A stretch of 63,557 bases of DNA from Candidatus Thermokryptus mobilis. Lineage in GTDB: Bacteria > Bacteroidota > Ignavibacteria > Kryptoniales > Kryptoniaceae. This document shows positions 1 through 63,557 of this stretch, piece by piece. The DNA lies in NCBI RefSeq assembly GCF_900070205.1, contig NZ_FAOO01000011.1, forward strand, positions 27,837-91,393. The letters are read 5' to 3'. Position 1 is the stretch's first letter, and each line of letters starts with the position of its first letter. Both the position numbers and the translations under genes were made by a program. Under the pieces are notes generated by a model. That model did not search any database and was not told the origin of the DNA. It saw only the letters and a program-made list of their open reading frames with translations.

Positions 1-361
1 TTAGTGCACTATATGTTTTACATTCAAGATAAATGGTCCGTCCATATTCATCTGAGATTTCAATATCTGGGTATCCAGCGATTTTTACTTTCCCCTTTCT
101 GCTTTTTGGTTTCTCGGCTTTAAGTCCAACTTTATTTAGCGAATTAATCACAAAGGGTTCTATTTGATTTCCCGCCTCATTCGGTCTTTTTGTTTTTATC
201 CCCTTTCTATAAGCAGTTTTATTATCATTTCGGTCAAATTCTAAAACCCTACAGCCCGTTAGTGATCTTATCGCTATGTTGTAGGGTATGTCCTTAATCG
301 GCTCTAAAAATCTTCGTATGGTTTCTTCAAGCTGTTTTATGTATTCCTCTGAATTGCTCAT
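1..361 (-). CDS. Type II restriction endonuclease, PD-(D/E)XK fold, C-terminus beyond window
   Basis: The reading frame opens with ATG at 361 and is still open at base 1, giving 120 residues of an N-terminal part. Near the left edge it reads GYPDIEISDEYGR followed by IYLECKTY. The Asp in PDIE plus the E-x-K in LECK match the catalytic signature of PD-(D/E)XK restriction nucleases. Upstream, an RPNEAGNQIEPFV segment resembles the helical lead-in common in Type II enzymes. Its ATG overlaps the stop of the methyltransferase remnant at 358-720 (ATGA), the usual coupling of an M-R operon. I recognise the fold but not the specificity. The rest of the gene, and whether it is intact, cannot be seen. 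Confidence 0.7.
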   Translation of the reverse strand, partial: MSNSEEYIKQLEETIRRFLEPIKDIPYNIAIRSLTGCRVLEFDRNDNKTAYRKGIKTKRPNEAGNQIEPFVINSLNKVGLKAEKPKSRKGKVKIAGYPDIEISDEYGRTIYLECKTYSAL

Positions 362-720
362 TTTCTAAAAATCAAAATGTTTTCTTTTTGCATCACATTA
401 TAAAGCCCGAAAATTATTTTATCTATGTTTTCAACAAGTTCAAAACCGATTTCTTCTGCCCGCTCTATTATAAATTCAACGGTTTTTATCTCCTTTCCTT
501 GATAGGTAGCATTTCCAACTATCAGGACGGCATATCTTCCCGGTTTTAAAACTCTATACATCTCTTGCAAGCTTTTTTTCATATCCTCATTGTATAGGTC
601 TATTCGCTCCTTGCCTTTACCTCTTACACCAATGAATTTTTCTCTTAACTTTTCAGGGTCATAGCCAAGCGTTTTAAGTGCATGAAAATCATTTTCAATA
701 TAGTCTGTTGAGGGGATAGT
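358..720 (-). pseudogene. C-terminal fragment of a DNA methyltransferase (5'-truncated)
   Basis: An open frame of 120 residues runs from just after a stop at 721-723 to TGA at 358-360. It begins IPSTDYIENDFHALKTLGY and continues through YRVLKPGRYAVLIVGNA to FGLYNVMQKENILIFRK. This is the part of an N4-cytosine/N6-adenine methyltransferase that follows the catalytic (S/D)PPY motif: the DYI segment, the L-K-P-G-G-like strand and the closing hairpin. The SAM-binding half and SPPY itself are missing. The preceding bases read Tyr-Pro only if the frame is shifted near 712-720. A first ATG at 582 would give only 74 residues. It is almost certainly non-functional as a methyltransferase. The endonuclease at 1-361 overlaps its stop. 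Confidence 0.7.
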
Positions 721-875
721 TCAAATTTCGCTCCGAAAGCTTTTAGCTCAAGATGTGCTAGAGCCAGTTCATAGATGAATTGAACATTATCAAATAGAAC
801 AAGGGAATTTCCTTTAATTTTTTCTACCATCGCGCTTGATTTTGGCATTGCTTTTGTAAAATATAAAAAATCCAT
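721..875 (-). other. Unassigned coding-like remnant upstream of the methyltransferase fragment
   Basis: An ATG at 875 opens a frame that runs past 721 into the methyltransferase fragment in the wrong frame, stopping at 645. The roughly 50 residues before the overlap contain KGNSLVLFDNVQFIYELAL and AHLELKAFGAKFE. I do not recognise them. They do not look like the missing SAM-binding half of the methyltransferase (no FxGxG, no SPPY), so this is probably foreign or rearranged sequence joined at about 715-725. Bases 876-916 are AT-rich and show nothing else. Confidence 0.3.
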
Positions 876-940
876 TTTGTTTTTAAAAACTGCTTTTTTA
901 TCTTTTTGAAAAAACTTTGCAAGAAAATCGCTTGGAGAAA

Positions 941-3073
941 ATGCAAAAAGTTGCTGGAAGAGTTGATGAGGTCATTAATTCACTTTATGAGATCGCTTAT
1001 AATCTCTGGTGGACCTATAACCCAGAGGCGCAGGAGATATTTGAGATGCTATCGCCGATGATGTGGAAAATCTCAAATCAAAATGCCCTTCAAACATTAA
1101 AGTCAATTTCAAAATTGGAACTTATGGCGCGCCTGTCAAATAAAGATTTTTTGGAGAAAATTGAGAGAGTTGTAGAGAAGTTTAAAAATTACATTGAAAC
1201 AAGAAAAGAACTTTCAAAAAGGGACTTTCCCGATTTTGTAAATAATCCGGTTGCCTACTTTACTGCCGAGTTTGGTCTACACGAATCTATTCCAATTTAC
1301 TCCGGTGGACTTGGGATTTTATCTGGCGACCACGCTAAATCTGCAAGTGATATCGGTTTACCCTTTGTTGGGGTGAGTTTATTTTACAGATTCGGGTATT
1401 TTGACCAGAGAATTGCTGAGAACGGTTGGCAAATTGAAGAATACAACCCTGTTCAGCCCGATTTTCTTCCTGTTAAACTTGTCGTAGATGAGAGTGGTGA
1501 ACCAATTAAAATCAAGGTTAGAATAGCCCACGCTGATGTTTATATTCAGGCGTGGGAGGTCAATGTCGGAATTTCAAAAATTTATCTTCTTGACACAAAT
1601 CTTCCCGAAAATGACTTTCATTACCGGGATATAACAAGCAGGGTTTACGGTGGTGATGCCACAACTCGGATATTTCAAGAGATAGTCCTTGGGATCGGCG
1701 GTGTAAGATTTTTGAAGGCGTTAGGGATTGAACCGGCGGTTTATCATTTGAATGAGGGACACAGTGCTTTTTTGACGCTTGAACTTATGCGTGAGGAATT
1801 AGAGAGTGGTAAAACAAAAGAAGAGGCTGAAGAAAATGTCAAGGAAAAATGTGTTTTCACAACGCATACACCAGTTCCAGCAGGGCATGACAGATTTACG
1901 CCTGATTTAATTGAGTATGCACTTGGTGATTTCATAAAATCGCTTGGAATGGGTTTAAAGGAGTTTCTCTCTTACGGGCGGATTCACCCCGATAATGAAC
2001 AGGAGACATTCTGTATGACTGTGCTTGCTCTTAAGTTGACGCGAGGGGCGAACGCTGTGAGTCAGTTAAACAGTGTTATAAGTAGGAAAATGTGGCAACC
2101 CTTGTTTCGGAGCAAATCTGAAAGAGAGGTTCCAATTGGGCATGTAACAAATGGGATACATTCTCTAACATGGCTTAGCAGGGTTGCTTACGAATTTTGG
2201 TGTAGAAAACTTGGGGAGAACTGGTATGAGCAGATAGAAAGTTCAAAATTATGGGAGAGAGTTCTTGATGAAGATTTTATAACTGATGAGGAGATATGGG
2301 CGATAAGGTATGAACTTAGGAGAAATCTTGTTGAGTTTGTGAGGGAGAGGATTTTGAAGCAACTTTTGAGGCTCGGGCTTGATTCGCGGGTGAATATAAA
2401 TTCAATTCTTTCTGTAGATGCATTAACGATAGGTTTTTCGCGTAGGTTTGCAGCATACAAGCGGGCACCGTTGATTTTTTCTGACATTGAAAGGGCAAAG
2501 AAAATTTTTTCCAATAAGGATAAACCAGTTCAAATAATTTTTTCTGGAAAAGCACATCCAAGAGATGATGCTGGGAAGGAATTCTTGCAAAGGATTGTCA
2601 ATATCTCAAAAATGCCTGAGTTTGTTGGAAAAGTTGTTTTCATTGAAAATTATGACATGAACATAGCAAGGTATCTTGTTTCAGGGTGCGACCTCTGGCT
2701 TAACAATCCGAGAAGACCTCTTGAAGCAAGTGGCACAAGCGGTCAGAAGATAATTTTGAATTTCGGTTTAAATTTCAGCATACTTGATGGGTGGTGGCGC
2801 GAGGCGTTTAATCAATTAAATGGTTGGGCTATCGGCAAAGACGAGTCGGTTGAGGACCCAAACATACAGGACAAAATTGACGCAGAATCGCTTTATCAAA
2901 CACTTGAAGATGAAATAATCCCCACTTTTTACAACCGGGACGAGAAAGGTATCCCAAGGGAATGGATTAAGAGAATAAGAAATTCAATCGCAACGATCAC
3001 TTACTTTTTCAACACGAATAGAATGGTAAGGGAATATGTCAAGAAGTATTATCGGCGGGGTCTTGATAATTAA
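941..3073 (+). CDS. glgP: Alpha-glucan (glycogen) phosphorylase, GT35
   Basis: Releases glucose-1-phosphate from the ends of storage glucans in the cytoplasm. The N-terminus has [15 protein letters not shown], typical of the DUF3417-bearing short alpha-glucan phosphorylases. Further on come [10 protein letters not shown] (about residue 270), [14 protein letters not shown] (about 310) and EASGTSGQK (about 595-605), whose Lys is the PLP Schiff-base residue. Length of about 710 residues fits the short bacterial form. Two starts are possible: TTG at 917 with no ribosome-binding site, or ATG at 941 with GGAG very close upstream; I take the ATG. It is the first gene of the rightward block, and no other glycogen gene lies nearby. 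Confidence 0.92.
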
Positions 3074-3129
3074 CATTTTATCCCGTATTTTTAAATTGCT
3101 ATTTAAAACAATTTGAAGGGAAAAGGGTT

Positions 3130-3621
3130 ATGGCGAGGAGTTTAAATAAGGTATTGCTTATAGGGAATCTTGGTGCAGACCCGGAGCTCAGATATACCCC
3201 GAGTGGGGTTCCTGTTGCTACTTTCAGAATCGCAACAAACGAAACTTGGCGCGATGTTGATGGGAACCTTCAGGAGAGGACGGAGTGGCACACGATAGTT
3301 GTGTGGCGGAAATTGGCTGAGTTGTCGGTTGACCTTTTGAAAAAGGGGAGCAAAGTTTATATTGAAGGTCGCCTTCAAACTAGAACCTATGAAGATAAAA
3401 ACGGAATAAGAAGAAGCGTTACCGAGATAGTAGCTGATGATATAATTTTGCTTGAGCCAAGAAGCGTTACCAATGAAACCGCCACACAGCAAAAACCAGC
3501 AATACAAGCAGGTCCACCTGAAGAAATCCCAGAGCCATTTTTGGATGATATAACGAAAACTGAGACACCGCCAGAAGAACCCGGTCAGAAATTGGATGAT
3601 GAAGACGACTTACCATTTTAA
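3130..3621 (+). CDS. ssb: Single-stranded DNA-binding protein
   Basis: Binds and protects single-stranded DNA in replication, repair and recombination, and recruits partners through its tail. The OB-fold covers about residues 1-110, starting [19 protein letters not shown] and including TEWHTIVVW and [15 protein letters not shown] Pro/Glu-rich linker leads to the acidic tip DDEDDLPF, which matches the canonical partner-binding DD(I/L)PF end. At 163 residues it is normal size. The ATG has a purine-rich GAAGGG upstream. Twenty bases separate it from the CorC-like gene. Confidence 0.96.
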
Positions 3622-3640
3622 TAAAATTTTTTAAGAGTTT

Positions 3641-4924
3641 ATGTTTTATGACTTGCTGGTTCTTGTTGTTTTGATTTTTGTCTTGTTGTTTTTATCAGGG
3701 CTTACTTCTGCTTCCGAAGTTGCCTTCTTCTCTTTGCCTGCATCCACTGTGGAAAATTTTTCAAGAAGTGAGTCAAGGTCAAAAAAACTTGTTGCAAAAC
3801 TTCTTGAACAACCACAAAAACTTCTTCTTACGATTTTAATAACAAATAACTTCGTCAATGTCGGTATAGCTCTTGTTGGGACTATAATCGCATTGAGATT
3901 AAGCCAAATTTTTGAAGTTGAGTTAGAATATGCTATCTCGGTGAGTGTAATTTTGATCACTGTTCTTGTGATTGTTTTTGGTGAAATTTTGCCCAAGATA
4001 ATCTCATCAAAAAATTCCGAACTTGTTTCATCTCTCCTTTCTGGGTTTGTAAATATCGCCTCAATAATTTTTTATCCATTCACTGAGTTATTTCTTATTC
4101 TCACGAACGCATTTAAAAAAAGGATTCCAAAGCCAGAATCAAATGTCCTTGTTGAGGAGATAGAACCATTAATTGAACTTGGCGGAAAATACGGCGTGAT
4201 ACATAACGAGGAGAAAAAAATTATAAAAAACCTTCTTCAATTTCCCGAAAAAACGGTCAAAGATGTGATGACATCCAGAGTTGATATGGTTGCGATTGAG
4301 CTCGGGACGGAATTAAATCAGATAATAAAAGTGATCAGGGAGACGGGATTTTCCCGTTTGCCTGTGTATCAGGAGCAAATTGACAATATAATTGGTATTT
4401 TATATGCTAAAGACATCATCCAATTTGTAAGGGATAGAAAAGCGAGGAAAAAATTTGATATAAGAAAAATTCTCCGTGAGCCGATTTTCGTTCCAGAGAC
4501 GATGAGATTGAAAACATTGCTTCAAGAGTTCAAACAAAGGAAAATGCACATAGCGATCGTAGTTGATGAATTTGGCGGGACAGCCGGTCTTGTGACTTTG
4601 CAGGATATAATAACGGAAATTTTCGGTGAGATAGAAAGGGATTTACAAGAGGATAAACTTTTTGAGAAAGTCGGTGAAAATGAATTTGTTTTTGATGGGG
4701 GTTTATCAATAGATGAGGCAAATGAGATACTCGGGACGAACCTTAAAACAACGCAAAGCGATTATGACACTATCGGTGGATTTGTCCTTGAGATAACAGG
4801 GAAAATTCCAAAGGAAAGAGATGTTATAATTTATGAAAACCTTAAATTCACAATTGAGAAGGTTGATAACAGACGGATAAAGAAAATCAGAGTTGAAAAA
4901 TTAAAGGAGCAAAGCGATGTTTAA
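3641..4924 (+). CDS. HlyC/CorC (CNNM) family membrane protein with CBS pair
   Basis: The N-terminal 140 residues hold about four hydrophobic segments of the DUF21/CNNM type, including VIVFGEILPKIISSKNSE. A CBS pair follows (about 200-330), with MTSRVDMVAIE and the conserved IAIVVDEFGGTAGLVTLQDI. The last 90 residues form the CorC_HlyC domain (DYDTIGGFVLEITGKIP). Family members are linked to Mg/Co export, and in Bacteroidota to gliding-related GldE; no gliding genes are nearby, so transport is the safer inference. The 427-residue length is normal. Its last 8 bases overlap the epimerase start. Confidence 0.88.
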   Translation: MFYDLLVLVVLIFVLLFLSGLTSASEVAFFSLPASTVENFSRSESRSKKLVAKLLEQPQKLLLTILITNNFVNVGIALVGTIIALRLSQIFEVELEYAISVSVILITVLVIVFGEILPKIISSKNSELVSSLLSGFVNIASIIFYPFTELFLILTNAFKKRIPKPESNVLVEEIEPLIELGGKYGVIHNEEKKIIKNLLQFPEKTVKDVMTSRVDMVAIELGTELNQIIKVIRETGFSRLPVYQEQIDNIIGILYAKDIIQFVRDRKARKKFDIRKILREPIFVPETMRLKTLLQEFKQRKMHIAIVVDEFGGTAGLVTLQDIITEIFGEIERDLQEDKLFEKVGENEFVFDGGLSIDEANEILGTNLKTTQSDYDTIGGFVLEITGKIPKERDVIIYENLKFTIEKVDNRRIKKIRVEKLKEQSDV

Positions 4925-5339
4925 GAAAATTTCACATGTCGCAATAGCTGTGAAAAATCTTGAGGACGCTATAGAGAGATTTTCAAAGTTGAGCGGGTTG
5001 AAGGAATATCACATTGAAACAGTTGAAGAGCAAAAGGTCAGGGTCGCTGTTTTCAAAATCGGTGACTCAAGGATTGAGCTAACCGAGCCCACATCTGTTG
5101 ATTCCCCGGTTGCTAAATTCATTGAGAGAAGGGGCGAGGGAATTCATCACATCGCTTTTGAAGTTGATGATATTGAAGGTCAAATCGCTAGGATAAGCGA
5201 GGACGGATTTCAGCTTGTTGATGTTGTTCCAAGGTTGGGTGCTAACAATTGTCTTATCGCTTTTGTTCATCCAAAGTCGTTTAACGGTGTCCTTGTTGAG
5301 TTAACACAGGAACTCAAACGAGATGAACCCGAAGCTTGA
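4917..5339 (+). CDS. mce: Methylmalonyl-CoA epimerase
   Basis: Interconverts (S)- and (R)-methylmalonyl-CoA, feeding methylmalonyl-CoA mutase. It is a 140-residue vicinal-oxygen-chelate protein of two glyoxalase-like repeats. It opens ISHVAIAVKNLEDAI (metal-ligand His) and carries GEGIHHIAFEVDDIE in the second half, ending in HPKSFNGVLVELTQ with the usual His and Glu ligands. It overlaps the CorC-like gene by 8 bases and uvrC by 17. The mutase catalytic subunit is encoded 34 kb away at 39370-41013, so the pathway genes are dispersed. Confidence 0.93.
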   Translation: MFKKISHVAIAVKNLEDAIERFSKLSGLKEYHIETVEEQKVRVAVFKIGDSRIELTEPTSVDSPVAKFIERRGEGIHHIAFEVDDIEGQIARISEDGFQLVDVVPRLGANNCLIAFVHPKSFNGVLVELTQELKRDEPEA

Positions 5340-7149
5340 ATTAAAAATACAAAACCTCCCACAGCTCCCTGGCGTTTATCAGTTCAAGGACTCAACAGGG
5401 AAGGTGATTTATGTTGGGAAGGCGAAGAATTTAAGGAACAGGGTTAAAAGTTATTTCATAAAAACGCAACCGACAAATCCCAAAATTAACGCTCTTGTTT
5501 CCAAAATAAGCGATGTTGAAGTTATAGTTACGCAATCCGAGGTTGAAGCTCTGATCCTTGAGGCAAACTTGATTAAAAAGTTAAAGCCAAGATACAATGT
5601 CAGTTTGAGAGATGATAAAAGTTATCCATACATTGTCATAACGAACGAGCCGTTTCCGCGCGTTTTTTCAACGAGGCGGATAAAATCTGATGGCTCAAGA
5701 TACTTTGGTCCATACACAGACGCGTATTCGCTTAAGCAGACATTGAAGTTGATAAGAGATGTTTTCATGGTGAGAAGCTGTAAGTATTACATTGATGATG
5801 AGACCATCACGAAGAAAAAGATAAAAGTTTGCCTTGATTATCACATAAAAAAATGCGGAGGTCCCTGCGAGGGACTTGTTTCAAGAGAAGAGTATAATAA
5901 AATGATTGAGCAAGTAGCCCAACTTTTAAATGGGAAAATTGATGATCTCGTTGGACATTTGAGGGGACAGATGGAGAAATTAGCCCAAGAGCTGAGATTT
6001 GAAGAAGCCGCTGTTTTGAGGGATAAGATAAAAGCACTTGAAATTTACACCTCAAAACAAAGTGTCGTCAGCATTGAGCCAGTTGACAGAGATATCTTTG
6101 CTGTTGCGATTGAGGATGAAGATGCTTGCGGGGTCTTATTCAAAGTTAGAGATGGGAAACTTATAGGGAGTCAGCAATTTTTTATGACTGGGGCTGGATA
6201 TAAAGGTGAAGATGAGGTGATTGAGACGCTGTTGACGCAGTATTACCTTTCGTCTGACTATATCCCAGGGGAGATTTTAATATCGCAAAATATAGAGGAG
6301 GCGGATTCAATTGAAAAATGGCTTGCTGATAGAAAGGGAATGCCAGTTAAGATAAGAACTCCGGAAAATGATGATGAAGCGCGACTTATCTCAATGTGTA
6401 AAGTTAATGCGAAATATCATCTTGATGAGTTTAGAATTCAAAAGATAAAGGCGAGGGGGGAATTTGCTCCTAATGTTTTGAGACAGCTTCAAAAGGAACT
6501 TCGCCTTGATAGATTACCGAGAAGGATTGAGTGTTTTGACATTTCAAACATTCAGGGCTCGGATATAGTTGCTTCTGTAGTTGTGTTTGAAAATGGGAAA
6601 CCGAAGAAAAGCGAGTACAGAAAGTTCAAAATAAGGAGCGTTTCGGACAAGCCGAATGATTTTGCGAGTATGTTTGAGGTGATTCAAAGGAGATATTCAA
6701 GGGTTTTAGGTGAGGGGGGGAAGATGCCAGACCTTATCGTTGTAGATGGTGGGAAGGGGCAACTTTCTTCGGCTATAAAAGCGCTTGAAAACCTTGGGGT
6801 GAAAGAACAACCGATAATCGCTCTGGCGAAGAAATTTGAGGAAATTTATTTCCCCGGGATTGACCAACCGCAATCACTTCCAAAATCATCGCCTGCCCTT
6901 CATTTATTGCAAAGGATAAGGAACGAAGCCCATCGTTTCGCAATCACATTTCACCGGGATATAAGAGCAAAGCGCACATTTTCAACGAAACTTCTTGAAG
7001 TTAAAGGCATAGGTGAGAAAAGAGCTAAAGTTTTACTCTCAAAGTTCGGTTCAATTGAGGGAATAAAGCAAGCACCAATTGAAGAACTTGAAAAAATCCT
7101 CGGTAAGAGCATAGCGAGAAACTTGAAGGAGTTTTTGGAAAAAGAATAA
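5323..7149 (+). CDS. uvrC: UvrABC system protein C (excinuclease)
   Basis: Makes the dual incisions of nucleotide excision repair once UvrAB has marked a lesion. At the N-terminus, LPGVYQFKDSTGKVIYVGKA is the GIY-YIG nuclease (3' incision). A UVR motif lies near residues 215-235 (LAQELRFEEAAVLRDKI). The RNase H-like domain starts around 400 with RIECFDISNIQGSDIVASV and contains IVVDGGKGQL. The C-terminal helix-hairpin-helix pair includes LLEVKGIGEKRAKVLLSKFG. At 608 residues it is full length. The start overlaps the end of mce by 17 bases. Confidence 0.97.
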   Translation: MNPKLELKIQNLPQLPGVYQFKDSTGKVIYVGKAKNLRNRVKSYFIKTQPTNPKINALVSKISDVEVIVTQSEVEALILEANLIKKLKPRYNVSLRDDKSYPYIVITNEPFPRVFSTRRIKSDGSRYFGPYTDAYSLKQTLKLIRDVFMVRSCKYYIDDETITKKKIKVCLDYHIKKCGGPCEGLVSREEYNKMIEQVAQLLNGKIDDLVGHLRGQMEKLAQELRFEEAAVLRDKIKALEIYTSKQSVVSIEPVDRDIFAVAIEDEDACGVLFKVRDGKLIGSQQFFMTGAGYKGEDEVIETLLTQYYLSSDYIPGEILISQNIEEADSIEKWLADRKGMPVKIRTPENDDEARLISMCKVNAKYHLDEFRIQKIKARGEFAPNVLRQLQKELRLDRLPRRIECFDISNIQGSDIVASVVVFENGKPKKSEYRKFKIRSVSDKPNDFASMFEVIQRRYSRVLGEGGKMPDLIVVDGGKGQLSSAIKALENLGVKEQPIIALAKKFEEIYFPGIDQPQSLPKSSPALHLLQRIRNEAHRFAITFHRDIRAKRTFSTKLLEVKGIGEKRAKVLLSKFGSIEGIKQAPIEELEKILGKSIARNLKEFLEKE

Positions 7150-7162
7150 TCGCCAGGGCGAA

Positions 7163-8092
7163 ATGACCGATATACAAAAAAGCATAGTTAAGACGCTGGC
7201 TTATTTTTCAATTTTTAAGCATCCTTTGAGGATAGATGAATTGCATAAATTTCTTTTGTTCAAAGAATGTTCTCTTGATGAGGTTAAAGATGAAGCGGTG
7301 AAACTTAAAGAAAGCAAAAAAATTTTTGAGTTTGATGGATTTTTCCAACTTGAGGATAAAAGGGAATGGGTTGAGGCACGTATTAAAGGTGAGAGGATTG
7401 CATCTTGGTTTTGGGAGGTCGCTAAGTTTATGGCGCATGTTATGAAAAGATTTCCGTTTGTCAGGGGGATTTTCGTTTCGGGAGCTCTTGCGAAGTGGAA
7501 CATATCAATGAGAAGCGACATTGATTTCTTCATCATCACTAAAAGAAGAAGATTATGGATGGCGAGAAGTTTGTTGATAGGTTTTAAAAAGGTTTTTCTC
7601 CTGAACAAAAGGAAATTTTTTTGCTTGAATTATTTCATAAGTGACGACCACCTTGAGATTGAGGATAAAAATATCTTCACAGCCATTGAGATTGCGACAT
7701 TGAAGCCGGTCTTCAACTTAGAATTATATTTTGAATTCATGAGGGCGAACTCATGGGTAAGGAAATTTCTCCCAAATTATTATGTTGATGGGTTCCCCGG
7801 GTCTACCGTTTCCGAGAGGAAGTCGTTTTTTCAAATGTTTTCTGAAAAATTTTTTGAGGGAATTTTTAATAGGGATGGGGATTTGCTTGACAAGTTTGAC
7901 ATTGCTTTAATGAAGAAGTGGGAAAGGATTTGGAAGGTTAGGTATCCGAACCTAACAGATGAGGAGAGGGATTTGATGTTTAGATGCAGACCTTATTTAT
8001 CAAAGGCGCATCCAAATAATTTTCAGAATTTTGTTTTGACGAATTACGATTTGAAGGTTCACTCTATTTTTACCAAATGGGGTGTGAAGTAA
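7163..8092 (+). CDS. Nucleotidyltransferase-fold protein with N-terminal winged-helix-like region, function unknown
   Basis: The first 70 residues look like a winged helix (SIVKTLAYFSIFKHPLRIDEL). Residues of about 100-125 read VSGALAKWNISMRSDIDFFI, which fits the hG(G/S)-x(9-13)-Dh(D/E)h signature of the polymerase-beta nucleotidyltransferase superfamily, with both acidic metal ligands present. The rest is helical and unrecognised. AGGGCG precedes the ATG at 7163. It follows uvrC by 13 bases and overlaps a frame of the next gene only through an upstream start I do not use. Substrate unknown; tRNA, antibiotic or protein nucleotidyl transfer are all possible. Confidence 0.6.
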   Translation: MTDIQKSIVKTLAYFSIFKHPLRIDELHKFLLFKECSLDEVKDEAVKLKESKKIFEFDGFFQLEDKREWVEARIKGERIASWFWEVAKFMAHVMKRFPFVRGIFVSGALAKWNISMRSDIDFFIITKRRRLWMARSLLIGFKKVFLLNKRKFFCLNYFISDDHLEIEDKNIFTAIEIATLKPVFNLELYFEFMRANSWVRKFLPNYYVDGFPGSTVSERKSFFQMFSEKFFEGIFNRDGDLLDKFDIALMKKWERIWKVRYPNLTDEERDLMFRCRPYLSKAHPNNFQNFVLTNYDLKVHSIFTKWGVK

Positions 8093-8178
8093 TTGAGCCA
8101 AAATCTCGGGGAAGTGTTTTTAAATCTCGGTTTAAGTTTTTAAATTTTACCTGTGATTTTAAAACAAAGTTGACGCTG

Positions 8179-8706
8179 ATGATGTTGAAGAAACTTCTCT
8201 TGTCCATTCTTTTGACTCACACATTTTTAATGGCTCAAAGCACATCACAGTTGCTTAATCAGAGGAAGGTCACGGCGTTGGTTTATTCAACTTTCATTCC
8301 TGGGGCTGGGCAATTTTACCTTGGTCACAAGATTAAGGGTATGTTTTTCACATTGGCAACTTTTGGGTCACTTGTAACAACGATTGTTTCCCAAAATAAC
8401 CTCGTCGGCGGAAACGAACGGCTTGAAAATCTTGAGTTGCAGTATTTAAACACGATGAATTGGGAAAGGGCAGATCAACTCTGGCAAGAGATGTTGCAGG
8501 TAAAAGCGGACATTGACAAAGATTACAAACGGCGGAATTTGTTTCTTGGGGTCACTGTAGGTATTTGGGTTATAAATATAATTGATGTTCTTTTTTTCAC
8601 ATCGGATAAAGGTTCGGGTGATATATTCGGGGTGCTCCCGAAGGTTCAAATTTCCGGGGCAAATGAAAGATTTATGATCACAGCAAAATTTGGTCTCTAT
8701 AAATAA
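8179..8706 (+). CDS. Small exported or membrane protein, DUF5683-like
   Basis: I place the start at the ATG pair at 8179/8182, because the protein then begins MMLKKLLLSILLTHTFLMAQ, a good signal peptide. The frame is open back to 8077 but that stretch is not protein-like. After the signal come VYSTFIPGAGQFYLGHKIKG and a hydrophobic segment, matching the small 'P-G-x-G-Q-x-Y' proteins annotated DUF5683 in Bacteroidota. A second membrane segment is GVTVGIWVINIIDVLFF, near residue 140. No enzyme motif is visible. Role unknown. Confidence 0.55.
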   Translation: MMLKKLLLSILLTHTFLMAQSTSQLLNQRKVTALVYSTFIPGAGQFYLGHKIKGMFFTLATFGSLVTTIVSQNNLVGGNERLENLELQYLNTMNWERADQLWQEMLQVKADIDKDYKRRNLFLGVTVGIWVINIIDVLFFTSDKGSGDIFGVLPKVQISGANERFMITAKFGLYK

Positions 8707-8721
8707 AAAATTTGACAATTC

Positions 8722-9474
8722 ATGCGGCAAAAGATAGAGAGACTTTTAAAGGAGTATAAAGAGGGGACGATTGGAGTTGATGAATTTATAAATGAGTTGA
8801 AGTGGTTTCCGTTTGAGGAAATTGATTTTGCCAAGGTTGATCATCACAGGGTGTTAAAGCACGAATTCCCGGAGGTGATTTTATGTCAGTGGAAGACGCC
8901 CGAACAGGTGGCTCAGATCGCTGGTAAAATTCTTGAACGCTCAAATTTGCTTCTTGCGACAAGAGCTGGGCTTGAGCATTTCAAAGCGATTAAGGAAATC
9001 GCAAAGGACGCTGTTTATAATGAAATAGCAAGGACAATAACCGTAGTTCGTGAGGAAATTAAAAAAGATGATAAGAAAGGTAAAATTTTAATAATAACCG
9101 CTGGGACAGCTGATTTGCCGGTCGCTGAGGAAGCAAGGGTAACAGCTGAAATTCTGGGAAACGAGGTGGAGCTTTTGTGTGATGTCGGTGTCGCTGGATT
9201 ACACAGGTTGTTTTTAAATCTTGACAAATTGAAGGATGCCAGTGTGGTGATAGTTGTTGCAGGGATGGAAGGCGCTTTGCCAAGTGTAGTTGGTGGTCTT
9301 GTCGGTGTACCAGTAATAGCTGTGCCGACGTCGGTTGGATATGGTGCTAATTTTGGCGGTATCGCCCCTCTTCTTACGATGTTAAACACCTGTGCCCCCG
9401 GGGTGGTTGTCGTGAACATTGATAACGGTTTTGGAGCAGCTTTTGCTGCTACGCTTATGAATAGAAAATTTTGA
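8722..9474 (+). CDS. larB: Nickel-pincer cofactor biosynthesis protein LarB
   Basis: LarB carboxylates and hydrolyses nicotinic acid adenine dinucleotide, the first step to the nickel-pincer nucleotide used by LarA-type racemases. The N-terminal 100 residues are the LarB-specific part (FAKVDHHRVLKHEFPEVILC). The C-terminal PurE-like domain has ITAGTADLPVAEEA, GMEGALPSVVGGLVG and PTSVGYGANFGGIAPLLTML. At 250 residues it is full length. The ATG lacks a Shine-Dalgarno. Three bases separate it from the LarA-family gene. LarC and LarE, also needed for the cofactor, are not in this window. Confidence 0.92.
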   Translation: MRQKIERLLKEYKEGTIGVDEFINELKWFPFEEIDFAKVDHHRVLKHEFPEVILCQWKTPEQVAQIAGKILERSNLLLATRAGLEHFKAIKEIAKDAVYNEIARTITVVREEIKKDDKKGKILIITAGTADLPVAEEARVTAEILGNEVELLCDVGVAGLHRLFLNLDKLKDASVVIVVAGMEGALPSVVGGLVGVPVIAVPTSVGYGANFGGIAPLLTMLNTCAPGVVVVNIDNGFGAAFAATLMNRKF

Positions 9475-9477
9475 AAG

Positions 9478-10719
9478 ATGAAAAAGATCAAAATTAAATA
9501 CGGTAAATCCGAACTTGAAGTTGAAGTTCCAGATCACGCTAAAATTTTAACCCCGTCCGAAAAACCACCTCAAAAAGAGGAAGGGGAAATTTTAACTGAA
9601 GCACTTGACAATCCAATTAACTCCCCGAAAATAGAAGAATTCATAAAGCCTTGGGATAATGTTCTCGTGGTTGTCCCAGATAAAACGAGAAAGGCGAAGG
9701 TTAATTTCGTTTTGAAGTTTGTCCTTGAAAGAATTAAATGTAAGAGTGTCAGAGTAATTTTTGCGACTGGAACACATCAGAGACAAACCGAGGAGGAAAA
9801 AATTGAGATACTTGGCGAGGAAATTTATAGAAGTTTTAAGGTTGTAGAACATGATTGTTTTAATGATAGGTTTAGATTTTTTGGTATCACTTCCCGTGGG
9901 ACTGAAATTCTTTTGAACGAGGTACTTTGTGATGCTGATAAAATTTTGCTTCTTGGCTCAATAACCCATCATTACTTTGCTGGGTTTGGCGGTGGGGCTA
10001 AAATGATAATCCCTGGGCTTGCATCTTATAAGACCGCTATACAAAACCACAAATTAACTTTGACGAGCAAAGGGGATATAAATCCGAACGCAACGAATTT
10101 GAAACTTGATGGGAATCCTGTTTATGAAGATATAGTTGAGGCGTTCAAGATTTGTAATTTTAAGGCATTCCATTTTGGCGTTGTTATTGACGAGGCGGAT
10201 AAAATCGTCGGGGCTTTTTGTGGAGATGTGATATCCTCACACAAAGCTGGGGCGGATTTTTTAAAAAGGTTTTTCACAATCCCTGTAGATGAAAAATTTG
10301 ATGCTGTGATATCAAGTGCTGGTGGTTTTCCCAAAGATGTTAATTTAATACAATCGCATAAGTCAATTCATCATTCACATTACATAGTTAAAGATGGGGG
10401 TCAAATTTTTTGTTTCGTTGAATGCCGTGATGGCATCGGTTCAAAGACATTCCTTGATTGGTTCAAGTTTAAAGATGTTGATGAGATGAGAAAGGAGCTT
10501 CTCAAAAATTATTCAATGAACGGACACACCGCCTTATCCTTGATAAATAAATTAAAAGTTGCTAATATAAATTTGAAAACAAGTTTGCCGATGGAGGTTT
10601 TAAATGTTATCGGTTTGAGGTCACTTGATGATTTTGATGTTTTGAAAAATATTAACGGCACTATCGCTGTGGTTCAGGACGCGTCAATTTATTTGCCAAC
10701 TTATTATGGAGGTTATTAA
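9478..10719 (+). CDS. larA: LarA-family nickel-dependent 2-hydroxyacid racemase/epimerase
   Basis: LarA enzymes racemise or epimerise 2-hydroxyacids such as lactate by hydride transfer to a nickel-pincer nucleotide bound to a Lys. Expected active-site landmarks are present: FATGTHQRQT (about residue 99), HHYFAGFGGGAKMI with the cofactor Lys near 175, and IQNHKL (about 190). Length 413 is typical. Adjacent larB supports cofactor use. Many LarA homologues act on substrates other than lactate, so the exact substrate is open. The next gene, a histidine kinase, starts 2 bases after the stop. Confidence 0.85.
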   Translation: MKKIKIKYGKSELEVEVPDHAKILTPSEKPPQKEEGEILTEALDNPINSPKIEEFIKPWDNVLVVVPDKTRKAKVNFVLKFVLERIKCKSVRVIFATGTHQRQTEEEKIEILGEEIYRSFKVVEHDCFNDRFRFFGITSRGTEILLNEVLCDADKILLLGSITHHYFAGFGGGAKMIIPGLASYKTAIQNHKLTLTSKGDINPNATNLKLDGNPVYEDIVEAFKICNFKAFHFGVVIDEADKIVGAFCGDVISSHKAGADFLKRFFTIPVDEKFDAVISSAGGFPKDVNLIQSHKSIHHSHYIVKDGGQIFCFVECRDGIGSKTFLDWFKFKDVDEMRKELLKNYSMNGHTALSLINKLKVANINLKTSLPMEVLNVIGLRSLDDFDVLKNINGTIAVVQDASIYLPTYYGGY

Positions 10720-10721
10720 AA

Positions 10722-12347
10722 GTGGAACTGATTGAGGTATTAAAAAACAACAAACTTTTATCTGGTGTAAACGAAAGTTTTTTGAGCGAGTTAGTAGGTA
10801 ATTCAATTCTTGAGGAATTTAAATCTGGGGATGTCATCTTAAAAGAGGGCGAATCTGGTGACAAGGTGTGTCTTCTTGTCAAGGGGAGGGTCAAGATTTT
10901 GAAGTTAGCTGATACAAAGGGGAAAATTTTATTTGAGATGAGCGAGGGTGATTTTTTTGGTGAGATGGCTTTGATTGACCTTCGCCCCAGGTCGGCGAGC
11001 GTCGTTGCCTTAAGTGATTGTGAGGTGATTTCAATACCCGCTGATTATTTTGAAAGGTTAATTCATCGTGAGCCACAAATTTTAATTAACATTGCGAGAG
11101 CGCTCAGCGAGAGACTGAGGGTTTCAAATGAAAGACTTTTAAGGGATTTCCTTGAATATGAAAAGGAGGTCACGGAACAGATAAACAAGTTGAATTATTT
11201 GATTGAGATAACAAAGCGGGTTAATTCAACAATAGATATTGACGAACTTCTTAAAATTATCCTTGAGATAGCTCTTGAGATAACAAACGCAGATAGGGGG
11301 ACAGTTTATCTGGTTGATGAGATGTCGGGTGAGATATGGTCAAAAGTTTTGCAGGGTGATGAAATAAGGGAGATACGCCTCAAAATAGGGCAGGGGATAG
11401 CTGGATATGTGGCTCAAACTGGAGAAGTAATTAACCTTGTTGATGCTTATCAAGACCCGAGGTTTAATCCTGAGATTGATCGTAAAACAGGTTATAGGAC
11501 TAAGACAATTCTTTGTCAACCGATAAAGGATAAAAATGATAAAATTGTTGGTGTGTTTCAATTGATAAATAAAAAGAGTGGGGTTTTCACAAAAAGAGAT
11601 GAAGAGATGTTAAACGCGCTTTCAATTCACGCATCAATAGCGATTCAAAATGCAAGAATGGCGCAAGAACTTGTTAACTCAGAACGACTTGCAGTGATAG
11701 GAAGGATGGCGAGTTCAATAATTCACGATATAAAAAATCCAATGGCGACGATAAAAGCATATGCTCAAGTTATAAGAAAAAAAGTCGGTGAGGGAGAGAC
11801 GATCCAACTCGTTGATGAAGTCATAAGGCAAGTTGATCGTCTTGTGAATATGGCTCAAGAAATACTTGATTTTTCAAAAGGTGTTACGAGCATGAATTTC
11901 ATAAAGATAAAACTTAGCGATTTCATTGATGGGGTGGTTGCCTTTCTCGCGAGGGATTTTGAAAGGAACAATATTGAAATTGAAAAGTTTTTTGAGTTTG
12001 ATGGTGAAGTTGAAATTGATATTGACAAGATGACGCGTGTTGTTTTTAACATAGCACATAATTCAAGGGATGCTATGCCTGAAGGTGGGAAATTTATTAT
12101 AAGGACATGGCGGGAGGATGATTTCTTCTTTATGCAGTTTACGGATACAGGTAAAGGGATGCCAGAGGAAATCAAAAGGAAATTGTTTGAGCCATTTGTA
12201 ACCTATGGGAAAAAACACGGCACCGGGCTTGGAATGGCTATAGTGAAAAAAATAGTTACAGAACATAAAGGTGATATCTTCGTTGAAAGCGAACTTGGGA
12301 AAGGAACAACTATAACGATAAAACTTCCCATAACTCAAACTAAGTGA
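10722..12347 (+). CDS. Sensor histidine kinase with cNMP-binding and GAF domains
   Basis: Starts with GTG at 10722. Residues of about 1-140 form a Crp-like cyclic-nucleotide-binding fold (SGDVILKEGESGDKVCLLVK and FFGEMALIDLRPRSASVVA). A GAF domain follows, about 165-325 (ADRGTVYLVD, GQGIAGYVAQTGEVI). The kinase core has SSIIHDIKNPMATIKAYAQV with the phosphorylated His near 334, then N-box IAHNSRDAMPEGG, G1 DTGKGMP and G2 GTGLGMAIVKKI. There is no membrane segment, so it is cytosolic. No response regulator lies nearby. It is probably co-transcribed with larBA, suggesting, not proving, a metabolic sensing role. Confidence 0.85.
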   Translation: MELIEVLKNNKLLSGVNESFLSELVGNSILEEFKSGDVILKEGESGDKVCLLVKGRVKILKLADTKGKILFEMSEGDFFGEMALIDLRPRSASVVALSDCEVISIPADYFERLIHREPQILINIARALSERLRVSNERLLRDFLEYEKEVTEQINKLNYLIEITKRVNSTIDIDELLKIILEIALEITNADRGTVYLVDEMSGEIWSKVLQGDEIREIRLKIGQGIAGYVAQTGEVINLVDAYQDPRFNPEIDRKTGYRTKTILCQPIKDKNDKIVGVFQLINKKSGVFTKRDEEMLNALSIHASIAIQNARMAQELVNSERLAVIGRMASSIIHDIKNPMATIKAYAQVIRKKVGEGETIQLVDEVIRQVDRLVNMAQEILDFSKGVTSMNFIKIKLSDFIDGVVAFLARDFERNNIEIEKFFEFDGEVEIDIDKMTRVVFNIAHNSRDAMPEGGKFIIRTWREDDFFFMQFTDTGKGMPEEIKRKLFEPFVTYGKKHGTGLGMAIVKKIVTEHKGDIFVESELGKGTTITIKLPITQTK

Positions 12348-12356
12348 GTGAGAGAC

Positions 12357-13139
12357 ATGTTTGATAAAATTTTTCTCCTTCTCTTAATTGCGATGGTTTT
12401 GTCTTTGATATTTACGATACTTGCCTTTACACAGGAGAAGAGGATAAATGTTGGGATTCAAATGATAAAGTTTAAAAGCGGAGATGAAGATATACAGGCT
12501 TTTCTTGCTGTCCCGAAAGCGGAGGGGAAATTCCCTGCGATTGTATTGATACACGAATGGTGGGGCTTGACCGATTGGGAAAAAGAGAACGCTGTTAGAT
12601 TTGCAAGCATGGGATATGTTGCGATTGCGGTTGACCTTTATCGTGGGAAACTTGCAACAACACCAGAGGATGCGAGAAGATATATGCAATCGCTCTCAAA
12701 TGATGTCGTTTTGAGGGATATCAAATCAGCAGTTGATTATCTTAAGTCGCGCGAAGATGTAAAAAAAGATAAGATTGGAATAATTGGTTGGTGTATGGGC
12801 GGTGGATTTGCGCTCAGGAGTTTAATTGAAATTCCGGATTTCTCGGCGGGTGTAATTTGTTATGGACGTCTTGTTGAAGATGAGAAGCAGCTTGAGAGGA
12901 TAAAGTCGCCGGTCCTTGGGATATTCGCGGAAAAAGACAAGGGAATTCCGCCAGATGCTGTTAAAAGCTTTGAGGAGAAAATGAAGAAGCTCGGGAAGAA
13001 AATTGAGGTTAAAATTTACCCAGGCGTAAGTCACGCATTTATGAATCCAAACAATAAAACTGGCTATGACGAAATCTCAACGAAAAGCGCTTGGGATTTG
13101 ATAGATAAGTTCTTCAAAAAATATCTGAAAGCAGATTAA
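12357..13139 (+). CDS. Dienelactone hydrolase-family protein, exported or membrane-anchored
   Basis: An alpha/beta hydrolase whose nucleophile elbow is GWCMGGGFALR, with Cys rather than Ser as in dienelactone hydrolases. The acid is in AEKDKGIPPDA and the His in GVSHAFMNPNNKTGY. LIHEWWGLTDW is the typical oxyanion region. The N-terminus is hydrophobic (LLLLIAMVLSLIFTILAF), giving a signal peptide or anchor, so it likely acts in the periplasm. ATG at 12357 sits after GAGTGAGAG; a GTG at 12348, directly after the kinase stop, is the alternative. The substrate is unknown. It ends 1 base from the convergent decarboxylase. Confidence 0.82.
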   Translation: MFDKIFLLLLIAMVLSLIFTILAFTQEKRINVGIQMIKFKSGDEDIQAFLAVPKAEGKFPAIVLIHEWWGLTDWEKENAVRFASMGYVAIAVDLYRGKLATTPEDARRYMQSLSNDVVLRDIKSAVDYLKSREDVKKDKIGIIGWCMGGGFALRSLIEIPDFSAGVICYGRLVEDEKQLERIKSPVLGIFAEKDKGIPPDAVKSFEEKMKKLGKKIEVKIYPGVSHAFMNPNNKTGYDEISTKSAWDLIDKFFKKYLKAD

Positions 13140-13140
13140 A

Positions 13141-14622
13141 TCAATCGGCGAGAATCTCCTCAATTAACATATCAACATAGTTTAACCTTTCGCTCAAAGT
13201 ATTCCAATGCTTTATAAATACAGACCTTAGCGTGGTAAGTGATTCCTCATCAATTTGAAGCGATGGATTTATTCTTTTCGCCGTTGTTTTATCAACCACG
13301 AATTTTGAAAGTATAAATTTAGCCGAGGGGTTTTCAATTGAAAGTCGGTTATAAATTTTTAGCGTCTTCTCGTTTATTGAACTAAGTTTCAAATTCCCAT
13401 CGTGTTTATAGAAACAGAAAATGTCAAGGTCTGGATGAGTTAAGGGGGAAAAGCCATCAAGTTTTTGAATTTTATCGTGTAGATAATTTGCTGTCTTTAA
13501 GGTTTGTGATAGAATCTTACCAAAGCCGTTTACATTCAGGGGAATAAGTTTGTGGGTAAGCCACACGGCTCCTGCAGATGCCCCGGGTCTTGAACCTTCA
13601 AGTTGAAACATCCCGATGTTTGGTTTATCCTTTTTGTGATATGTGTACGGGGAGGTATTCAAAATAACCTGCCTCAAATTTTCGTCCTTGTAAAGGACCC
13701 CACCAGCCCCATACATGACCAGACCATGCTTGTGTGGGTCAATCGTGATTGAATCCGCTTCTGAAAGAGCGATTAAATTATCATAGACGAACTTTTTTAA
13801 TGTGGGCTCAACTTTAGTGAAGTCAATAATTTGACCGTTTTCATCAATTATCAAGCTTCGCATATATCCACCATAAGCTGCGTCAATGTGAAGATGGAAA
13901 CCGTGCTTCTCTTTGAGCTTTAAAATTTCATTTATCGGGTCAACCGCTCCAACACCTGTTGTCCCAAAATTTGCCATTACAAACATAACGGTATTGTCTT
14001 TCAACGCGTCTTCAAGTTGATTGAGGTCAATCCTATAATTTTCGTCAACATCAATTTCAATGAAATCAACTTTTAAAATTGCGCAAATCCTTTTCCACGA
14101 GTAATGAGAGCCCTTTGAAAACAGCGCTATCCCCTTTTTTCTATAATCTCTCACGGCCCACAAAGCTTCAAGATTTGCAAGTGAGCCACCACTTGTTAAA
14201 TGTCCCCAGCCATTTTTAAAGCCGACAAGTTTCAGCAGGTCATCAACTACTTCCATTTCCATCTCTGTCGTTACAGGTCCACCCTCATAAGCGTGATTGT
14301 TCGGGTTTGTAAGCATTACGGCAAAGTATCCAATAAGAGCTGGGATTGACGGGTCTTTAAGCATTTGAGCTGAATAGCGGGGGTGAAAATAGGGGAGATT
14401 TTTTTCAAGCCGTTTTAAAAATTCCGAAAAGACCTTTTCAAGTTTTTGTGACTCTTCTTTGAATGTTTCTGATTCAAAGAAATCAGCTGGATAAATTGAC
14501 CCATCTTCAAAGAAATTTTCACGCCATTTTTTGTTCCATTCAATCGCCAGATTAATTAGTTTTTTGAAAAGCTCAGTGTTTTCACCCTTCGGACCAAGAA
14601 AGTAAGTGTAAAGTAGTTCCAT
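13141..14622 (-). CDS. PLP-dependent group II amino-acid decarboxylase family protein
   Basis: A fold-type I PLP enzyme of the glutamate/tyrosine/aromatic amino-acid decarboxylase family. ITIDPHKHGLVMYGAGGVLY contains the cofactor Lys (about residue 298). HLHIDAAYGGYM provides the Asp that contacts the pyridine nitrogen, and HLTSGGSLANLEALWA is the phosphate-site region. Length 493 is normal. The substrate cannot be read from sequence. Its ATG follows the stop of the damaged methyltransferase by 12 bases, so it may be transcribed through from that decayed operon. Confidence 0.82.
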   Translation of the reverse strand: MELLYTYFLGPKGENTELFKKLINLAIEWNKKWRENFFEDGSIYPADFFESETFKEESQKLEKVFSEFLKRLEKNLPYFHPRYSAQMLKDPSIPALIGYFAVMLTNPNNHAYEGGPVTTEMEMEVVDDLLKLVGFKNGWGHLTSGGSLANLEALWAVRDYRKKGIALFSKGSHYSWKRICAILKVDFIEIDVDENYRIDLNQLEDALKDNTVMFVMANFGTTGVGAVDPINEILKLKEKHGFHLHIDAAYGGYMRSLIIDENGQIIDFTKVEPTLKKFVYDNLIALSEADSITIDPHKHGLVMYGAGGVLYKDENLRQVILNTSPYTYHKKDKPNIGMFQLEGSRPGASAGAVWLTHKLIPLNVNGFGKILSQTLKTANYLHDKIQKLDGFSPLTHPDLDIFCFYKHDGNLKLSSINEKTLKIYNRLSIENPSAKFILSKFVVDKTTAKRINPSLQIDEESLTTLRSVFIKHWNTLSERLNYVDMLIEEILAD

Positions 14623-14634
14623 AGTTTTGCCCCG

Positions 14635-15522
14635 TTAATGTTTTTTAAGAATTACCGCATATTCATTTTTCATTGTTTCGTCTTTGTTACCCTTTATATT
14701 TGTCGGGGAATTTTGAGAAGGCATTCTCTTATTTGAAATCTCACGGACCAACGTTTTTATATGAGTAAAACCAGAAGTTATAACAAGGTCTATGCTTTCA
14801 TCATCAAGAGAAATACCATCAAGTATATTTCTTCTCTCAAGAATGATTTTTGAATCCGATTTTATTCCTGAGATTTCAAGGATACTTTCTATATTTCGCT
14901 TAGCTATATTTCTAAAAGTTTCCTTGACATTTTTATTTTTACCATCTTTCCTCCTTATGAGTTTAAACTCGTTTGGATCTGCATTTGAGACTTTCCTTAC
15001 CGTTTCAGAAAAAGCAACTTTGAAGAAATCTCGGACACTTTCCTTTTCAATCTTTAAAATTGCTTCCTTTAACTGCGCAAGTTGCTCTATTACATCTTCA
15101 TCAAACCAATAGTGTATATTTGGAAAGTTAGGAATTTCAAAATTTTTGATTTTAGCTGTTAAAATTTTTTTAAGTGTATTTGTGAGCTCTTCTATATCTT
15201 GTGGTGTAGTCCTAACTTTTGCTATAAGTATTGCGAGCGGATTAATATCGTATCCTATAAAATTTCTGTTAAGTTTGAGACATTCTCCGGCAGAAACACC
15301 AGAACCACAAAACGGATCAAAAACAAGGTCAAATTCCTTTGAGAACTCCTTTATAAATTTCCTTACTAACATAAAGTGAAACATTGCAGGATACGGGTGG
15401 ATGGCATATATCCCTTGACCTGCTTGAATGCCTTTGAAATCAAGTGATTCATCTCTTTGACGCTTGAATTTTGTTGACTCACTTTTTCTTTTTTCTTCAT
15501 AAAACAAGCTCAATTGCCTCAT
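14635..15522 (-). pseudogene. DNA methyltransferase with internal in-frame deletion of the catalytic region
   Basis: The N-terminal half is a good N4-cytosine/N6-adenine methyltransferase: IHPYPAMFHF, then SAM-binding motif I DPFCGSG (about residues 69-75) and FIGYDINPLAILIA. At residues 246-250 it reads DLVITS, where PPY should follow. Instead it jumps to GFTHIKTLVREIS and then SNKRMPSQNSPTNIKG...EYAVILKK, which looks like the normal C-terminal hairpin of such enzymes. The join is near base 14772. Roughly 100 residues including PPY appear lost while the frame is kept. At 295 residues it is shorter than expected and should be catalytically dead. A truncated endonuclease ends 1 base upstream. 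Confidence 0.65.
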
Positions 15523-15523
15523 G

Positions 15524-15823
15524 TCATATCTTCACCTCCTTCGGCAGATCTGATAGTTTTCTTACCCAATCATTGTCTTTGAATCTCTTTTTAATTTCAT
15601 CTCTGACAAAAACTATGAGCCCTCTTTCCATTATTTCCTTCACCTTATTTTCTGAAAGTTCTTCATCTATTGTAATAAGATATATTCTTTGATTTGGTCC
15701 AGCAGAGGGAACTTCTTGTTTCCACATAAACTCTTTTTTGAAGTTAAGTTTCTGCCATGTTGCATTTATAATTTCATCAACGGATGGTATCTCTCTTTTG
15801 ACTTGTTCTATAGGATTATTCAT
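15524..15823 (-). pseudogene. Truncated Type II restriction endonuclease, C-terminal part
   Basis: A 99-residue frame. From about residue 32 it reads KQEVPSAGPNQRIYLITIDE, then ELSENKVKEIMERGLIVFV, and ends WVRKLSDLPKEVKI. The IYLIT-(D/E)-x-x-(I/L)-S-x-x-K pattern recurs at the C-terminal ends of several Type II endonucleases. No PD or E-x-K catalytic residues remain. The short N-terminus may be native N-terminus or new sequence. One base separates its TGA from the ATG of the deleted methyltransferase, so this was probably an R-M operon. The family call is moderate; it could be a small protein of unknown function. Confidence 0.45.
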
Positions 15824-15911
15824 TTTATGGGAAATATTTTATGGAAATCTTACTGAAAATATACAAATTTTCGGTGAAATTAATTATCTTTCTGAAAAAA
15901 GGTTGAAGGCG

Positions 15912-18047
15912 ATGCGAAGGATAACATCATTTTTGGTTTTGCTTATATTTGTGTTTGAGTTTTTGTTTTCACAAGTGAAATTTGATTCAATTTCTGCTTG
16001 GAATTTCAACAAGGTTCTGACATCGGAAAAATTTCAAGGGCGTAAATCGGGGACACCAGGAGGAGAATTAGCAAGTCAATGGATAGCGGAAAAATTTAGG
16101 GAGTTTGGGCTTAAACCTTTTGGTGATGGTGGAAGTTATTTTCAAAATTTTAAAATTTTGGCAACACAAGATAAAATCACCAAGTTAACACTTTTGAACG
16201 GCAGAAAAGGGAAAGTTAAATATTCACTTGGTGATGACTTCACGATCATGACAAATAGCGGAAGCGGTAAAGTCAAAGCAAATGTTGTTTTCGTCGGTTA
16301 TGGTATTTCAGCCCCTGAAAAGGGTAGGGATGACTATGAAGGTGTTGATGTCAGAGGCAAGATTGTTCTTTTGCTCGCGGGAACACCAAGTGATGGAGAG
16401 GGGAAATTTGAAGTTGAAGGATCAAGGGGATACAAAGTTAGAAAGGCATATGAGAAGGGGGCATCCGCAGTTTTTTATGTCCAAGGAGATAGACCAATAC
16501 GAGGTGGAACAATAACCCAGGAATATTATACTCCTGAAATTCCAGCTCTTTGGATCGGAAGAAAAGTAATTGACGATATTTTCTATGACACTGGGATAAG
16601 CTTTGACGCCTTGAGAAGCGAGGTTAATTTTAAAGTTAAATCGTTTGAGATTGGGAAAATTTTTGAAGTTGAAACAAAGGTTGAACGACTTGAGGGTTGG
16701 ACTAAAAATGTCGTCGGCTTACTTCCTGGCTCTGATGAAAATTTAAAAGATGAATACATAGTTGTTGGGGCTCATATGGATCATAACGGTGTTGATGCAG
16801 AGGGGTTTATATATCCCGGAGCTGACGACAATGGTTCTGGGACTTGTCTTGTTATGGAACTTGCAAGAAGTATGATTGCAAACGGTGAAAGACCGAAAAG
16901 GTCAATAATTTTTGTGCTTTTTGCTGCCGAGGAACAAGGGCTTTTGGGCTCCAAGCATTTCGTATCAAACTTACCTGTTCCAGAGGAAAATATAGTTGCG
17001 ATGTTTAATTTTGATATGGTTGGAAGAGGCAACGGGAATATAAATATTGCCGGGACAGAAAATTTCCCTGAAATGTGGGACATAGTTAAAAACTTTTTTC
17101 CAGCTGAAAAGTTGAAAAATCTTGGGAAGTTTCGCGCTGGTGCAAACTCCGACCATTATCCATTTCAAGAGCGAGGAATCCCTGCTTTCTTCTTTATCTC
17201 GGCTGGGCAACATCCCGAATATCACAGAACCGATGACAAGAGCGATAAAATTCAACCCTTCGTCCTTGGCGAGGTTGGAAACACGGCGTATGATGTCATA
17301 CTTGGTCTGGCAAATTATCCGAAGAGCTTGAAGGGGAAAGATAGGTATCAAAGATATCTTTATGCTAATGCAAGGACGGTGGTTTACACTACGATTGATT
17401 CTTCAAGTTTAAGCGAAATTAACAATTTAAGGTCAAAGCTTAAAGGAAGTGATGTTGATGGGGTCATATTTGAAATTAAGGGTGATGACCTTGCCAGCGT
17501 TGTAAGAGTGATTAGTTTTTTTGATTCCGTCGCAAGTCGTGATTATAAGAATTTTAACATCGTTACGGATAAATCAAAGTTTTCAACTTCGCCGGGTGTT
17601 TTGAATATAATTTTTTCTGCCGATGCTAAAGTTTTTAAAGAAAACCCTCAGGTTTTGAGAGTTCTTTCAAAGGCGGGATTGAAGTTTGTAGTTTTCAGTG
17701 AGGAAATTTCTTTGTCAAAAATTCAAAGTGTGGTTGATGTTGTGAACGATTTTTATCTTGATGTTTATCCGATCGTGAAGGGAGTTGAATTCGCAGGGTT
17801 TAATTTCAAAAAGCCAGGGCTTATTTTTGATCAGATTGATCTTTCATCTGACGGGGGAAATATACTTGTTTTCACGGATGCTGATAAGTTTCTTGAGAGG
17901 ATTGACTCTGTAAAAATTGATAATGTTTTTCTAAATTTGGAACCGGATAAAGCTGTGAGTTTGATTGCTGATCTTCAGAAGGAGAAATGGGATGTGAAGT
18001 CAATTCAAAAAATTTTTGGTCAAAATCTTTATCGTTTTTTGAAATGA
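15912..18047 (+). CDS. Secreted M28 metallopeptidase with long unrecognised C-terminal region
   Basis: I start at ATG 15912, which follows GAAGGCG and gives a signal peptide (RRITSFLVLLIFVFEFLF); the frame is open further upstream but would overlap the endonuclease remnant. A PA domain (about 120-265) is inserted before the peptidase core. Zinc ligands are visible in GAHMDHNG, GADDNGSGT, FAAEEQGLLGS, FDMVGRGNG and HPEYHRTDD. It is therefore likely an active co-catalytic di-zinc aminopeptidase outside the cytoplasm. After about residue 475 comes some 235 residues starting YLYANARTVVYTTIDSSSL that is not part of the usual M28 unit. A terminator follows the stop. Confidence 0.85.
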   Translation: MRRITSFLVLLIFVFEFLFSQVKFDSISAWNFNKVLTSEKFQGRKSGTPGGELASQWIAEKFREFGLKPFGDGGSYFQNFKILATQDKITKLTLLNGRKGKVKYSLGDDFTIMTNSGSGKVKANVVFVGYGISAPEKGRDDYEGVDVRGKIVLLLAGTPSDGEGKFEVEGSRGYKVRKAYEKGASAVFYVQGDRPIRGGTITQEYYTPEIPALWIGRKVIDDIFYDTGISFDALRSEVNFKVKSFEIGKIFEVETKVERLEGWTKNVVGLLPGSDENLKDEYIVVGAHMDHNGVDAEGFIYPGADDNGSGTCLVMELARSMIANGERPKRSIIFVLFAAEEQGLLGSKHFVSNLPVPEENIVAMFNFDMVGRGNGNINIAGTENFPEMWDIVKNFFPAEKLKNLGKFRAGANSDHYPFQERGIPAFFFISAGQHPEYHRTDDKSDKIQPFVLGEVGNTAYDVILGLANYPKSLKGKDRYQRYLYANARTVVYTTIDSSSLSEINNLRSKLKGSDVDGVIFEIKGDDLASVVRVISFFDSVASRDYKNFNIVTDKSKFSTSPGVLNIIFSADAKVFKENPQVLRVLSKAGLKFVVFSEEISLSKIQSVVDVVNDFYLDVYPIVKGVEFAGFNFKKPGLIFDQIDLSSDGGNILVFTDADKFLERIDSVKIDNVFLNLEPDKAVSLIADLQKEKWDVKSIQKIFGQNLYRFLK

Positions 18048-18055
18048 AGAATTTC

Positions 18056-18083
18056 CCGGGGCGAGATTTTGCCCCGGTTTTTT
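18056..18083 (+). terminator. Intrinsic terminator of the M28 peptidase gene
   Basis: Stem CCGGGGC / GCCCCGG with an 8-base loop, then six T residues. It lies between convergent genes and its T-tract overlaps the stop of threonine aldolase. There is no T-run on the opposite strand, so it serves the rightward gene. Confidence 0.85.
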
Positions 18084-19113
18084 AAGCGAACAACTTGAAA
18101 AATATCTCAACCGCTTGCTTTACTTCTTCCATTGAAACATCAAGATGAGTGACCGCTCTTATTTTCATATAGCTTCCTGAACTTAACAAAACGCCATTTT
18201 CCTTCAAAACTTTCAAAATTTCATCTGGTGTTTTACCCGTTTTTTCAACACCGATTATGACTATGTTCGTTTGAACTGTTTCAAGGTTGATATCAAACAC
18301 AGGAATTTTTGAAATTTCCTGCGCAAAAAATTTTGCTTTTTCGTGGTCTTCTTTCAATCGTTCAATGTTATGTTGAAGGGCATAAATTCCAGCAGCAGCT
18401 AGAATTCCAACCTGTCTCATTCCACCGCCGAAAATTTTTCTATATTTTCTAACCTTCTCAATAAACTCTCTATCCCCGGCGACAACTGAGCCAACGGGGG
18501 CTCCAAGACCTTTTGATAAGCAAACCAGCACAGAGTCAAAATATTGTGCATATTCTTTTGGGCTTATTCCCGTTGCTACACAAGCGTTCCAAAGGCGTGC
18601 GCCATCAAGGTGCATTTTAATCCCGTTTTCAAGGGCGAATTCTCTAATCTTTTTTATCTCTTCAATCGGGAAAATTGTCCCACCAGCTCTGTTGTGTGTG
18701 TTTTCAAGACAGATCAAGCGAGTCCTCGGCATGTAATACGCTTTTGGTCTGACAGCTCTTTTTATTTGTTCAACTGTTATGACGCCATTTTTGCCTTGAA
18801 TTGGGTAAAGTTGGACACCCGAGAGCATTGATGGGGCTGCTGTCTCATAGTTCATTATGTGGGATTCAGCTTCAACTATGACTTCATCCCCGGGCTCAGT
18901 GTGTGCCTTTATTGAAGTTTGATTCCCCATGACACCGCTTGGGACAAACAGGGCTGATTCCTTTCCAAGGATTTCGGCTACCATTTCCTGTAGTTTATTA
19001 ACCGTTGGGTCTTCACCAAAGACATCATCCCCTACCTCTGCTTCCATCATAAATTTTCGCATCTCTGGGGACGGTTTTGTAACCGTGTCACTTCGCAAGT
19101 CAATGTATTTCAT
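18082..19113 (-). CDS. ltaE: Low-specificity L-threonine aldolase
   Basis: Cleaves L-threonine or allo-threonine to glycine and acetaldehyde, using PLP, in the cytoplasm. It opens with [19 protein letters not shown] and has [15 protein letters not shown], typical of the family. [11 protein letters not shown] carries the Asp that pairs with the PLP nitrogen, and [16 protein letters not shown] the Schiff-base Lys near residue 200. Length 343 is normal. Its neighbour, formate-THF ligase, lies 18 bases upstream on the same strand. Both touch glycine and one-carbon metabolism, so co-expression is plausible. Confidence 0.93.
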
Positions 19114-19131
19114 TTTTACCTATCGTTTGTT

Positions 19132-20799
19132 TTAAAATAGACCGATTATATTTCCGTGTTCGTCAACATCCATGTGAAATGCTGCTGGATTTTTAGAAAG
19201 CCCTGGCATAAGCATTATATCGCCACAAATTGCGACGACGAAGCCAGCTCCTGCAAATAATCTTGCGTCTGTGACTGTTAATGTCCAACCTTTTGGAACT
19301 CCAACAAGCTTTGGGTTATCGCTAATTGAATTTGGAGTTTTCGCTATGCACACAGGTAAATGGTCGTAGCCGTGTTCAATGTATTTTTCAAGTTTTTTCA
19401 TCGCTTTCCTTTCAATATAGACATCATCTGCGCCGTAAACTTCAGTTGCAATCAATTTAATTTTATCAAGCAATGGCGTTGACAATCTGTAAAGTGGTTT
19501 GAAATCCGATGGGATTGTCTCAGTGATATTGACAATTTTTTCGGCAAGGTCAATTCCCCCTTCACCTCCTTTTGTGAAGAATTCCGTAACGGAGCATTCA
19601 ACACCGAGCTCGGCGCATTTTTCCTTTATAAGGTTAATCTCAATTTCGGTATCGTTTGCGAACTTGTTGATTGATACAATGGCGGGCACACCGAACTTTT
19701 TAACATTTTTGACGTGAAATTCAAGGTTTTCAAGCCCTTTTTTAAATTTTTCAATCGTGAATTCATCTTGCGATTTTATTCCACCGTGATATCTTATCGC
19801 TTTGGCTGATACGACGATTACAGCTGCGGAAGGTTTAAGTCGGTGGATTTGAGCGACGATGTCAAAGAACTTTTCAGCCCCAAGATCAGAGCCAAAGCCA
19901 GTTTCAACGATAACATAATCAGCAAGCTTTAAAGCGATTTTATCCGCTATTACACTATTGGTCCCATGAGCTATGTTTGCAAATGGACCACCATGGATTA
20001 TCGCAGGTGTGTGTTCAGTTGTTTGAACGAGGTTTGGCATTATGGCTTCATTTAGCAAAACCATCATAGCACCACAAGCGTTTAAGTCCTTTGCTTTAAT
20101 TGGTTTACCGTTAAGGTCATAACCGATGACTATCTCGCATAATCGTCTTTTTAGGTCCATCCTTGAACTTGCCATGCATAATATCGCCATGGTCTCAGAT
20201 GCAGCTGTTATCACGAATCCCGATTCCCTTGGGACACCGTTAACTTTTCCGCCAAGTCCAATAACTATATGTCGCAGTGCCCTATCGTTCATATCAATTG
20301 TCCTTTCCCAGGTGATGTTGTTTACGTCAATTCTGAGTTCGTTTCCGTGATGAATATGTGCGTCAATTAAAGCAGCTAGAAGGTTATGGGCTGAAGCGAC
20401 AGCGTGAATATCTCCGTTAAAGTGAAGGTTGATAAGTTCCGAAGGGATGACTTGTGATTTACCGCCACCTGTTGCACCACCTTTTATTCCAAAAACAGGA
20501 CCAAGTGATGGTTCCCTTAATGTGACGATCGCCTTCTTTCCAATTTTGTTCAGGGCTTGGCTTAGACCAATTGATGTCAGTGTTTTTCCCTCGCCAGAAG
20601 GAGTTGGGGTGATCGCAGTGACGATTATAAGCTTCCCATCGGGCTTGTCCTTGAGTTTTTCCATCACCTCAAGTCGTATTTTACCAGTGAATTTGCCGTA
20701 GTATTCAAAATCTTCGTCGGTTAAACCGATCTGTTCCATTATGTGCTTGATATGAATTGGCTTTACTTTTTCTTCGGTTAGGATTGCGTTTGCCATCAT
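19132..20799 (-). CDS. fhs: Formate-tetrahydrofolate ligase
   Basis: Makes 10-formyl-THF from formate, THF and ATP. The P-loop region TPTPSGEGKTLTSIGL (about residues 65-80) is intact, followed by LREPSLGPVFGIKGGATGGG, the signature of the family. FANIAHGTNSVIADKIALK and TGFGSDLGAEKFFDI are also characteristic. At 555 residues it is complete. ATG is preceded by AGGTGAAGG; a second ATG follows at once. It is separated from clpX by a terminator, so it should have its own promoter within about 100 bases, although I cannot point to one. Confidence 0.96.
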   Translation of the reverse strand: MMANAILTEEKVKPIHIKHIMEQIGLTDEDFEYYGKFTGKIRLEVMEKLKDKPDGKLIIVTAITPTPSGEGKTLTSIGLSQALNKIGKKAIVTLREPSLGPVFGIKGGATGGGKSQVIPSELINLHFNGDIHAVASAHNLLAALIDAHIHHGNELRIDVNNITWERTIDMNDRALRHIVIGLGGKVNGVPRESGFVITAASETMAILCMASSRMDLKRRLCEIVIGYDLNGKPIKAKDLNACGAMMVLLNEAIMPNLVQTTEHTPAIIHGGPFANIAHGTNSVIADKIALKLADYVIVETGFGSDLGAEKFFDIVAQIHRLKPSAAVIVVSAKAIRYHGGIKSQDEFTIEKFKKGLENLEFHVKNVKKFGVPAIVSINKFANDTEIEINLIKEKCAELGVECSVTEFFTKGGEGGIDLAEKIVNITETIPSDFKPLYRLSTPLLDKIKLIATEVYGADDVYIERKAMKKLEKYIEHGYDHLPVCIAKTPNSISDNPKLVGVPKGWTLTVTDARLFAGAGFVVAICGDIMLMPGLSKNPAAFHMDVDEHGNIIGLF

Positions 20800-20821
20800 T
20801 TTGCCTTCACCTTTTGTTTTT

Positions 20822-20852
20822 AAATAAAAAATCCCGACTTTTGGTCGGGATT
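20822..20852 (-). terminator. Intrinsic terminator after clpX
   Basis: On the minus strand a 9-bp stem AATCCCGAC / GTCGGGATT with a 5-base loop is followed by TTTTTTATTT. It lies about 47 bases beyond the clpX stop and just upstream of the fhs start, isolating the clp block from fhs. Confidence 0.85.
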
Positions 20853-20899
20853 AAAAACTCTCGCCGTTAAAGCAGAATAAGGTGCTTTTGGATTTTATT

Positions 20900-22186
20900 T
20901 CACGCTGAAAGTTTTTCTTCTTTGTAAACGAAGATCGGTTCAGCTCTTTCATAGATTGTTTCCTTTGTAATTATGCACTTTGAGATGGGGTGTTCTTTAA
21001 GTCGTGTTGGAAGTTCAAACATTATGTCAAGCATTATCTCTTCAATTATCGCCCTTAAACCGCGAGCCCCCGTGCCTCTCTTAAGCGCAAGTTCGGCGAC
21101 CGCTTCAAGAGCTTCATCTTCAAATTCAAGTTCAACACCGTCAAATTCAAAAAGCTTTTTGTATTGTTTAATTATAGCATTTTTCGGCTCGGTTAAAATT
21201 TTAATTAGAGCATCCTTTGAAAGAGAGTGAAGCGTTGCTATTACAGGCAGACGCCCGATAAATTCAGGTATGAAGCCAAATTTCAAAAGGTCCTCAGGTT
21301 CAACGAGTGGTAAAAGTTCGTCTATCATTTCATCTTTATTTCCCCTTATCTCAGCGGTGAAACCAATTGAGTTTTTATTCACTCTTTTTGCGATTATCTT
21401 CTCAAGCCCTTCAAATGCACCGCCACATATGAACAAAATGTTTTTTGTGTTAATGTAAATTAAGCTTTGCTCGGGGTGTTTTCTTCCTCCTTTTGGAGGG
21501 ACGCCAGCTATTGTCCCCTCAAGTATTTTAAGTAGCGCCTGCTGAACTCCTTCCCCAGAGACATCTCTTGTAATTGATGGGCTTGCGCTCTTGCGGGCAA
21601 TTTTGTCAATCTCGTCAATGTAAACTATCCCACGCTCGGCTCTTGAAACATCATAGTCGGCATTTTGCAGAAGATACAGAAGTATCGTCTCAACATCGTC
21701 CCCGACATAACCCGCCTCAGTTAAAGTTGTTGCATCAGCAATCGCAAAAGGAACATCAAGGATTTTCGCAAGCGTCTGCGCAAGGAGTGTCTTTCCAGTG
21801 CCAGTTGGTCCAATCAAAAGGATGTTGCTTTTCTCTATTTCAACATTCTCAGCTAAATTTTTTATATGATTCCCCGATTCAAGGTTGTTCTCTATCCTTT
21901 TGTAATGGTTGTAAACTGCAACGGATAAAATTTTTTTAGCCCTTTCTTGACCGACGACATATTCATCAAGTGCTTTCTTTATCGCCATAGGTGTCAGAGG
22001 AATTTTTGAGCGCCTTTTCGCAGTTGAATAAGCTGCTATGTTATTTTTCAAAATGTCAACCGACTCGCTCACGCATATCTCACAAATATATACATCTGGA
22101 CCGGCTATCATATTGCTGACTTCGTCAACGCTTCTTCCACAGAATGAACAAACTGGTTTTGATTTTAAATCTGGTCGCTCCGACAT
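20900..22186 (-). CDS. clpX: ATP-dependent Clp protease ATP-binding subunit ClpX
   Basis: AAA+ unfoldase that feeds substrates to ClpP. The N-terminal zinc-binding domain shows CSFCGRS and YICEIC (four Cys). Walker A is GPTGTGKT (about residue 125), Walker [10 protein letters not shown], and the ClpP-loop region is near IGFTAEIRG. The sensor-2 arginine region is [11 protein letters not shown]. Length 428 is normal. It starts 7 bases after the clpP stop in the order tig-clpP-clpX, and a terminator follows it. Confidence 0.97.
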
Positions 22187-22192
22187 TTTAAT

Positions 22193-22813
22193 TCACCTTT
22201 TCTTTGTTGATGGGATTTCCCTTCGGACAAGTATCTGGTCAATTATCCCGTATTCTTTCGCTTCCTCAGCTGACATATAATAATCCCTGTCCGTGTCCCT
22301 TTCAATTTGTTCAATTGGTTTGCCTGTATGTTTTGCTAAAATTTCATTTATCTTTCTCTTCATCTTCAAAATTTCTTCGGCTTGGATTCTTATATCAGCT
22401 GCAGTTCCTTGAACTCCACCCCAAGGTTGATGTATCATAATCCTTGAATTTGGGAGCGCTGTCCTTTTCCCCTTTGCCCCGCCTGCGAGGATTACCGCAG
22501 CCATGCTCGCTGCCATACCTATACAAATAGTAGCAACATCTGGCTTTATATATTGCATCGTATCGTAAATCGCAAGACCAGCTGAAATTGAACCACCGGG
22601 ACTGTTAATGTAAAGATAGATGTCTTTATCTGGGTCCTCGGATTCAAGGAACAGGAGTTGGGCTATAACTAAGCTTGCGACGGTATCATCAATCGGTGTC
22701 CCAATGAAAACAATTCTTTCCTTTAATAGTCGTGAAAAAATATCATAAGCCCTCTCACCACGGCTCGTTTGCTCAACGACAATCGGAACAAGCTGGTTAT
22801 AAGTGCCTTTCAT
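22193..22813 (-). CDS. clpP: ATP-dependent Clp protease proteolytic subunit ClpP
   Basis: Serine protease barrel of the ClpXP complex. Catalytic Ser lies in [13 protein letters not shown] (about residue 103), His in [11 protein letters not shown] (about 128), and Asp in [15 protein letters not shown] (about 177). The oxyanion glycine-rich strand [10 protein letters not shown] is present. Length 206 is typical. It is followed at 7 bases by clpX and preceded at 44 bases by trigger factor, the common bacterial order. Confidence 0.97.
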
Positions 22814-22856
22814 ATTTCCAAGGTCAAGTTTTGTTTTTCAATAGATTTAAATCCGC

Positions 22857-24104
22857 TCAAACGATTTTTTCAACAACTTTAACTTTGTCCTTTAAAAATT
22901 CAAGAACTTTCCGAGTTAACAATTTCTCTCGGATATGTTCCGAACGTTTGTAAAACGGGATCAATTTTTCCTTTTCAATTCCAACCTCTGCAGAATCTTC
23001 CTCGGCGAGTTTTTCATAATCTTCATCTGTGAGCTCAATTCCTTCTGCTTGGGCAATTTTATTTTTTATGATATACCACTTGGCGCTGAAAACCGCATCA
23101 GCTCTTTTTTTCTGCTTGAAGAAGTCAATGTCAAAGTTTGGCGGAAGCTTGCCATCCGGGTATTTGCTCCTTTCCTCGTCAAGCATACTTTGAATGAAAT
23201 CTTCAATCAAGCTTTCAGGCACTGTGAAGTCATTCGTCCTGACAAGTTCGGTGATTATGGCATCGTAAAATTTTAGCTGATTTACCTCATCCCACCATTT
23301 TTGGAGCTCGTTCTTTAAGTAATCTCTTAGTTCGGAAACGCTGTTAACTTTGCCCTTGGTTATCTTTGAGGCAAATTCATCGTTTAATTCAGGAAGTATT
23401 TTCCTTTCAACTTTTTTGACGGTGACCTTTACTTTTTCGGGTTTGTTATCAACCATTAGTTCAATTATAAATTCATCATCTCTTCTTGCTCTTAAAAGTC
23501 GCTCCTTCAAGTTTTCAACGATGGATTCATCGTCAAGCTCAATCACGACATTCTCACTTCTTCTTCCAAGCACTGGCAGGTTATTTTGATCCACCCCTTG
23601 TAAATCAATCGTCACTCTGAAAAGCTCACCTTTAACTTCATCGGTTTCTTCATATGTAGCGTTTGCGGAAAGCAATCTTTCTATTTCTTTGTCAATTTCA
23701 TCTTCACTAACAGTGTGGACATGCTTTTCAACTTCAAGGTTTTTATAATTTGAAATTTCAATATCTGGCATGACCTCATACTTTATCTTAAATTGAAGTG
23801 ACTCGCCACGTTTATAATCAACATCAACGAGTTGTGGTGTTCCAAGCGGTTCAATTTTTTTGTCCTCAACAAGTTTTATATAAACCTTGTTGACTATATC
23901 GTCAAGGGCATCGTATTCAATTTGTTCGCCGAATTGTCTCTTTATGAGTTCAAGTGGGGCTTTCCCTTTTCTGAACCCTTTGATTTCCGCTTCGGCTTGG
24001 AATTTTTTATACGCCTCTTCAAAGTAAGGTGCGAGGTCCGACCAATCAAGTTTTATCTCGGCTTCTTGTTCTATTTGGCTTATCTTATTGATGTTTACTT
24101 CCAC
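22857..24104 (-). CDS. tig: Trigger factor (ribosome-associated chaperone/prolyl isomerase)
   Basis: Binds nascent chains at the ribosomal exit. The ribosome-binding signature survives as GFRKGKAPLELIKRQFG near residues 42-58, within the N-terminal domain. The PPIase-like middle includes GELFRVTIDLQGVD, and a long helical C-terminal domain follows to about residue 416. The frame stays open to an ATG at 24275, but that would translate through tRNA-Leu at 24138-24222. I therefore start at GTG 24104, which gives MEVNINKISQ, the normal family beginning. No strong Shine-Dalgarno is seen. It heads the tig-clpP-clpX block. Confidence 0.92.
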   Translation of the reverse strand: MEVNINKISQIEQEAEIKLDWSDLAPYFEEAYKKFQAEAEIKGFRKGKAPLELIKRQFGEQIEYDALDDIVNKVYIKLVEDKKIEPLGTPQLVDVDYKRGESLQFKIKYEVMPDIEISNYKNLEVEKHVHTVSEDEIDKEIERLLSANATYEETDEVKGELFRVTIDLQGVDQNNLPVLGRRSENVVIELDDESIVENLKERLLRARRDDEFIIELMVDNKPEKVKVTVKKVERKILPELNDEFASKITKGKVNSVSELRDYLKNELQKWWDEVNQLKFYDAIITELVRTNDFTVPESLIEDFIQSMLDEERSKYPDGKLPPNFDIDFFKQKKRADAVFSAKWYIIKNKIAQAEGIELTDEDYEKLAEEDSAEVGIEKEKLIPFYKRSEHIREKLLTRKVLEFLKDKVKVVEKIV

Positions 24105-24137
24105 AGGAAAGTCATCTTTTGTTTTTATTTTTTGCAG

Positions 24138-24222
24138 TGGGCACGGGGGGATTTGAACCCCCACGGGTTTAATCCCACTGGATCCTAAGTCCAGCGCGTC
24201 TACCAGGTTCCGCCACGTGCCC
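24138..24222 (-). tRNA. tRNA-Leu (UAG anticodon)
   Basis: The minus strand gives a 7-bp acceptor stem GGGCACG / CGTGCCC with discriminator A. The anticodon arm is CTGGA-CTTAGGA-TCCAG (anticodon TAG, reading CUA and related Leu codons). A long class II variable arm follows, then the T-loop GTTCAAATC. CCA is not encoded. It lies 33 bases upstream of the trigger factor start, so the two may be co-transcribed. Confidence 0.96.
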
Positions 24223-24345
24223 AAAGCACAAATTTTTTGCTTAAAAAATATAACTCTTTTTTCAATAAAGTTCAAAATTGCAAAATTTTTGCCAATTTTC
24301 TTAAATTCAAATAAATCTCAAAGACAATTTAAACTTCAAACTCAA

Positions 24346-25170
24346 ATGCAACTCAAATTTTTCAAAATGACTGGCGCTGGAAATGATTTCATCATGTTTG
24401 ACAATCGTTCTGGCAAAATAAAAGACCCGGTGGATTTGGCTCGTTATGTGTGCGATAGACATTTCGGTGTCGGAGCCGACGGGATAATTTTAATAGAGAA
24501 AAGCGAACTTGCCGATTTTAAGATGGTTTATTTCAATTCTGACGGTAGCTTTGGTGGAATGTGTGGAAATGGTGGAAGATGCATTGCAAAACTTGCATAT
24601 CAACTTGGACTCGTTGATAGAAAAATGAAATTTGAAGCGAACGGGAAAATTTATAAAGCCGAGATACTTGATCACGAAAATGTCCGACTTTGGCTTCCTA
24701 TGCCGAAATTTAAGAAATTCAATTTGCCTCTAAAGCTTGGAAAAAGGATTTACAAAGCACACTTCGTTGACACTGGTGCGCCTCACCTCGTTTTATTTAC
24801 CGAGGATAATGACATTGAGGATATTGAGCAAATTAATGTCAATCAACTTGGGAGAAAATTGAGGTTTCATCCGTATTTTGAAAATGGGACGAATGTGAAC
24901 TTTGTGTCAATAATTGATAAGGACACTATAAGGATGAGAACTTATGAAAGAGGCGTTGAGGGTGAAACCCTCGCTTGCGGAACCGGTTCAGTTGCAAGTG
25001 TTATCACATCTGTAGAAGTGAAGGGATTGAAGCCCCTGGTTAAGGTCAAGACAACGAGCGGTGAAACCCTGCTTGTAAATTATCGGAATAAAGGGGAGCG
25101 GGGATTTGTCTATCTTGAAGGTAGCGCGAAAATTATATGTGAAGGGAAGTTGACCTATCATGACAAATGA
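24346..25170 (+). CDS. dapF: Diaminopimelate epimerase
   Basis: Converts LL- to meso-diaminopimelate for lysine and peptidoglycan synthesis. The two catalytic cysteines sit in GGMCGNGGRCIAK (about residue 73) and TLACGTGSVAS (about 210), each in its conserved setting. It opens MQLKFFKMTGAGNDFIMFDN, which decides the start at 24346; an upstream in-frame ATG at 24217 would overlap the tRNA. There is no Shine-Dalgarno. Length 274 is standard. It overlaps the next gene by 11 bases. Confidence 0.96.
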   Translation: MQLKFFKMTGAGNDFIMFDNRSGKIKDPVDLARYVCDRHFGVGADGIILIEKSELADFKMVYFNSDGSFGGMCGNGGRCIAKLAYQLGLVDRKMKFEANGKIYKAEILDHENVRLWLPMPKFKKFNLPLKLGKRIYKAHFVDTGAPHLVLFTEDNDIEDIEQINVNQLGRKLRFHPYFENGTNVNFVSIIDKDTIRMRTYERGVEGETLACGTGSVASVITSVEVKGLKPLVKVKTTSGETLLVNYRNKGERGFVYLEGSAKIICEGKLTYHDK

Positions 25171-25540
25171 AGAATTTGAAAAGGTGATTGAAGAGACGAT
25201 TGAAGGTTTGCCAGAAGAGATAAAAAGTCGGATTGATAATGTGGTTTTCATCGTTCAAGATTATCCAAGCGAAGATGACTTAAGAAGAACTGGTGCGGGG
25301 AAATTTGAATTGCTTGGGCTTTATTCCGGGGTTCCACTTTCAAAAAGGGGAACAAGTTACGGGATGTATCCAGTGACGCCGGATAGGATTTTGATTTTTA
25401 AGGGGAACATTGAAAGAATTTGTAAGACAGAAAAAGAACTCCGCGAGAAAATACGCGAGGTTGTCCTTCACGAGATAGGGCATTACCTCGGTATGGATGA
25501 AGAGCAAGTAAGAAGAGCATTAAAAAGATGGAGGAGTTAA
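25160..25540 (+). CDS. Small zincin-like metallopeptidase-family protein
   Basis: A 126-residue protein with VVLHEIGHYLGMDEEQVRR near the C-terminus, giving the HExxH zinc motif plus a downstream acidic ligand. NVVFIVQDYPSE and LLGLYSGVPLSKRG match the small, widely conserved family annotated DUF1025/PF06262. Its substrate is not established. It overlaps dapF by 11 bases and the DedA gene by 13, so it is translationally linked to both. Confidence 0.85.
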   Translation: MTNEEFEKVIEETIEGLPEEIKSRIDNVVFIVQDYPSEDDLRRTGAGKFELLGLYSGVPLSKRGTSYGMYPVTPDRILIFKGNIERICKTEKELREKIREVVLHEIGHYLGMDEEQVRRALKRWRS

Positions 25541-26103
25541 TTCAAAAATACGGGTATATCATCATCTTTTTGATAACGCTTCTTGAGGGCGAGACGGTGC
25601 TCTTGATAGCTGGATTTATGGCTTATCAGGGTTTGCTTGACCTTGAGCTTTCCATTATTTCTGCGTTTATAGGGTCAACGCTTGCAGACCAGATAATTTT
25701 TCACTTAATGCGACGAAACAGCAATTTTATCTTGAAAAAGTTCAAAAAGTTTGGCAAATATCAAATGATAGCGAAACATTATGTTGAAAAATATGGTAGT
25801 GCTGTTGTGCTTTTGGCAAGATATCTTTACGGGATAAGGACTCCGCTTGTGATGATGGTTGGATTAAGTGGAATGAATGCGCTAAAGTTCACGATTTTAA
25901 ATTTAATCGCAGCTGGGATTTGGGCTTTGAGCTTTGGATACGCCGGATTTTATTTCGGGCACGCAGCTGAAAGGTTTATCGGTGATTTGAAAGTGTATCA
26001 GATTTATGGCTGGATTTTGATCTTTTCAGTCATTTTTGTGCTTTATATGATAAGCAGGATAAGAATTCACCAAATGAAAAAACTAACTGATTCAAAGCCA
26101 TGA
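25528..26103 (+). CDS. DedA-family membrane protein
   Basis: A 191-residue integral membrane protein of the DedA/SNARE-associated family, whose bacterial members are linked to undecaprenyl-phosphate recycling and envelope homeostasis. It has four or five hydrophobic segments, the conserved FLITLLEGETVLLIAGFMA at the start and LLARYLYGIRTPLVMMVG in the middle (Arg and Pro conserved). It overlaps the preceding metallopeptidase gene and ftsH (4 bases, ATGA). Confidence 0.88.
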   Translation: MEELIQKYGYIIIFLITLLEGETVLLIAGFMAYQGLLDLELSIISAFIGSTLADQIIFHLMRRNSNFILKKFKKFGKYQMIAKHYVEKYGSAVVLLARYLYGIRTPLVMMVGLSGMNALKFTILNLIAAGIWALSFGYAGFYFGHAAERFIGDLKVYQIYGWILIFSVIFVLYMISRIRIHQMKKLTDSKP

Positions 26104-27908
26104 AAAAACAAACGCAATTTTCAATAGCATATTACATAATCGCTGTGATAATTTTGATTTTGCTTCAGTATTTTATTTTTCACCCACCGTTGAAGGAAAT
26201 TTCGTATAAGGAGTTCAAGGATAGAATTTCAAAGGGTGATGTTGAAGCGGTTCAAATCGGTAGCGAAAAAATAATTGTCACATTCAAAAAGGATGTGGTT
26301 GATAGAGAAAAAGTTCCCCGGGTGGTTGAAGTTGTTAAGTTGCCTGATGAGAGCTTGATAAAGGAACTTCAAGAAAGAGGCATTGATTATCGCGGGGTTG
26401 TTGAAAGCAATTGGGGTAGGGATTTGCTTTTGAATTGGATTTTACCGATAGCTTTTTTTGTGATTTTGTGGGCGATTTTGATAAGAAGATTTTCGCCAAC
26501 GCAAAATGTTATGACATTTGGAAAAAGCAAGGCGCGAATTTACGCAGCGGATGAGAAAAATAAGGTTACTTTTAACGATGTCGCAGGGCTTGATGAGGTA
26601 ATTGAGGAGGTGAAAGAGATTGTTGATTTTTTGAAGAATCCGAAGAAGTATCAGCGTCTTGGGGCAAAAATTCCAAAAGGTGTTCTCCTTGTTGGTCCGC
26701 CTGGGACTGGGAAAACACTTTTGGCAAGAGCGATAGCAGGTGAAGCTGGTGTTCCATTTTTCTATCTTAGTGGTTCTGATTTTGTTGAGATGTTCGTTGG
26801 TGTTGGAGCTGCAAGGGTTCGCGACCTATTCGCTCAGGCGAAGGAAAAAGCGCCATGCATAATTTTCATTGATGAAATTGACGCAATAGGAAAAGCAAGG
26901 GCAAGAGGTGTTGTCTACGGAGGCATTGACGAGAGGGAGAACACATTAAATCAATTGCTCGTTGAAATGGACGGTTTTGACTCAAGCATCGGGGTTATCA
27001 TAATGGCTGCTACAAATAGACCTGATGTCCTTGACCCGGCTCTTTTGAGACCGGGAAGATTTGACAGGCAGATAGTTTTAAGCAGACCTGACCTTAAAGG
27101 AAGGGTCGCGATTTTTAAAGTACACGCAAGGAATTTGAAGCTTGCTGATGATGTTGATTTTGAAACACTTGCTGCACAAACACCGGGTTTCGCTGGGGCT
27201 GAAATTGCTAATGTTTGTAATGAAGCTGCTCTTTTAGCTGCGAGGAAAGGTAAGGACAAGGTTGAAATGTCTGACTTTCAAGAGGCAATTGAAAGGGTGA
27301 TAGCGGGGCTTGAGAAAAGAAACAAAGTGATAAGCGAGAAGGAAAAAAGAATCGTTGCTTATCATGAATCCGGGCATGCAATTGTCGGATACTACATACC
27401 CGGTGCTGATGTAGTTCAAAAGGTTTCAATCATTCCGCGAAGCATCGGAGCTCTTGGTTATACGCTCAGAACCCCAACCGAGGAGAGATATCTATTGACG
27501 AAGGAGGAACTTTACGGTAAAATTGCTGGAATTTTAGGAGGAAGAGCTGCTGAGGAAATTGTTTTCGGACAAATATCAACGGGTGCACATGATGACCTGA
27601 AGAAAGCCACTGAGATAGCACGTCTTATGGTCACAACATATGGAATGAGTGAAAAACTCGGTCATGTGTCCCTTGCTGAAATTGAAGAAATGGAATTTTT
27701 GAACAAGGGACCTTTTTCTAAACCATACAGTGAGGAAACGGCAAGATTAATTGATGAGGAGGTTAAAAAGATCATTGATGAAAGTTATAAAAAGGCAATT
27801 CAGGTGTTGATTAAACATAGAGACAAGCTTGACAAATTGGCGAATCGCCTTCTTGAGAAGGAAGTGATTGATAGAAAAGAATTGGAGGAAATTTTAGGTC
27901 AAAATTAA
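26100..27908 (+). CDS. ftsH: ATP-dependent zinc metalloprotease FtsH
   Basis: Membrane AAA+ protease degrading unassembled membrane proteins and some cytosolic regulators. Two transmembrane segments (about residues 8-25 and 100-120) flank a short periplasmic domain. Walker A is GPPGTGKT (about 199), Walker [12 protein letters not shown], and [23 protein letters not shown]. The zinc site HESGH lies near 422. [12 protein letters not shown] and the coiled end are present. Length 602 is normal. Confidence 0.97.
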
Positions 27909-27924
27909 TTTTAGGAGGTGATGG

Positions 27925-28737
27925 ATGAGGTGTAAATTTGTGACTTTTTTATTCCTTTTTTGTTTACACGCCTTCTCAATGGATGACGGGGCTGGGGATA
28001 CTAAGGTGAAATCAACCCCACTTCAATTTCAGGGCACATTTGGATTCACATTGACATCCGGCAATTCGGATACAAGGATTTTAACTTTTGATTCAGATGT
28101 GAAGAAACAGTTTGAAAGGTTCATTCATTATATTCGTCTGAATCTTGCTTACGGGACATCGCGTTATGGTTCGGGACCAAGGATTGAGACCACGAACAAC
28201 TGGGCAATATCAACTCGGATTGACTGGTTCACTTCAGATAGTAAGAGAAGTTATCTTTTTATTTCAACTGGATTGACAGGGAACAAATTCAAGGGATATT
28301 GGTCAAGGCGAAATTTTCAACTTGGTGCAGGTTATAGTTTTTTCCCCGAAGTAGATACGCTACGGCTCAAGTTCGGGCTTGGGATTGATTATTCAAAGGA
28401 TAATCTTGTGGTTAAAGGAACTCTTGACGATGAGGTATTTTTTGCCCTGTTGAAGCCGGAGTTTGAAATCGTCGTAAGCAAGAACCTGAAAATTGGGAAT
28501 AATGCAAACTGCTTTGTTGATTTTCAAAAGCTTAACAACTACAGGGTGAATTCAAAGACATATCTTAATTTAAGGGTCACTAATCGCTTAGCTGTTAGTT
28601 TTAACTTCACATTGAACTATGATAACAAACCGAGGTTTATCCCTGAGATTGGAGAGAACGGCAAACCGACCGGGAAATTGACGCTTGCAAAGCCATCGGA
28701 TAAAATTTTTAACATAGGGATTTCAATCACGGTGTGA
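27925..28737 (+). CDS. DUF481-family outer-membrane beta-barrel protein
   Basis: A signal peptide (CKFVTFLFLFCLHAFS) precedes a beta-rich protein of about 250 residues. FQGTFGFTLTSGNSDTRILT is the characteristic start of the DUF481 family, and alternating Tyr/Phe strands run to the end. Such proteins are predicted outer-membrane barrels with no assigned substrate. AGGAGGTG provides a strong ribosome-binding site 7 bases before ATG. Its stop overlaps the GTG of comEC (GTGA). Confidence 0.82.
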   Translation: MRCKFVTFLFLFCLHAFSMDDGAGDTKVKSTPLQFQGTFGFTLTSGNSDTRILTFDSDVKKQFERFIHYIRLNLAYGTSRYGSGPRIETTNNWAISTRIDWFTSDSKRSYLFISTGLTGNKFKGYWSRRNFQLGAGYSFFPEVDTLRLKFGLGIDYSKDNLVVKGTLDDEVFFALLKPEFEIVVSKNLKIGNNANCFVDFQKLNNYRVNSKTYLNLRVTNRLAVSFNFTLNYDNKPRFIPEIGENGKPTGKLTLAKPSDKIFNIGISITV

Positions 28738-29018
28738 GAAATAGACCAGCGTTTAAATTCGCAGTTGCGCTTGTGCTGGGGATTTTAATTGAACATTTCT
28801 TTAAGCTTGAATTGAAAGTTTTGATCTCCTCATTCGCTCTTGCCTTCTTTCTTTATATTGTTTTTAGCAGAAAAAGTGAGTTGAGGTCTATACTGATCTT
28901 TTTCCTTGTCATTCTTTCAGGAGCATTGAAATATGTAGCGGATTATAAACTTGAACCGCGAAACTCATCGTCAAATATGCAAATGATACAGCAGTGGTTA
29001 AAATCCAAGGGTATGTGA
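28734..29018 (+). pseudogene. comEC: ComEC N-terminal segment, separated by a frameshift
   Basis: Begins GTG at 28734, overlapping the DUF481 stop. Its 94 residues hold two hydrophobic segments, including FKFAVALVLGILIEHFF, in the style of ComEC N-termini (RPA...LGI). It ends NSSSNMQMIQQWLKSKGM and stops at 29018. The main ComEC frame overlaps its last 25 bases. Reading the other frame just upstream of 28994 gives KYANDTAVVKIQGYV, the natural continuation, so a one-base change between about 28950 and 28985 has broken one gene into two. Confidence 0.7.
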
Positions 29019-31180
29019 TTTCCCTTCCAGAGGTGAAAAATAATAGAACGAATTTTATAATTCGCTCCGATAAAATCTTTGTCCAAGATAGGGAAATAGA
29101 TGTTTCAGGTGATGTTTTTGTTAGCATTAGAAAAGGTAAGTCTCCGTTTGATGTTTTTCCAAGCGTCGGCTATGGAGATAAAATTGAGGTAATTGGAGTT
29201 TTGAAAAAACCAATAGGGTCGCGCAATCCGGAGGAATTTGATTTTGGCAGATATTTGAAGATACACGACATTGATGCTGTGTTTTTATCATACGTTTTGA
29301 GCCATGTTAAGGTGGTTGAAAAATTTAAACCGAGTTTATCCCAACCGATTGAATTTTTAAAAAGCGTTGCTTTTAAAATTCGCTTGAAGGTTTTTGCTTT
29401 GATTGACAGCGTTATGCCTTCCGTTGAGGCTTCCTTTTTAAAGGGGCTCACCCTTGGTTATAGAGGTGAGATGCCGAAGGAAGTTCGCCAGTATTTCATT
29501 GACACTGGGACATATCATATACTTGCTGTTTCAGGTCTCCATGTTGGGATAATATCTTCAATGTTTTTCGCTTTGACGAGTTTCTTAAGGGTTGGATTGA
29601 TGTTAAGAATTTCTCTAACCATATTCGGGCTTGTCGTTTATGCTTTTATAGTTGGATTACCACCGTCTGTTGTAAGGGCTGTTATAATGGCGTCAATTTT
29701 TTTGATCGGGGTTGGAATTGAAAGAAGGATTGATATTTTCAATTTGCTTGGATTTTCTGCCATTTTAATTTTGCTTTTTGATTCAAAGCAAATTTTTCAC
29801 CCTGGATTTCAACTTTCTTTTTCTGCTGTTGCTTCAATTGTTTATTTTTATCCGAGGATTTTTAAGTTCGTTTCAAATTTACCTTTGATGTCAAGTTATG
29901 TGTTGCTTCAAAAAGTTTTAAGTTTATTTTTCGTATCTTTGAGCGCACAGATTTTAACTTTACCATTCACAGTTTCATATTTCAACAAAATTTCCTTTAT
30001 CTCGCTCATTGCAAATATTTTCATCGTTCCCCTCGTTGGAATAGCTGTACCGCTTGGATTTGCGATGCTCATATCTTATCCGATATCTGGTTTTGTTGGC
30101 GATGTCTTCGCAAATGCGACTTGGTTTGTTTTAAATTTGACATTGTCGTTAGCTAAATTTTTAGCTGAAATTCCTTTCGCTTATGTTGAGGCGAGAAGCG
30201 ATGTTCTTTTTTCAATTGCTTTAGTTTATTTATCTTTGTTTTTGATTGTAAAAATAAAATCTAAAAATTTGATGAAAAGAATCGTTTTTGCCGTTTTAAT
30301 TGTTGCGAACATTTATGTTTATTTTTTCTCTGACGGGGTATTTTTTGAGCGGAAAAATTTTAAAAGTTTTGAGGTCACAGTTCTTGATGTCGGGCAAGGT
30401 GACGCTATATTTGTGCAATTCCCAGACGGGAAAAATATTTTAATTGACGGCGGAAATAAAACATTTAATTTTGACCCGGGTCAAAGGGTGATTGAGCCAT
30501 TTTTGAAGAAGAAAGGCATAAATAAAATTGATGCTGTCTTAGTGACGCATCCGCACAATGATCACATCGGTGGAATTCCGTATATACTTGAAAATTTTGA
30601 GGTCGGAGCTGTGATAGATAACGGGTTGAATTATAGTTCGGAGATTTACAGGAGATATCTTGATATAATAAATCGCAAAGGCATAAGGCATATAGTCGCA
30701 AGGGCTGGGGATAAAATTGAGCTATCAAAAGTCGCAAGAATTTATGTCCTTCATCCGATAGAACCATTTGTTGGGGATTATAACGGTGAAGATAAATATG
30801 GATCTGGGCATGCTGTTAATAATTCCTCTGTCGTGATAAAGATTCAATATGGTGGTAATTCATTTCTTTTCATGGGGGATGCTGAGAAGGAGGCAGAGGA
30901 GTCAATGATAAAAATTTATGATACATTTTTGAAGAGCGATTGGATAAAAGTCGGACATCATGGAAGTGAGACAAGTAGTTCACCTGCGTTTGTCTTGAAG
31001 GTTAAACCGACTTGGGCTGTGATTTCAGTTGGGAAGTATAATAAGTATAATCATCCTTCGGATATAGTTTTGAGGCGCTATAATTTGATTGGTAGTAAGA
31101 TTCACAGGACGGATGAGGAGGGTGCAGGTGTATTTAGGTCTGATGGGAAAGATATTGAAAAGGTTCAATGGAGGGATTAA
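28994..31180 (+). CDS. comEC: ComEC/Rec2 DNA-uptake channel, main part
   Basis: The inner-membrane channel of natural transformation. After an OB-like region (KIQGYVISLPEVKNN, GDKIEVIGVLKKP) comes the competence domain, with many membrane segments from YFIDTGTYHILAVSGLHVG to about residue 430. The C-terminal metallo-beta-lactamase domain has LDVGQGDAIFVQFPDG, THPHNDHIGG and VGHHGSETSSS, so its metal site is intact. GTG at 28994 is the first start after the shift. Translation could re-initiate here as ribosomes stop at 29018. No other competence gene is in the window. Confidence 0.87.
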   Translation: MVKIQGYVISLPEVKNNRTNFIIRSDKIFVQDREIDVSGDVFVSIRKGKSPFDVFPSVGYGDKIEVIGVLKKPIGSRNPEEFDFGRYLKIHDIDAVFLSYVLSHVKVVEKFKPSLSQPIEFLKSVAFKIRLKVFALIDSVMPSVEASFLKGLTLGYRGEMPKEVRQYFIDTGTYHILAVSGLHVGIISSMFFALTSFLRVGLMLRISLTIFGLVVYAFIVGLPPSVVRAVIMASIFLIGVGIERRIDIFNLLGFSAILILLFDSKQIFHPGFQLSFSAVASIVYFYPRIFKFVSNLPLMSSYVLLQKVLSLFFVSLSAQILTLPFTVSYFNKISFISLIANIFIVPLVGIAVPLGFAMLISYPISGFVGDVFANATWFVLNLTLSLAKFLAEIPFAYVEARSDVLFSIALVYLSLFLIVKIKSKNLMKRIVFAVLIVANIYVYFFSDGVFFERKNFKSFEVTVLDVGQGDAIFVQFPDGKNILIDGGNKTFNFDPGQRVIEPFLKKKGINKIDAVLVTHPHNDHIGGIPYILENFEVGAVIDNGLNYSSEIYRRYLDIINRKGIRHIVARAGDKIELSKVARIYVLHPIEPFVGDYNGEDKYGSGHAVNNSSVVIKIQYGGNSFLFMGDAEKEAEESMIKIYDTFLKSDWIKVGHHGSETSSSPAFVLKVKPTWAVISVGKYNKYNHPSDIVLRRYNLIGSKIHRTDEEGAGVFRSDGKDIEKVQWRD

Positions 31181-31210
31181 ATCTTGATTTTGAGAAATTT
31201 ATTTATTATT

Positions 31211-31241
31211 ATTGAACCAAGCGCTTGAATTTTAGTTATAT
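31211..31241 (+). promoter_or_regulatory. Candidate promoter upstream of exbB
   Basis: TTGAAC at 31211 and TATATA at 31236 with a 19-base spacer (18 if TTATAT is used), in the 106-base AT-rich gap before exbB. The match is to a generic sigma-70 pattern. Bacteroidota-type promoters differ, so this is only a candidate. Confidence 0.3.
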
Positions 31242-31286
31242 ATAAAAAGAGTCAAAAATAAAAACTAAAAATTTGGAGGTTAAAGC

Positions 31287-32018
31287 ATGTCATTTCAAGT
31301 CGTATTAGCATTTTTGATTCAGGCGACACCGCAGAAAGGTAGTTTCGTTGAGGAGATAGCGAATATTCTTGTTCAGAAGTATATTGAGGGTGGTTTTTTC
31401 ATGCATCCAATTCTTGCGATTTTGATCATTGGGTTGGGTTTAAGCATTGCGAAGTGGATTTCGCTTTCCAAGGCGAGCATTAACACGAGGAAATTTTTAA
31501 ATGAGGTTAAGAAGGCACTGGATGAGGGTGGCGTTGAGAAGGCGCTTGAAGTTTGTCAGAAAACCCCTGGACCTGTAGCGAGCATTTTCCAAGCAGGACT
31601 TTTAAGGGCAAATGAAGGAATTGAAGCAGCGGAAAAAGCGATCATCGCTTATGGTGGCGTTGAAATGGCTTTCCTAGAAAGAGGACTTGTCTGGCTTTCG
31701 CTTTTCATATCACTTGCACCTCTACTTGGGTTTACTGGGACAGTGCAAGGAATGATCGTTGCTTTTGACTCAATTAAAGAAGCGAAGAACATTTCGCCAG
31801 AAATTGTTGCTGGTGGTATTTCAATAGCCCTTTTGACAACTCTTTTCGGTCTTATCGTTGCTATAATTTTGCAGACATTTTATAACTATTTTGTCTCCAA
31901 GGTTGATAGAATTGTGGTGGATATGGAAGAAAGTTCAATTGAACTCATTGATGTTCTTGCATCTATGCAATTGGGCAAGAAAGTTGCTGCAGGTGAAGTA
32001 AAGAATACATCAAAATAA
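31287..32018 (+). CDS. exbB: MotA/TolQ/ExbB proton channel protein
   Basis: Proton-motive-force-driven energiser of outer-membrane transport or Tol-Pal, working with ExbD/TolR. Three membrane segments are visible: HPILAILIIGLGLSIAKWI, LSLFISLAPLLGFTGTVQGM with the conserved G-x-x-G-T-V-x-G-M, and GISIALLTTLFGLIVAIIL. A periplasmic N-terminal stretch precedes the first. TTGGAGG lies 7 bases before the ATG. Length is 243. Two ExbD-like genes follow, and the operon ends in a terminator at 33024. TonB is not in the window. Confidence 0.9.
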   Translation: MSFQVVLAFLIQATPQKGSFVEEIANILVQKYIEGGFFMHPILAILIIGLGLSIAKWISLSKASINTRKFLNEVKKALDEGGVEKALEVCQKTPGPVASIFQAGLLRANEGIEAAEKAIIAYGGVEMAFLERGLVWLSLFISLAPLLGFTGTVQGMIVAFDSIKEAKNISPEIVAGGISIALLTTLFGLIVAIILQTFYNYFVSKVDRIVVDMEESSIELIDVLASMQLGKKVAAGEVKNTSK

Positions 32019-32033
32019 AAAAGTTTTTAACTT

Positions 32034-32540
32034 ATGCTTAAGAGGAGAAAAAGAGCTGAAGCGGAAATCCCGTCTGCTTCAATGGCTGACATAGCGTTTG
32101 AGTTGTTGATTTTTTTCTTGGTTGCGACGACATTTGATGTTGACACTGGAATAGGGCTTGTGCTTCCTCCTGCTGCTGAAACAACTGAACAAGTCAAAAT
32201 TAAACAGAGCGACATCGCAAAGCTCCTTGTAAATGCTGCCGGTGAGGTTCTTCTTGACGGTGAGTTAATTACAGTTCCGCAGATAAGGGAGACGATAAAG
32301 AATAAAATCAAGCAAAATCCAAAACTTATCGTTTCAATAAAAACCGATAGGGAGACCAATTACAGCCGTTATATTGAAGTCCTTGATGAATTAAAACTTG
32401 CTTACAATGATTTGCGTGAAGAGCACTCTTTGAAAACATATGGAAAATCTTTCAAAGACCTTAACCGTGATCAGCAGGAGGAAGTGAAGAAGGCAATCCC
32501 AATTCGTATTTCAATTGCTGAGCCAGAGGAAGTTAAATAA
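32034..32540 (+). CDS. exbD: ExbD/TolR family protein (first copy)
   Basis: A single transmembrane helix follows a basic N-terminus (RRKRAEAEIPSASMADIAF, then ELLIFFLVATTFDVDTG). The Asp in MADIAFELLIFFL is the proton-path residue. The periplasmic domain includes LLVNAAGEVLLDGELI. At 168 residues it is longer than the second copy, with a hydrophilic extension rich in Asp/Glu/Lys. It lies 15 bases after exbB and 24 bases before the second copy. Confidence 0.88.
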   Translation: MLKRRKRAEAEIPSASMADIAFELLIFFLVATTFDVDTGIGLVLPPAAETTEQVKIKQSDIAKLLVNAAGEVLLDGELITVPQIRETIKNKIKQNPKLIVSIKTDRETNYSRYIEVLDELKLAYNDLREEHSLKTYGKSFKDLNRDQQEEVKKAIPIRISIAEPEEVK

Positions 32541-32564
32541 AAACATTAGCGAGGTAAAGAGAGG

Positions 32565-32978
32565 ATGAAATTTCAGAAAAAGTTTGGACAGATGAAACCG
32601 CGCGTTCCAACGTCGTCTTTGCCGGATATAATCTTTATGATGTTGTTGTTCTTTATGGTGACGACGACTATAAAAGTTTTTGATGTCAAGGTGAGATATA
32701 TTTTGCCTGAAGCAAAAGCCATTGAGAAGATTGAAAACAAGCGTCTTGTCTCTTATATTTGGGTTGGGAGGGACGGTAGAATCCAGGTTGATGATAATAT
32801 CGTTCAGCTTGATGACCTCATTGACATCATGTATAGGAAGAGGCAGGAGAATCCAAATGTTATCGTTTCGCTTAGGATTGACCGCGACTCAAAGATGGGA
32901 ATCGTCATTGATATTCAGCAGCGCCTCAGGAAGGCGGACGCTTTGAGAATTAATTATTCAACTTTGCAAAAGTTGTAA
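32565..32978 (+). CDS. exbD: ExbD/TolR family protein (second copy)
   Basis: 137 residues with the same plan: a short basic N-terminus, SLPDIIFMMLLFFMVTTTIK containing the conserved membrane Asp, then a periplasmic domain (SYIWVGRDGRIQVDD). It differs clearly from the first copy, so these are paralogues with separate roles rather than a recent duplication. One exbB with two exbD genes is common in Bacteroidota. SD-like GAGAGG precedes ATG. The terminator at 33024 follows. Confidence 0.88.
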   Translation: MKFQKKFGQMKPRVPTSSLPDIIFMMLLFFMVTTTIKVFDVKVRYILPEAKAIEKIENKRLVSYIWVGRDGRIQVDDNIVQLDDLIDIMYRKRQENPNVIVSLRIDRDSKMGIVIDIQQRLRKADALRINYSTLQKL

Positions 32979-33023
32979 TGCGTTTATGCGCGGTTTTTCA
33001 ATAATTTGTTTTGAGGTTTTATG

Positions 33024-33060
33024 AGGCAGGTTCGTTATATGAGCCTGCCTTTTTTATTTT
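33024..33060 (+). terminator. Intrinsic terminator of the exbB-exbD-exbD operon
   Basis: Ten-bp stem AGGCAGGTTC / GAGCCTGCCT (one G-T wobble), 7-base loop, then TTTTTTATTTT. It lies 46 bases after the second exbD stop and just before the yqeY start. Confidence 0.9.
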
Positions 33061-33082
33061 AAAACAAAAATGTAATTTCAAA

Positions 33083-33538
33083 ATGGGATTGAAGGAAAGG
33101 TTAAGTGAGGACTTAAAAAATGCGATGAAGTCGGGGGATAAAATTCGGCTTGAGGTTGTAAGAATGCTTCAGACGATGCTTAGACGTAGGGAAATTGAGA
33201 GAAAAGGGGAAGGAAAGGAATTAACAGAAGAGGATGAAATTCAAGTTATAAAATCTGAGATAAAAAAGCGCAAAGAAGCGATTGAACTTTTTGAGAAAGG
33301 CGGAAGGGTTGACCTTGCGGAGAAGGAGAGGAAAGAGCTTGAAATTTTGAATGAGTATCTACCAGAGCAGATGTCAGAGGAAGAGATAAGGGAAATCGTT
33401 GGGCGGATAATACAAGAAACCGGGGCAGTGGGACAAAAAGATTTCGGTAAAGTGATGGGCTTAGCTATGAAAGAGTTGAAAGGAAAGGCGGATGGCTCGC
33501 TCGTTCAAAAGATAGTCAAAGAAAAACTCGGCATGTGA
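33083..33538 (+). CDS. GatB/YqeY domain protein
   Basis: A 151-residue helical protein resembling the tail domain of amidotransferase GatB. It opens LKERLSEDLKNAMKSGDKIR, with LRMLQ-like VVRMLQTMLRRREIE and the end ADGSLVQKIVKEKLGM. A tRNA-related role is inferred for the family, with no defined reaction. I start at 33083, after the terminator; an upstream ATG at 33020 would include the terminator hairpin. Its stop is directly followed by cvpA. Confidence 0.88.
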   Translation: MGLKERLSEDLKNAMKSGDKIRLEVVRMLQTMLRRREIERKGEGKELTEEDEIQVIKSEIKKRKEAIELFEKGGRVDLAEKERKELEILNEYLPEQMSEEEIREIVGRIIQETGAVGQKDFGKVMGLAMKELKGKADGSLVQKIVKEKLGM

Positions 33539-34063
33539 ATGAATTGGCTTGATTATGTTATACTTGGAATAATAGCAATTTTTGTGTATCGCGGTTTCAG
33601 AAAAGGATTTTTAAGTAGGGTGCTCGGACTTGCTGGAGTAGTCGCAGGGATATGGTTGGGCGTTAGATATAATTTTAAAGTCGCTCAGTTTCTTAAAGAT
33701 CTTGGCATTTCAGCTGAAATAGCACCTTATTTTGCGATGTTTTTGATATTTGTCGCCTGTATATTGGTTGCGACTTTGATTGCGAGATTTTTGAGAAATG
33801 TTTCCGTTTTCGTTGAGATTACGGACAATATACTTGGTGCTTTTCTTGGATTGGTTGAGGGTTTGTTGATAATTGGTGTGTTGTTGATTTTTCTTGGTTC
33901 ATTGAATTTCCCATCCGAGGAAATCAGAAACTCGTCAAAGTTTTATAAGCCAGTTATCAAGGCGACGGTTTCAATTTACGATTTCATTGAGAAAAATTTC
34001 GGCTCAAAAATTAAGTTCAAGGAGCGAATTCAAAAAACAATTGAGTCAATAAAAGGTGGATAA
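33539..34063 (+). CDS. CvpA family membrane protein
   Basis: A 174-residue protein with four hydrophobic helices, starting WLDYVILGIIAIFVYRGFRK-like, which is the CvpA/colicin V production signature (D at position 4, F-R-K-G-F). GAFLGLVEGLLIIGVLLIFL is the third to fourth helix. Family members are inner-membrane proteins affecting envelope stress tolerance, without a firm mechanism. It begins at the base after the yqeY stop and overlaps mutS2 by 8 bases, a pairing seen in many genomes. Confidence 0.87.
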   Translation: MNWLDYVILGIIAIFVYRGFRKGFLSRVLGLAGVVAGIWLGVRYNFKVAQFLKDLGISAEIAPYFAMFLIFVACILVATLIARFLRNVSVFVEITDNILGAFLGLVEGLLIIGVLLIFLGSLNFPSEEIRNSSKFYKPVIKATVSIYDFIEKNFGSKIKFKERIQKTIESIKGG

Positions 34064-36401
34064 AGAGACATTAAAAAAACTTGAATTTGACAAAATAAAG
34101 GAATACATTTTGTCGTTTGCTACATCACAACTCGGGGTTGAACAAGTTGAGAAACTCTCACCGTTGACGAATAAGAGCATAATTGAGCGAGAGCTTAATT
34201 TGACGATTGAGATGAAAGATATACTTGCATATGACGACCCTTTTCCGATAGATGGGATAAAGGATATTCGGGTTGCCTTGCGCAGATGTGAAATTGAAGA
34301 GAGTTTCCTTTCCCCTCAGGATTTCCTTGATATAAAGTCGGTTCTTTCTGTTTCAAGATTGATAAGGGATTATCTAAGTAAACGAAGTCAGAAATATCCA
34401 AATCTTTGGGAGCTTGCGAGGAATATCTTTGTGAATAGAGTTCTTGAATATACGATTGATGAAGTCATTGATGAGAATGGAAATGTAAAGGATAGCGCAA
34501 GCGCAGAGTTAAGGCAGATTCGGGAGGAGATTTTGAGGAAACAGGATTATGTGAGGAGGAGATTGTATGCGATTTTAAAGCAGATTTCGGAGAGGGATTA
34601 CACCCAGGATGATATAATTCCACAAAGGGATGGACGACTTGTGATACCTGTAAAGGTTGAACATAAAAGACATGTTGCTGGCGTCGTTCATGGGACTTCT
34701 TCAACTGGCTTAACGGTTTTCATTGAGCCAGCCGAGATAGTTGAGCTTAACAATGAGATATTGCAATTGCAGTTTCAAGAGCAGAAGGAAATTGAAAGAA
34801 TCCTCAAGGGGTTAACTGATAAAGTGAGGGAGAATTTAAGGTATCTACAAACGAATGTCACTATACTTTCAAAGTTTGATTTCATTTATGCAAAGGCGAA
34901 GTTCGTCCTTCAAATAGATGGTCAGGTGCCTGAGGTTGCGGAAGAAGGTCAGATGATTTTTGAAGGCGCTTATCACCCGATTTTGTTGTTAAGGCATGGC
35001 AGGGGAAAAACTGTTTCGCTTGATTTTAAACTTGGAAATGGTTCTTCTGTTCTTGTCATATCTGGACCGAATTCAGGTGGTAAGACGGTTGTTTTAAAAA
35101 CGGTGGGTTTGTTGACGCTTATGGTGCAGGCAGGGGTTCCAATTCCAGCAAAAGAGAAAAGCAGAGTGAGGATTTTTAAAAAAGTTTATATAGACATAGG
35201 TGATGAGCAATCGGTTGAAAGGGACCTTTCCTCGTTTGGTTCGCATGTGAAGAATTTAAAACGCATAATTTCGGAGGCGGATTCAAAAACGCTTGTTTTA
35301 CTGGATGAACTTGGTTCAGGGACTGACCCGGCGGAGGGTGGGGCGTTGGGAATAGCAATAATTGAAAAGTTGAAGAGAAAAGGTTCTTTCGTTATCGTGA
35401 CAACCCATAATAGTGCATTGAAATTTTATGCTTATAGTAATCCAGAAATTGAATGTGGCGCTATGGAGTTTGATCATCAGACGCTTGCGCCAACTTATAG
35501 ATTGAGAATTGGTGTTCCAGGAAGTAGCTATGCGTTTGAGATCGCTAAACGGCTTGGGCTTGATGAGGATATCATAGTTGATGCGAGGAAAAGACTTGAT
35601 GAATCACAAGTTAGGATTGAAGAAATTTTATCAAATCTTGAAGCGCTTGAGGTTGAGTATAGAAAAAAGGTTGCGGAATTGATGCTTAAAGAGGAAAGTT
35701 TAAATAAGATGTTGGCTGAGTATAAGCAAAAGCTCATTGAGGTTGAAAAAGAGCGCAAGAGAGCGAAGCGTGAGGCGATAGCTGAGCTTAGAGAGGTTGT
35801 GGAAAATGCGAGGGCGAGAATTGAGGAAGCGATAAGGAAAGTCAAGGAAACAAGCGCATCAAAGGAAAGCATAAAGAAGGCACACGCTGTGGCTGAGCAG
35901 ATAGAAAGACAGTTTTACGAGATTTCAAAGCAGATTGAAACAGATGAAGGCATCGTTTCGGATGAGTTTAAACCTGGGGATTTTGTAAAGATGAAAGATG
36001 GAACGCAAGTTGGCGAGGTTTTGCAGGTTGAAGGAACAAACCTTGTTGTTGCTTTCGGTTCGGTCAAAATGGTTTTGAAAGCGGATGAGGTTGAAAAAGT
36101 AAGCCAAAAGGAAGCAAAGAAGTTATCCCTTGCGACTGATTTATTTGCATCCGTATCAACTAAAATTGATGTTCGTGGTATGAGAAGTGATGAGGCGATA
36201 ACTGCTGTTGACAAGTTCATTGATACGAGTTTTTTGCATCGCTTAAAGCAAGTTCAAATAATTCACGGTAAAGGGACGGGAAAATTGAAAAAGGAAATAA
36301 CGGAGTTTTTGAAGAGACATCCAAATGTTAAGTCGTTTAGATCTGGAAGTTGGGAGGAAGGTGGAGACGGTGTCACGATTGTTGAGTTAAATATTGATTA
36401 A
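34056..36401 (+). CDS. mutS2: Endonuclease MutS2
   Basis: MutS paralogue lacking the mismatch-recognition domain, implicated in limiting recombination and in ribosome-collision rescue. It begins GTG at 34056 with LKKLEFDKIKEYILSFATS. The core has Walker A SGPNSGGKTVVLKTVG (about residue 335) and Walker B LVLLDELGSGTDPAEGGALG. A coiled coil spans about 510-630. The C-terminal Smr nuclease domain shows IDVRGMRSDEAI and IIHGKGTGKLKKEI. Length 781 is normal. Confidence 0.95.
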   Translation: MDKETLKKLEFDKIKEYILSFATSQLGVEQVEKLSPLTNKSIIERELNLTIEMKDILAYDDPFPIDGIKDIRVALRRCEIEESFLSPQDFLDIKSVLSVSRLIRDYLSKRSQKYPNLWELARNIFVNRVLEYTIDEVIDENGNVKDSASAELRQIREEILRKQDYVRRRLYAILKQISERDYTQDDIIPQRDGRLVIPVKVEHKRHVAGVVHGTSSTGLTVFIEPAEIVELNNEILQLQFQEQKEIERILKGLTDKVRENLRYLQTNVTILSKFDFIYAKAKFVLQIDGQVPEVAEEGQMIFEGAYHPILLLRHGRGKTVSLDFKLGNGSSVLVISGPNSGGKTVVLKTVGLLTLMVQAGVPIPAKEKSRVRIFKKVYIDIGDEQSVERDLSSFGSHVKNLKRIISEADSKTLVLLDELGSGTDPAEGGALGIAIIEKLKRKGSFVIVTTHNSALKFYAYSNPEIECGAMEFDHQTLAPTYRLRIGVPGSSYAFEIAKRLGLDEDIIVDARKRLDESQVRIEEILSNLEALEVEYRKKVAELMLKEESLNKMLAEYKQKLIEVEKERKRAKREAIAELREVVENARARIEEAIRKVKETSASKESIKKAHAVAEQIERQFYEISKQIETDEGIVSDEFKPGDFVKMKDGTQVGEVLQVEGTNLVVAFGSVKMVLKADEVEKVSQKEAKKLSLATDLFASVSTKIDVRGMRSDEAITAVDKFIDTSFLHRLKQVQIIHGKGTGKLKKEITEFLKRHPNVKSFRSGSWEEGGDGVTIVELNID

Positions 36402-36421
36402 AAACAAAATTTGGGGTGAAG

Positions 36422-37933
36422 ATGAGAATTTTAATCGCCAACCGTGGAGAAATTGCCCTAAGGATAATCCGAACTTGTAGAATGCTTGGAATAGAAACCG
36501 TTGCTATTTATTCAAAAGTTGACAGGGATAAGCCGTTTGTCGCTATGGCTGATTATTCTGAATGTATCGGTGAGGCAAATCCAGCTGAGACATATTTAAA
36601 TATGGAAAAAATAATTGAGGTTGCAAAGCATTTTAAAGTGGATGGAATTCACCCTGGATATGGTTTTCTATCGGAGAATGAGGGGTTTGCTCAACTTGTT
36701 AGGGATAATGGTTTGGTATTTGTCGGTCCGAGTCCAGATGCGATAAAGAAGATGGGGGATAAACTTGAAGCTCGTGAAATAGCTCAAAGCGTTGGTGTTC
36801 CAATTGTCCCTGGTTCAAAACAACCTATTTCTGATGTTAACGAAGCTGTGAAAATTGCCAAAGGTTTGGGCTTTCCAATCTTGATCAAAGCAGCAGCTGG
36901 AGGTGGAGGAAAGGGTATGAGAATTGTCAATGCTGAAGATGAGCTTGAATCAGCGATAAGAGGTGCTAAAAATGAAGCGAGATTCGCCTTTGGTGATGAT
37001 AGAATTTACATTGAAAAATATGTTGAGGAACCGCATCACATTGAAGTTCAAATAATCGCAGATAAATTTGGCAATGTTGTTGCTCTAGGCGAAAGAGAAT
37101 GTTCAATCCAAAGAAGACATCAAAAAGTCATTGAGGAAACGCCATCGCCAATTGTGACCCCAGAGCTACGAAATAAACTTTTTGAGTCCGCTATTGAAAT
37201 TGCAAAAGCAGTGGGGTATGAAAATGCCGGGACGATTGAATTCATCGTTGATAAAGATAGAAACTTTTACTTTCTTGAGATGAACACACGACTTCAAGTT
37301 GAACATCCCGTGACTGAAATGGTCACTGGGGTTGATATAGTCGCTGAACAGATAAGGATCGCTTTCGGTGAAAAATTGAGCTTTTCGCAGGGCGATATAA
37401 AACCGAGAGGTCATTCAATTGAATGTAGGATTTATGCTGAAGACCCGCTTAATAATTTTCTTCCCTCAACCGGGAGGATAACAAGTATGAAAGAACCATC
37501 GGGTCCTTGGATTAGGGTTGACGCGGGTGTAAGTGCCGGCAACGAGATAACAATCCATTATGACCCGATGATTTCAAAACTTATAGTTTGGGGAAGAAGT
37601 AGAATTGAAGCAATAGATAGAATGAAAAGCGCTTTGATGGAATACAAAATTAACGGTGTTAAAACGACAATTCCTTTTTGTCTTTGGGTTATGAACAATG
37701 AAAACTTTAGAAATGGAAAGTATGACACGCATTTCATCCAGAATTATTTCAAGCCGTCGGAGTTAGAAAAGTCGTTTTACATCTCAACTGACGGGGAGCC
37801 GAAATTTGAAGTTGTGTTAGCGATAACCGCTGGAATTTTAAACCTTGAAGCGAAAAATACAGTGGTGAAAAAACAGAATATAGCGACGAAAGTGAAATCC
37901 TGGAAGTCAAGACGGTATGAAAATTTCAGATGA
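36422..37933 (+). CDS. accC: Biotin carboxylase (acetyl-CoA carboxylase subunit or related acyl-CoA carboxylase)
   Basis: ATP-grasp enzyme carboxylating biotin on its carrier protein. It opens RILIANRGEIALRIIRTCRM; GTG at 36416 is possible, but ATG 36422 follows GGGGTGAAG. AAAGGGGKGMRIV is the ATP-binding loop, and ECSIQRRHQKVIEETPSP plus FLEMNTRLQVEHPVTE carry the catalytic and biotin-binding residues. About 504 residues, somewhat longer than a minimal AccC. No biotin carrier or carboxyltransferase is next to it, so it could serve propionyl- rather than acetyl-CoA carboxylation. It overlaps the next gene by 17 bases. Confidence 0.92.
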   Translation: MRILIANRGEIALRIIRTCRMLGIETVAIYSKVDRDKPFVAMADYSECIGEANPAETYLNMEKIIEVAKHFKVDGIHPGYGFLSENEGFAQLVRDNGLVFVGPSPDAIKKMGDKLEAREIAQSVGVPIVPGSKQPISDVNEAVKIAKGLGFPILIKAAAGGGGKGMRIVNAEDELESAIRGAKNEARFAFGDDRIYIEKYVEEPHHIEVQIIADKFGNVVALGERECSIQRRHQKVIEETPSPIVTPELRNKLFESAIEIAKAVGYENAGTIEFIVDKDRNFYFLEMNTRLQVEHPVTEMVTGVDIVAEQIRIAFGEKLSFSQGDIKPRGHSIECRIYAEDPLNNFLPSTGRITSMKEPSGPWIRVDAGVSAGNEITIHYDPMISKLIVWGRSRIEAIDRMKSALMEYKINGVKTTIPFCLWVMNNENFRNGKYDTHFIQNYFKPSELEKSFYISTDGEPKFEVVLAITAGILNLEAKNTVVKKQNIATKVKSWKSRRYENFR

Positions 37934-38576
37934 AAAAAGACAACTTCTAAAACTTTACAGAGATTCGTCTCTGGCGGAAAAGTTGAAAATTTATGCGCGT
38001 ATAATTTTCAACTTTGATCAAATTAAAAAACATCTTGATAACTTCATTCCAGCCGAGGGGAATGTCCTTGATTGGGGATGTGGGTATGGAATCTTTGCAA
38101 ATTATTTGAGGTTGAAAAATCCGAAGTTAAATGTCGTTGGATTTGATATTTCAAAGGTTAGAATTGAAGAGGCGAACAAAACAACTCCATTGTTAGGAGT
38201 GAAATTCACAAGCGATCCTTCCGAGATTAAATTTGATAGCTTCAAGCTTGTCCTTTTAATTGATGTCCTTCTTTTTTTGCCTGTTGATGAAAAAAAATCG
38301 CTTCTGAAAACAATTTACACCTCGCTTGAAAAAGGAGGGATTGTATTTATAAAAGACACCTTGAAATCCGAATCTTTGAGGTTTAAGTGGACGAAATTTG
38401 AAGAAAGTTTGAAGTTGAAATTCGGTGTCTATGGAAAGAATGTCAAATCCGGTTTGCATTATATTGAGGTTGACGAGTTGACGGGAATTCTTGAGGGAAT
38501 TAGGTATGAAATAGTTGATGTCATACCGGAGACGCATATTATCTATCCTGGGGTTTTCGTCATCGCTCGTAAATAG
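37917..38576 (+). CDS. Class I SAM-dependent methyltransferase
   Basis: 219 residues with a Rossmann-like SAM fold: NVLDWGCGYGIFANYL is motif I (E/D-x-G-x-G) and VVGFDISKVRIEEA motif II. KLVLLIDVLLFLPVDEKKSL is the motif post II region, with no metal-binding or catalytic residues that would fix the substrate. Small-molecule, lipid and protein substrates are all possible. It overlaps accC by 17 bases at its start and the convergent RNA methyltransferase gene by 17 at its end. Confidence 0.78.
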   Translation: MKISDEKRQLLKLYRDSSLAEKLKIYARIIFNFDQIKKHLDNFIPAEGNVLDWGCGYGIFANYLRLKNPKLNVVGFDISKVRIEEANKTTPLLGVKFTSDPSEIKFDSFKLVLLIDVLLFLPVDEKKSLLKTIYTSLEKGGIVFIKDTLKSESLRFKWTKFEESLKLKFGVYGKNVKSGLHYIEVDELTGILEGIRYEIVDVIPETHIIYPGVFVIARK

Positions 38577-39363
38577 AATAAGCTCTTGCGGATAGGATTA
38601 TTCCAGCTGATATAGCGACATTTAGTGATTCTGCTTGTCCAAATTTTTTTATTTTTATCGTCCCATCGGAAATTCTTACAAGTTCTGGGTCAACGCCGTG
38701 AGCTTCATTTCCAAAGATTAAAACAATTTTATCCTCGGTTAAAACTTTGTGATAGTCAATTTTTCCTGTTGGCGCAGTTGAAAAAATTTTAAAACCGATT
38801 GACTTTAATTTTGTAAGTTCATCTTTCAAGGTGACATCTTTAAGGAAGAGAACATTAAAAACAGAGCCAGATGTCGCCCTTAATGTTTTCGGGTTAAATA
38901 TGTCAACACTCATATCTGAAATTAAAATTGCATCAACTTTGAACCAATCACAGATCCTAAAGATCGTCCCGAGATTTCCGGGGTTTGATATTCTATCAAG
39001 TGCGATGACGGTCGCCTTTTTTGATTTTTGGAGTTTATTTATTATGTCGTCTTTTGAAAATTCAAACATTTTGGCAACTGCTATTATCCCTTGGGCTGTC
39101 TCAAGTTCCGATACTTTTTCAAGGTCTGCATCGTCAATTTCGTAAATTTCAATTTTTTTATTCTTGAGGTGGTTTAAAAATTCTTGTTCTTGTTGTGATT
39201 TTATAAATTTTTGGGAATACGCCACGAATAAAAAATCAGCTCCGAACTTAACCGCGTCTTTTATAATTTTCTCGCCTTCAAGGATGAAAAGTCCCGTTTT
39301 GTAGCGATATTTTTTGTTTTTGAGGAGTTGTAGCAGGGAATATTTTTGTTTGCTTATTTTCAT
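38560..39363 (-). CDS. TrmH/SpoU-family RNA 2'-O-methyltransferase
   Basis: Methylates a ribose 2'-OH in rRNA or tRNA. The N-terminal substrate-binding domain (KYRYKTGLFILEGEKIIKDA) precedes the SPOUT knot. Knot motifs are ALDRISNPGNLGTIFRIC, LIFGNEAHGVDPELV and FGQAESLNVAISAGIILSA. Length 267 fits the RlmB/TsnR-like group, but the exact target base is not readable. Three-part spacing: 6 bases from the downstream mutase on the same strand, 17-base convergent overlap with the gene at its end. Confidence 0.9.
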   Translation of the reverse strand: MKISKQKYSLLQLLKNKKYRYKTGLFILEGEKIIKDAVKFGADFLFVAYSQKFIKSQQEQEFLNHLKNKKIEIYEIDDADLEKVSELETAQGIIAVAKMFEFSKDDIINKLQKSKKATVIALDRISNPGNLGTIFRICDWFKVDAILISDMSVDIFNPKTLRATSGSVFNVLFLKDVTLKDELTKLKSIGFKIFSTAPTGKIDYHKVLTEDKIVLIFGNEAHGVDPELVRISDGTIKIKKFGQAESLNVAISAGIILSARAYSIYER

Positions 39364-39369
39364 AGTTTT

Positions 39370-41013
39370 TCATCTTTCTTTAAATTCACCCCAAATTTCC
39401 CTCAGGGTATCTGAGATTTCGCCTATCGTTGCGTATGCTTCAACGCATTCAATTATAGCTGGCATAAGGTTTTCACCGAGCAAGGCGCATTCCCGAAGTT
39501 TTTTAAGGGAGTTTTTGACTTTATCGTTATCCCTTTCGCTTCGGAGTTTTTTCAGGCGTTCAATTTGTTTTTTTATCGCTTCTTCGTTTAGTTTGAAAAT
39601 TTCAATTTTTTGTTTTTCATCCGTTTTAAATTCATTTATCCCGACGATAATTTTTTCTTTCCTTTCAATTTTCATCTGGTATTCATATGCGCTTTTTGCG
39701 ATTTCGTTTTGGATGAACCCTGCTTCTATTGCCTTTATTGCACCACCCATCGCTTCAATTTTATCAATATATTCCCAGACCCTTTTTTCAATTTCATTCG
39801 TAAGATATTCAACGAAATAACTTCCTGCGAGCGGATCAATTGTGTCTGTTACTCCACTTTCATAGGCGATTATTTGTTGTGTGCGAAGTGCTGTCGTTGC
39901 CGATTCTTCAGTTGGTAAGGCAAGTGCTTCATCTTTTGCGTTTGTGTGAAGGGATTGGCAACCGCCAAGAACAGCAGCGAGCGCCTGGATGGTCACCCTG
40001 ACGATGTTGTTTTCAATTTGTTGCGCCGTTAGAGTTGAACCACCTGTTTGAGCGTGAAATCTAAGCTTTAACGCTTCTTCATTTGTCACACCGAATTTCT
40101 CCTTCATTATCTTCGCCCAAATCCTACGAGCTGCTCTGAACTTGGCAATCTCTTCAAAGAAATTATTGTGCGCATTGAAAAAGAAAGAAAGCTGTTGCCC
40201 GAATTTATTGACATCAAGTCCAGCTTTTATAGCTGAGCGCACATATTCAATCGCATTTGCGAATGTAAAAGCCAACTCTTGAACCGCATTAGCCCCCGCC
40301 TCGCGAATGTGATAACCACTGATTGAGATGACATTCCATTTCGGGAGATTTTCATTGCACCATTGGAATATATCAACAATTAGTTTCATTGATTCTTTAG
40401 GTGGATAAATGTAAGTCCCTCTGGCTATATACTCTTTCAGGATGTCGTTTTGAATCGTCCCGGAAATTTTTTTAAGGTCTGCACCCTGTTTCTTCGCAAC
40501 TGCTACATACATAGCAAGTAAAATCGCAGCAGTTGCATTTATCGTCATTGATGTGGTTATTTTTTCAAGGTTTATACCGTCAAAGAGAATTTCCATGTCT
40601 TGAAGCGAGTCAATCGCAACACCAACCCTTCCGACCTCTCCCTCAGCCATTGGATGGTCAGAGTCATAACCCATTTGAGTTGGCAGGTCAAATGCCACAG
40701 ATAACCCCATTTGACCGTGTTCAAGCAGGTATTTGAATCTTTTATTCGTCTCTTCCGCTGTCCCGAACCCGGCATATTGTCTCATCGTCCAAAGTCGTCC
40801 GCGATACATCGTCGGGTATACCCCTCTTGTAAATGGATATTCACCGGGGAAGCCAAGCTTCTCAATGTAGTCAAAATTTTCATCGGGGAGATAAAATCTG
40901 TCTATTTCAATGCCAGAATCGGTTTGGAATGAACTTTTCCTTTCTTTGAATTTGCCCGAATGCAAAAATTTATCTTCCCATTCCAATTTTTTCATTTTTA
41001 ATTCTTCGCTCAT
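39370..41013 (-). CDS. mcmA1: Methylmalonyl-CoA mutase catalytic (large-type) subunit
   Basis: The TIM-barrel subunit that rearranges methylmalonyl-CoA and succinyl-CoA using adenosylcobalamin. [20 protein letters not shown] and [17 protein letters not shown] are hallmark sequences; [20 protein letters not shown] and [12 protein letters not shown] also match. At 547 residues it lacks the C-terminal B12-binding domain, as in split (alpha plus small beta) mutases. The small subunit is not in the window. The epimerase mce is at 4917-5339. ATG may be at 41013 or one of the two internal Met codons nearby. Confidence 0.92.
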
Positions 41014-41032
41014 CGCTTTTAAACTTTTTGTT

Positions 41033-41983
41033 TTACTTTTCCGCGATTTCGGGTTTGTATCTGTAAATTAAATTTAAAACAACCCTTCCGACTTTTTCTA
41101 AACTCTGCGGTGAACATTTGTCGGGCGTGTCCTCAACTGTGTGCCAATACGGATAGTCAAAATCAATTATATTAATCGTTCTGATCCCAACCTCGTTTAA
41201 GGGGATATGGTCGTCGTAAACATTGTGTTTGATTTGATCTTTGAATTCATCTATGCCAAGTTCACGCGCAATTGACCAGACATAATTTACAACATCAGGT
41301 GCGTATTTCATTGAGTTCTCTTCTTTGAAAATTTGCAAGTCCTTATCCCCGACCATATCAAGTAAAATTCCAAATTGTGGTAAATAGTTCGCTTGTTTAT
41401 TCTTTGCGAAGTATTTTGAGCCGATGCAAAAGTTTTCAAGGTCACCGGATATTCCGAGGTCCTCACCGTCAAAGAAAATGATGTCAACTCCTATTGGTGG
41501 TGGGTCATTTTTTAAAATCCTTGCGATCTCAAGTAGAACCGCAACACCGCTTGCGCCATCGTTTGCCCCCGGAACCGGTTGGATTCTTTTTGATGTCTCT
41601 TTCTCTTCATCCGCATACGGTCTTGAATCCCAATGTGCGCAAAGGAGAACTCTAAAACCAGATTTTAAGTTGAATGATGCGATTATATTCGTGAGTTTAA
41701 AATTTTTGCCAAGGTATGAGTGTGTGAATTCTTGAAGTTGGACCGCATCGGCATATTTAGAGATTTCAGAGTAAAGAAAATTTTTGCACTCTTCGTGTGA
41801 TTTTGAGTTTGGAACGCGGGGACCAAATGAAACCTGCTTTTCAAGAAACCAAAATGCGGAGTCGGCATTGAAATTAGGAACTTGAACTTGTCTTTCAATT
41901 TGCGCCTGCCCTTGTTCTAGCTTCCTTTCTGACTTGCAACTTAAGAGGAAAATTAGCAAAATTAAAAGAGGTATTTTGATCAT
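41033..41983 (-). CDS. M28-family zinc peptidase lipoprotein (glutaminyl-cyclase-like)
   Basis: I start at ATG 41983, giving [19 protein letters not shown]: a lipoprotein signal with lipobox LLSC. Longer starts to 42052 would spoil it. Zinc ligands are in [41 protein letters not shown] and [15 protein letters not shown]. The spacing and the DGEDLG motif resemble glutaminyl-peptide cyclotransferases, which share the M28 fold. It is therefore a periplasmic or surface lipoprotein, acting as an aminopeptidase or as a cyclase forming N-terminal pyroglutamate. Confidence 0.83.
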
Positions 41984-42055
41984 CTCGTCATTCATGAAAT
42001 TAAATTTTGAAAGAGCACAAAGTAAAATAAAAAAGCGCAAGATAAATTTCAATTA

Positions 42056-42778
42056 ATGGCTTTTTACAGGACTTTACATTCTTGGGATGTTTCACCTGAT
42101 GAAGCGATAAAAATTCAAAACCAACTTAGGAACCTCGTCAAGGTAGAAAAACTTGTCGGTGAAATTCGTTATATAGCAGGGGCTGATGTATCTTTTGATA
42201 AGGGCTCAAATGTGGTTTATGCTGGTGTTCTCGTTTTGAAGTTCCCAGAACTTGAAGAGGTTGATCGTTCACTTGTTGTAACGGAGGTTAACTTTCCGTA
42301 CATACCCGGGCTTTTATCTTTCCGTGAGTCGCCAGCATTGATAAAGGCGTGGGAGAAGATTAAAATCGCCCCGGATGTGGTTATGATTGACGGTCAAGGG
42401 ATAGCTCATCCGCGAAGGTTCGGGATAGCATCGCATTTCGGAGTTTTGGTTGATAAACCAACAATCGGTTGTGCGAAAAGTTTGCTTGTTGGAGTATATG
42501 AAGAACCGAAGGGTGAAGCCGGAAACTTTTCTTATCTTTACGATTCTGGCGAAATAATTGGAGTTGCTTTGAGGACAAGGGATAATGTTCAACCTGTATT
42601 TGTATCCATCGGACACAAAATCACACTTGACGAATCAATTCAAATCGTTATGAAGACGGTTCGCGGTTATAGAATACCAGAGCCGACAAGACAAGCACAT
42701 TTGATTGTTAATGCCCTTCGTCGTGGTGAAATTAAACCCGGGACGAGGACAAATCCAGAACAGGGGAGTTTATTTTAG
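42056..42778 (+). CDS. nfi: Endonuclease V (deoxyinosine 3'-endonuclease)
   Basis: Cuts one base 3' of deoxyinosine to begin repair of deaminated adenine. YIAGADVSFDKG carries the first catalytic Asp, VVMIDGQGIAHPRRFGIASH the second Asp and the tyrosine-wedge neighbourhood, and LSFRESPALIKAW the PYIP-xLSFRE strand. Length 240 is normal. There is no Shine-Dalgarno before ATG 42056. After its stop comes 0.5 kb without a clear gene. Confidence 0.94.
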   Translation: MAFYRTLHSWDVSPDEAIKIQNQLRNLVKVEKLVGEIRYIAGADVSFDKGSNVVYAGVLVLKFPELEEVDRSLVVTEVNFPYIPGLLSFRESPALIKAWEKIKIAPDVVMIDGQGIAHPRRFGIASHFGVLVDKPTIGCAKSLLVGVYEEPKGEAGNFSYLYDSGEIIGVALRTRDNVQPVFVSIGHKITLDESIQIVMKTVRGYRIPEPTRQAHLIVNALRRGEIKPGTRTNPEQGSLF

Positions 42779-42883
42779 ATGGACTGACTTTAAAGGTTCA
42801 AAATCGCATCTCCTTGATTTGAACACAACCTAACTTGTTAAGTTAAACAAAACGGACAAAAAACATAGGAAAGGTTGGCGATT

Positions 42884-43036
42884 TTGAACAAGTGGGGGAA
42901 AATTAAAAAACGAAATTTTTTTAAATTTCTTGTGAAGAAAAAAGCGCGGTTTAAAAAAACAAAAAGAGGGAATCACAAGGGGATTGGTTTGATGATTTTG
43001 TTTGTTTTCACTTCAACTTTAGCGTTAATCAAGTAG
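42884..43036 (+). CDS. Possible small Lys-rich protein with a hydrophobic end, unsupported by homology
   Basis: A TTG at 42884 (alternative TTG at 42875), preceded by AGGAAAGG, opens 50 residues: about 35 rich in Lys/Arg (KWGKIKKRNFFKFLVKKKAR) and a hydrophobic end (GLMILFVFTSTLALIK). The Shine-Dalgarno-like sequence is the only positive sign. Lys and Phe runs arise readily in A/T-rich non-coding DNA, and its end lies inside the inverted repeat, so chance is more likely than not. Confidence 0.15.
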   Translation: MNKWGKIKKRNFFKFLVKKKARFKKTKRGNHKGIGLMILFVFTSTLALIK

Positions 43037-43157
43037 TTTGTCTTGCTGAAGTCCGGTTTGCCTAAAGTTGAAGTAAAAGAAAAATCAAATGAAATCCCAA
43101 TCAAAACTACCCAAACCCAACTTTAAAAACACTAAAATTCACAAAAACAAACAAAAT
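42995..43157. repeat. Nested inverted repeat of about 160 bases
   Basis: Outer arms ATTTTGTTTGTTTT (42995-43008) and AAAACAAACAAAAT (43144-43157) are perfect complements. Inside them, ACTTCAACTTTAG (43010-43022) and CTAAAGTTGAAGT (43062-43074) are also perfect complements. The two pairs do not stack into one stem. It could be a decayed miniature element or a structured RNA. Confidence 0.6.
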
Positions 43158-43202
43158 GATTTTGATTAAGTGAATCCTTTTCCCTTCATTCTAATACAAC
43201 AC

Positions 43203-43286
43203 TTTCTCCCTTGCGGGAGAGGGTAGGAGTGCAGTTAATTTTTTCACCCCCACCTCAGTCCTCCCCCGTCAAGGAGGAGGAAATTT
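43203..43286. repeat. Pair of REP-like hairpins in inverted orientation
   Basis: First unit: stem TCTCCC / GGGAGA with loop TTGC (43205-43220), followed by GGGTAGGAGTG. Second unit: CACCCCCACCTC, then stem TCCTCC / GGAGGA (43259-43278). The second reads as a degenerate reverse complement of the first, as in a doublet of repetitive extragenic palindromes. The run AAATTTTTT after the second hairpin could also end transcription from nfi. Composition differs sharply from flanking DNA. Confidence 0.55.
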
Positions 43287-43287
43287 T

Positions 43288-44574
43288 TTAAATTTTCATT
43301 CCTTCAGCAGACACTATTTTAAATGGGTTAAAGTAGCCATAAACGAGGTGCGGGAACTCTTCTTTCAAAAGTTTCATCACATTTTTAATCCCAAGTTTTT
43401 CAGTTTTTCCGTCAACTCCGATGAGCTCAAGATACCAATCTGGGTCAATGTTGAAGTTTCGCCATTGAATCATTGATATGTCTGTTTCTTTTATAAGTTT
43501 TCTCATCGCTTGATATTCTTCTACCCAATCGGTCAAGCCAGGAAATACGAAATAATTTACCGAAACCCAGCGATTGAATTTTCTGGCAATTTTGATTGAG
43601 TTTAGGACATCATCAAAGGTATAATTGTTTGGTCTGTAATATCTGTGATAGATTTCAGGTATAGCGCTGTTCATGCTGACGCGGATGCTGTCAAGCCCTG
43701 CTTTACATAGTTGTTCAATTGCTTCTGGTTTGCTTGCGTTTGTGTTTAAGTTTATAACGCCTCGTTTTGTTCGTTTGCGTATTTCTTTTATCGCTTCCTT
43801 TATGACTTCCCAGACAAGGAGTGGTTCTCCTTCACAACCTTGACCGAAGCTGACGATTGGATTTGGTGCATTTTCAAGGTGTGGGACAGCGATTTCCACT
43901 ATTTCCTCAACAGTGGGGATAAATGTCAGTCTATCTTGCGTGCTTGGTATCCCAGTGTCATCTGGTTGATAAGAGATACATCCGATGCAGTTTGCATTGC
44001 AACCTGGTGAAGTTGGTATTGGTGCTTCCCATCGCCCGAGAAAATAATTTCTTGCAGCTGGGCAAAGGTAACGCAGGGCACAATTTTCACCAAGATGATG
44101 AAGAAGGCGATTTTTGGGATGAAGTTTTAATTTTCGTTTGACATTTTTTATAACAAGGTTGTGATCAAATTGATCGCAGTCCTGTCTTTTGTCCGGGTCA
44201 ATTCTGATTGCTGGGGCGTAAAATTTCCCATCAAGCCAGCCAACAGCGGTATAGGCAAAAAGTGGAAGCAAAGGGGCATTTTCATCCTTTTCGTAGGCGG
44301 AAAGAAGAAGCTGCGTGTGAGCTGGAGCTAAAAACACCGCAACAGCCCAGCCATCTTCAACAACAACCCTTTCGCCAGATTTCCTGTCAAAGCCGATAGG
44401 TTTACGCATAGGAAGCTCAAACAGCTGACTTCCCTCCGGGATTTCAATTAAATCTCGGGGGTTTACTCTCTCAATTTCAAATCCGCTTCTTCCAGTCATT
44501 TCAAGCTCTGGGATATCGTAAATGTTTCCCTTGCCATCGCTTATGACAAGGTTTGGGATTTTCTTTATTCGCAT
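43288..44574 (-). CDS. Radical SAM protein, function unknown
   Basis: I start at ATG 44574 (MRIKKIPNLVISDGKGNIYD); the frame is open to 44670 but that stretch looks non-coding. About 428 residues. The cluster motif PGCNANCIGCISYQ gives CxxxCxxC near residue 190, preceded by an unusual 190-residue N-terminal region containing further Cys (CALRYLCPAARNYFLG). GQGCEGEPLLVWEVI and GVINLNTNASKPEAIEQL are barrel strands with the GEPL SAM-contact motif. There are no neighbours to indicate a substrate. Confidence 0.8.
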   Translation of the reverse strand: MRIKKIPNLVISDGKGNIYDIPELEMTGRSGFEIERVNPRDLIEIPEGSQLFELPMRKPIGFDRKSGERVVVEDGWAVAVFLAPAHTQLLLSAYEKDENAPLLPLFAYTAVGWLDGKFYAPAIRIDPDKRQDCDQFDHNLVIKNVKRKLKLHPKNRLLHHLGENCALRYLCPAARNYFLGRWEAPIPTSPGCNANCIGCISYQPDDTGIPSTQDRLTFIPTVEEIVEIAVPHLENAPNPIVSFGQGCEGEPLLVWEVIKEAIKEIRKRTKRGVINLNTNASKPEAIEQLCKAGLDSIRVSMNSAIPEIYHRYYRPNNYTFDDVLNSIKIARKFNRWVSVNYFVFPGLTDWVEEYQAMRKLIKETDISMIQWRNFNIDPDWYLELIGVDGKTEKLGIKNVMKLLKEEFPHLVYGYFNPFKIVSAEGMKI

Positions 44575-44658
44575 AAGGATTTGCTTCAGCAGTGATTGTT
44601 TTTGAAAAATAATATAATGGATTGGATGGATAAGTGAAAATTTAACGGGGTGCTTTTC

Positions 44659-44687
44659 TTGATTATTCAATCAGGTTTGTGTATTTT
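44659..44687 (+). promoter_or_regulatory. Candidate promoter of the heptose-TamB-rnr block
   Basis: TTGATT (44659) and TATTTT (44682) with a 17-base spacer, in the divergent gap about 33 bases before the ATG at 44720. It is a partial sigma-70-type match only. Confidence 0.3.
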
Positions 44688-44719
44688 TTATTTGAAATCA
44701 AAAAAATCTAAGGTCAATA

Positions 44720-45724
44720 ATGATAAGGTTCACCGAGGAGCGACTCAACGACATTTTTAAAAATTTTGAAAGGGTAAAGGTTGCTGTTATTGGTGATGTA
44801 ATGCTTGACCGTTATATTTGGGGAAGCGTCAACCGAGTTTCCCCTGAAGCGCCTGTTCCGGTGATTGAGGTTGAAGGTGAAGATGCCAAACTTGGTGGCG
44901 CTGGAAATGTCGCTAATAACATAAAGTCACTTGGTGCTTTTCCCCTCTTAATAGGAGTTGTTGGGGACGATAGAGAAGGCGAAACACTTTTTGAACTTAT
45001 GAAACAGGAAGGCTTTAATACGGGTGGAATTATAATTGACAAAACAAGACCAACAACTGTTAAAACAAGAGTCATAGCACACAGTCAACATGTTGTGAGA
45101 ATTGATAAAGAGTCAAAAGAACCGATAAATTACACGATTCAAGAAAGGATAAAAGAAATCATCCTGCAGAACATACACGATTTAAATGCGATAATAATTG
45201 AAGATTACAACAAGGGCGTGGTTGTAAGGAACTTGATTTATGATCTTATTGAGATAGCAAATAAATACGATGTTTTGATAACGGTTGATCCAAAGTTTGA
45301 TAATTTTTTTGAGTTTAAAAATGTCACTGTTTTCAAGCCGAACCGCAAGGAAGTTGAGGATGTTCTTGGAAGGAAACTTGACACAGAGGAAAAGATAATT
45401 GAAGCTGGAAGAGTCATACTTGAGCGTTTGAGGTGTAGGTATCTTTTACTGACGCGTGGTGAAAAGGGTATGACGCTTTTCACCCGTGATGGCGAGATAA
45501 CGCATATACCAACGAAGGCGAAGAAGGTGGCTGATGTTTCTGGCGCTGGTGACACTGTTATATCAACCATAACCGTTGCGCTTGCTGGAGGAGCAAATAT
45601 AGTTGAGTCGGCAGCTCTTGCAAATTACGCAGCTGGAATTGTAGTTGAAGAAGTGGGTGTTGTCCCTGTTAATAAAGAAAAACTTTTTAAAGTAGCACTT
45701 CTTGATTCAAAAGGTGAATGGTGA
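44720..45724 (+). CDS. hldE1: D-glycero-beta-D-manno-heptose-7-phosphate kinase (HldE kinase domain)
   Basis: Phosphorylates D-manno-heptose 7-phosphate on the way to ADP-heptose for LPS core. A PfkB-family kinase of 334 residues: VAVIGDVMLDRYIWGSVNR and VSPEAPVPVIEVEGEDAKLGG-like strand at the N-terminus, LTRGEKGMTLF, and VSGAGDTVISTITVALAGG with the catalytic Asp near 277. In many proteobacteria this domain is fused to the adenylyltransferase; here the two are separate genes, the second starting within the stop region of the first. Confidence 0.93.
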   Translation: MIRFTEERLNDIFKNFERVKVAVIGDVMLDRYIWGSVNRVSPEAPVPVIEVEGEDAKLGGAGNVANNIKSLGAFPLLIGVVGDDREGETLFELMKQEGFNTGGIIIDKTRPTTVKTRVIAHSQHVVRIDKESKEPINYTIQERIKEIILQNIHDLNAIIIEDYNKGVVVRNLIYDLIEIANKYDVLITVDPKFDNFFEFKNVTVFKPNRKEVEDVLGRKLDTEEKIIEAGRVILERLRCRYLLLTRGEKGMTLFTRDGEITHIPTKAKKVADVSGAGDTVISTITVALAGGANIVESAALANYAAGIVVEEVGVVPVNKEKLFKVALLDSKGEW

Positions 45725-46206
45725 TGGGAAAAATAGTTGAGGTTGATGAAATAGCGAAGATAAGTATGGAACTTAAAAACAAGGGAAAGAAAATTGTCTT
45801 CACGAATGGTTGCTTTGATATCTTGCACAGGGGGCATGTTGAATATCTTTCAAAGGCAAAACAACTTGGAGATGTGCTTATCGTTGGACTTAATAGCGAT
45901 TCATCTGTTAAGATGATAAAAGGGGATAAAAGACCGATCGTTCCACAAGAGGATAGAGCTTTTATTCTTTCAAACCTTTCTTTTGTTGATTATGTTGTGA
46001 TTTTTGACGAGCCGACACCTTATGAGTTAATTTCAAAGATCGTCCCAGATGTCCTTGTTAAGGGAAGCGATTGGTCTGAGGAAAATGTCGTCGGGAGGGA
46101 CATCGTTGAAGCAAATGGTGGGAAAGTGGTATTGATTGAGCTTGTCCCTGGTAGGTCAACGACAAATGTAATCAAAACCATCATTGAAAGATTTTGTCCG
46201 AGATGA
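45724..46206 (+). CDS. hldE2: D-glycero-beta-D-manno-heptose 1-phosphate adenylyltransferase
   Basis: Adds AMP to heptose 1-phosphate, the second HldE activity. The nucleotidyltransferase signature KIVFTNGCFDILHRGHVEYL contains the HxGH motif, and VLVKGSDWSEENVVG and ELVPGRSTTNVIKTI complete the family pattern. About 160 residues, a stand-alone RfaE domain II. Starts ATG 45724, overlapping the kinase stop; ATG 45718 is an alternative. A 4-base overlap leads into the TamB-like gene. Confidence 0.93.
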   Translation: MGKIVEVDEIAKISMELKNKGKKIVFTNGCFDILHRGHVEYLSKAKQLGDVLIVGLNSDSSVKMIKGDKRPIVPQEDRAFILSNLSFVDYVVIFDEPTPYELISKIVPDVLVKGSDWSEENVVGRDIVEANGGKVVLIELVPGRSTTNVIKTIIERFCPR

Positions 46207-49200
46207 GGAAATTTTTCAAAAAGTTTTTAAAGTTCGCCTTTTATACATCATCTGCTTTTTTGATAATAATCTCAATCGCTTTGATAATTTCACAGACGGA
46301 GGGCTTTAGAAACTACATCCGTGGCTATGTCATCACAGAGCTTGAAAACTCCATCGGGGGCGAAGTTTATGTTGGAAAATTTTACGGGAATATTTTTACG
46401 GGTCTTGGAGTTGACAGGTTTTATATTAATGTTGACGGAAAACCCTTTATAAAAGTACTAGGTCTGGAGGTCAAATATAATCCGATCGGATTAATAAAGG
46501 GGACATATACATTTCAAACGGCGACGGTTTATAAACCAGAAATTTATATCATCAGGGGGAAGGATGGGAAATGGAATTTTCAGAGCGTTTTTAAGCCAAC
46601 GAATAGATCTGGCGGGTCAAAATTTGCAATATCGTTTGGTAAACTTGTAGTTGACGATGGTAAGTTTATCTTCATTGATTCGCTAAATCAGAAAAAAAGC
46701 GCAATCGCTGAAAGTTTGGATTGCATAGATTATAGCAACCTTAGGGTTACCGATATAAATGCTGTGATTTCTGGAAGTTATGAAACGAATAAGATAAATT
46801 TGAGGAGTTTAAACCTTTCTTTCATCATCTCGGAAAAATTTTCAGGTAAAATTAAGGGGAGAGTTTACGCAGACAGAGATGAGGTTGAGATTGAAGATTT
46901 TGAAGTTTTGAGCGAGGGTAGCGTTGTTAAATTTGATTTTCTTGCCAAGTCGTTTAATCTTTTCAAGTTCAGCAAAAAAGACCTTGAGAACTCTTATATG
47001 AACATTCGCCTCAAATCTGACAGTTTAAGTTTCGCTGAACTTACGAAGTTTATCCCTCACCTTCACATTTTCTCGGGTTCACCTTCAATTGAAGTTGAAG
47101 CTGAGGGGAATTTAAAAAATTTGCGTGTCAACAAGATAAAAGCGATAGTTTATGAATCGGATATATCTGTTTCGGGCGAGTTAAGAAATCTTTTGACATT
47201 TTCGGAATTTTTTATAGATGCAAAGGTTTTTGATTCAAAAATTAAAGTCAGTGATATTGGTAGGTTCATCACTCCTGCTAGGTTGCCACATTTCGGGATT
47301 GATTTTGTCAAATTTGATGGCGAATATAAAGGGCATCCGCTTGATTTCAAGACAAGTGCGAATTTAAGTTGGGGTAAAACGGAGGTCAAACTTGACGGGT
47401 CGTTTAAAATTGGAAGCTTTGTCTATGATTTGAATTTCAAAGTTTCGGGTCTTAATCCGAGGGAATTTTTAAATCGGGAGGATTTAAGTGGTGTTTTGAA
47501 TTTTTCTGGTAACTTGAAAGGGGAGGGTTTGAAATTTGAGGATATGCGTTTTAAGGGTAATCTTGAGGTTGAAAGTTCAGTTATAAATAAGGTTCTGATA
47601 CCGAGGTCAAATTTGTGGTTTGAGATCAATTCAGGTGAGTTAAACGGAAGCCTCGTTTCGTTCTCCGAGGGGTTTAAAGGTTTGATTGATGTCAACATTA
47701 AAAAATATAATGATGAGTTCGTGTTGAGTTTGAGTGGTTCATTGGCTGAGCTTGATATTTCAAAGATGAGAATTGACGAACCGGGATTTTTAAGGAGCCA
47801 TATCTCGGGCGATATAAATGTTAAGTTCAGGTTCGGGAAAGTTAAAACCCTGGATTTATTCACCCAGTTGAATCCGTCCACATTTGGGAATTATGAGATA
47901 AGTCGTTTGAGGATGAACGCAAAGTATGTTGATGATGGTAAAAGCAAGAAATTGATTTTGCAATCAAATATGCTTGACGCGAACATTGAAGGACATTTTT
48001 CATTTGGCGACCTTTTCAAAGCTTTATCTGCAACATTCAAGGCGATCAACGATGAGATAAACGAGAAAATTAATTTTGCAAAGGTCGGTCGTGCACATTT
48101 AATTGGTGTTGAAAATCCAGTTGATGTTGAATATAGATTTAAGTTGAAGAATTTAACGCCGATATCTGTTTTCTCAACGGGGCAAATTTTTCAAGCCATT
48201 GGGAATGTGTATGGGAATTTAGTTGCGGATTCGCTTGGATTATATTTAAATGTTGAAGCAAAACTCCAGAAACTTCTCTATTTGGGTTACAAAGGAGCAA
48301 GGATTGATACATTTAAAATGGGGTCTTTCAATGGTGGTTTTGATTTCAAGTATGAAGCTGATAAACTTGGTTTCAGAATTCATCTCGGGGTTGGTAACTT
48401 CGCATCAAAAACTTTTAATTTGAGAGATGCGTCTTTGAAGGTAAATTATAACGGGCCAGAAATTTATTTTGAGATTTCGGCGAGCACTGATATCGGTAAT
48501 GTTAATTTAATTGCCGATGGAGAGTTCAGCAGTGAGATTAACCGTTATATTTTAAAGGAGCTTACGGGCGAAATTTACGGTAACAGGATATATGGAAGTG
48601 ATATTGAGGTTTTCCAAACCAAGAGTGGGTTTGTATTTAATCCGTCGGGGATTGATTTGAATGGTCAGCGAGTATATCTTGCTGGTTTTGTTGATAAGAA
48701 AAGTCAACAAGTAAGATTGTGGGGTGAGGGTTTGAAGTTTGAAAGTTTTCCGGGGGTAAAATCGTTTTCGGGGATTTTTGACTTTTCTTTTTTTGTATAC
48801 GGGACACATGAAAAGCCATCTTCGGAGTTTGAGATTCTTGTAAAGGATTTGAAGTATAAAAATGCAGAACTTGGTAAGTTTGAATGTTTTGGGAAATTTG
48901 AGAATGAAATTGTTGAAGTAAATTCATCACTTGTGGCAGAGGTCGGCGGTTCAAGTTACAATGCTATGAGCATTGATTTTTCGTTCCCGGCTTGGTTCTT
49001 GCCCGAGGTTAGGGCTAAGTATGGAAAACCCTATGTGACCGGAAAGGTCAAACTTTTCAGATTTCCACTTGCGCTTGTTGAACCGCTTGTCCCGATGATT
49101 TCGGATTTAAATGGAGACATAACAGCTGAGATTGACCTCGGTGGGACTTTTGATAGACCAAGTTTTAAAGGGAACTTTTCATTGCAAAATTGTATCTTTA

Positions 49201-50576
49201 AGTTGAGGTTAAACAACAAGTATTATCTTGTTTATGGGAGTGGGAGGGTTGATTCAAATGTTGTTTATGTTGAGGATGTGAGCTTGTGGAATAATCCTGA
49301 TGATTACAGCGATGGCGAGGTTCAAATAAAAGGAAGGATTTATCTTGACAGGTATTCTGTTTCAAACGGTGAGTTTGACATAAGTGGGAAATTGCTTGTG
49401 CTTGATAAGGAAGGATTGAGTTTTGGTGGACCCTATGGACGGGTCATTGCTGAAACAGTCGGAGATGGTTTAAAACTTAAAATTGATACAACTGGATATT
49501 ATCTCAATGGGGAGATTTTGCTTTCAGAGGTGAATGTCAATTATCTTACAAGACAAAGCAACATTGGGACATCAAGAGCAGGTTTTGAGTATGTTTTTGT
49601 CACCGGCATTGATACCGGCATTGCCAAAGAGACGACGGAGGAACAATTGGTTCATTTCAATGTTCCATCGGGTGTTATGGATGAAGGGGTCAAAGAATCA
49701 GGTCGTAGCAAGTCACTTATGGGGTTAAATTACGACTTGAAAATTTCAACTGCGAAAGAATCAAAATTTCTACTTATCTTGAACACACAAACCGGTGAGG
49801 AGTTTTTTGCAAACTTCAGTGGGAGTATAAATATAAGGAATTACTCTGGTTCTTTGGTTGCTTATGGTGAGGTTAATTTACTTGATGGCTCGTATTATAA
49901 CTTTTTCAAGAGGTTTGATGCAAAGGGTAAATTGAAATTCAGTGGTGATTTTCAAAATCCAGAGCTTGATATAAGTGCAAGTTATACTGGCACGCACACC
50001 GTCTTAATTGACACGGTAAATGTCGGTAGGACAGAGACGGTTCAAATAACGCTTTTGATAACTGGGACGCTGAATAAACCGAATGTTAAGTTTCAAATGC
50101 TTGTGGATGGGCAGGATTATCAAAAGGTCTACCCACACGGTGAAGTTGAATCAGATGCGATTTCATTTTTGGCAACGGGAAGATTTAAAGATGAATTGAC
50201 AAGAGTAGAAATGACGAATTTCACAGAGAGTTTGTGGTCTTCAACTGGAGCTTCGCTTTTAAGTAGCGCTGTGTCCGGGGTTATAACGGATGTTTTGAGA
50301 GATGTCCTTGGGGGATTTATAACAAGCACTGAGTTTGGATATTCAACCGGGTTCAAAGGGTTGAGGATAACTGGTAACATCGGAGGGGCGACGGTTCAAT
50401 TTGGGGGTGATATTTTCACGGACATTTCAAAATCGGTTGTCGTTGTTCAATATCCGCTTTTAAAGAAATTTTTAGGCGGGAATTTGACAATTGAATATCG
50501 GAGAAGTCCAGTTCAGTTATTCCATGAAAAGGAAATCGTAAACAAATTGGGACTTTATTACAGAATAAAGCTATGA
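46203..50576 (+). CDS. tamB: TamB-like translocation/assembly protein (AsmA/TamB family)
   Basis: A very long envelope protein (about 1,457 residues) with one N-terminal membrane helix (YTSSAFLIIISIALIISQ), then repeats of beta-strand-rich sequence throughout. The C-terminal 300 residues match the DUF490/TamB end, with GSINIRNYSGSLVAYGEVNL, IDTVNVGRTETVQITLLITG and VQYPLLKKFLGGNLTIEYR. Such proteins bridge the inner and outer membranes and are linked to barrel insertion or lipid transport. ATG 46203 overlaps the hldE2 stop; TTG 46194 is an alternative. No TamA/BamA partner lies in the window. Confidence 0.85.
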   Translation: MRKFFKKFLKFAFYTSSAFLIIISIALIISQTEGFRNYIRGYVITELENSIGGEVYVGKFYGNIFTGLGVDRFYINVDGKPFIKVLGLEVKYNPIGLIKGTYTFQTATVYKPEIYIIRGKDGKWNFQSVFKPTNRSGGSKFAISFGKLVVDDGKFIFIDSLNQKKSAIAESLDCIDYSNLRVTDINAVISGSYETNKINLRSLNLSFIISEKFSGKIKGRVYADRDEVEIEDFEVLSEGSVVKFDFLAKSFNLFKFSKKDLENSYMNIRLKSDSLSFAELTKFIPHLHIFSGSPSIEVEAEGNLKNLRVNKIKAIVYESDISVSGELRNLLTFSEFFIDAKVFDSKIKVSDIGRFITPARLPHFGIDFVKFDGEYKGHPLDFKTSANLSWGKTEVKLDGSFKIGSFVYDLNFKVSGLNPREFLNREDLSGVLNFSGNLKGEGLKFEDMRFKGNLEVESSVINKVLIPRSNLWFEINSGELNGSLVSFSEGFKGLIDVNIKKYNDEFVLSLSGSLAELDISKMRIDEPGFLRSHISGDINVKFRFGKVKTLDLFTQLNPSTFGNYEISRLRMNAKYVDDGKSKKLILQSNMLDANIEGHFSFGDLFKALSATFKAINDEINEKINFAKVGRAHLIGVENPVDVEYRFKLKNLTPISVFSTGQIFQAIGNVYGNLVADSLGLYLNVEAKLQKLLYLGYKGARIDTFKMGSFNGGFDFKYEADKLGFRIHLGVGNFASKTFNLRDASLKVNYNGPEIYFEISASTDIGNVNLIADGEFSSEINRYILKELTGEIYGNRIYGSDIEVFQTKSGFVFNPSGIDLNGQRVYLAGFVDKKSQQVRLWGEGLKFESFPGVKSFSGIFDFSFFVYGTHEKPSSEFEILVKDLKYKNAELGKFECFGKFENEIVEVNSSLVAEVGGSSYNAMSIDFSFPAWFLPEVRAKYGKPYVTGKVKLFRFPLALVEPLVPMISDLNGDITAEIDLGGTFDRPSFKGNFSLQNCIFKLRLNNKYYLVYGSGRVDSNVVYVEDVSLWNNPDDYSDGEVQIKGRIYLDRYSVSNGEFDISGKLLVLDKEGLSFGGPYGRVIAETVGDGLKLKIDTTGYYLNGEILLSEVNVNYLTRQSNIGTSRAGFEYVFVTGIDTGIAKETTEEQLVHFNVPSGVMDEGVKESGRSKSLMGLNYDLKISTAKESKFLLILNTQTGEEFFANFSGSINIRNYSGSLVAYGEVNLLDGSYYNFFKRFDAKGKLKFSGDFQNPELDISASYTGTHTVLIDTVNVGRTETVQITLLITGTLNKPNVKFQMLVDGQDYQKVYPHGEVESDAISFLATGRFKDELTRVEMTNFTESLWSSTGASLLSSAVSGVITDVLRDVLGGFITSTEFGYSTGFKGLRITGNIGGATVQFGGDIFTDISKSVVVVQYPLLKKFLGGNLTIEYRRSPVQLFHEKEIVNKLGLYYRIKL

Positions 50577-52732
50577 AAAAGACAATTGAAATATCGGAAA
50601 TTAAAGAGAGGATTTTGAAGTTCTTGAGGAAAAGGTCAAGGATGTCCTTCCGTGTGAGGGAAATAGCTAAAAAGCTCGGGCTTCAACGCGAATATGAAAT
50701 GGGTTTGTTAAAAGAGATTCTTGAGGAGATGGTAGCAAACGGTGAGGTGGTGAAGTTGAGGAATAAGTACAGGTTTAAGCTTAATCCGAAAATTTTGGTT
50801 GGGACTTTGAGGGTGAATCCAAACGGTTATGGATTTGTTGAAATTGACGATTCTTCGGATTCAGGTGAAGTTAAGGAAGTTTTTATCCCACCGAGATTCA
50901 TTCATACAGCGCTTGATGGTGATAGGGTTGCTGTTATGGTAGTTGAACGCAGGAAGGGTATGCTTGCTGAGGGTGAAATAGTTGACATAATTGAACGCGG
51001 GAGGAAAGTTATAACTGGTGTCCTTTCAAAAAAGAAAGGGGTTTATTTCGTCATTCCTGATGATAAGCATATAATTCGTGATTTTTATGTGGATGAGAGA
51101 AATGTTAAGAAGTTCAATGCGAAAGTCGGTGATAAGGTCGCTATTGAGCTTGTGGATTGGATTGATGAGGGCTTTAGCCCCGAGGGGAGAATCGTTGAGG
51201 TTTTGGGTACGGCTGGGGAAAATGACGCAGAGATTTTATCAATCGCAAGGATGTATGATTTCCCGACGAAGTTCCCCGATGAAGTTCTAATTGAGGTAGA
51301 GAAAATCCCAGATGAGATACCCGAGTCGGAATATAGAAAACGTCTTGATTTACGGGAATTGGTTTGTTTTACAATTGACCCGGAAGATGCTAAGGACTTT
51401 GATGATGCGGTTTCGCTTGAGGTTTTGCCAGATGGTAGATATAAACTTGGAGTTCACATCGCAGATGTGAGCTTTTATGTCAAAGAAGGAAGTAAAATTG
51501 ATAAAGAAGCCCTGAGGCGTGGGACGAGCGTTTATCTTGTTGATAGAGTTATACCGATGTTGCCGGAGAAGTTGTCAAACAATGTCTGCAGTTTAAATCC
51601 CGGGGTTGACCGCCTCGCTTACTCAGTTTTTATGATTGTAAATCAAAACGGTGTCGTTGAGAGATATTCGTTTCATAAAAGCGTGATAAGAAGCAAACGG
51701 AGATTTACTTACGAAGAAGTTCAGGAAATAATAGAGACAAGAAAGGGTGATTTTTCGGATGTTATCCTTGAGATGCATAAGCTTAGCAAAATTTTGTTGA
51801 GGAAAAGGTTGAGGGAGGGAAGTATTGACTTTGAGACGCCTGAGGTGAAATTCAAACTTGATGAGGAAGGCAAACCACTTGAAATTGTAAAGAAAGTTCG
51901 TCTTGATAGTCACAGGTTGATTGAAGAATTCATGTTGCTTGCAAATAGAACGGTTGCAAAACATGTTGGAAAGATGAATAAATCAGGGCGTGAATATCCT
52001 TTTGTTTATAGGGTTCACGATTTACCTGATCCAGCGAAATTAAAAAACCTTGCGGAATTCGTGAGAAAACTTGGTTTCAAATTTGAAATTAATTCAAAAC
52101 CGCTTGCGAAATCAATTCAAAAGTTGCTTGCTCAGGTAAAGGATACAGAATTTGAGTATTTGGTTAATGACATCGCTATAAGGTCTATGGCAAAGGCGGT
52201 TTACTCGGAGAAGAACATTGGGCATTTCGGGCTTGGGTTCAAGTATTACACCCATTTCACATCGCCGATAAGAAGATATCCAGATTTAGTCGTCCATCGT
52301 CTTCTTTATGAGTACACTGAGGGAAGGGTTGATGATAAAAGATTAAATGAAATTGCCGAAAAATTACCGCATATTTGTAAGCATTCGTCGGAGATGGAAA
52401 TAAAGGCAACGGAAGCAGAAAGGGAATCGGTTAAGTTCAAGCAAGCTGAATATATGAAAGAACATATTGGAAGAGTGTTTGAAGGTGTTATATCTGGGGT
52501 GGCGGAATTTGGCATCTTCGTACAAATTAATGATATACTTGTTGAGGGTCTCGTCAAAGTCCGTGATATGACGGATGATTATTACATATACGATGAAAGT
52601 CAGTATGCTTTGATAGGTAAATATACGAAGAAGGTTTATCGCCTTGGTGATAAAGTTAAAGTTAAAGTTATTCGCGTTGATGAAATTGCGAGGGAGATTG
52701 ATTTCGTTCTTCTCGGAAAAATTTCAAGATGA
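50573..52732 (+). CDS. rnr: Ribonuclease R (RNB-family exoribonuclease)
   Basis: A 3'-5' exoribonuclease that degrades structured RNA. An N-terminal winged-helix (RVREIAKKLGLQREYEMGLL) and cold-shock domains (VGTLRVNPNGYGFVEIDD) precede the RNB core. LVCFTIDPEDAKDFDDAVSL carries the catalytic Asp residues. The end has HFTSPIRRYPDLVVHRLLYE and an S1 domain (GRVFEGVISGVAEFGIFVQI). At 719 residues it is complete. It overlaps tamB by 4 bases and the DUF72 gene by 4. Confidence 0.95.
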   Translation: MKKTIEISEIKERILKFLRKRSRMSFRVREIAKKLGLQREYEMGLLKEILEEMVANGEVVKLRNKYRFKLNPKILVGTLRVNPNGYGFVEIDDSSDSGEVKEVFIPPRFIHTALDGDRVAVMVVERRKGMLAEGEIVDIIERGRKVITGVLSKKKGVYFVIPDDKHIIRDFYVDERNVKKFNAKVGDKVAIELVDWIDEGFSPEGRIVEVLGTAGENDAEILSIARMYDFPTKFPDEVLIEVEKIPDEIPESEYRKRLDLRELVCFTIDPEDAKDFDDAVSLEVLPDGRYKLGVHIADVSFYVKEGSKIDKEALRRGTSVYLVDRVIPMLPEKLSNNVCSLNPGVDRLAYSVFMIVNQNGVVERYSFHKSVIRSKRRFTYEEVQEIIETRKGDFSDVILEMHKLSKILLRKRLREGSIDFETPEVKFKLDEEGKPLEIVKKVRLDSHRLIEEFMLLANRTVAKHVGKMNKSGREYPFVYRVHDLPDPAKLKNLAEFVRKLGFKFEINSKPLAKSIQKLLAQVKDTEFEYLVNDIAIRSMAKAVYSEKNIGHFGLGFKYYTHFTSPIRRYPDLVVHRLLYEYTEGRVDDKRLNEIAEKLPHICKHSSEMEIKATEAERESVKFKQAEYMKEHIGRVFEGVISGVAEFGIFVQINDILVEGLVKVRDMTDDYYIYDESQYALIGKYTKKVYRLGDKVKVKVIRVDEIAREIDFVLLGKISR

Positions 52733-53490
52733 TTTTGATGGGTCAAATTTACATTGGGACATCGGGTTATTATTACAGACATTGGATAGGTAGGTTTTAC
52801 CCCGAGCGTCTTGTTAAGGCTAAGTGGATTGAGTATTACGCGAGGGTTTTTGATACGGTGGAGCTTAACACTACTTTTTATCATCTGCCAAGGTCTAAAA
52901 CTATTGAAGGATGGATAAAGAAGACGCCGACAAATTTCCTGTTTTCCGTGAAGGTTCATCAAATTATAACTCACATAAAAAAACTTCAGGGCGTGAGAAG
53001 TGATTTTTACGGGTTTATGAAGGTGATAAAGCCGTTGAAGATATACAATCGGCTTGGGTGTATATTGCATCAATTTCCACCAACGCTTGAGTATGACACT
53101 GCACTTTTAAGTGATTACATTGCTTTGTTGCCGAGGGGATACAGGCATGTGTTTGAGTTTCGGAATCCGGAGTTTTTTAACGATGCGATTTTTTTAATTT
53201 TGAAGGAGAATCAAATTTGTTTATGTATCTCCCATATGCGCGATATAGAAACACCACCTGTTGCGACGACAGATTTTGTGTATTTCAGGTTTCACGGTCC
53301 AGAGGAAAGATATAGGTCAATTTATGATGAGAAGCAGTTAGATAAGTTCTCCCATTTGATATGGGGTTTTTTATTGGAAGGTAAAACGGTTTTTGTTTAT
53401 TTTAACAATGACTTTAACGCTTATGCCGTTGAGAATGCTATAAGTTTGAGGAACAAAATTTTAAAACTTATCAATTCAAAAACAAATTAA
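52729..53490 (+). CDS. DUF72 family protein
   Basis: TIM-barrel-like protein of about 253 residues. IYIGTSGYYYRHWIGRFYPE, VELNTTFYHLPRSKTIEGW and FRFHGPEERYRSIYDEKQL are signatures of DUF72 (YecE-like). LGCILHQFPPTLEYD is the core region. No enzymatic role is established. ATG 52729 overlaps the rnr stop; ATG 52738 is an alternative and looks closer to the family start. Confidence 0.86.
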   Translation: MILMGQIYIGTSGYYYRHWIGRFYPERLVKAKWIEYYARVFDTVELNTTFYHLPRSKTIEGWIKKTPTNFLFSVKVHQIITHIKKLQGVRSDFYGFMKVIKPLKIYNRLGCILHQFPPTLEYDTALLSDYIALLPRGYRHVFEFRNPEFFNDAIFLILKENQICLCISHMRDIETPPVATTDFVYFRFHGPEERYRSIYDEKQLDKFSHLIWGFLLEGKTVFVYFNNDFNAYAVENAISLRNKILKLINSKTN

Positions 53491-53499
53491 GGAGCAAAG

Positions 53500-55170
53500 A
53501 TGAAACTTTTAACCGCAACATTAATGCTTTTGAGCTTTTGTTTAACGCTTTACGCTCAAATTACAATTGATAACTTCCTCACTGATGATGTGAAAAGGGC
53601 GATGGATTACATAACTGAGGATTATATACGGGCTAATGTTCAATTTCTTGCGCATGATTTGCTTGAGGGCAGGGGAACGGGCTCAAGGGGTGAGCTTCTT
53701 GCTGCAACCTACATCGCAACGCAATTTAAACTTTTAGGGCTTGAGCCAGGCGGAGATAACGGTTCATATTTTCAAAAGGTCCCACTTGTTGGAATAACGA
53801 CATTTCCAAGTGAATTTATGACTGTGAAGGGAAAAGGTAAAACGATCAAGTTTAAATACTATGATGAGTTCATTGCGGTTTCTGGTGTTAAAAAAGATTT
53901 CGTTTCAATCAAAGATGCTGATATCGTTTTTGTTGGTTACGGTATAGTTGCCCCGGAGCAAAATTGGGACGATTATAAAGGGGTTGATGTATCAGGCAAG
54001 ATTTTATTGATGTTAAATGATGACCCCCCGGCTACGCCTGAGGAGCCTAATCTTTTCGGTGGGAAAGCCAGAACATACTATGGGCGATGGACTTATAAGT
54101 ATGAGATCGCTGCTAAAAAAGGAGCTCTTGGGGCTATAATAATTCACACAACGCCGTCGGCAGGTTATGGTTGGAATGTGGTGCAAAGCTCTTGGTCGGG
54201 GGAAGAGTTTGAACTTGCAAATGATGTTGAACCGAAGGTTCAACTTAAAGGATGGCTTACTGAAGAGGCAACGAAAAAATTGCTTGCTTTGGCTGGTAAA
54301 AATCTTGATGAACTTGTGAAGTCAGCGCAAACGAGGAATTTTAAACCGATTGAACTCGGCTTGAAACTATCCCTTGATATGAAGGTGAAGGTTAGAAATT
54401 TGGTTTCGCAAAATGTTGTTGGGATTTTGCGTGGCGGGGACGAGAAGTTAAAAGATGAATATATCGTTTTAACATCGCATCACGATCATCTTGGTATTGG
54501 CAAACCAGTGAACGGCGATTCAATCTATAATGGCGCTCTTGATAACGCCTCTGGTGTCTCAGCTCTTTTGACGCTTGCGAAGGCATTTTCTGAATTAAAA
54601 GTAAAACCACGCCGTTCAATTATTTTTGTTGCGTTGACAGCTGAAGAAGCAGGGCTTCTTGGCTCAAAATTCTTCGCCCAAAATCCACCTGCCCCACCAA
54701 TAAAAATTGTCGCTAATATAAACATAGATGGAATTAACATATGGGGAAAGACGAAAGATGTCGTATTGATAGGTATGGAAAAAAGCACGCTTGGTGAAAT
54801 AATTGATAGAATCGCAAGAAAATATCAAAATAGGTATGCAAAGCCAGATCAATTCCCAGAGTTAGGTATGTTTTATCGTTCCGATCAATTCAATTTTGCA
54901 AAGATTGGGATACCAGCGATTTTCTTTGATAACGGCGTTGAATACATAGGCAAGCCAGAAGATTACGGAAGAAAAGTCGTTGAAGAATACATAAAGAAAA
55001 ATTATCATCAACCGAGCGATGAATATAATGATACTTGGGTTCTTGATGGAGCGGTTGAGGATACGAAACTTGTATTTTTATGCGCTTATTATCTCGCAAA
55101 CGCTGATGAAAAGCCCGAATGGAAACCTGATAGCGAATTTAGGTTGATAAGGGAAAAGATGATGAAGTAA
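53500..55170 (+). CDS. Secreted M28-family zinc aminopeptidase with PA domain
   Basis: Signal peptide KLLTATLMLLSFCLTLYAQ. A PA-domain insert (about residues 120-270) includes GVDVSGKILLMLNDDPP. Zinc ligands are in SHHDHLGIG, GALDNASGVSALL, LTAEEAGLLGS, NINIDGINIWG and NYHQPSDEYND, so it is likely catalytic, in the periplasm or outside. It is the same family as the gene at 15912 but without that gene's C-terminal extension, and their sequences differ. Length 556. A terminator follows. Confidence 0.9.
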   Translation: MKLLTATLMLLSFCLTLYAQITIDNFLTDDVKRAMDYITEDYIRANVQFLAHDLLEGRGTGSRGELLAATYIATQFKLLGLEPGGDNGSYFQKVPLVGITTFPSEFMTVKGKGKTIKFKYYDEFIAVSGVKKDFVSIKDADIVFVGYGIVAPEQNWDDYKGVDVSGKILLMLNDDPPATPEEPNLFGGKARTYYGRWTYKYEIAAKKGALGAIIIHTTPSAGYGWNVVQSSWSGEEFELANDVEPKVQLKGWLTEEATKKLLALAGKNLDELVKSAQTRNFKPIELGLKLSLDMKVKVRNLVSQNVVGILRGGDEKLKDEYIVLTSHHDHLGIGKPVNGDSIYNGALDNASGVSALLTLAKAFSELKVKPRRSIIFVALTAEEAGLLGSKFFAQNPPAPPIKIVANINIDGINIWGKTKDVVLIGMEKSTLGEIIDRIARKYQNRYAKPDQFPELGMFYRSDQFNFAKIGIPAIFFDNGVEYIGKPEDYGRKVVEEYIKKNYHQPSDEYNDTWVLDGAVEDTKLVFLCAYYLANADEKPEWKPDSEFRLIREKMMK

Positions 55171-55179
55171 AATTTAACG

Positions 55180-55205
55180 GGGGGCTTTTTAAGCCCCCTT
55201 CGTTT
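55180..55205 (+). terminator. Intrinsic terminator after the M28 peptidase gene
   Basis: Stem GGGGGCTT / AAGCCCCC with a 3-base loop, then TTCGTTTTT. It closes the rightward run that began at 44720. Confidence 0.85.
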
Positions 55206-55228
55206 TTAAAGAAAGAGCTTATTGAAGG

Positions 55229-56116
55229 ATGAAAAATTATATTGAATACCTCCTTTTCAAATTTTTTGTTTTGTTTGCCCGAATTCTCCCTTTTAAACTT
55301 GTTCAACGGCTTGGGAAATTGTTTGGTATTTTCGCATTTAACTTTATCCCATACAGAAAGAAGGTCGCTCTTGAAAATTTGAGAAAATCATTCCCAGAAA
55401 AAAGCGATAGAGAGATAAAGAAAATTTTGAAATCCGCATATGTTAACCTTGGGATTACACTTTTTGAATTTATGAAATTTACAGATTTAAAAATTTCAGA
55501 CCTTGACGGCTTTGTCAAGTTTGAAAATTTTGATGTTGTGGCTAAAGCACTTGAGAAAGGAAAGGGTTTAATTTTGATGTCGGGTCATTTTGGAAATTGG
55601 GAGCTTAGTGCGATAGCGACAGGGATAAAAATTGGAAAGCCGTTGAATGTGATCGTTAAGAAGCAGAGAAATAAATTCGTTGACGGAGAGATAAACAAAT
55701 GGAGATGTTGGTTTGGGAACAAAGTTATACCTATGGAAAAAGCTTTTCGCGAATCGTTGAGGATTTTATCGGAAGGTGGGATAGTTGCTCTTCTTGCGGA
55801 TCAAAGCGCTCCTAAGGAGGGTCTTTATGTTAATTTCCTTGGAAGACCCGCTTCTACTTTCGCTGGTCCAGCTATTATGTCAATAAGGACTGGGGCGCCA
55901 ATCGTGATGGGCTTTGCTATAAGAGAGGGAAATTATGGATACAGAATTGTGTTTGAAAAAATTGATTTCATCCCCTCCGAAAACGAGGATGAAGACATAA
56001 TTAAATTAACACAACTTCATACATCAATGCTTGAAAAATACATTCGCCTTTACCCGGACCACTGGTTATGGTTTCACCGTAGATGGAAACATCAACCACC
56101 AAGCGAAATGAGATGA
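55229..56116 (+). CDS. Lipid A biosynthesis acyltransferase (LpxL/HtrB family)
   Basis: Adds a secondary fatty acyl chain to lipid A at the inner membrane. GHFGNWELSAIATG carries the HX4E catalytic motif (near residue 120), and GGIVALLADQSAPKEGLYVN and FLGRPASTFAGPAIMSIRTG are characteristic. YPDHWLWFHRRWKH closes the domain. One N-terminal membrane segment (EYLLFKFFVLFARILPF) is present. Length 295 is normal. Its stop overlaps the start of the heptosyltransferase (ATGA). Confidence 0.9.
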   Translation: MKNYIEYLLFKFFVLFARILPFKLVQRLGKLFGIFAFNFIPYRKKVALENLRKSFPEKSDREIKKILKSAYVNLGITLFEFMKFTDLKISDLDGFVKFENFDVVAKALEKGKGLILMSGHFGNWELSAIATGIKIGKPLNVIVKKQRNKFVDGEINKWRCWFGNKVIPMEKAFRESLRILSEGGIVALLADQSAPKEGLYVNFLGRPASTFAGPAIMSIRTGAPIVMGFAIREGNYGYRIVFEKIDFIPSENEDEDIIKLTQLHTSMLEKYIRLYPDHWLWFHRRWKHQPPSEMR

Positions 56117-57141
56117 AATTAAACTGGAAGAGAATACTTATAATTCAAACAGCGTTCATTGGCGATGTCGTTCTAACTTTGCCTCTTCTTCAGGTTTTGC
56201 GGAGAAATTTCCCCGAGGCAAAAATTGATTTTATGCTCATACCTAAGACGGCTGAATTGCTGAAAAACCATCCTGATGTTGATGAAGTTATAATTTTTGA
56301 CAAAAAAGGAAAAGACAGTGGCGTTGTTGGTTTGATGCGAATGGCAAGAATCATTTCGGATAAAAAATATGATGTGGCTTTTATCCCTCACAGGTCTTTT
56401 AGAAGTGCGCTTTTACCCTCAGTAGCCGGGGTTAAAGTTAGAGTTGGATTTGATAAAAGTGCATTTAGGTTTCTTTACACCCACATAGTCAAATATGAGA
56501 TGATTCACGAGATAGAGAGAAATCTTTCTTTGCTCAAGCCATTTGGGATAAGTCATAATTTCAAAGAACTTCCAAATATATTCCCGTCGGAAGAGGACAA
56601 ACTTTATGTTGATGAAATTTTGTCTGGGATAAATTCAAAAATTATCGGCATTGCACCCGGTTCGGTTTGGGCAACGAAGAGATGGTTAAAGGAAAGATAT
56701 GCTCAACTTTCAAATCTTTTGGCAAATGATGGCTATGCAATTGCTTTAATTGGTGGAGCAGAGGATTTTGAACTATGTGAAGAGATTAAAAAAATAACTG
56801 ATTCGGATAGGGTTTTTAATTTTTGCGGTAAATTGAGCTTGCTTCAATCGGCGGAATTGATAAGGCGATGTCTTTTGCTTGTCACGAATGACTCAGCACC
56901 GATGCATATCGCAGTTGGTATGAGAACCCCAGTTGTTGCGATTTTTGGGTCAACCGTCCCCGAGTTTGGTTTTTATCCATATGGGGATAAGGATAAAATC
57001 ATTCAGATTGAAAATCTTTATTGTAAGCCCTGTGGCATACACGGAAGGCGAAGTTGTCCTGAAGGTCATTTTAAGTGTATGAGATTAATTGAAGTGGAGA
57101 ATGTTTATCGCGGGGTTAAAAATTTAATCCAAGAGATTTAA
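56113..57141 (+). CDS. Glycosyltransferase family 9 (ADP-heptose:LPS heptosyltransferase)
   Basis: Transfers heptose from ADP-heptose to the LPS core, cytoplasmic face. RILIIQTAFIGDVVLTLPLL is the GT9 N-terminal acceptor-side motif; LVTNDSAPMHIAVGMRTPVV and AIFGSTVPEFGFYPYG are the nucleotide-binding end. IENLYCKPCGIHGRRSCPEG shows several Cys, as in WaaF-like enzymes. About 342 residues from ATG 56113, chosen for the ATGA overlap. The ADP-heptose supply genes are at 44720-46206. It overlaps the convergent kdtA by 26 bases. Confidence 0.88.
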   Translation: MKLNWKRILIIQTAFIGDVVLTLPLLQVLRRNFPEAKIDFMLIPKTAELLKNHPDVDEVIIFDKKGKDSGVVGLMRMARIISDKKYDVAFIPHRSFRSALLPSVAGVKVRVGFDKSAFRFLYTHIVKYEMIHEIERNLSLLKPFGISHNFKELPNIFPSEEDKLYVDEILSGINSKIIGIAPGSVWATKRWLKERYAQLSNLLANDGYAIALIGGAEDFELCEEIKKITDSDRVFNFCGKLSLLQSAELIRRCLLLVTNDSAPMHIAVGMRTPVVAIFGSTVPEFGFYPYGDKDKIIQIENLYCKPCGIHGRRSCPEGHFKCMRLIEVENVYRGVKNLIQEI

Positions 57142-58411
57142 GCATTCTTTCGGTTGAACCGAGGTTTGAATCTACAAGCTCGTAGGACTTCTTGCCTTTT
57201 TCTTTCCTTAAATTTTCATCGGAGAGGAGTTTGCGAAGCGCTTTGTAAAGTTGATTTTTGTTCTTTACAACGAGCCCTCCGCCAATTTGCGCAAGTTTCT
57301 GTGCCTCTGGTGAGTTTTGGATTTTGGGACCATATAAAACAGGTATCCCATAGACCGCAGGTTCAAGGACATTGTGTATCCCTTGTTTGAAACTTCCACC
57401 AACATAAGCCACATCCGCATAGGCGTAAAGTGACATCAAAAAGCCAACGGAATCAACGATTATAAGTTCTTCACCGCTATAATTTTTCATCTCGGAGAAT
57501 CTCAAATACTTCGCCCCTGTGTTAATCTCCCGTTCTATCCTTTCAATGTTTTCCTTCGTTGGCTCGTGTGGGACAAGTATGGTTATAAAATTTGGTTCAA
57601 ATTTTTGAATTTTAAGTATAACGGGAATTAAAACATCTTCATCCTCTTTCCAAGTGCTACCAGCGACGAGAATTTTCTTCCCCTTTGTTATATCATCAGG
57701 CAAAAGTTCCTTTCTCATTGCATCCTTGCTTCTCAAATAGACCTGGTCATATCTTGTGTCCCCAGTTGGGATGATTTTAGGTCTGTTGAGTTTTAATCTT
57801 TTGGCTGAGGTTTCATCTTCTGGTGAAATTAGAAAGATGAAGTCAAAAATCTCATAAAAAGTGCTGTAAAAAAATCTTTTGAATGCGGATGATGTTTTCC
57901 TCTCGTCTATTATGGCATTTGCCAAGCAAAGCGTGAAGTTCGCTTTTCTGGCGAAGAAAAGATGATTCGGCCAAAGGTCGTATTTCATCAAAAAAAGATA
58001 TGTCCTCGGTGATTTTATAAGCGAGATGAATTTTTTCGCCGTAAAAACTGAGTCAAACGGGATGTACGAGATTATATCTGCGAATGGATAATTTTTTGAG
58101 TGTTCGTAACCGGATGGTGAGAAGAAGGTTGCTATAACATTCGGATTAAAACTTTCCTTGAGCTTGCGGATTATCGGCTTTGCTTGTTCAAACTCACCAA
58201 GCGATGATGAATGAAACCAAAATGTTGGCTTTTGTGGGTCAATTTTTTGCTTTACCTCTGATTCAATCTTTTTTAAAAGATTCTTTCTACCCTTTATCCC
58301 CACTTTGATTTTTTTGTTGAACAGCCCAAGGATGTGGAATGTTATGAAAAGCAACGGAACAATGAATAGATTATAAATTAAAAGCACTAAAAAAAGATTA
58401 AATTTTCTCAT
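57116..58411 (-). CDS. waaA: 3-deoxy-D-manno-octulosonic acid transferase
   Basis: Adds Kdo to lipid IVA. GT30 family: FWFHSSSLGEFEQAKPIIRK near the N-terminus, LFLMKYDLWPNHLFFARK, FKQGIHNVLEPAVYGIPVL toward the end. An N-terminal membrane anchor (FLVLLIYNLFIVPLLF) is present. Length 431. Kdo, heptose and lipid A acylation genes cluster here. Its last 26 bases are antisense to the end of the heptosyltransferase gene. It lies 15 bases downstream of the EnvC-like gene, same strand. Confidence 0.92.
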   Translation of the reverse strand: MRKFNLFLVLLIYNLFIVPLLFITFHILGLFNKKIKVGIKGRKNLLKKIESEVKQKIDPQKPTFWFHSSSLGEFEQAKPIIRKLKESFNPNVIATFFSPSGYEHSKNYPFADIISYIPFDSVFTAKKFISLIKSPRTYLFLMKYDLWPNHLFFARKANFTLCLANAIIDERKTSSAFKRFFYSTFYEIFDFIFLISPEDETSAKRLKLNRPKIIPTGDTRYDQVYLRSKDAMRKELLPDDITKGKKILVAGSTWKEDEDVLIPVILKIQKFEPNFITILVPHEPTKENIERIEREINTGAKYLRFSEMKNYSGEELIIVDSVGFLMSLYAYADVAYVGGSFKQGIHNVLEPAVYGIPVLYGPKIQNSPEAQKLAQIGGGLVVKNKNQLYKALRKLLSDENLRKEKGKKSYELVDSNLGSTERMLKSLGLNF

Positions 58412-58426
58412 TCCTTGTTATTTCAA

Positions 58427-59608
58427 CTATTTTTTAGACAACCATACTTCGGGGTTTTGTTGTTGTCTTTCATGCCAGATTTCAAAATGAACTATTGAGC
58501 CCTCAATGGACTCACCGCTTTTACCTATGATTTGACCAGCATTTACTTTTTCACCTTCGCTTACAAATATATCTGAAAGGTTTGCATAGACGGTTCTGAA
58601 ACCGCCATCATGTGTTATGATTATCAAATTTTCAAAGCTTGGCAACCAAAAAATTTTTGATACAACTCCATCCGCAACAGCTCGCACCTCGGTTTCACCT
58701 TTAACTTGGATATCAACACCGTAGTTTAATGTCACTGTCTTTAAAACGGGATGAACTTGCTCACCATATCTTGCGACGATTTTTCCGTTGTCAACAGGCC
58801 AGGGGAGTTTTCCTTTGAGTTTTGCGAATGCGCTCTCAACTTTTGGAGTTTCAACTTTTTTCCTTTTCTTAATCTCCTCTCTTCGTTTTCTTTCCTTTTC
58901 CTCCTCAATCAACTTTGCAATCACATTTTCAATCTCCTTTATTGCCCTTTTTCTCCTCTCAATTTGTGCCTGTAGTTTCTGCTTGTCCTTCCTTATCTTT
59001 TCAAGAAGTTCTTTCTTTTCTTTTATTCCGTTTAAGAGGTTTTTCTCCTCTTCCTCTTTTTGTGATATTAATTCCCTTTGCTTTGAAAGGGCAAGCTCAA
59101 GCTCGCCCTTTTGCTTTTTTAAATTTTCTTGTTTTGATAAGATTGAATCAATTATGGCTTTCCCAAACTTTGAAAATTTCTTGAGATATACCGTCCTTAT
59201 CAACATTTGATTTAAAGACCTCGCCGATAAAATGAGTTCAAAGTCGTGTGTTCTCCCACGCTTATATGTCGACCTGATATAAGATGCATATTTCTCTTTC
59301 AAATTTTTGATCTCTTGTTCAGACCTTAAAATCTCGTCTTGCAATTTTTTTATTTCTTTCTCGTTCTCGTTTGCCTGCTTTTTGAGTTCCGATATCAACT
59401 TCCTTAAGAGATTATCCCTTCTCTCGTAGTCATCAATTAAGTCAAGTGTGAACTTTTCCTTTTGTTGTGCCTCTTTTATCTTCATCTCGTATAAATTTAT
59501 TTCCTCCTTGAGGCGTTTCAACTCCTCCTGTTTTTTCTTCACCGCATTTTGCGATAAAACCTCAAGCGTTAGTGTTAGAATCAAAATCAAAGCCCAAATT
59601 CTTTCCAT
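58427..59608 (-). CDS. EnvC-like coiled-coil protein with degenerate LytM (M23) domain
   Basis: A signal peptide (ALILILTLTLEVLSQNAV) is followed by a coiled coil of about 240 residues, then a LytM fold from about 270. The three zinc-ligand positions look altered: NYGVDI where HSGxDI is usual, TVYANL where TxYxHL is expected, and SIVHFEI with only one His of HLH. This is the pattern of EnvC-type amidase activators, which recruit and switch on amidases rather than cut peptidoglycan. Length 393. Its start overlaps ubiD by 22 bases. Confidence 0.85.
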   Translation of the reverse strand: MERIWALILILTLTLEVLSQNAVKKKQEELKRLKEEINLYEMKIKEAQQKEKFTLDLIDDYERRDNLLRKLISELKKQANENEKEIKKLQDEILRSEQEIKNLKEKYASYIRSTYKRGRTHDFELILSARSLNQMLIRTVYLKKFSKFGKAIIDSILSKQENLKKQKGELELALSKQRELISQKEEEEKNLLNGIKEKKELLEKIRKDKQKLQAQIERRKRAIKEIENVIAKLIEEEKERKRREEIKKRKKVETPKVESAFAKLKGKLPWPVDNGKIVARYGEQVHPVLKTVTLNYGVDIQVKGETEVRAVADGVVSKIFWLPSFENLIIITHDGGFRTVYANLSDIFVSEGEKVNAGQIIGKSGESIEGSIVHFEIWHERQQQNPEVWLSKK

Positions 59609-61377
59609 CTTTTACTTACCCTTTCTTTGATTTCATCATCCATCTTTATGATTTCAAGCCATGGTTTAAAATGCCCTTCTTCTTGAGTTTTCCTTGTGCA
59701 GTCAATCCCAACCCTTTGCCCAAATTTCGGTAACACACGATAGTCAAGCGCTCTCTCATCAAAAAATATGTCCCTTTCTGGATCAAACCTTGTGAACAAG
59801 CCCCAAATTAATTCAGTTTTATCTTGAATGTCTATCTCCTCATCAACTATGAATAGAATCCGAACTCTTTTTCCCTTGTCAAGATTCCATACTTCATTTG
59901 CTACTTCTCTTGCTTGGAACGGTTTGCGCTTCTTGATTTTAAGTATAATGATTCCATCAATCGGTCTTATTTCATCTATTATCTCACTTTTTCCTTTCAG
60001 CGGGGCTAAATCAATCTTTTCAATTTTGAACGGTGCTCTATCTTTTTTCACCGTAGCGTCAATCCCAAGTTTTGAGCCATGGTCGGTTGTCGGACCAGCA
60101 ACATCAAGCGTATCAGTGTGCGCATCCCTTACGAAGATAAGGTCTTGTTGAAAGTCAACCCATTTTAAAACTTCAACTGCAACGGACTTTAAATCTTCCG
60201 GGTTTACGGTTTTATCAACGGCTATTAAAATTTTTGTCAACGAAAGTTGTCCCAATCCCCATATTCCCATCATCGCCTTTACAGCTTGCCTTGGGAAATA
60301 ACTTTCAACTGAGATTATCCCAAGATTGTGAAATCCAGCTTCTATGCTTAAGTTCATTTTTACGATTTCGGGTATTTGAAATTTTATAATCGGGAAGAAA
60401 ATTTCTGAAATTGCTTTGCCGATCCAGGCATCTTCCATAGGTGGTTTTCCGACGATTGTAGCAGGATAAATTGCATCTTTTCTATGTGTTATAGCAGTTA
60501 CATGCAAAACTGGAAATGGCTCTGAAAGGGAATAATATCCGAAGTGATCTCCGAACGGACCCTCAATTCTTCTCTCAAATGGTTCTGCGTATCCTTCAAT
60601 TATGAATTCAGCATCAGCGGGGACGAGAATTGGAATCGTTTTCGCTTTTACGAGATGTATTTTTTCACCGAGCAGATATGAGGCGAACATTAACTCATCA
60701 AAGTTTGGCGGAAGCGGGGCTATTGCTGAAAAAATCAGGGCAGGGTGTCCGCCAAGGGCAATCGCAACAGGAAGCTTTTTACCGAGTTTTTCAGCTTTCC
60801 AGTAGTGATACGCCCCTGTTTTATGACTCTGCCAGTGAAGTCCAGCTGTTTTTTCATCATAAATTTGAATCCTATACATCCCAACATTTCTCTTTTGGGT
60901 TTCGGGGTCATGCGTTATCACAAGTGGCAATGTTAAAAATTTTCCGCCATCTTTTGGCCAGCATTTTAAAGCTGGTATATCAAAAAGTGAAGGATTTAAA
61001 TTTACGACTTCTTGAACTGGTGCTTTATTGACAATTTTAGGCGTAAGGGATTTTAAAAGTTTCAAGATGTTTTTTCTCTTTGAGAGGATTTTTTTTAGCG
61101 ATGGCTTTTCGGTTAAAATCTCAATGAGCCACTGGAATAATTCGCTAGGTTCACATCCGAGGGCAAGTTTCGTTCGCTCATAAGTTCCAAATAAATTTAT
61201 AACGATGGGGAATTTGCTTCCATTGACATTTTTGAAAAGAAGTGCTGGTCCACCCGATTTAACAACCCTGTCGGCAATTTCTGTGATTTCAAGCTCAGTT
61301 GAAACCTCGGCGTTAATTTCTTTTAACTCGCCTCTTTCCTCAAGAAGTTTTAAAAATGTCCTTAAGTTGCTCGCCAA
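59587..61377 (-). CDS. ubiD: UbiD-family decarboxylase (probably quinone biosynthesis)
   Basis: prFMN-dependent decarboxylase. GMYRIQIYDEKTAGLHWQSH and GAYHYWKAEKLGKKLPVAIA form the prFMN site; AEFIIEGYAEPFERRIEGPF and GDHFGYYSLSEPFPVLHV carry the conserved Glu residues. At 596 residues it is at the long end of the family, with extra C-terminal sequence resembling long menaquinone-type UbiD. The cofactor synthase UbiX is not in the window. Substrate inferred from family only. It is preceded by an AT-rich divergent promoter gap of 83 bases containing TATAAT. Confidence 0.88.
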   Translation of the reverse strand: MASNLRTFLKLLEERGELKEINAEVSTELEITEIADRVVKSGGPALLFKNVNGSKFPIVINLFGTYERTKLALGCEPSELFQWLIEILTEKPSLKKILSKRKNILKLLKSLTPKIVNKAPVQEVVNLNPSLFDIPALKCWPKDGGKFLTLPLVITHDPETQKRNVGMYRIQIYDEKTAGLHWQSHKTGAYHYWKAEKLGKKLPVAIALGGHPALIFSAIAPLPPNFDELMFASYLLGEKIHLVKAKTIPILVPADAEFIIEGYAEPFERRIEGPFGDHFGYYSLSEPFPVLHVTAITHRKDAIYPATIVGKPPMEDAWIGKAISEIFFPIIKFQIPEIVKMNLSIEAGFHNLGIISVESYFPRQAVKAMMGIWGLGQLSLTKILIAVDKTVNPEDLKSVAVEVLKWVDFQQDLIFVRDAHTDTLDVAGPTTDHGSKLGIDATVKKDRAPFKIEKIDLAPLKGKSEIIDEIRPIDGIIILKIKKRKPFQAREVANEVWNLDKGKRVRILFIVDEEIDIQDKTELIWGLFTRFDPERDIFFDERALDYRVLPKFGQRVGIDCTRKTQEEGHFKPWLEIIKMDDEIKERVSKRWKEFGL

Positions 61378-61460
61378 ATCACAGGGTTTTTAGTTTGGTG
61401 AAAATTTTAGTATAATTTAACAAAATCGTTATGGGCTTACAAATAAAATGACTTTTTACC

Positions 61461-62546
61461 ATGTCAATTGTAATGTTAACAGGTTTCCCAGGATTTATAG
61501 GGACACGGCTTGTTGAGAAACTTGCTTCGTTTAGAACTGAAATTGAAAAGTTTTACCTTCTCGTTCAAAGCAAATACCGCTCGCTTGCAGAGGAGAAAAT
61601 CAGAGAAATTGAGGCGAGGATTCCAAATTCATCAGGAAAGTTTGAACTTGTAGAGGGAGATATAACTTTGCCAGACCTTGGTATCAAAGGGGCGGAGAGA
61701 TTCAAGGAGGAAATCAACGAGTTTTTTCATCTCGCAGCTGTTTATGACCTTGCAGTAAGTTTTGATCTTGGTTTTAAAGTAAATGTCAACGGGACCGAAA
61801 ATGTCATCAATTTTCTTCTTGAATGTAAAAATTTGGAGAAGTTTCACTATGTCAGCACCGCTTATGTCTCTGGCTGGTTGACAGGTGTTTTCAGCGAGGA
61901 TGACTTTGACCAGGCACAGGAGTTTAAAAACTATTACGAGGAGACAAAGTTTTTAGCTGAAAAAGTTGTTCGCTTTAACAGACATTTAATCCCAACGGCA
62001 ATTTACAGACCTGGAATAGTTGTTGGTGACTCAAAGACCGGGGAGACGGCAAAATTTGATGGACCATACTATGTTGTCCTTCTTATGCTCAAACTACCCA
62101 ACGGTTCGCCTTTCCCAAAGGTTGGTTCAGGTGAAGCAGAGGTTAATGTAGTCCCGGTTGATTATGTCGTTGATTCAATCTGTTATATAAGCAGTCGCGA
62201 TGATATAAGCTGGAAGGTATATCATTTAACCGATCCAAGACCGCACAAAGTTTTTGAGCTCGTTAAAATTTTTGAAGAGCGACTCGGTAAAAGATTTAAT
62301 TATTTCCAGATCTCACCTCAAAAGTTAAAAAAGTTGATGTCCCCAAAAATCGTCCAGAAAATTGTCGGGATGCCTGTTCAATTGATTGATTACTTTGACC
62401 ATCAAGTTCATTATGAATCCAAAAAAACACAATCCGTCCTTGCCGAAGGAGGAATCAGTTGTCCCGATTTTCTTGATTATGTTGATGTTTTTTTAAAGTT
62501 CATAATTGAGAACAGAAAGAAAATCGCAAGGCATGGCTTAGTTTGA
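61461..62546 (+). CDS. NAD(P)-dependent extended SDR (thioester-reductase-like)
   Basis: Rossmann fold with MLTGFPGFIGTRLVEKLAS as the glycine-rich loop, EFFHLAAVYDLAVSFDLG and YYEETKFLAEKVV, where Tyr and Lys form YxxxK. FHYVSTAYVSG supplies the Ser/Thr. The FHLAAVYDL and NVNGTENVI segments resemble male-sterility/thioester reductase-type SDRs that reduce acyl thioesters or alter lipids. Substrate unknown. Length 361. A short gap of 56 bases leads to the D12 methyltransferase. Confidence 0.8.
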   Translation: MSIVMLTGFPGFIGTRLVEKLASFRTEIEKFYLLVQSKYRSLAEEKIREIEARIPNSSGKFELVEGDITLPDLGIKGAERFKEEINEFFHLAAVYDLAVSFDLGFKVNVNGTENVINFLLECKNLEKFHYVSTAYVSGWLTGVFSEDDFDQAQEFKNYYEETKFLAEKVVRFNRHLIPTAIYRPGIVVGDSKTGETAKFDGPYYVVLLMLKLPNGSPFPKVGSGEAEVNVVPVDYVVDSICYISSRDDISWKVYHLTDPRPHKVFELVKIFEERLGKRFNYFQISPQKLKKLMSPKIVQKIVGMPVQLIDYFDHQVHYESKKTQSVLAEGGISCPDFLDYVDVFLKFIIENRKKIARHGLV

Positions 62547-62602
62547 GATAAAAGATGAGTTTTTTAAATTTTGACAAAAAATATTACTGGTGAGCTGTTT
62601 TT

Positions 62603-63557
62603 ATGGGAGGTAGAAATATTGAGATAATTTCAAGATATCAACTTGGTTTATTTTCTGCTAATCGTAGAACGGCTTTTTTAGAAAGTTTAAAAATAAGGAA
62701 AGATAGATACAGACGTTATCTCGGCTCGCCACTCCGTTATGCTGGTGGGAAAAGTTGGGCGGTCGGCTACATCGTTGAACGCTTACCTGAAAATATCACA
62801 CGCCTTATCTCCCCATTTTTCGGTGGTGGTTCGCTTGAGATCGCAGTAAATAAAGAACTTGGCATCCCAGTCATTGGGTTTGATATATTTGATATCCTCG
62901 TAAACTACTGGCAAATTCAAATAAAGTATCCTTTTGAGCTGTTTGAGGAGCTTAAAAAACTTAAACCCACGAAAGAGGTTTATGCCCAAGTAAAAGAAGA
63001 ATTGAAAAAACACTGGAAAAAGCAAATAACCCTGCCACCGCTTAAACTTGCTACCTATTACTTTTTCAACCATAATCTTTCCTACGGTCCTGGGTTTTTG
63101 GGTTGGATGTCATCCGTTTATGCCGATGAAAAAGTGTATAAAAAGATGATTGAAAAGGTTAGGGACTTTAAAGTAAAAAATTTATGGGTTGAATGTGCTG
63201 ATTTTAAGGATGTTTTGCCTGAATTTAAAAGTGATTTTCTTTACTGCGACCCACCATATTATCTGGGAGAAGATAGCACATTGTTTAGAGGACTTTATCC
63301 ACAAAGAAATTTCCCGATACATCATAATAATTTCAATCACGAGCTTTTAAGAGACCTTTTGCACGATCATCGGGGCGGTTTTATCTTATCTTACAATGAC
63401 AGCCCAACTATAAGAAACTGGTATAAGGAATTTGAAATCGTGGAAATTCCCGTCCATTACACAATGGGACAAGGCGAAACAAGGATAGGAAAAAATAGAA
63501 AAGAAAGGAATAGCAACCATGTTAAAAAAGGTGTTGAACTATTGATCATAAAGAGAG
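62603..63557 (+). CDS. DNA adenine methyltransferase, D12 class, C-terminus beyond window
   Basis: The frame opens at ATG 62603 and is still open at the last base (318 residues). GSPLRYAGGKSWAVGYIVER is the SAM-binding N-terminal motif (RYxGGK). ISPFFGGGSLEIAVNKEL is the FxGGG motif I region, and LYCDPPYYLGED the catalytic DPPY. TIRNWYKEFEIVEIPVHYTM and RKERNSNHVKKGVELLII are the usual end region. The order fits alpha-class Dam-like enzymes. No endonuclease is visible beside it here. Recognition site unknown. Confidence 0.9.
   Translation, partial: MGGRNIEIISRYQLGLFSANRRTAFLESLKIRKDRYRRYLGSPLRYAGGKSWAVGYIVERLPENITRLISPFFGGGSLEIAVNKELGIPVIGFDIFDILVNYWQIQIKYPFELFEELKKLKPTKEVYAQVKEELKKHWKKQITLPPLKLATYYFFNHNLSYGPGFLGWMSSVYADEKVYKKMIEKVRDFKVKNLWVECADFKDVLPEFKSDFLYCDPPYYLGEDSTLFRGLYPQRNFPIHHNNFNHELLRDLLHDHRGGFILSYNDSPTIRNWYKEFEIVEIPVHYTMGQGETRIGKNRKERNSNHVKKGVELLIIKR

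Follow-up and report, generated by a model that had tools for sequence, protein, structure and literature searches.

Results

Two shortened genes between a decarboxylase and a peptidase gene

The DNA analysed here (the window) is a 63,557-nt stretch of Candidatus Thermokryptus mobilis, a hot-spring, Kryptonium-like thermophile, and lies within contig C11 of the source genome (G000). On its reverse strand, positions 14635..15522 hold a 295-residue open reading frame with zero internal stops, the remnant of a methyltransferase gene (M) that, by comparison with homologues, is short of 119 residues, beginning with motif IV (PPY). Directly upstream, ending one base ahead of the M start, lies a gene whose damage the original prediction overlooked: a restriction endonuclease remnant (R) of 99 residues (15524..15823, reverse strand), in which the first 33 residues are fused to the C-terminal part and ~150 codons are missing in frame. 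The pair sits between two host genes. Downstream, starting 12 bases past the M stop codon, is the gene for a PLP-dependent decarboxylase-like protein of 493 aa (PF00282; 13141..14622, reverse strand); R, M and this gene share one strand and are separated by 1 and 12 bases. On the other flank of the insertion site, a divergent M28-family peptidase gene (PF04389) occupies 15909..18047 of the forward strand. No RNA family reached its gathering score at 12900-16300.

The methyltransferase remnant lacks its catalytic motif

Within M, DLVITS (residues 245-250) is followed immediately by GFTHIKTLVREIS: the codon of S250 ends at position 14773, ITS abuts GFTHIK at 14773/14772, and the junction reads TCT (S250) / GGT (G251) on the reverse strand (14772..14773). 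Across 11 full-length homologues (L055 and the split L059 were left out), the spacing from TS to G[FY].H is 119 residues in nine and 121 in two, a segment that opens with PPY; the gap in M therefore most likely spans 357 bp without a change of frame. Relative to three same-genus homologues, which are open frames of 429-436 aa with 55-57% identity across the aligned N-terminal part, the absent segment extends from PPYGDS up to the residue preceding GFxH (119 residues), and the deletion takes out motif IV plus everything until the C-terminal hairpin. The alignment thus bears out the original prediction of a frame-preserving loss of the PPY region, both in the position of the gene and at the DLVITS junction. 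Equally sound was its view that the SAM-binding N-terminal half and the C-terminal hairpin are present: motif I, DPFCGSG (consensus DPFxGSG), stands at residues 69-75 and the hairpin is retained. The 295-residue architecture occurs in none of the 14 related loci recovered by a scan of genome contigs.

Motif IV is the name given to the S/D/N-PP-Y/F motif; it reads TSPPY in 11/11 full-length homologues, and only TSG is left of it in M. N4-cytosine methylation by the intact enzymes is our assumption from the SPPY type only. Profile PF01555 scores M at 58.4 bits (cut-off 26.7) over residues 10-101 only, and the best PADLOC model is PDLC03322 (8e-60, residues 20-250). An orphan methyltransferase would pair a complete catalytic domain with the lack of a working endonuclease, and M, without motif IV, is not of this kind. 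Matching plasmid records (46) and phage records (22) are all below 60% identity, and 8 of the best 10 plasmid and 3 of the best 10 phage matches end at query residue 250. Neither of the two junction sequences, searched as exact patterns in IMG/VR, hit any stretch, and a close undeleted copy of M was not found among the sequences searched. With G001-G003 or Caldimicrobium as stand-ins, merely 56-64% alike, no microhomology longer than 1-2 bp was seen at the M junction.

The missing parts were also sought elsewhere in the organism's own genome. The eight matches to the methyltransferase of Candidatus Chrysopegis kryptomonas (G002) comprised the two window flanks, a 424-aa methyltransferase on contig C33 (28%) and five partial N-terminal matches; the G002 endonuclease matched only the C-terminal part of R.

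The endonuclease lost its middle between short direct repeats

An intact methyltransferase of G002 is preceded by a 252-aa protein, whose end residues 34-97 of R match at 74% identity over 65 columns; the N-terminal 33 residues of R are similar to the beginning of this protein and of its congener homologues. The N-terminal match was read from the sequences, MAFFT having placed these 33 residues elsewhere, and is confirmed by the Calescibacterium copy described below. Among known endonucleases, the 252-aa protein has matches to EcoRII-C (39.7 bits, cut-off 25), R.Ecl18kI (3.3e-09) and PspGI (4.4e-09), and the EcoRII-C profile scores R at 19.9 bits, below the Pfam cut-off of 25. According to passages of PMC6344858, CCGG-family endonucleases have R-(D/E)R as their recognition motif, and their active site is the permuted PD...K...D/E. 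The endonucleases of G001-G003 have RERW at this place, and R picks up again at the W; it is therefore without the recognition motif and what precedes it.

Near-identical undeleted pieces come from an assembly named Calescibacterium nevadense (G061). One contig end there, beside a gene that we take to be recA, holds 107 stop-free codons of the same endonuclease (one codon ambiguous), of which the first 99 bases are identical to the first 33 codons of R at 96/99 positions. Another contig of the assembly (L053, AWOA01000030.1) carries the right flank and extends into the first ~120 methyltransferase codons; of the 560 bases compared, 6 are N, and the remaining 554 match the window at 548. The two flanks read GTG-TGGAAA-AAATTT (left) and AGA-TGGAAA-CAAGAA (right), and the window has ATG-TGGAAA-CAAGAA, so that a 6-bp direct repeat, TGGAAA (15719..15724, reverse strand), flanks the deleted stretch in the same frame at both ends. 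Random breakpoints gave a repeat of at least 6 bp in 0.6% of 200,000 pairs. Because the two repeats share a frame, an in-frame R deletion needs no selection.

L053, the right-hand template for this junction, is probably a composite contig, to judge from its parts: positions 3310-4909 resemble Bacterium HR19 (70%), 6422-8471 are 93% identical to contig C1 of the source genome, and its endonuclease has two stops. Pieces of Calescibacterium nevadense OTU 1 (L053 5799-8471 and L089 4610-4931) are 93-99% identical to the source genome, which points either to DNA that recently crossed between phyla or to a single-cell assembly of mixed content. Elsewhere in the Calescibacterium family, G062 and G067 match the near-identical block at 68-69% only, and G066 and G068 gave no match to it.

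Conservation and predicted structure of the methyltransferase remnant

M keeps 81/81 positions that are invariant across the 11 homologues, and in a leave-one-out control these homologues themselves lose 0 to 6 invariant positions; by this comparison, M bears no sign of long neglect. This conservation and the near-identical Calescibacterium pieces make the inactivation of M look recent, a pattern that constraint would produce as well.

AlphaFold2 predicted M (13 rows) with a mean pLDDT of 61.9 and a pTM of 0.59. Residues 1-54, 185-190, 233-252 and 256-295 fall below 50, placing the surroundings of motifs X and I and the C-terminal part at low confidence, and the middle domain (blocks ~101 to 180) lies mostly at 77-95. 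The full-length Caldimicrobium homologue (12 rows) reached a mean pLDDT of 80.0 and a pTM of 0.82, and at E <= 0.001 Foldseek returned 182 PDB matches for it and none for M, a comparison of two different proteins from shallow alignments (12-13 sequences) that carries moderate weight only. The best 50 of the 182 matches were tRNA, rRNA, small-molecule and Dam methyltransferases plus one bifunctional enzyme, with no informative close relative among them. The predicted models suggest that the M product probably forms no proper methyltransferase core, and we take it to be non-functional. The original prediction had wavered between a dead gene and a regulator or decoy. The first is the better supported, given that R is deleted too, that the model is of low confidence and that endonucleases are broken in 5/14 related loci; nothing was found to favour the second.

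A probable shared insertion site, distinct methyltransferase lineages

The decarboxylase and M28-peptidase genes of G001, G003 and G005 adjoin directly and divergently, with no R or M match between them; G001 and G003 carry an R/M pair at other places. G004 has the peptidase gene and R at one contig end and M and the decarboxylase gene at another, which suggests the same arrangement as in the window across a contig gap. Both of these contigs (C10 and C11) terminate within the same restriction-modification operon (L031 13356-13662; L088 1-575), as if the population varied here or the region were hard to assemble. The pair of G002 likewise lies ahead of the decarboxylase gene, with the peptidase gene on another contig, and is flanked by two copies (116/118 identical) of that gene's first ~118 bp, at approximately L029 6646-6763 and 8820-8937. 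The arrangement looks as if an insertion or rearrangement had duplicated a long target, and it resembles the long target duplications that, alongside rearrangements, are reported for restriction-modification systems in parts of PMC3031569.

In a tree of 295 retained columns and 12 rows, M groups with the Caldimicrobium homologue (support 100/98). The data reject both a clade uniting M and the three Kryptonium copies (p-AU 0.0019) and one uniting M and G002 (p-AU 0.0052), and a single ancestral insertion with vertical descent is accordingly not favoured. Between G001 and G003, M is 84.7% identical and the decarboxylase 90%; between the window and G002 the values are 59.7% and 84%. Despite the M tree, the same site is occupied in the window, in G004 (by our reading across the contig gap) and in G002 (decarboxylase side), and the simplest reading of these sequences would be independent arrival, or replacement, at one site. 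CCWGG occurs 39 times in the window (about 74 expected under a Markov model) and CCSGG 73 times (about 50 expected); the CCWGG deficit fits, weakly, past cutting at CCWGG.

Endonuclease loss in related loci

Both genes are open in 7 of the 14 related loci (L047, L048, L049, L054, L055, L056 and L058), and in five (L046, L050, L051, L052 and L057) a broken R stands beside a full-length M that, by its sequence, fits an orphan (solitary) methyltransferase. R has a frameshift in L046, is reduced to its ends in L050 and L057, and shows internal losses with frame changes in L051 and L052. Of the remaining two loci, L059 has M split into two frames and L053 has both genes damaged. Single frameshifts here may be errors, since some of these loci are low-coverage metagenome contigs. 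Stepwise loss of restriction-modification systems is described in parts of PMC6471742 as starting with the endonuclease, and a broken R beside an intact M is the first step of decay expected from that account.

Avoided sites and a second restriction remnant

As a separate observation, TCGA is nearly eliminated from the window, with one site (at 59269) against 199 expected from trinucleotides, and ten more stretches of the source genome (L095-L104, 189 kb) hold 14 against 553. Observed over expected counts are 2/139 in G002, 10/134 in G004, 2/86 in G005, 175/234 in G001 and 141/188 in G003. A TaqI-type endonuclease (RE_TaqI) was found in G002, in G004 and, as a fragment, in the source genome, and was not found in G001, G003, G005 or G006; the near-elimination of TCGA thus partly tracks a TaqI-like enzyme, G005 being the exception. 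The fragment (L117 1501-1818, C13:52181-52420 of the source genome; a 105-aa ORF covering profile positions 109-198 of 229) is the second restriction enzyme remnant of this genome. The small contig C33 (L104) bears the distant 424-aa methyltransferase (28%) and 4 of the 14 TCGA sites, on which grounds it may be recently acquired DNA. GGCC (5 seen, 78 expected) and ACGT (15 seen, 103 expected) are scarce in the window as well, and a HaeIII-type endonuclease (PF09556) was present in 0/6 Kryptonium genomes searched. The scarcity of TCGA may merit more attention than the methyltransferase finding.

Discussion

Adjacent R and M homologues, each missing essential parts, are what a decayed system would leave behind, and we consider the locus what remains of a type II restriction-modification pair that was acquired horizontally (probability roughly 0.85). 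The acquired pair would have consisted of a CCGG-family endonuclease (of the Ecl18kI/PspGI/EcoRII-C kind) and an SPPY-type amino-methyltransferase, and would have entered between the peptidase and PLP-decarboxylase genes. R has lost ~150 codons between the TGGAAA repeats and was probably inactivated first, because a cell with a working endonuclease and no methylation would come to harm. M, unneeded once R had gone, would have been deleted later and recently. Judging by the missing motifs, neither product is likely to retain its original activity, and the pair as a whole probably has none. A counterpoint to decay is that both remnants are fully open and that M keeps all its invariant residues, as retained function would also give.

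Among the alternatives, the one that fares best, though we think it improbable, is that the frame itself was selected: the remnants would form a translated leader of the decarboxylase gene, where out-of-frame deletions would yield untranslated RNA and lower expression. The close spacing of the three genes on one strand would suit such a leader, and in G004 the stretch upstream of R resembles, by eye, the decarboxylase upstream stretch of the empty-site congeners. However, the repeats by themselves keep the R deletion in frame, which leaves M as the single in-frame event to account for, one that chance would give in a third of cases, and the R genes of relatives often carry out-of-frame breaks (L046, L051, L052 and L057). 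Slightly harder to credit is that selection favoured the in-frame shrinkage of both proteins, which would then be maintained as a mini-pair or as a translated leader module, serving for example decarboxylase expression or SAM sensing via motif I. We regard as less plausible again that the shortened M, with or without the 99-aa protein, was kept as a non-catalytic regulator or decoy, binding SAM via motif I or DNA via the middle domain: the deletion of its partner gene, the absence of the shortened form from all 14 related loci and the low confidence of the model around motif X/I and at the C-terminus speak against such a role, and recency accounts for the conservation (81/81 positions, in an open frame with motif I intact) that would otherwise commend it along with the confidently predicted middle domain. 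Loss of the R and M segments during assembly is the least likely explanation, and an assembly collapse looks unlikely: although this is a draft genome of 35 contigs and the G004 contig ends hint at a variable or poorly assembling region, the assembler would have had to make two separate joins, both keeping frame, the missing pieces are on no other contig, and a 6-bp repeat is far shorter than the words used by assemblers.

The preferred reading, a decayed restriction-modification pair, makes the window a well-resolved case of such a mobile pair dying, with a known insertion site and the rest of both genes nearly intact. It also carries a warning for annotation, as the 295-aa protein should not be labelled an active DNA methyltransferase.

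Comparison with known systems

The intact congener endonuclease is like Ecl18kI, PspGI and EcoRII-C (CCGG family, PF09019) in its sequence match and its R-E-R(W) motif; R keeps the C-terminal part of such enzymes, whereas the recognition motif and the core are absent. With the methyltransferases of PF01555 and PADLOC PDLC03322 (PspGI-methylase-like), M shares motif I and the order of parts, but it is without motif IV and the following 119 residues; one relative, STSV1, is annotated 'similar to PspGI methylase'. Decaying systems with solitary methyltransferases beside degraded endonuclease genes, and with a patchy, horizontal distribution, are described in parts of PMC6471742, which cites Seshasayee et al. 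The pair in the window is like the systems covered there in its probable stepwise loss, starting with the endonuclease, and in its patchy horizontal spread, and unlike them in that M is inactivated too and that both losses are in-frame internal deletions. Decay of this kind is ordinary, and the novelty lies in how well the site, the partner, the repeat and the likely recency are resolved.
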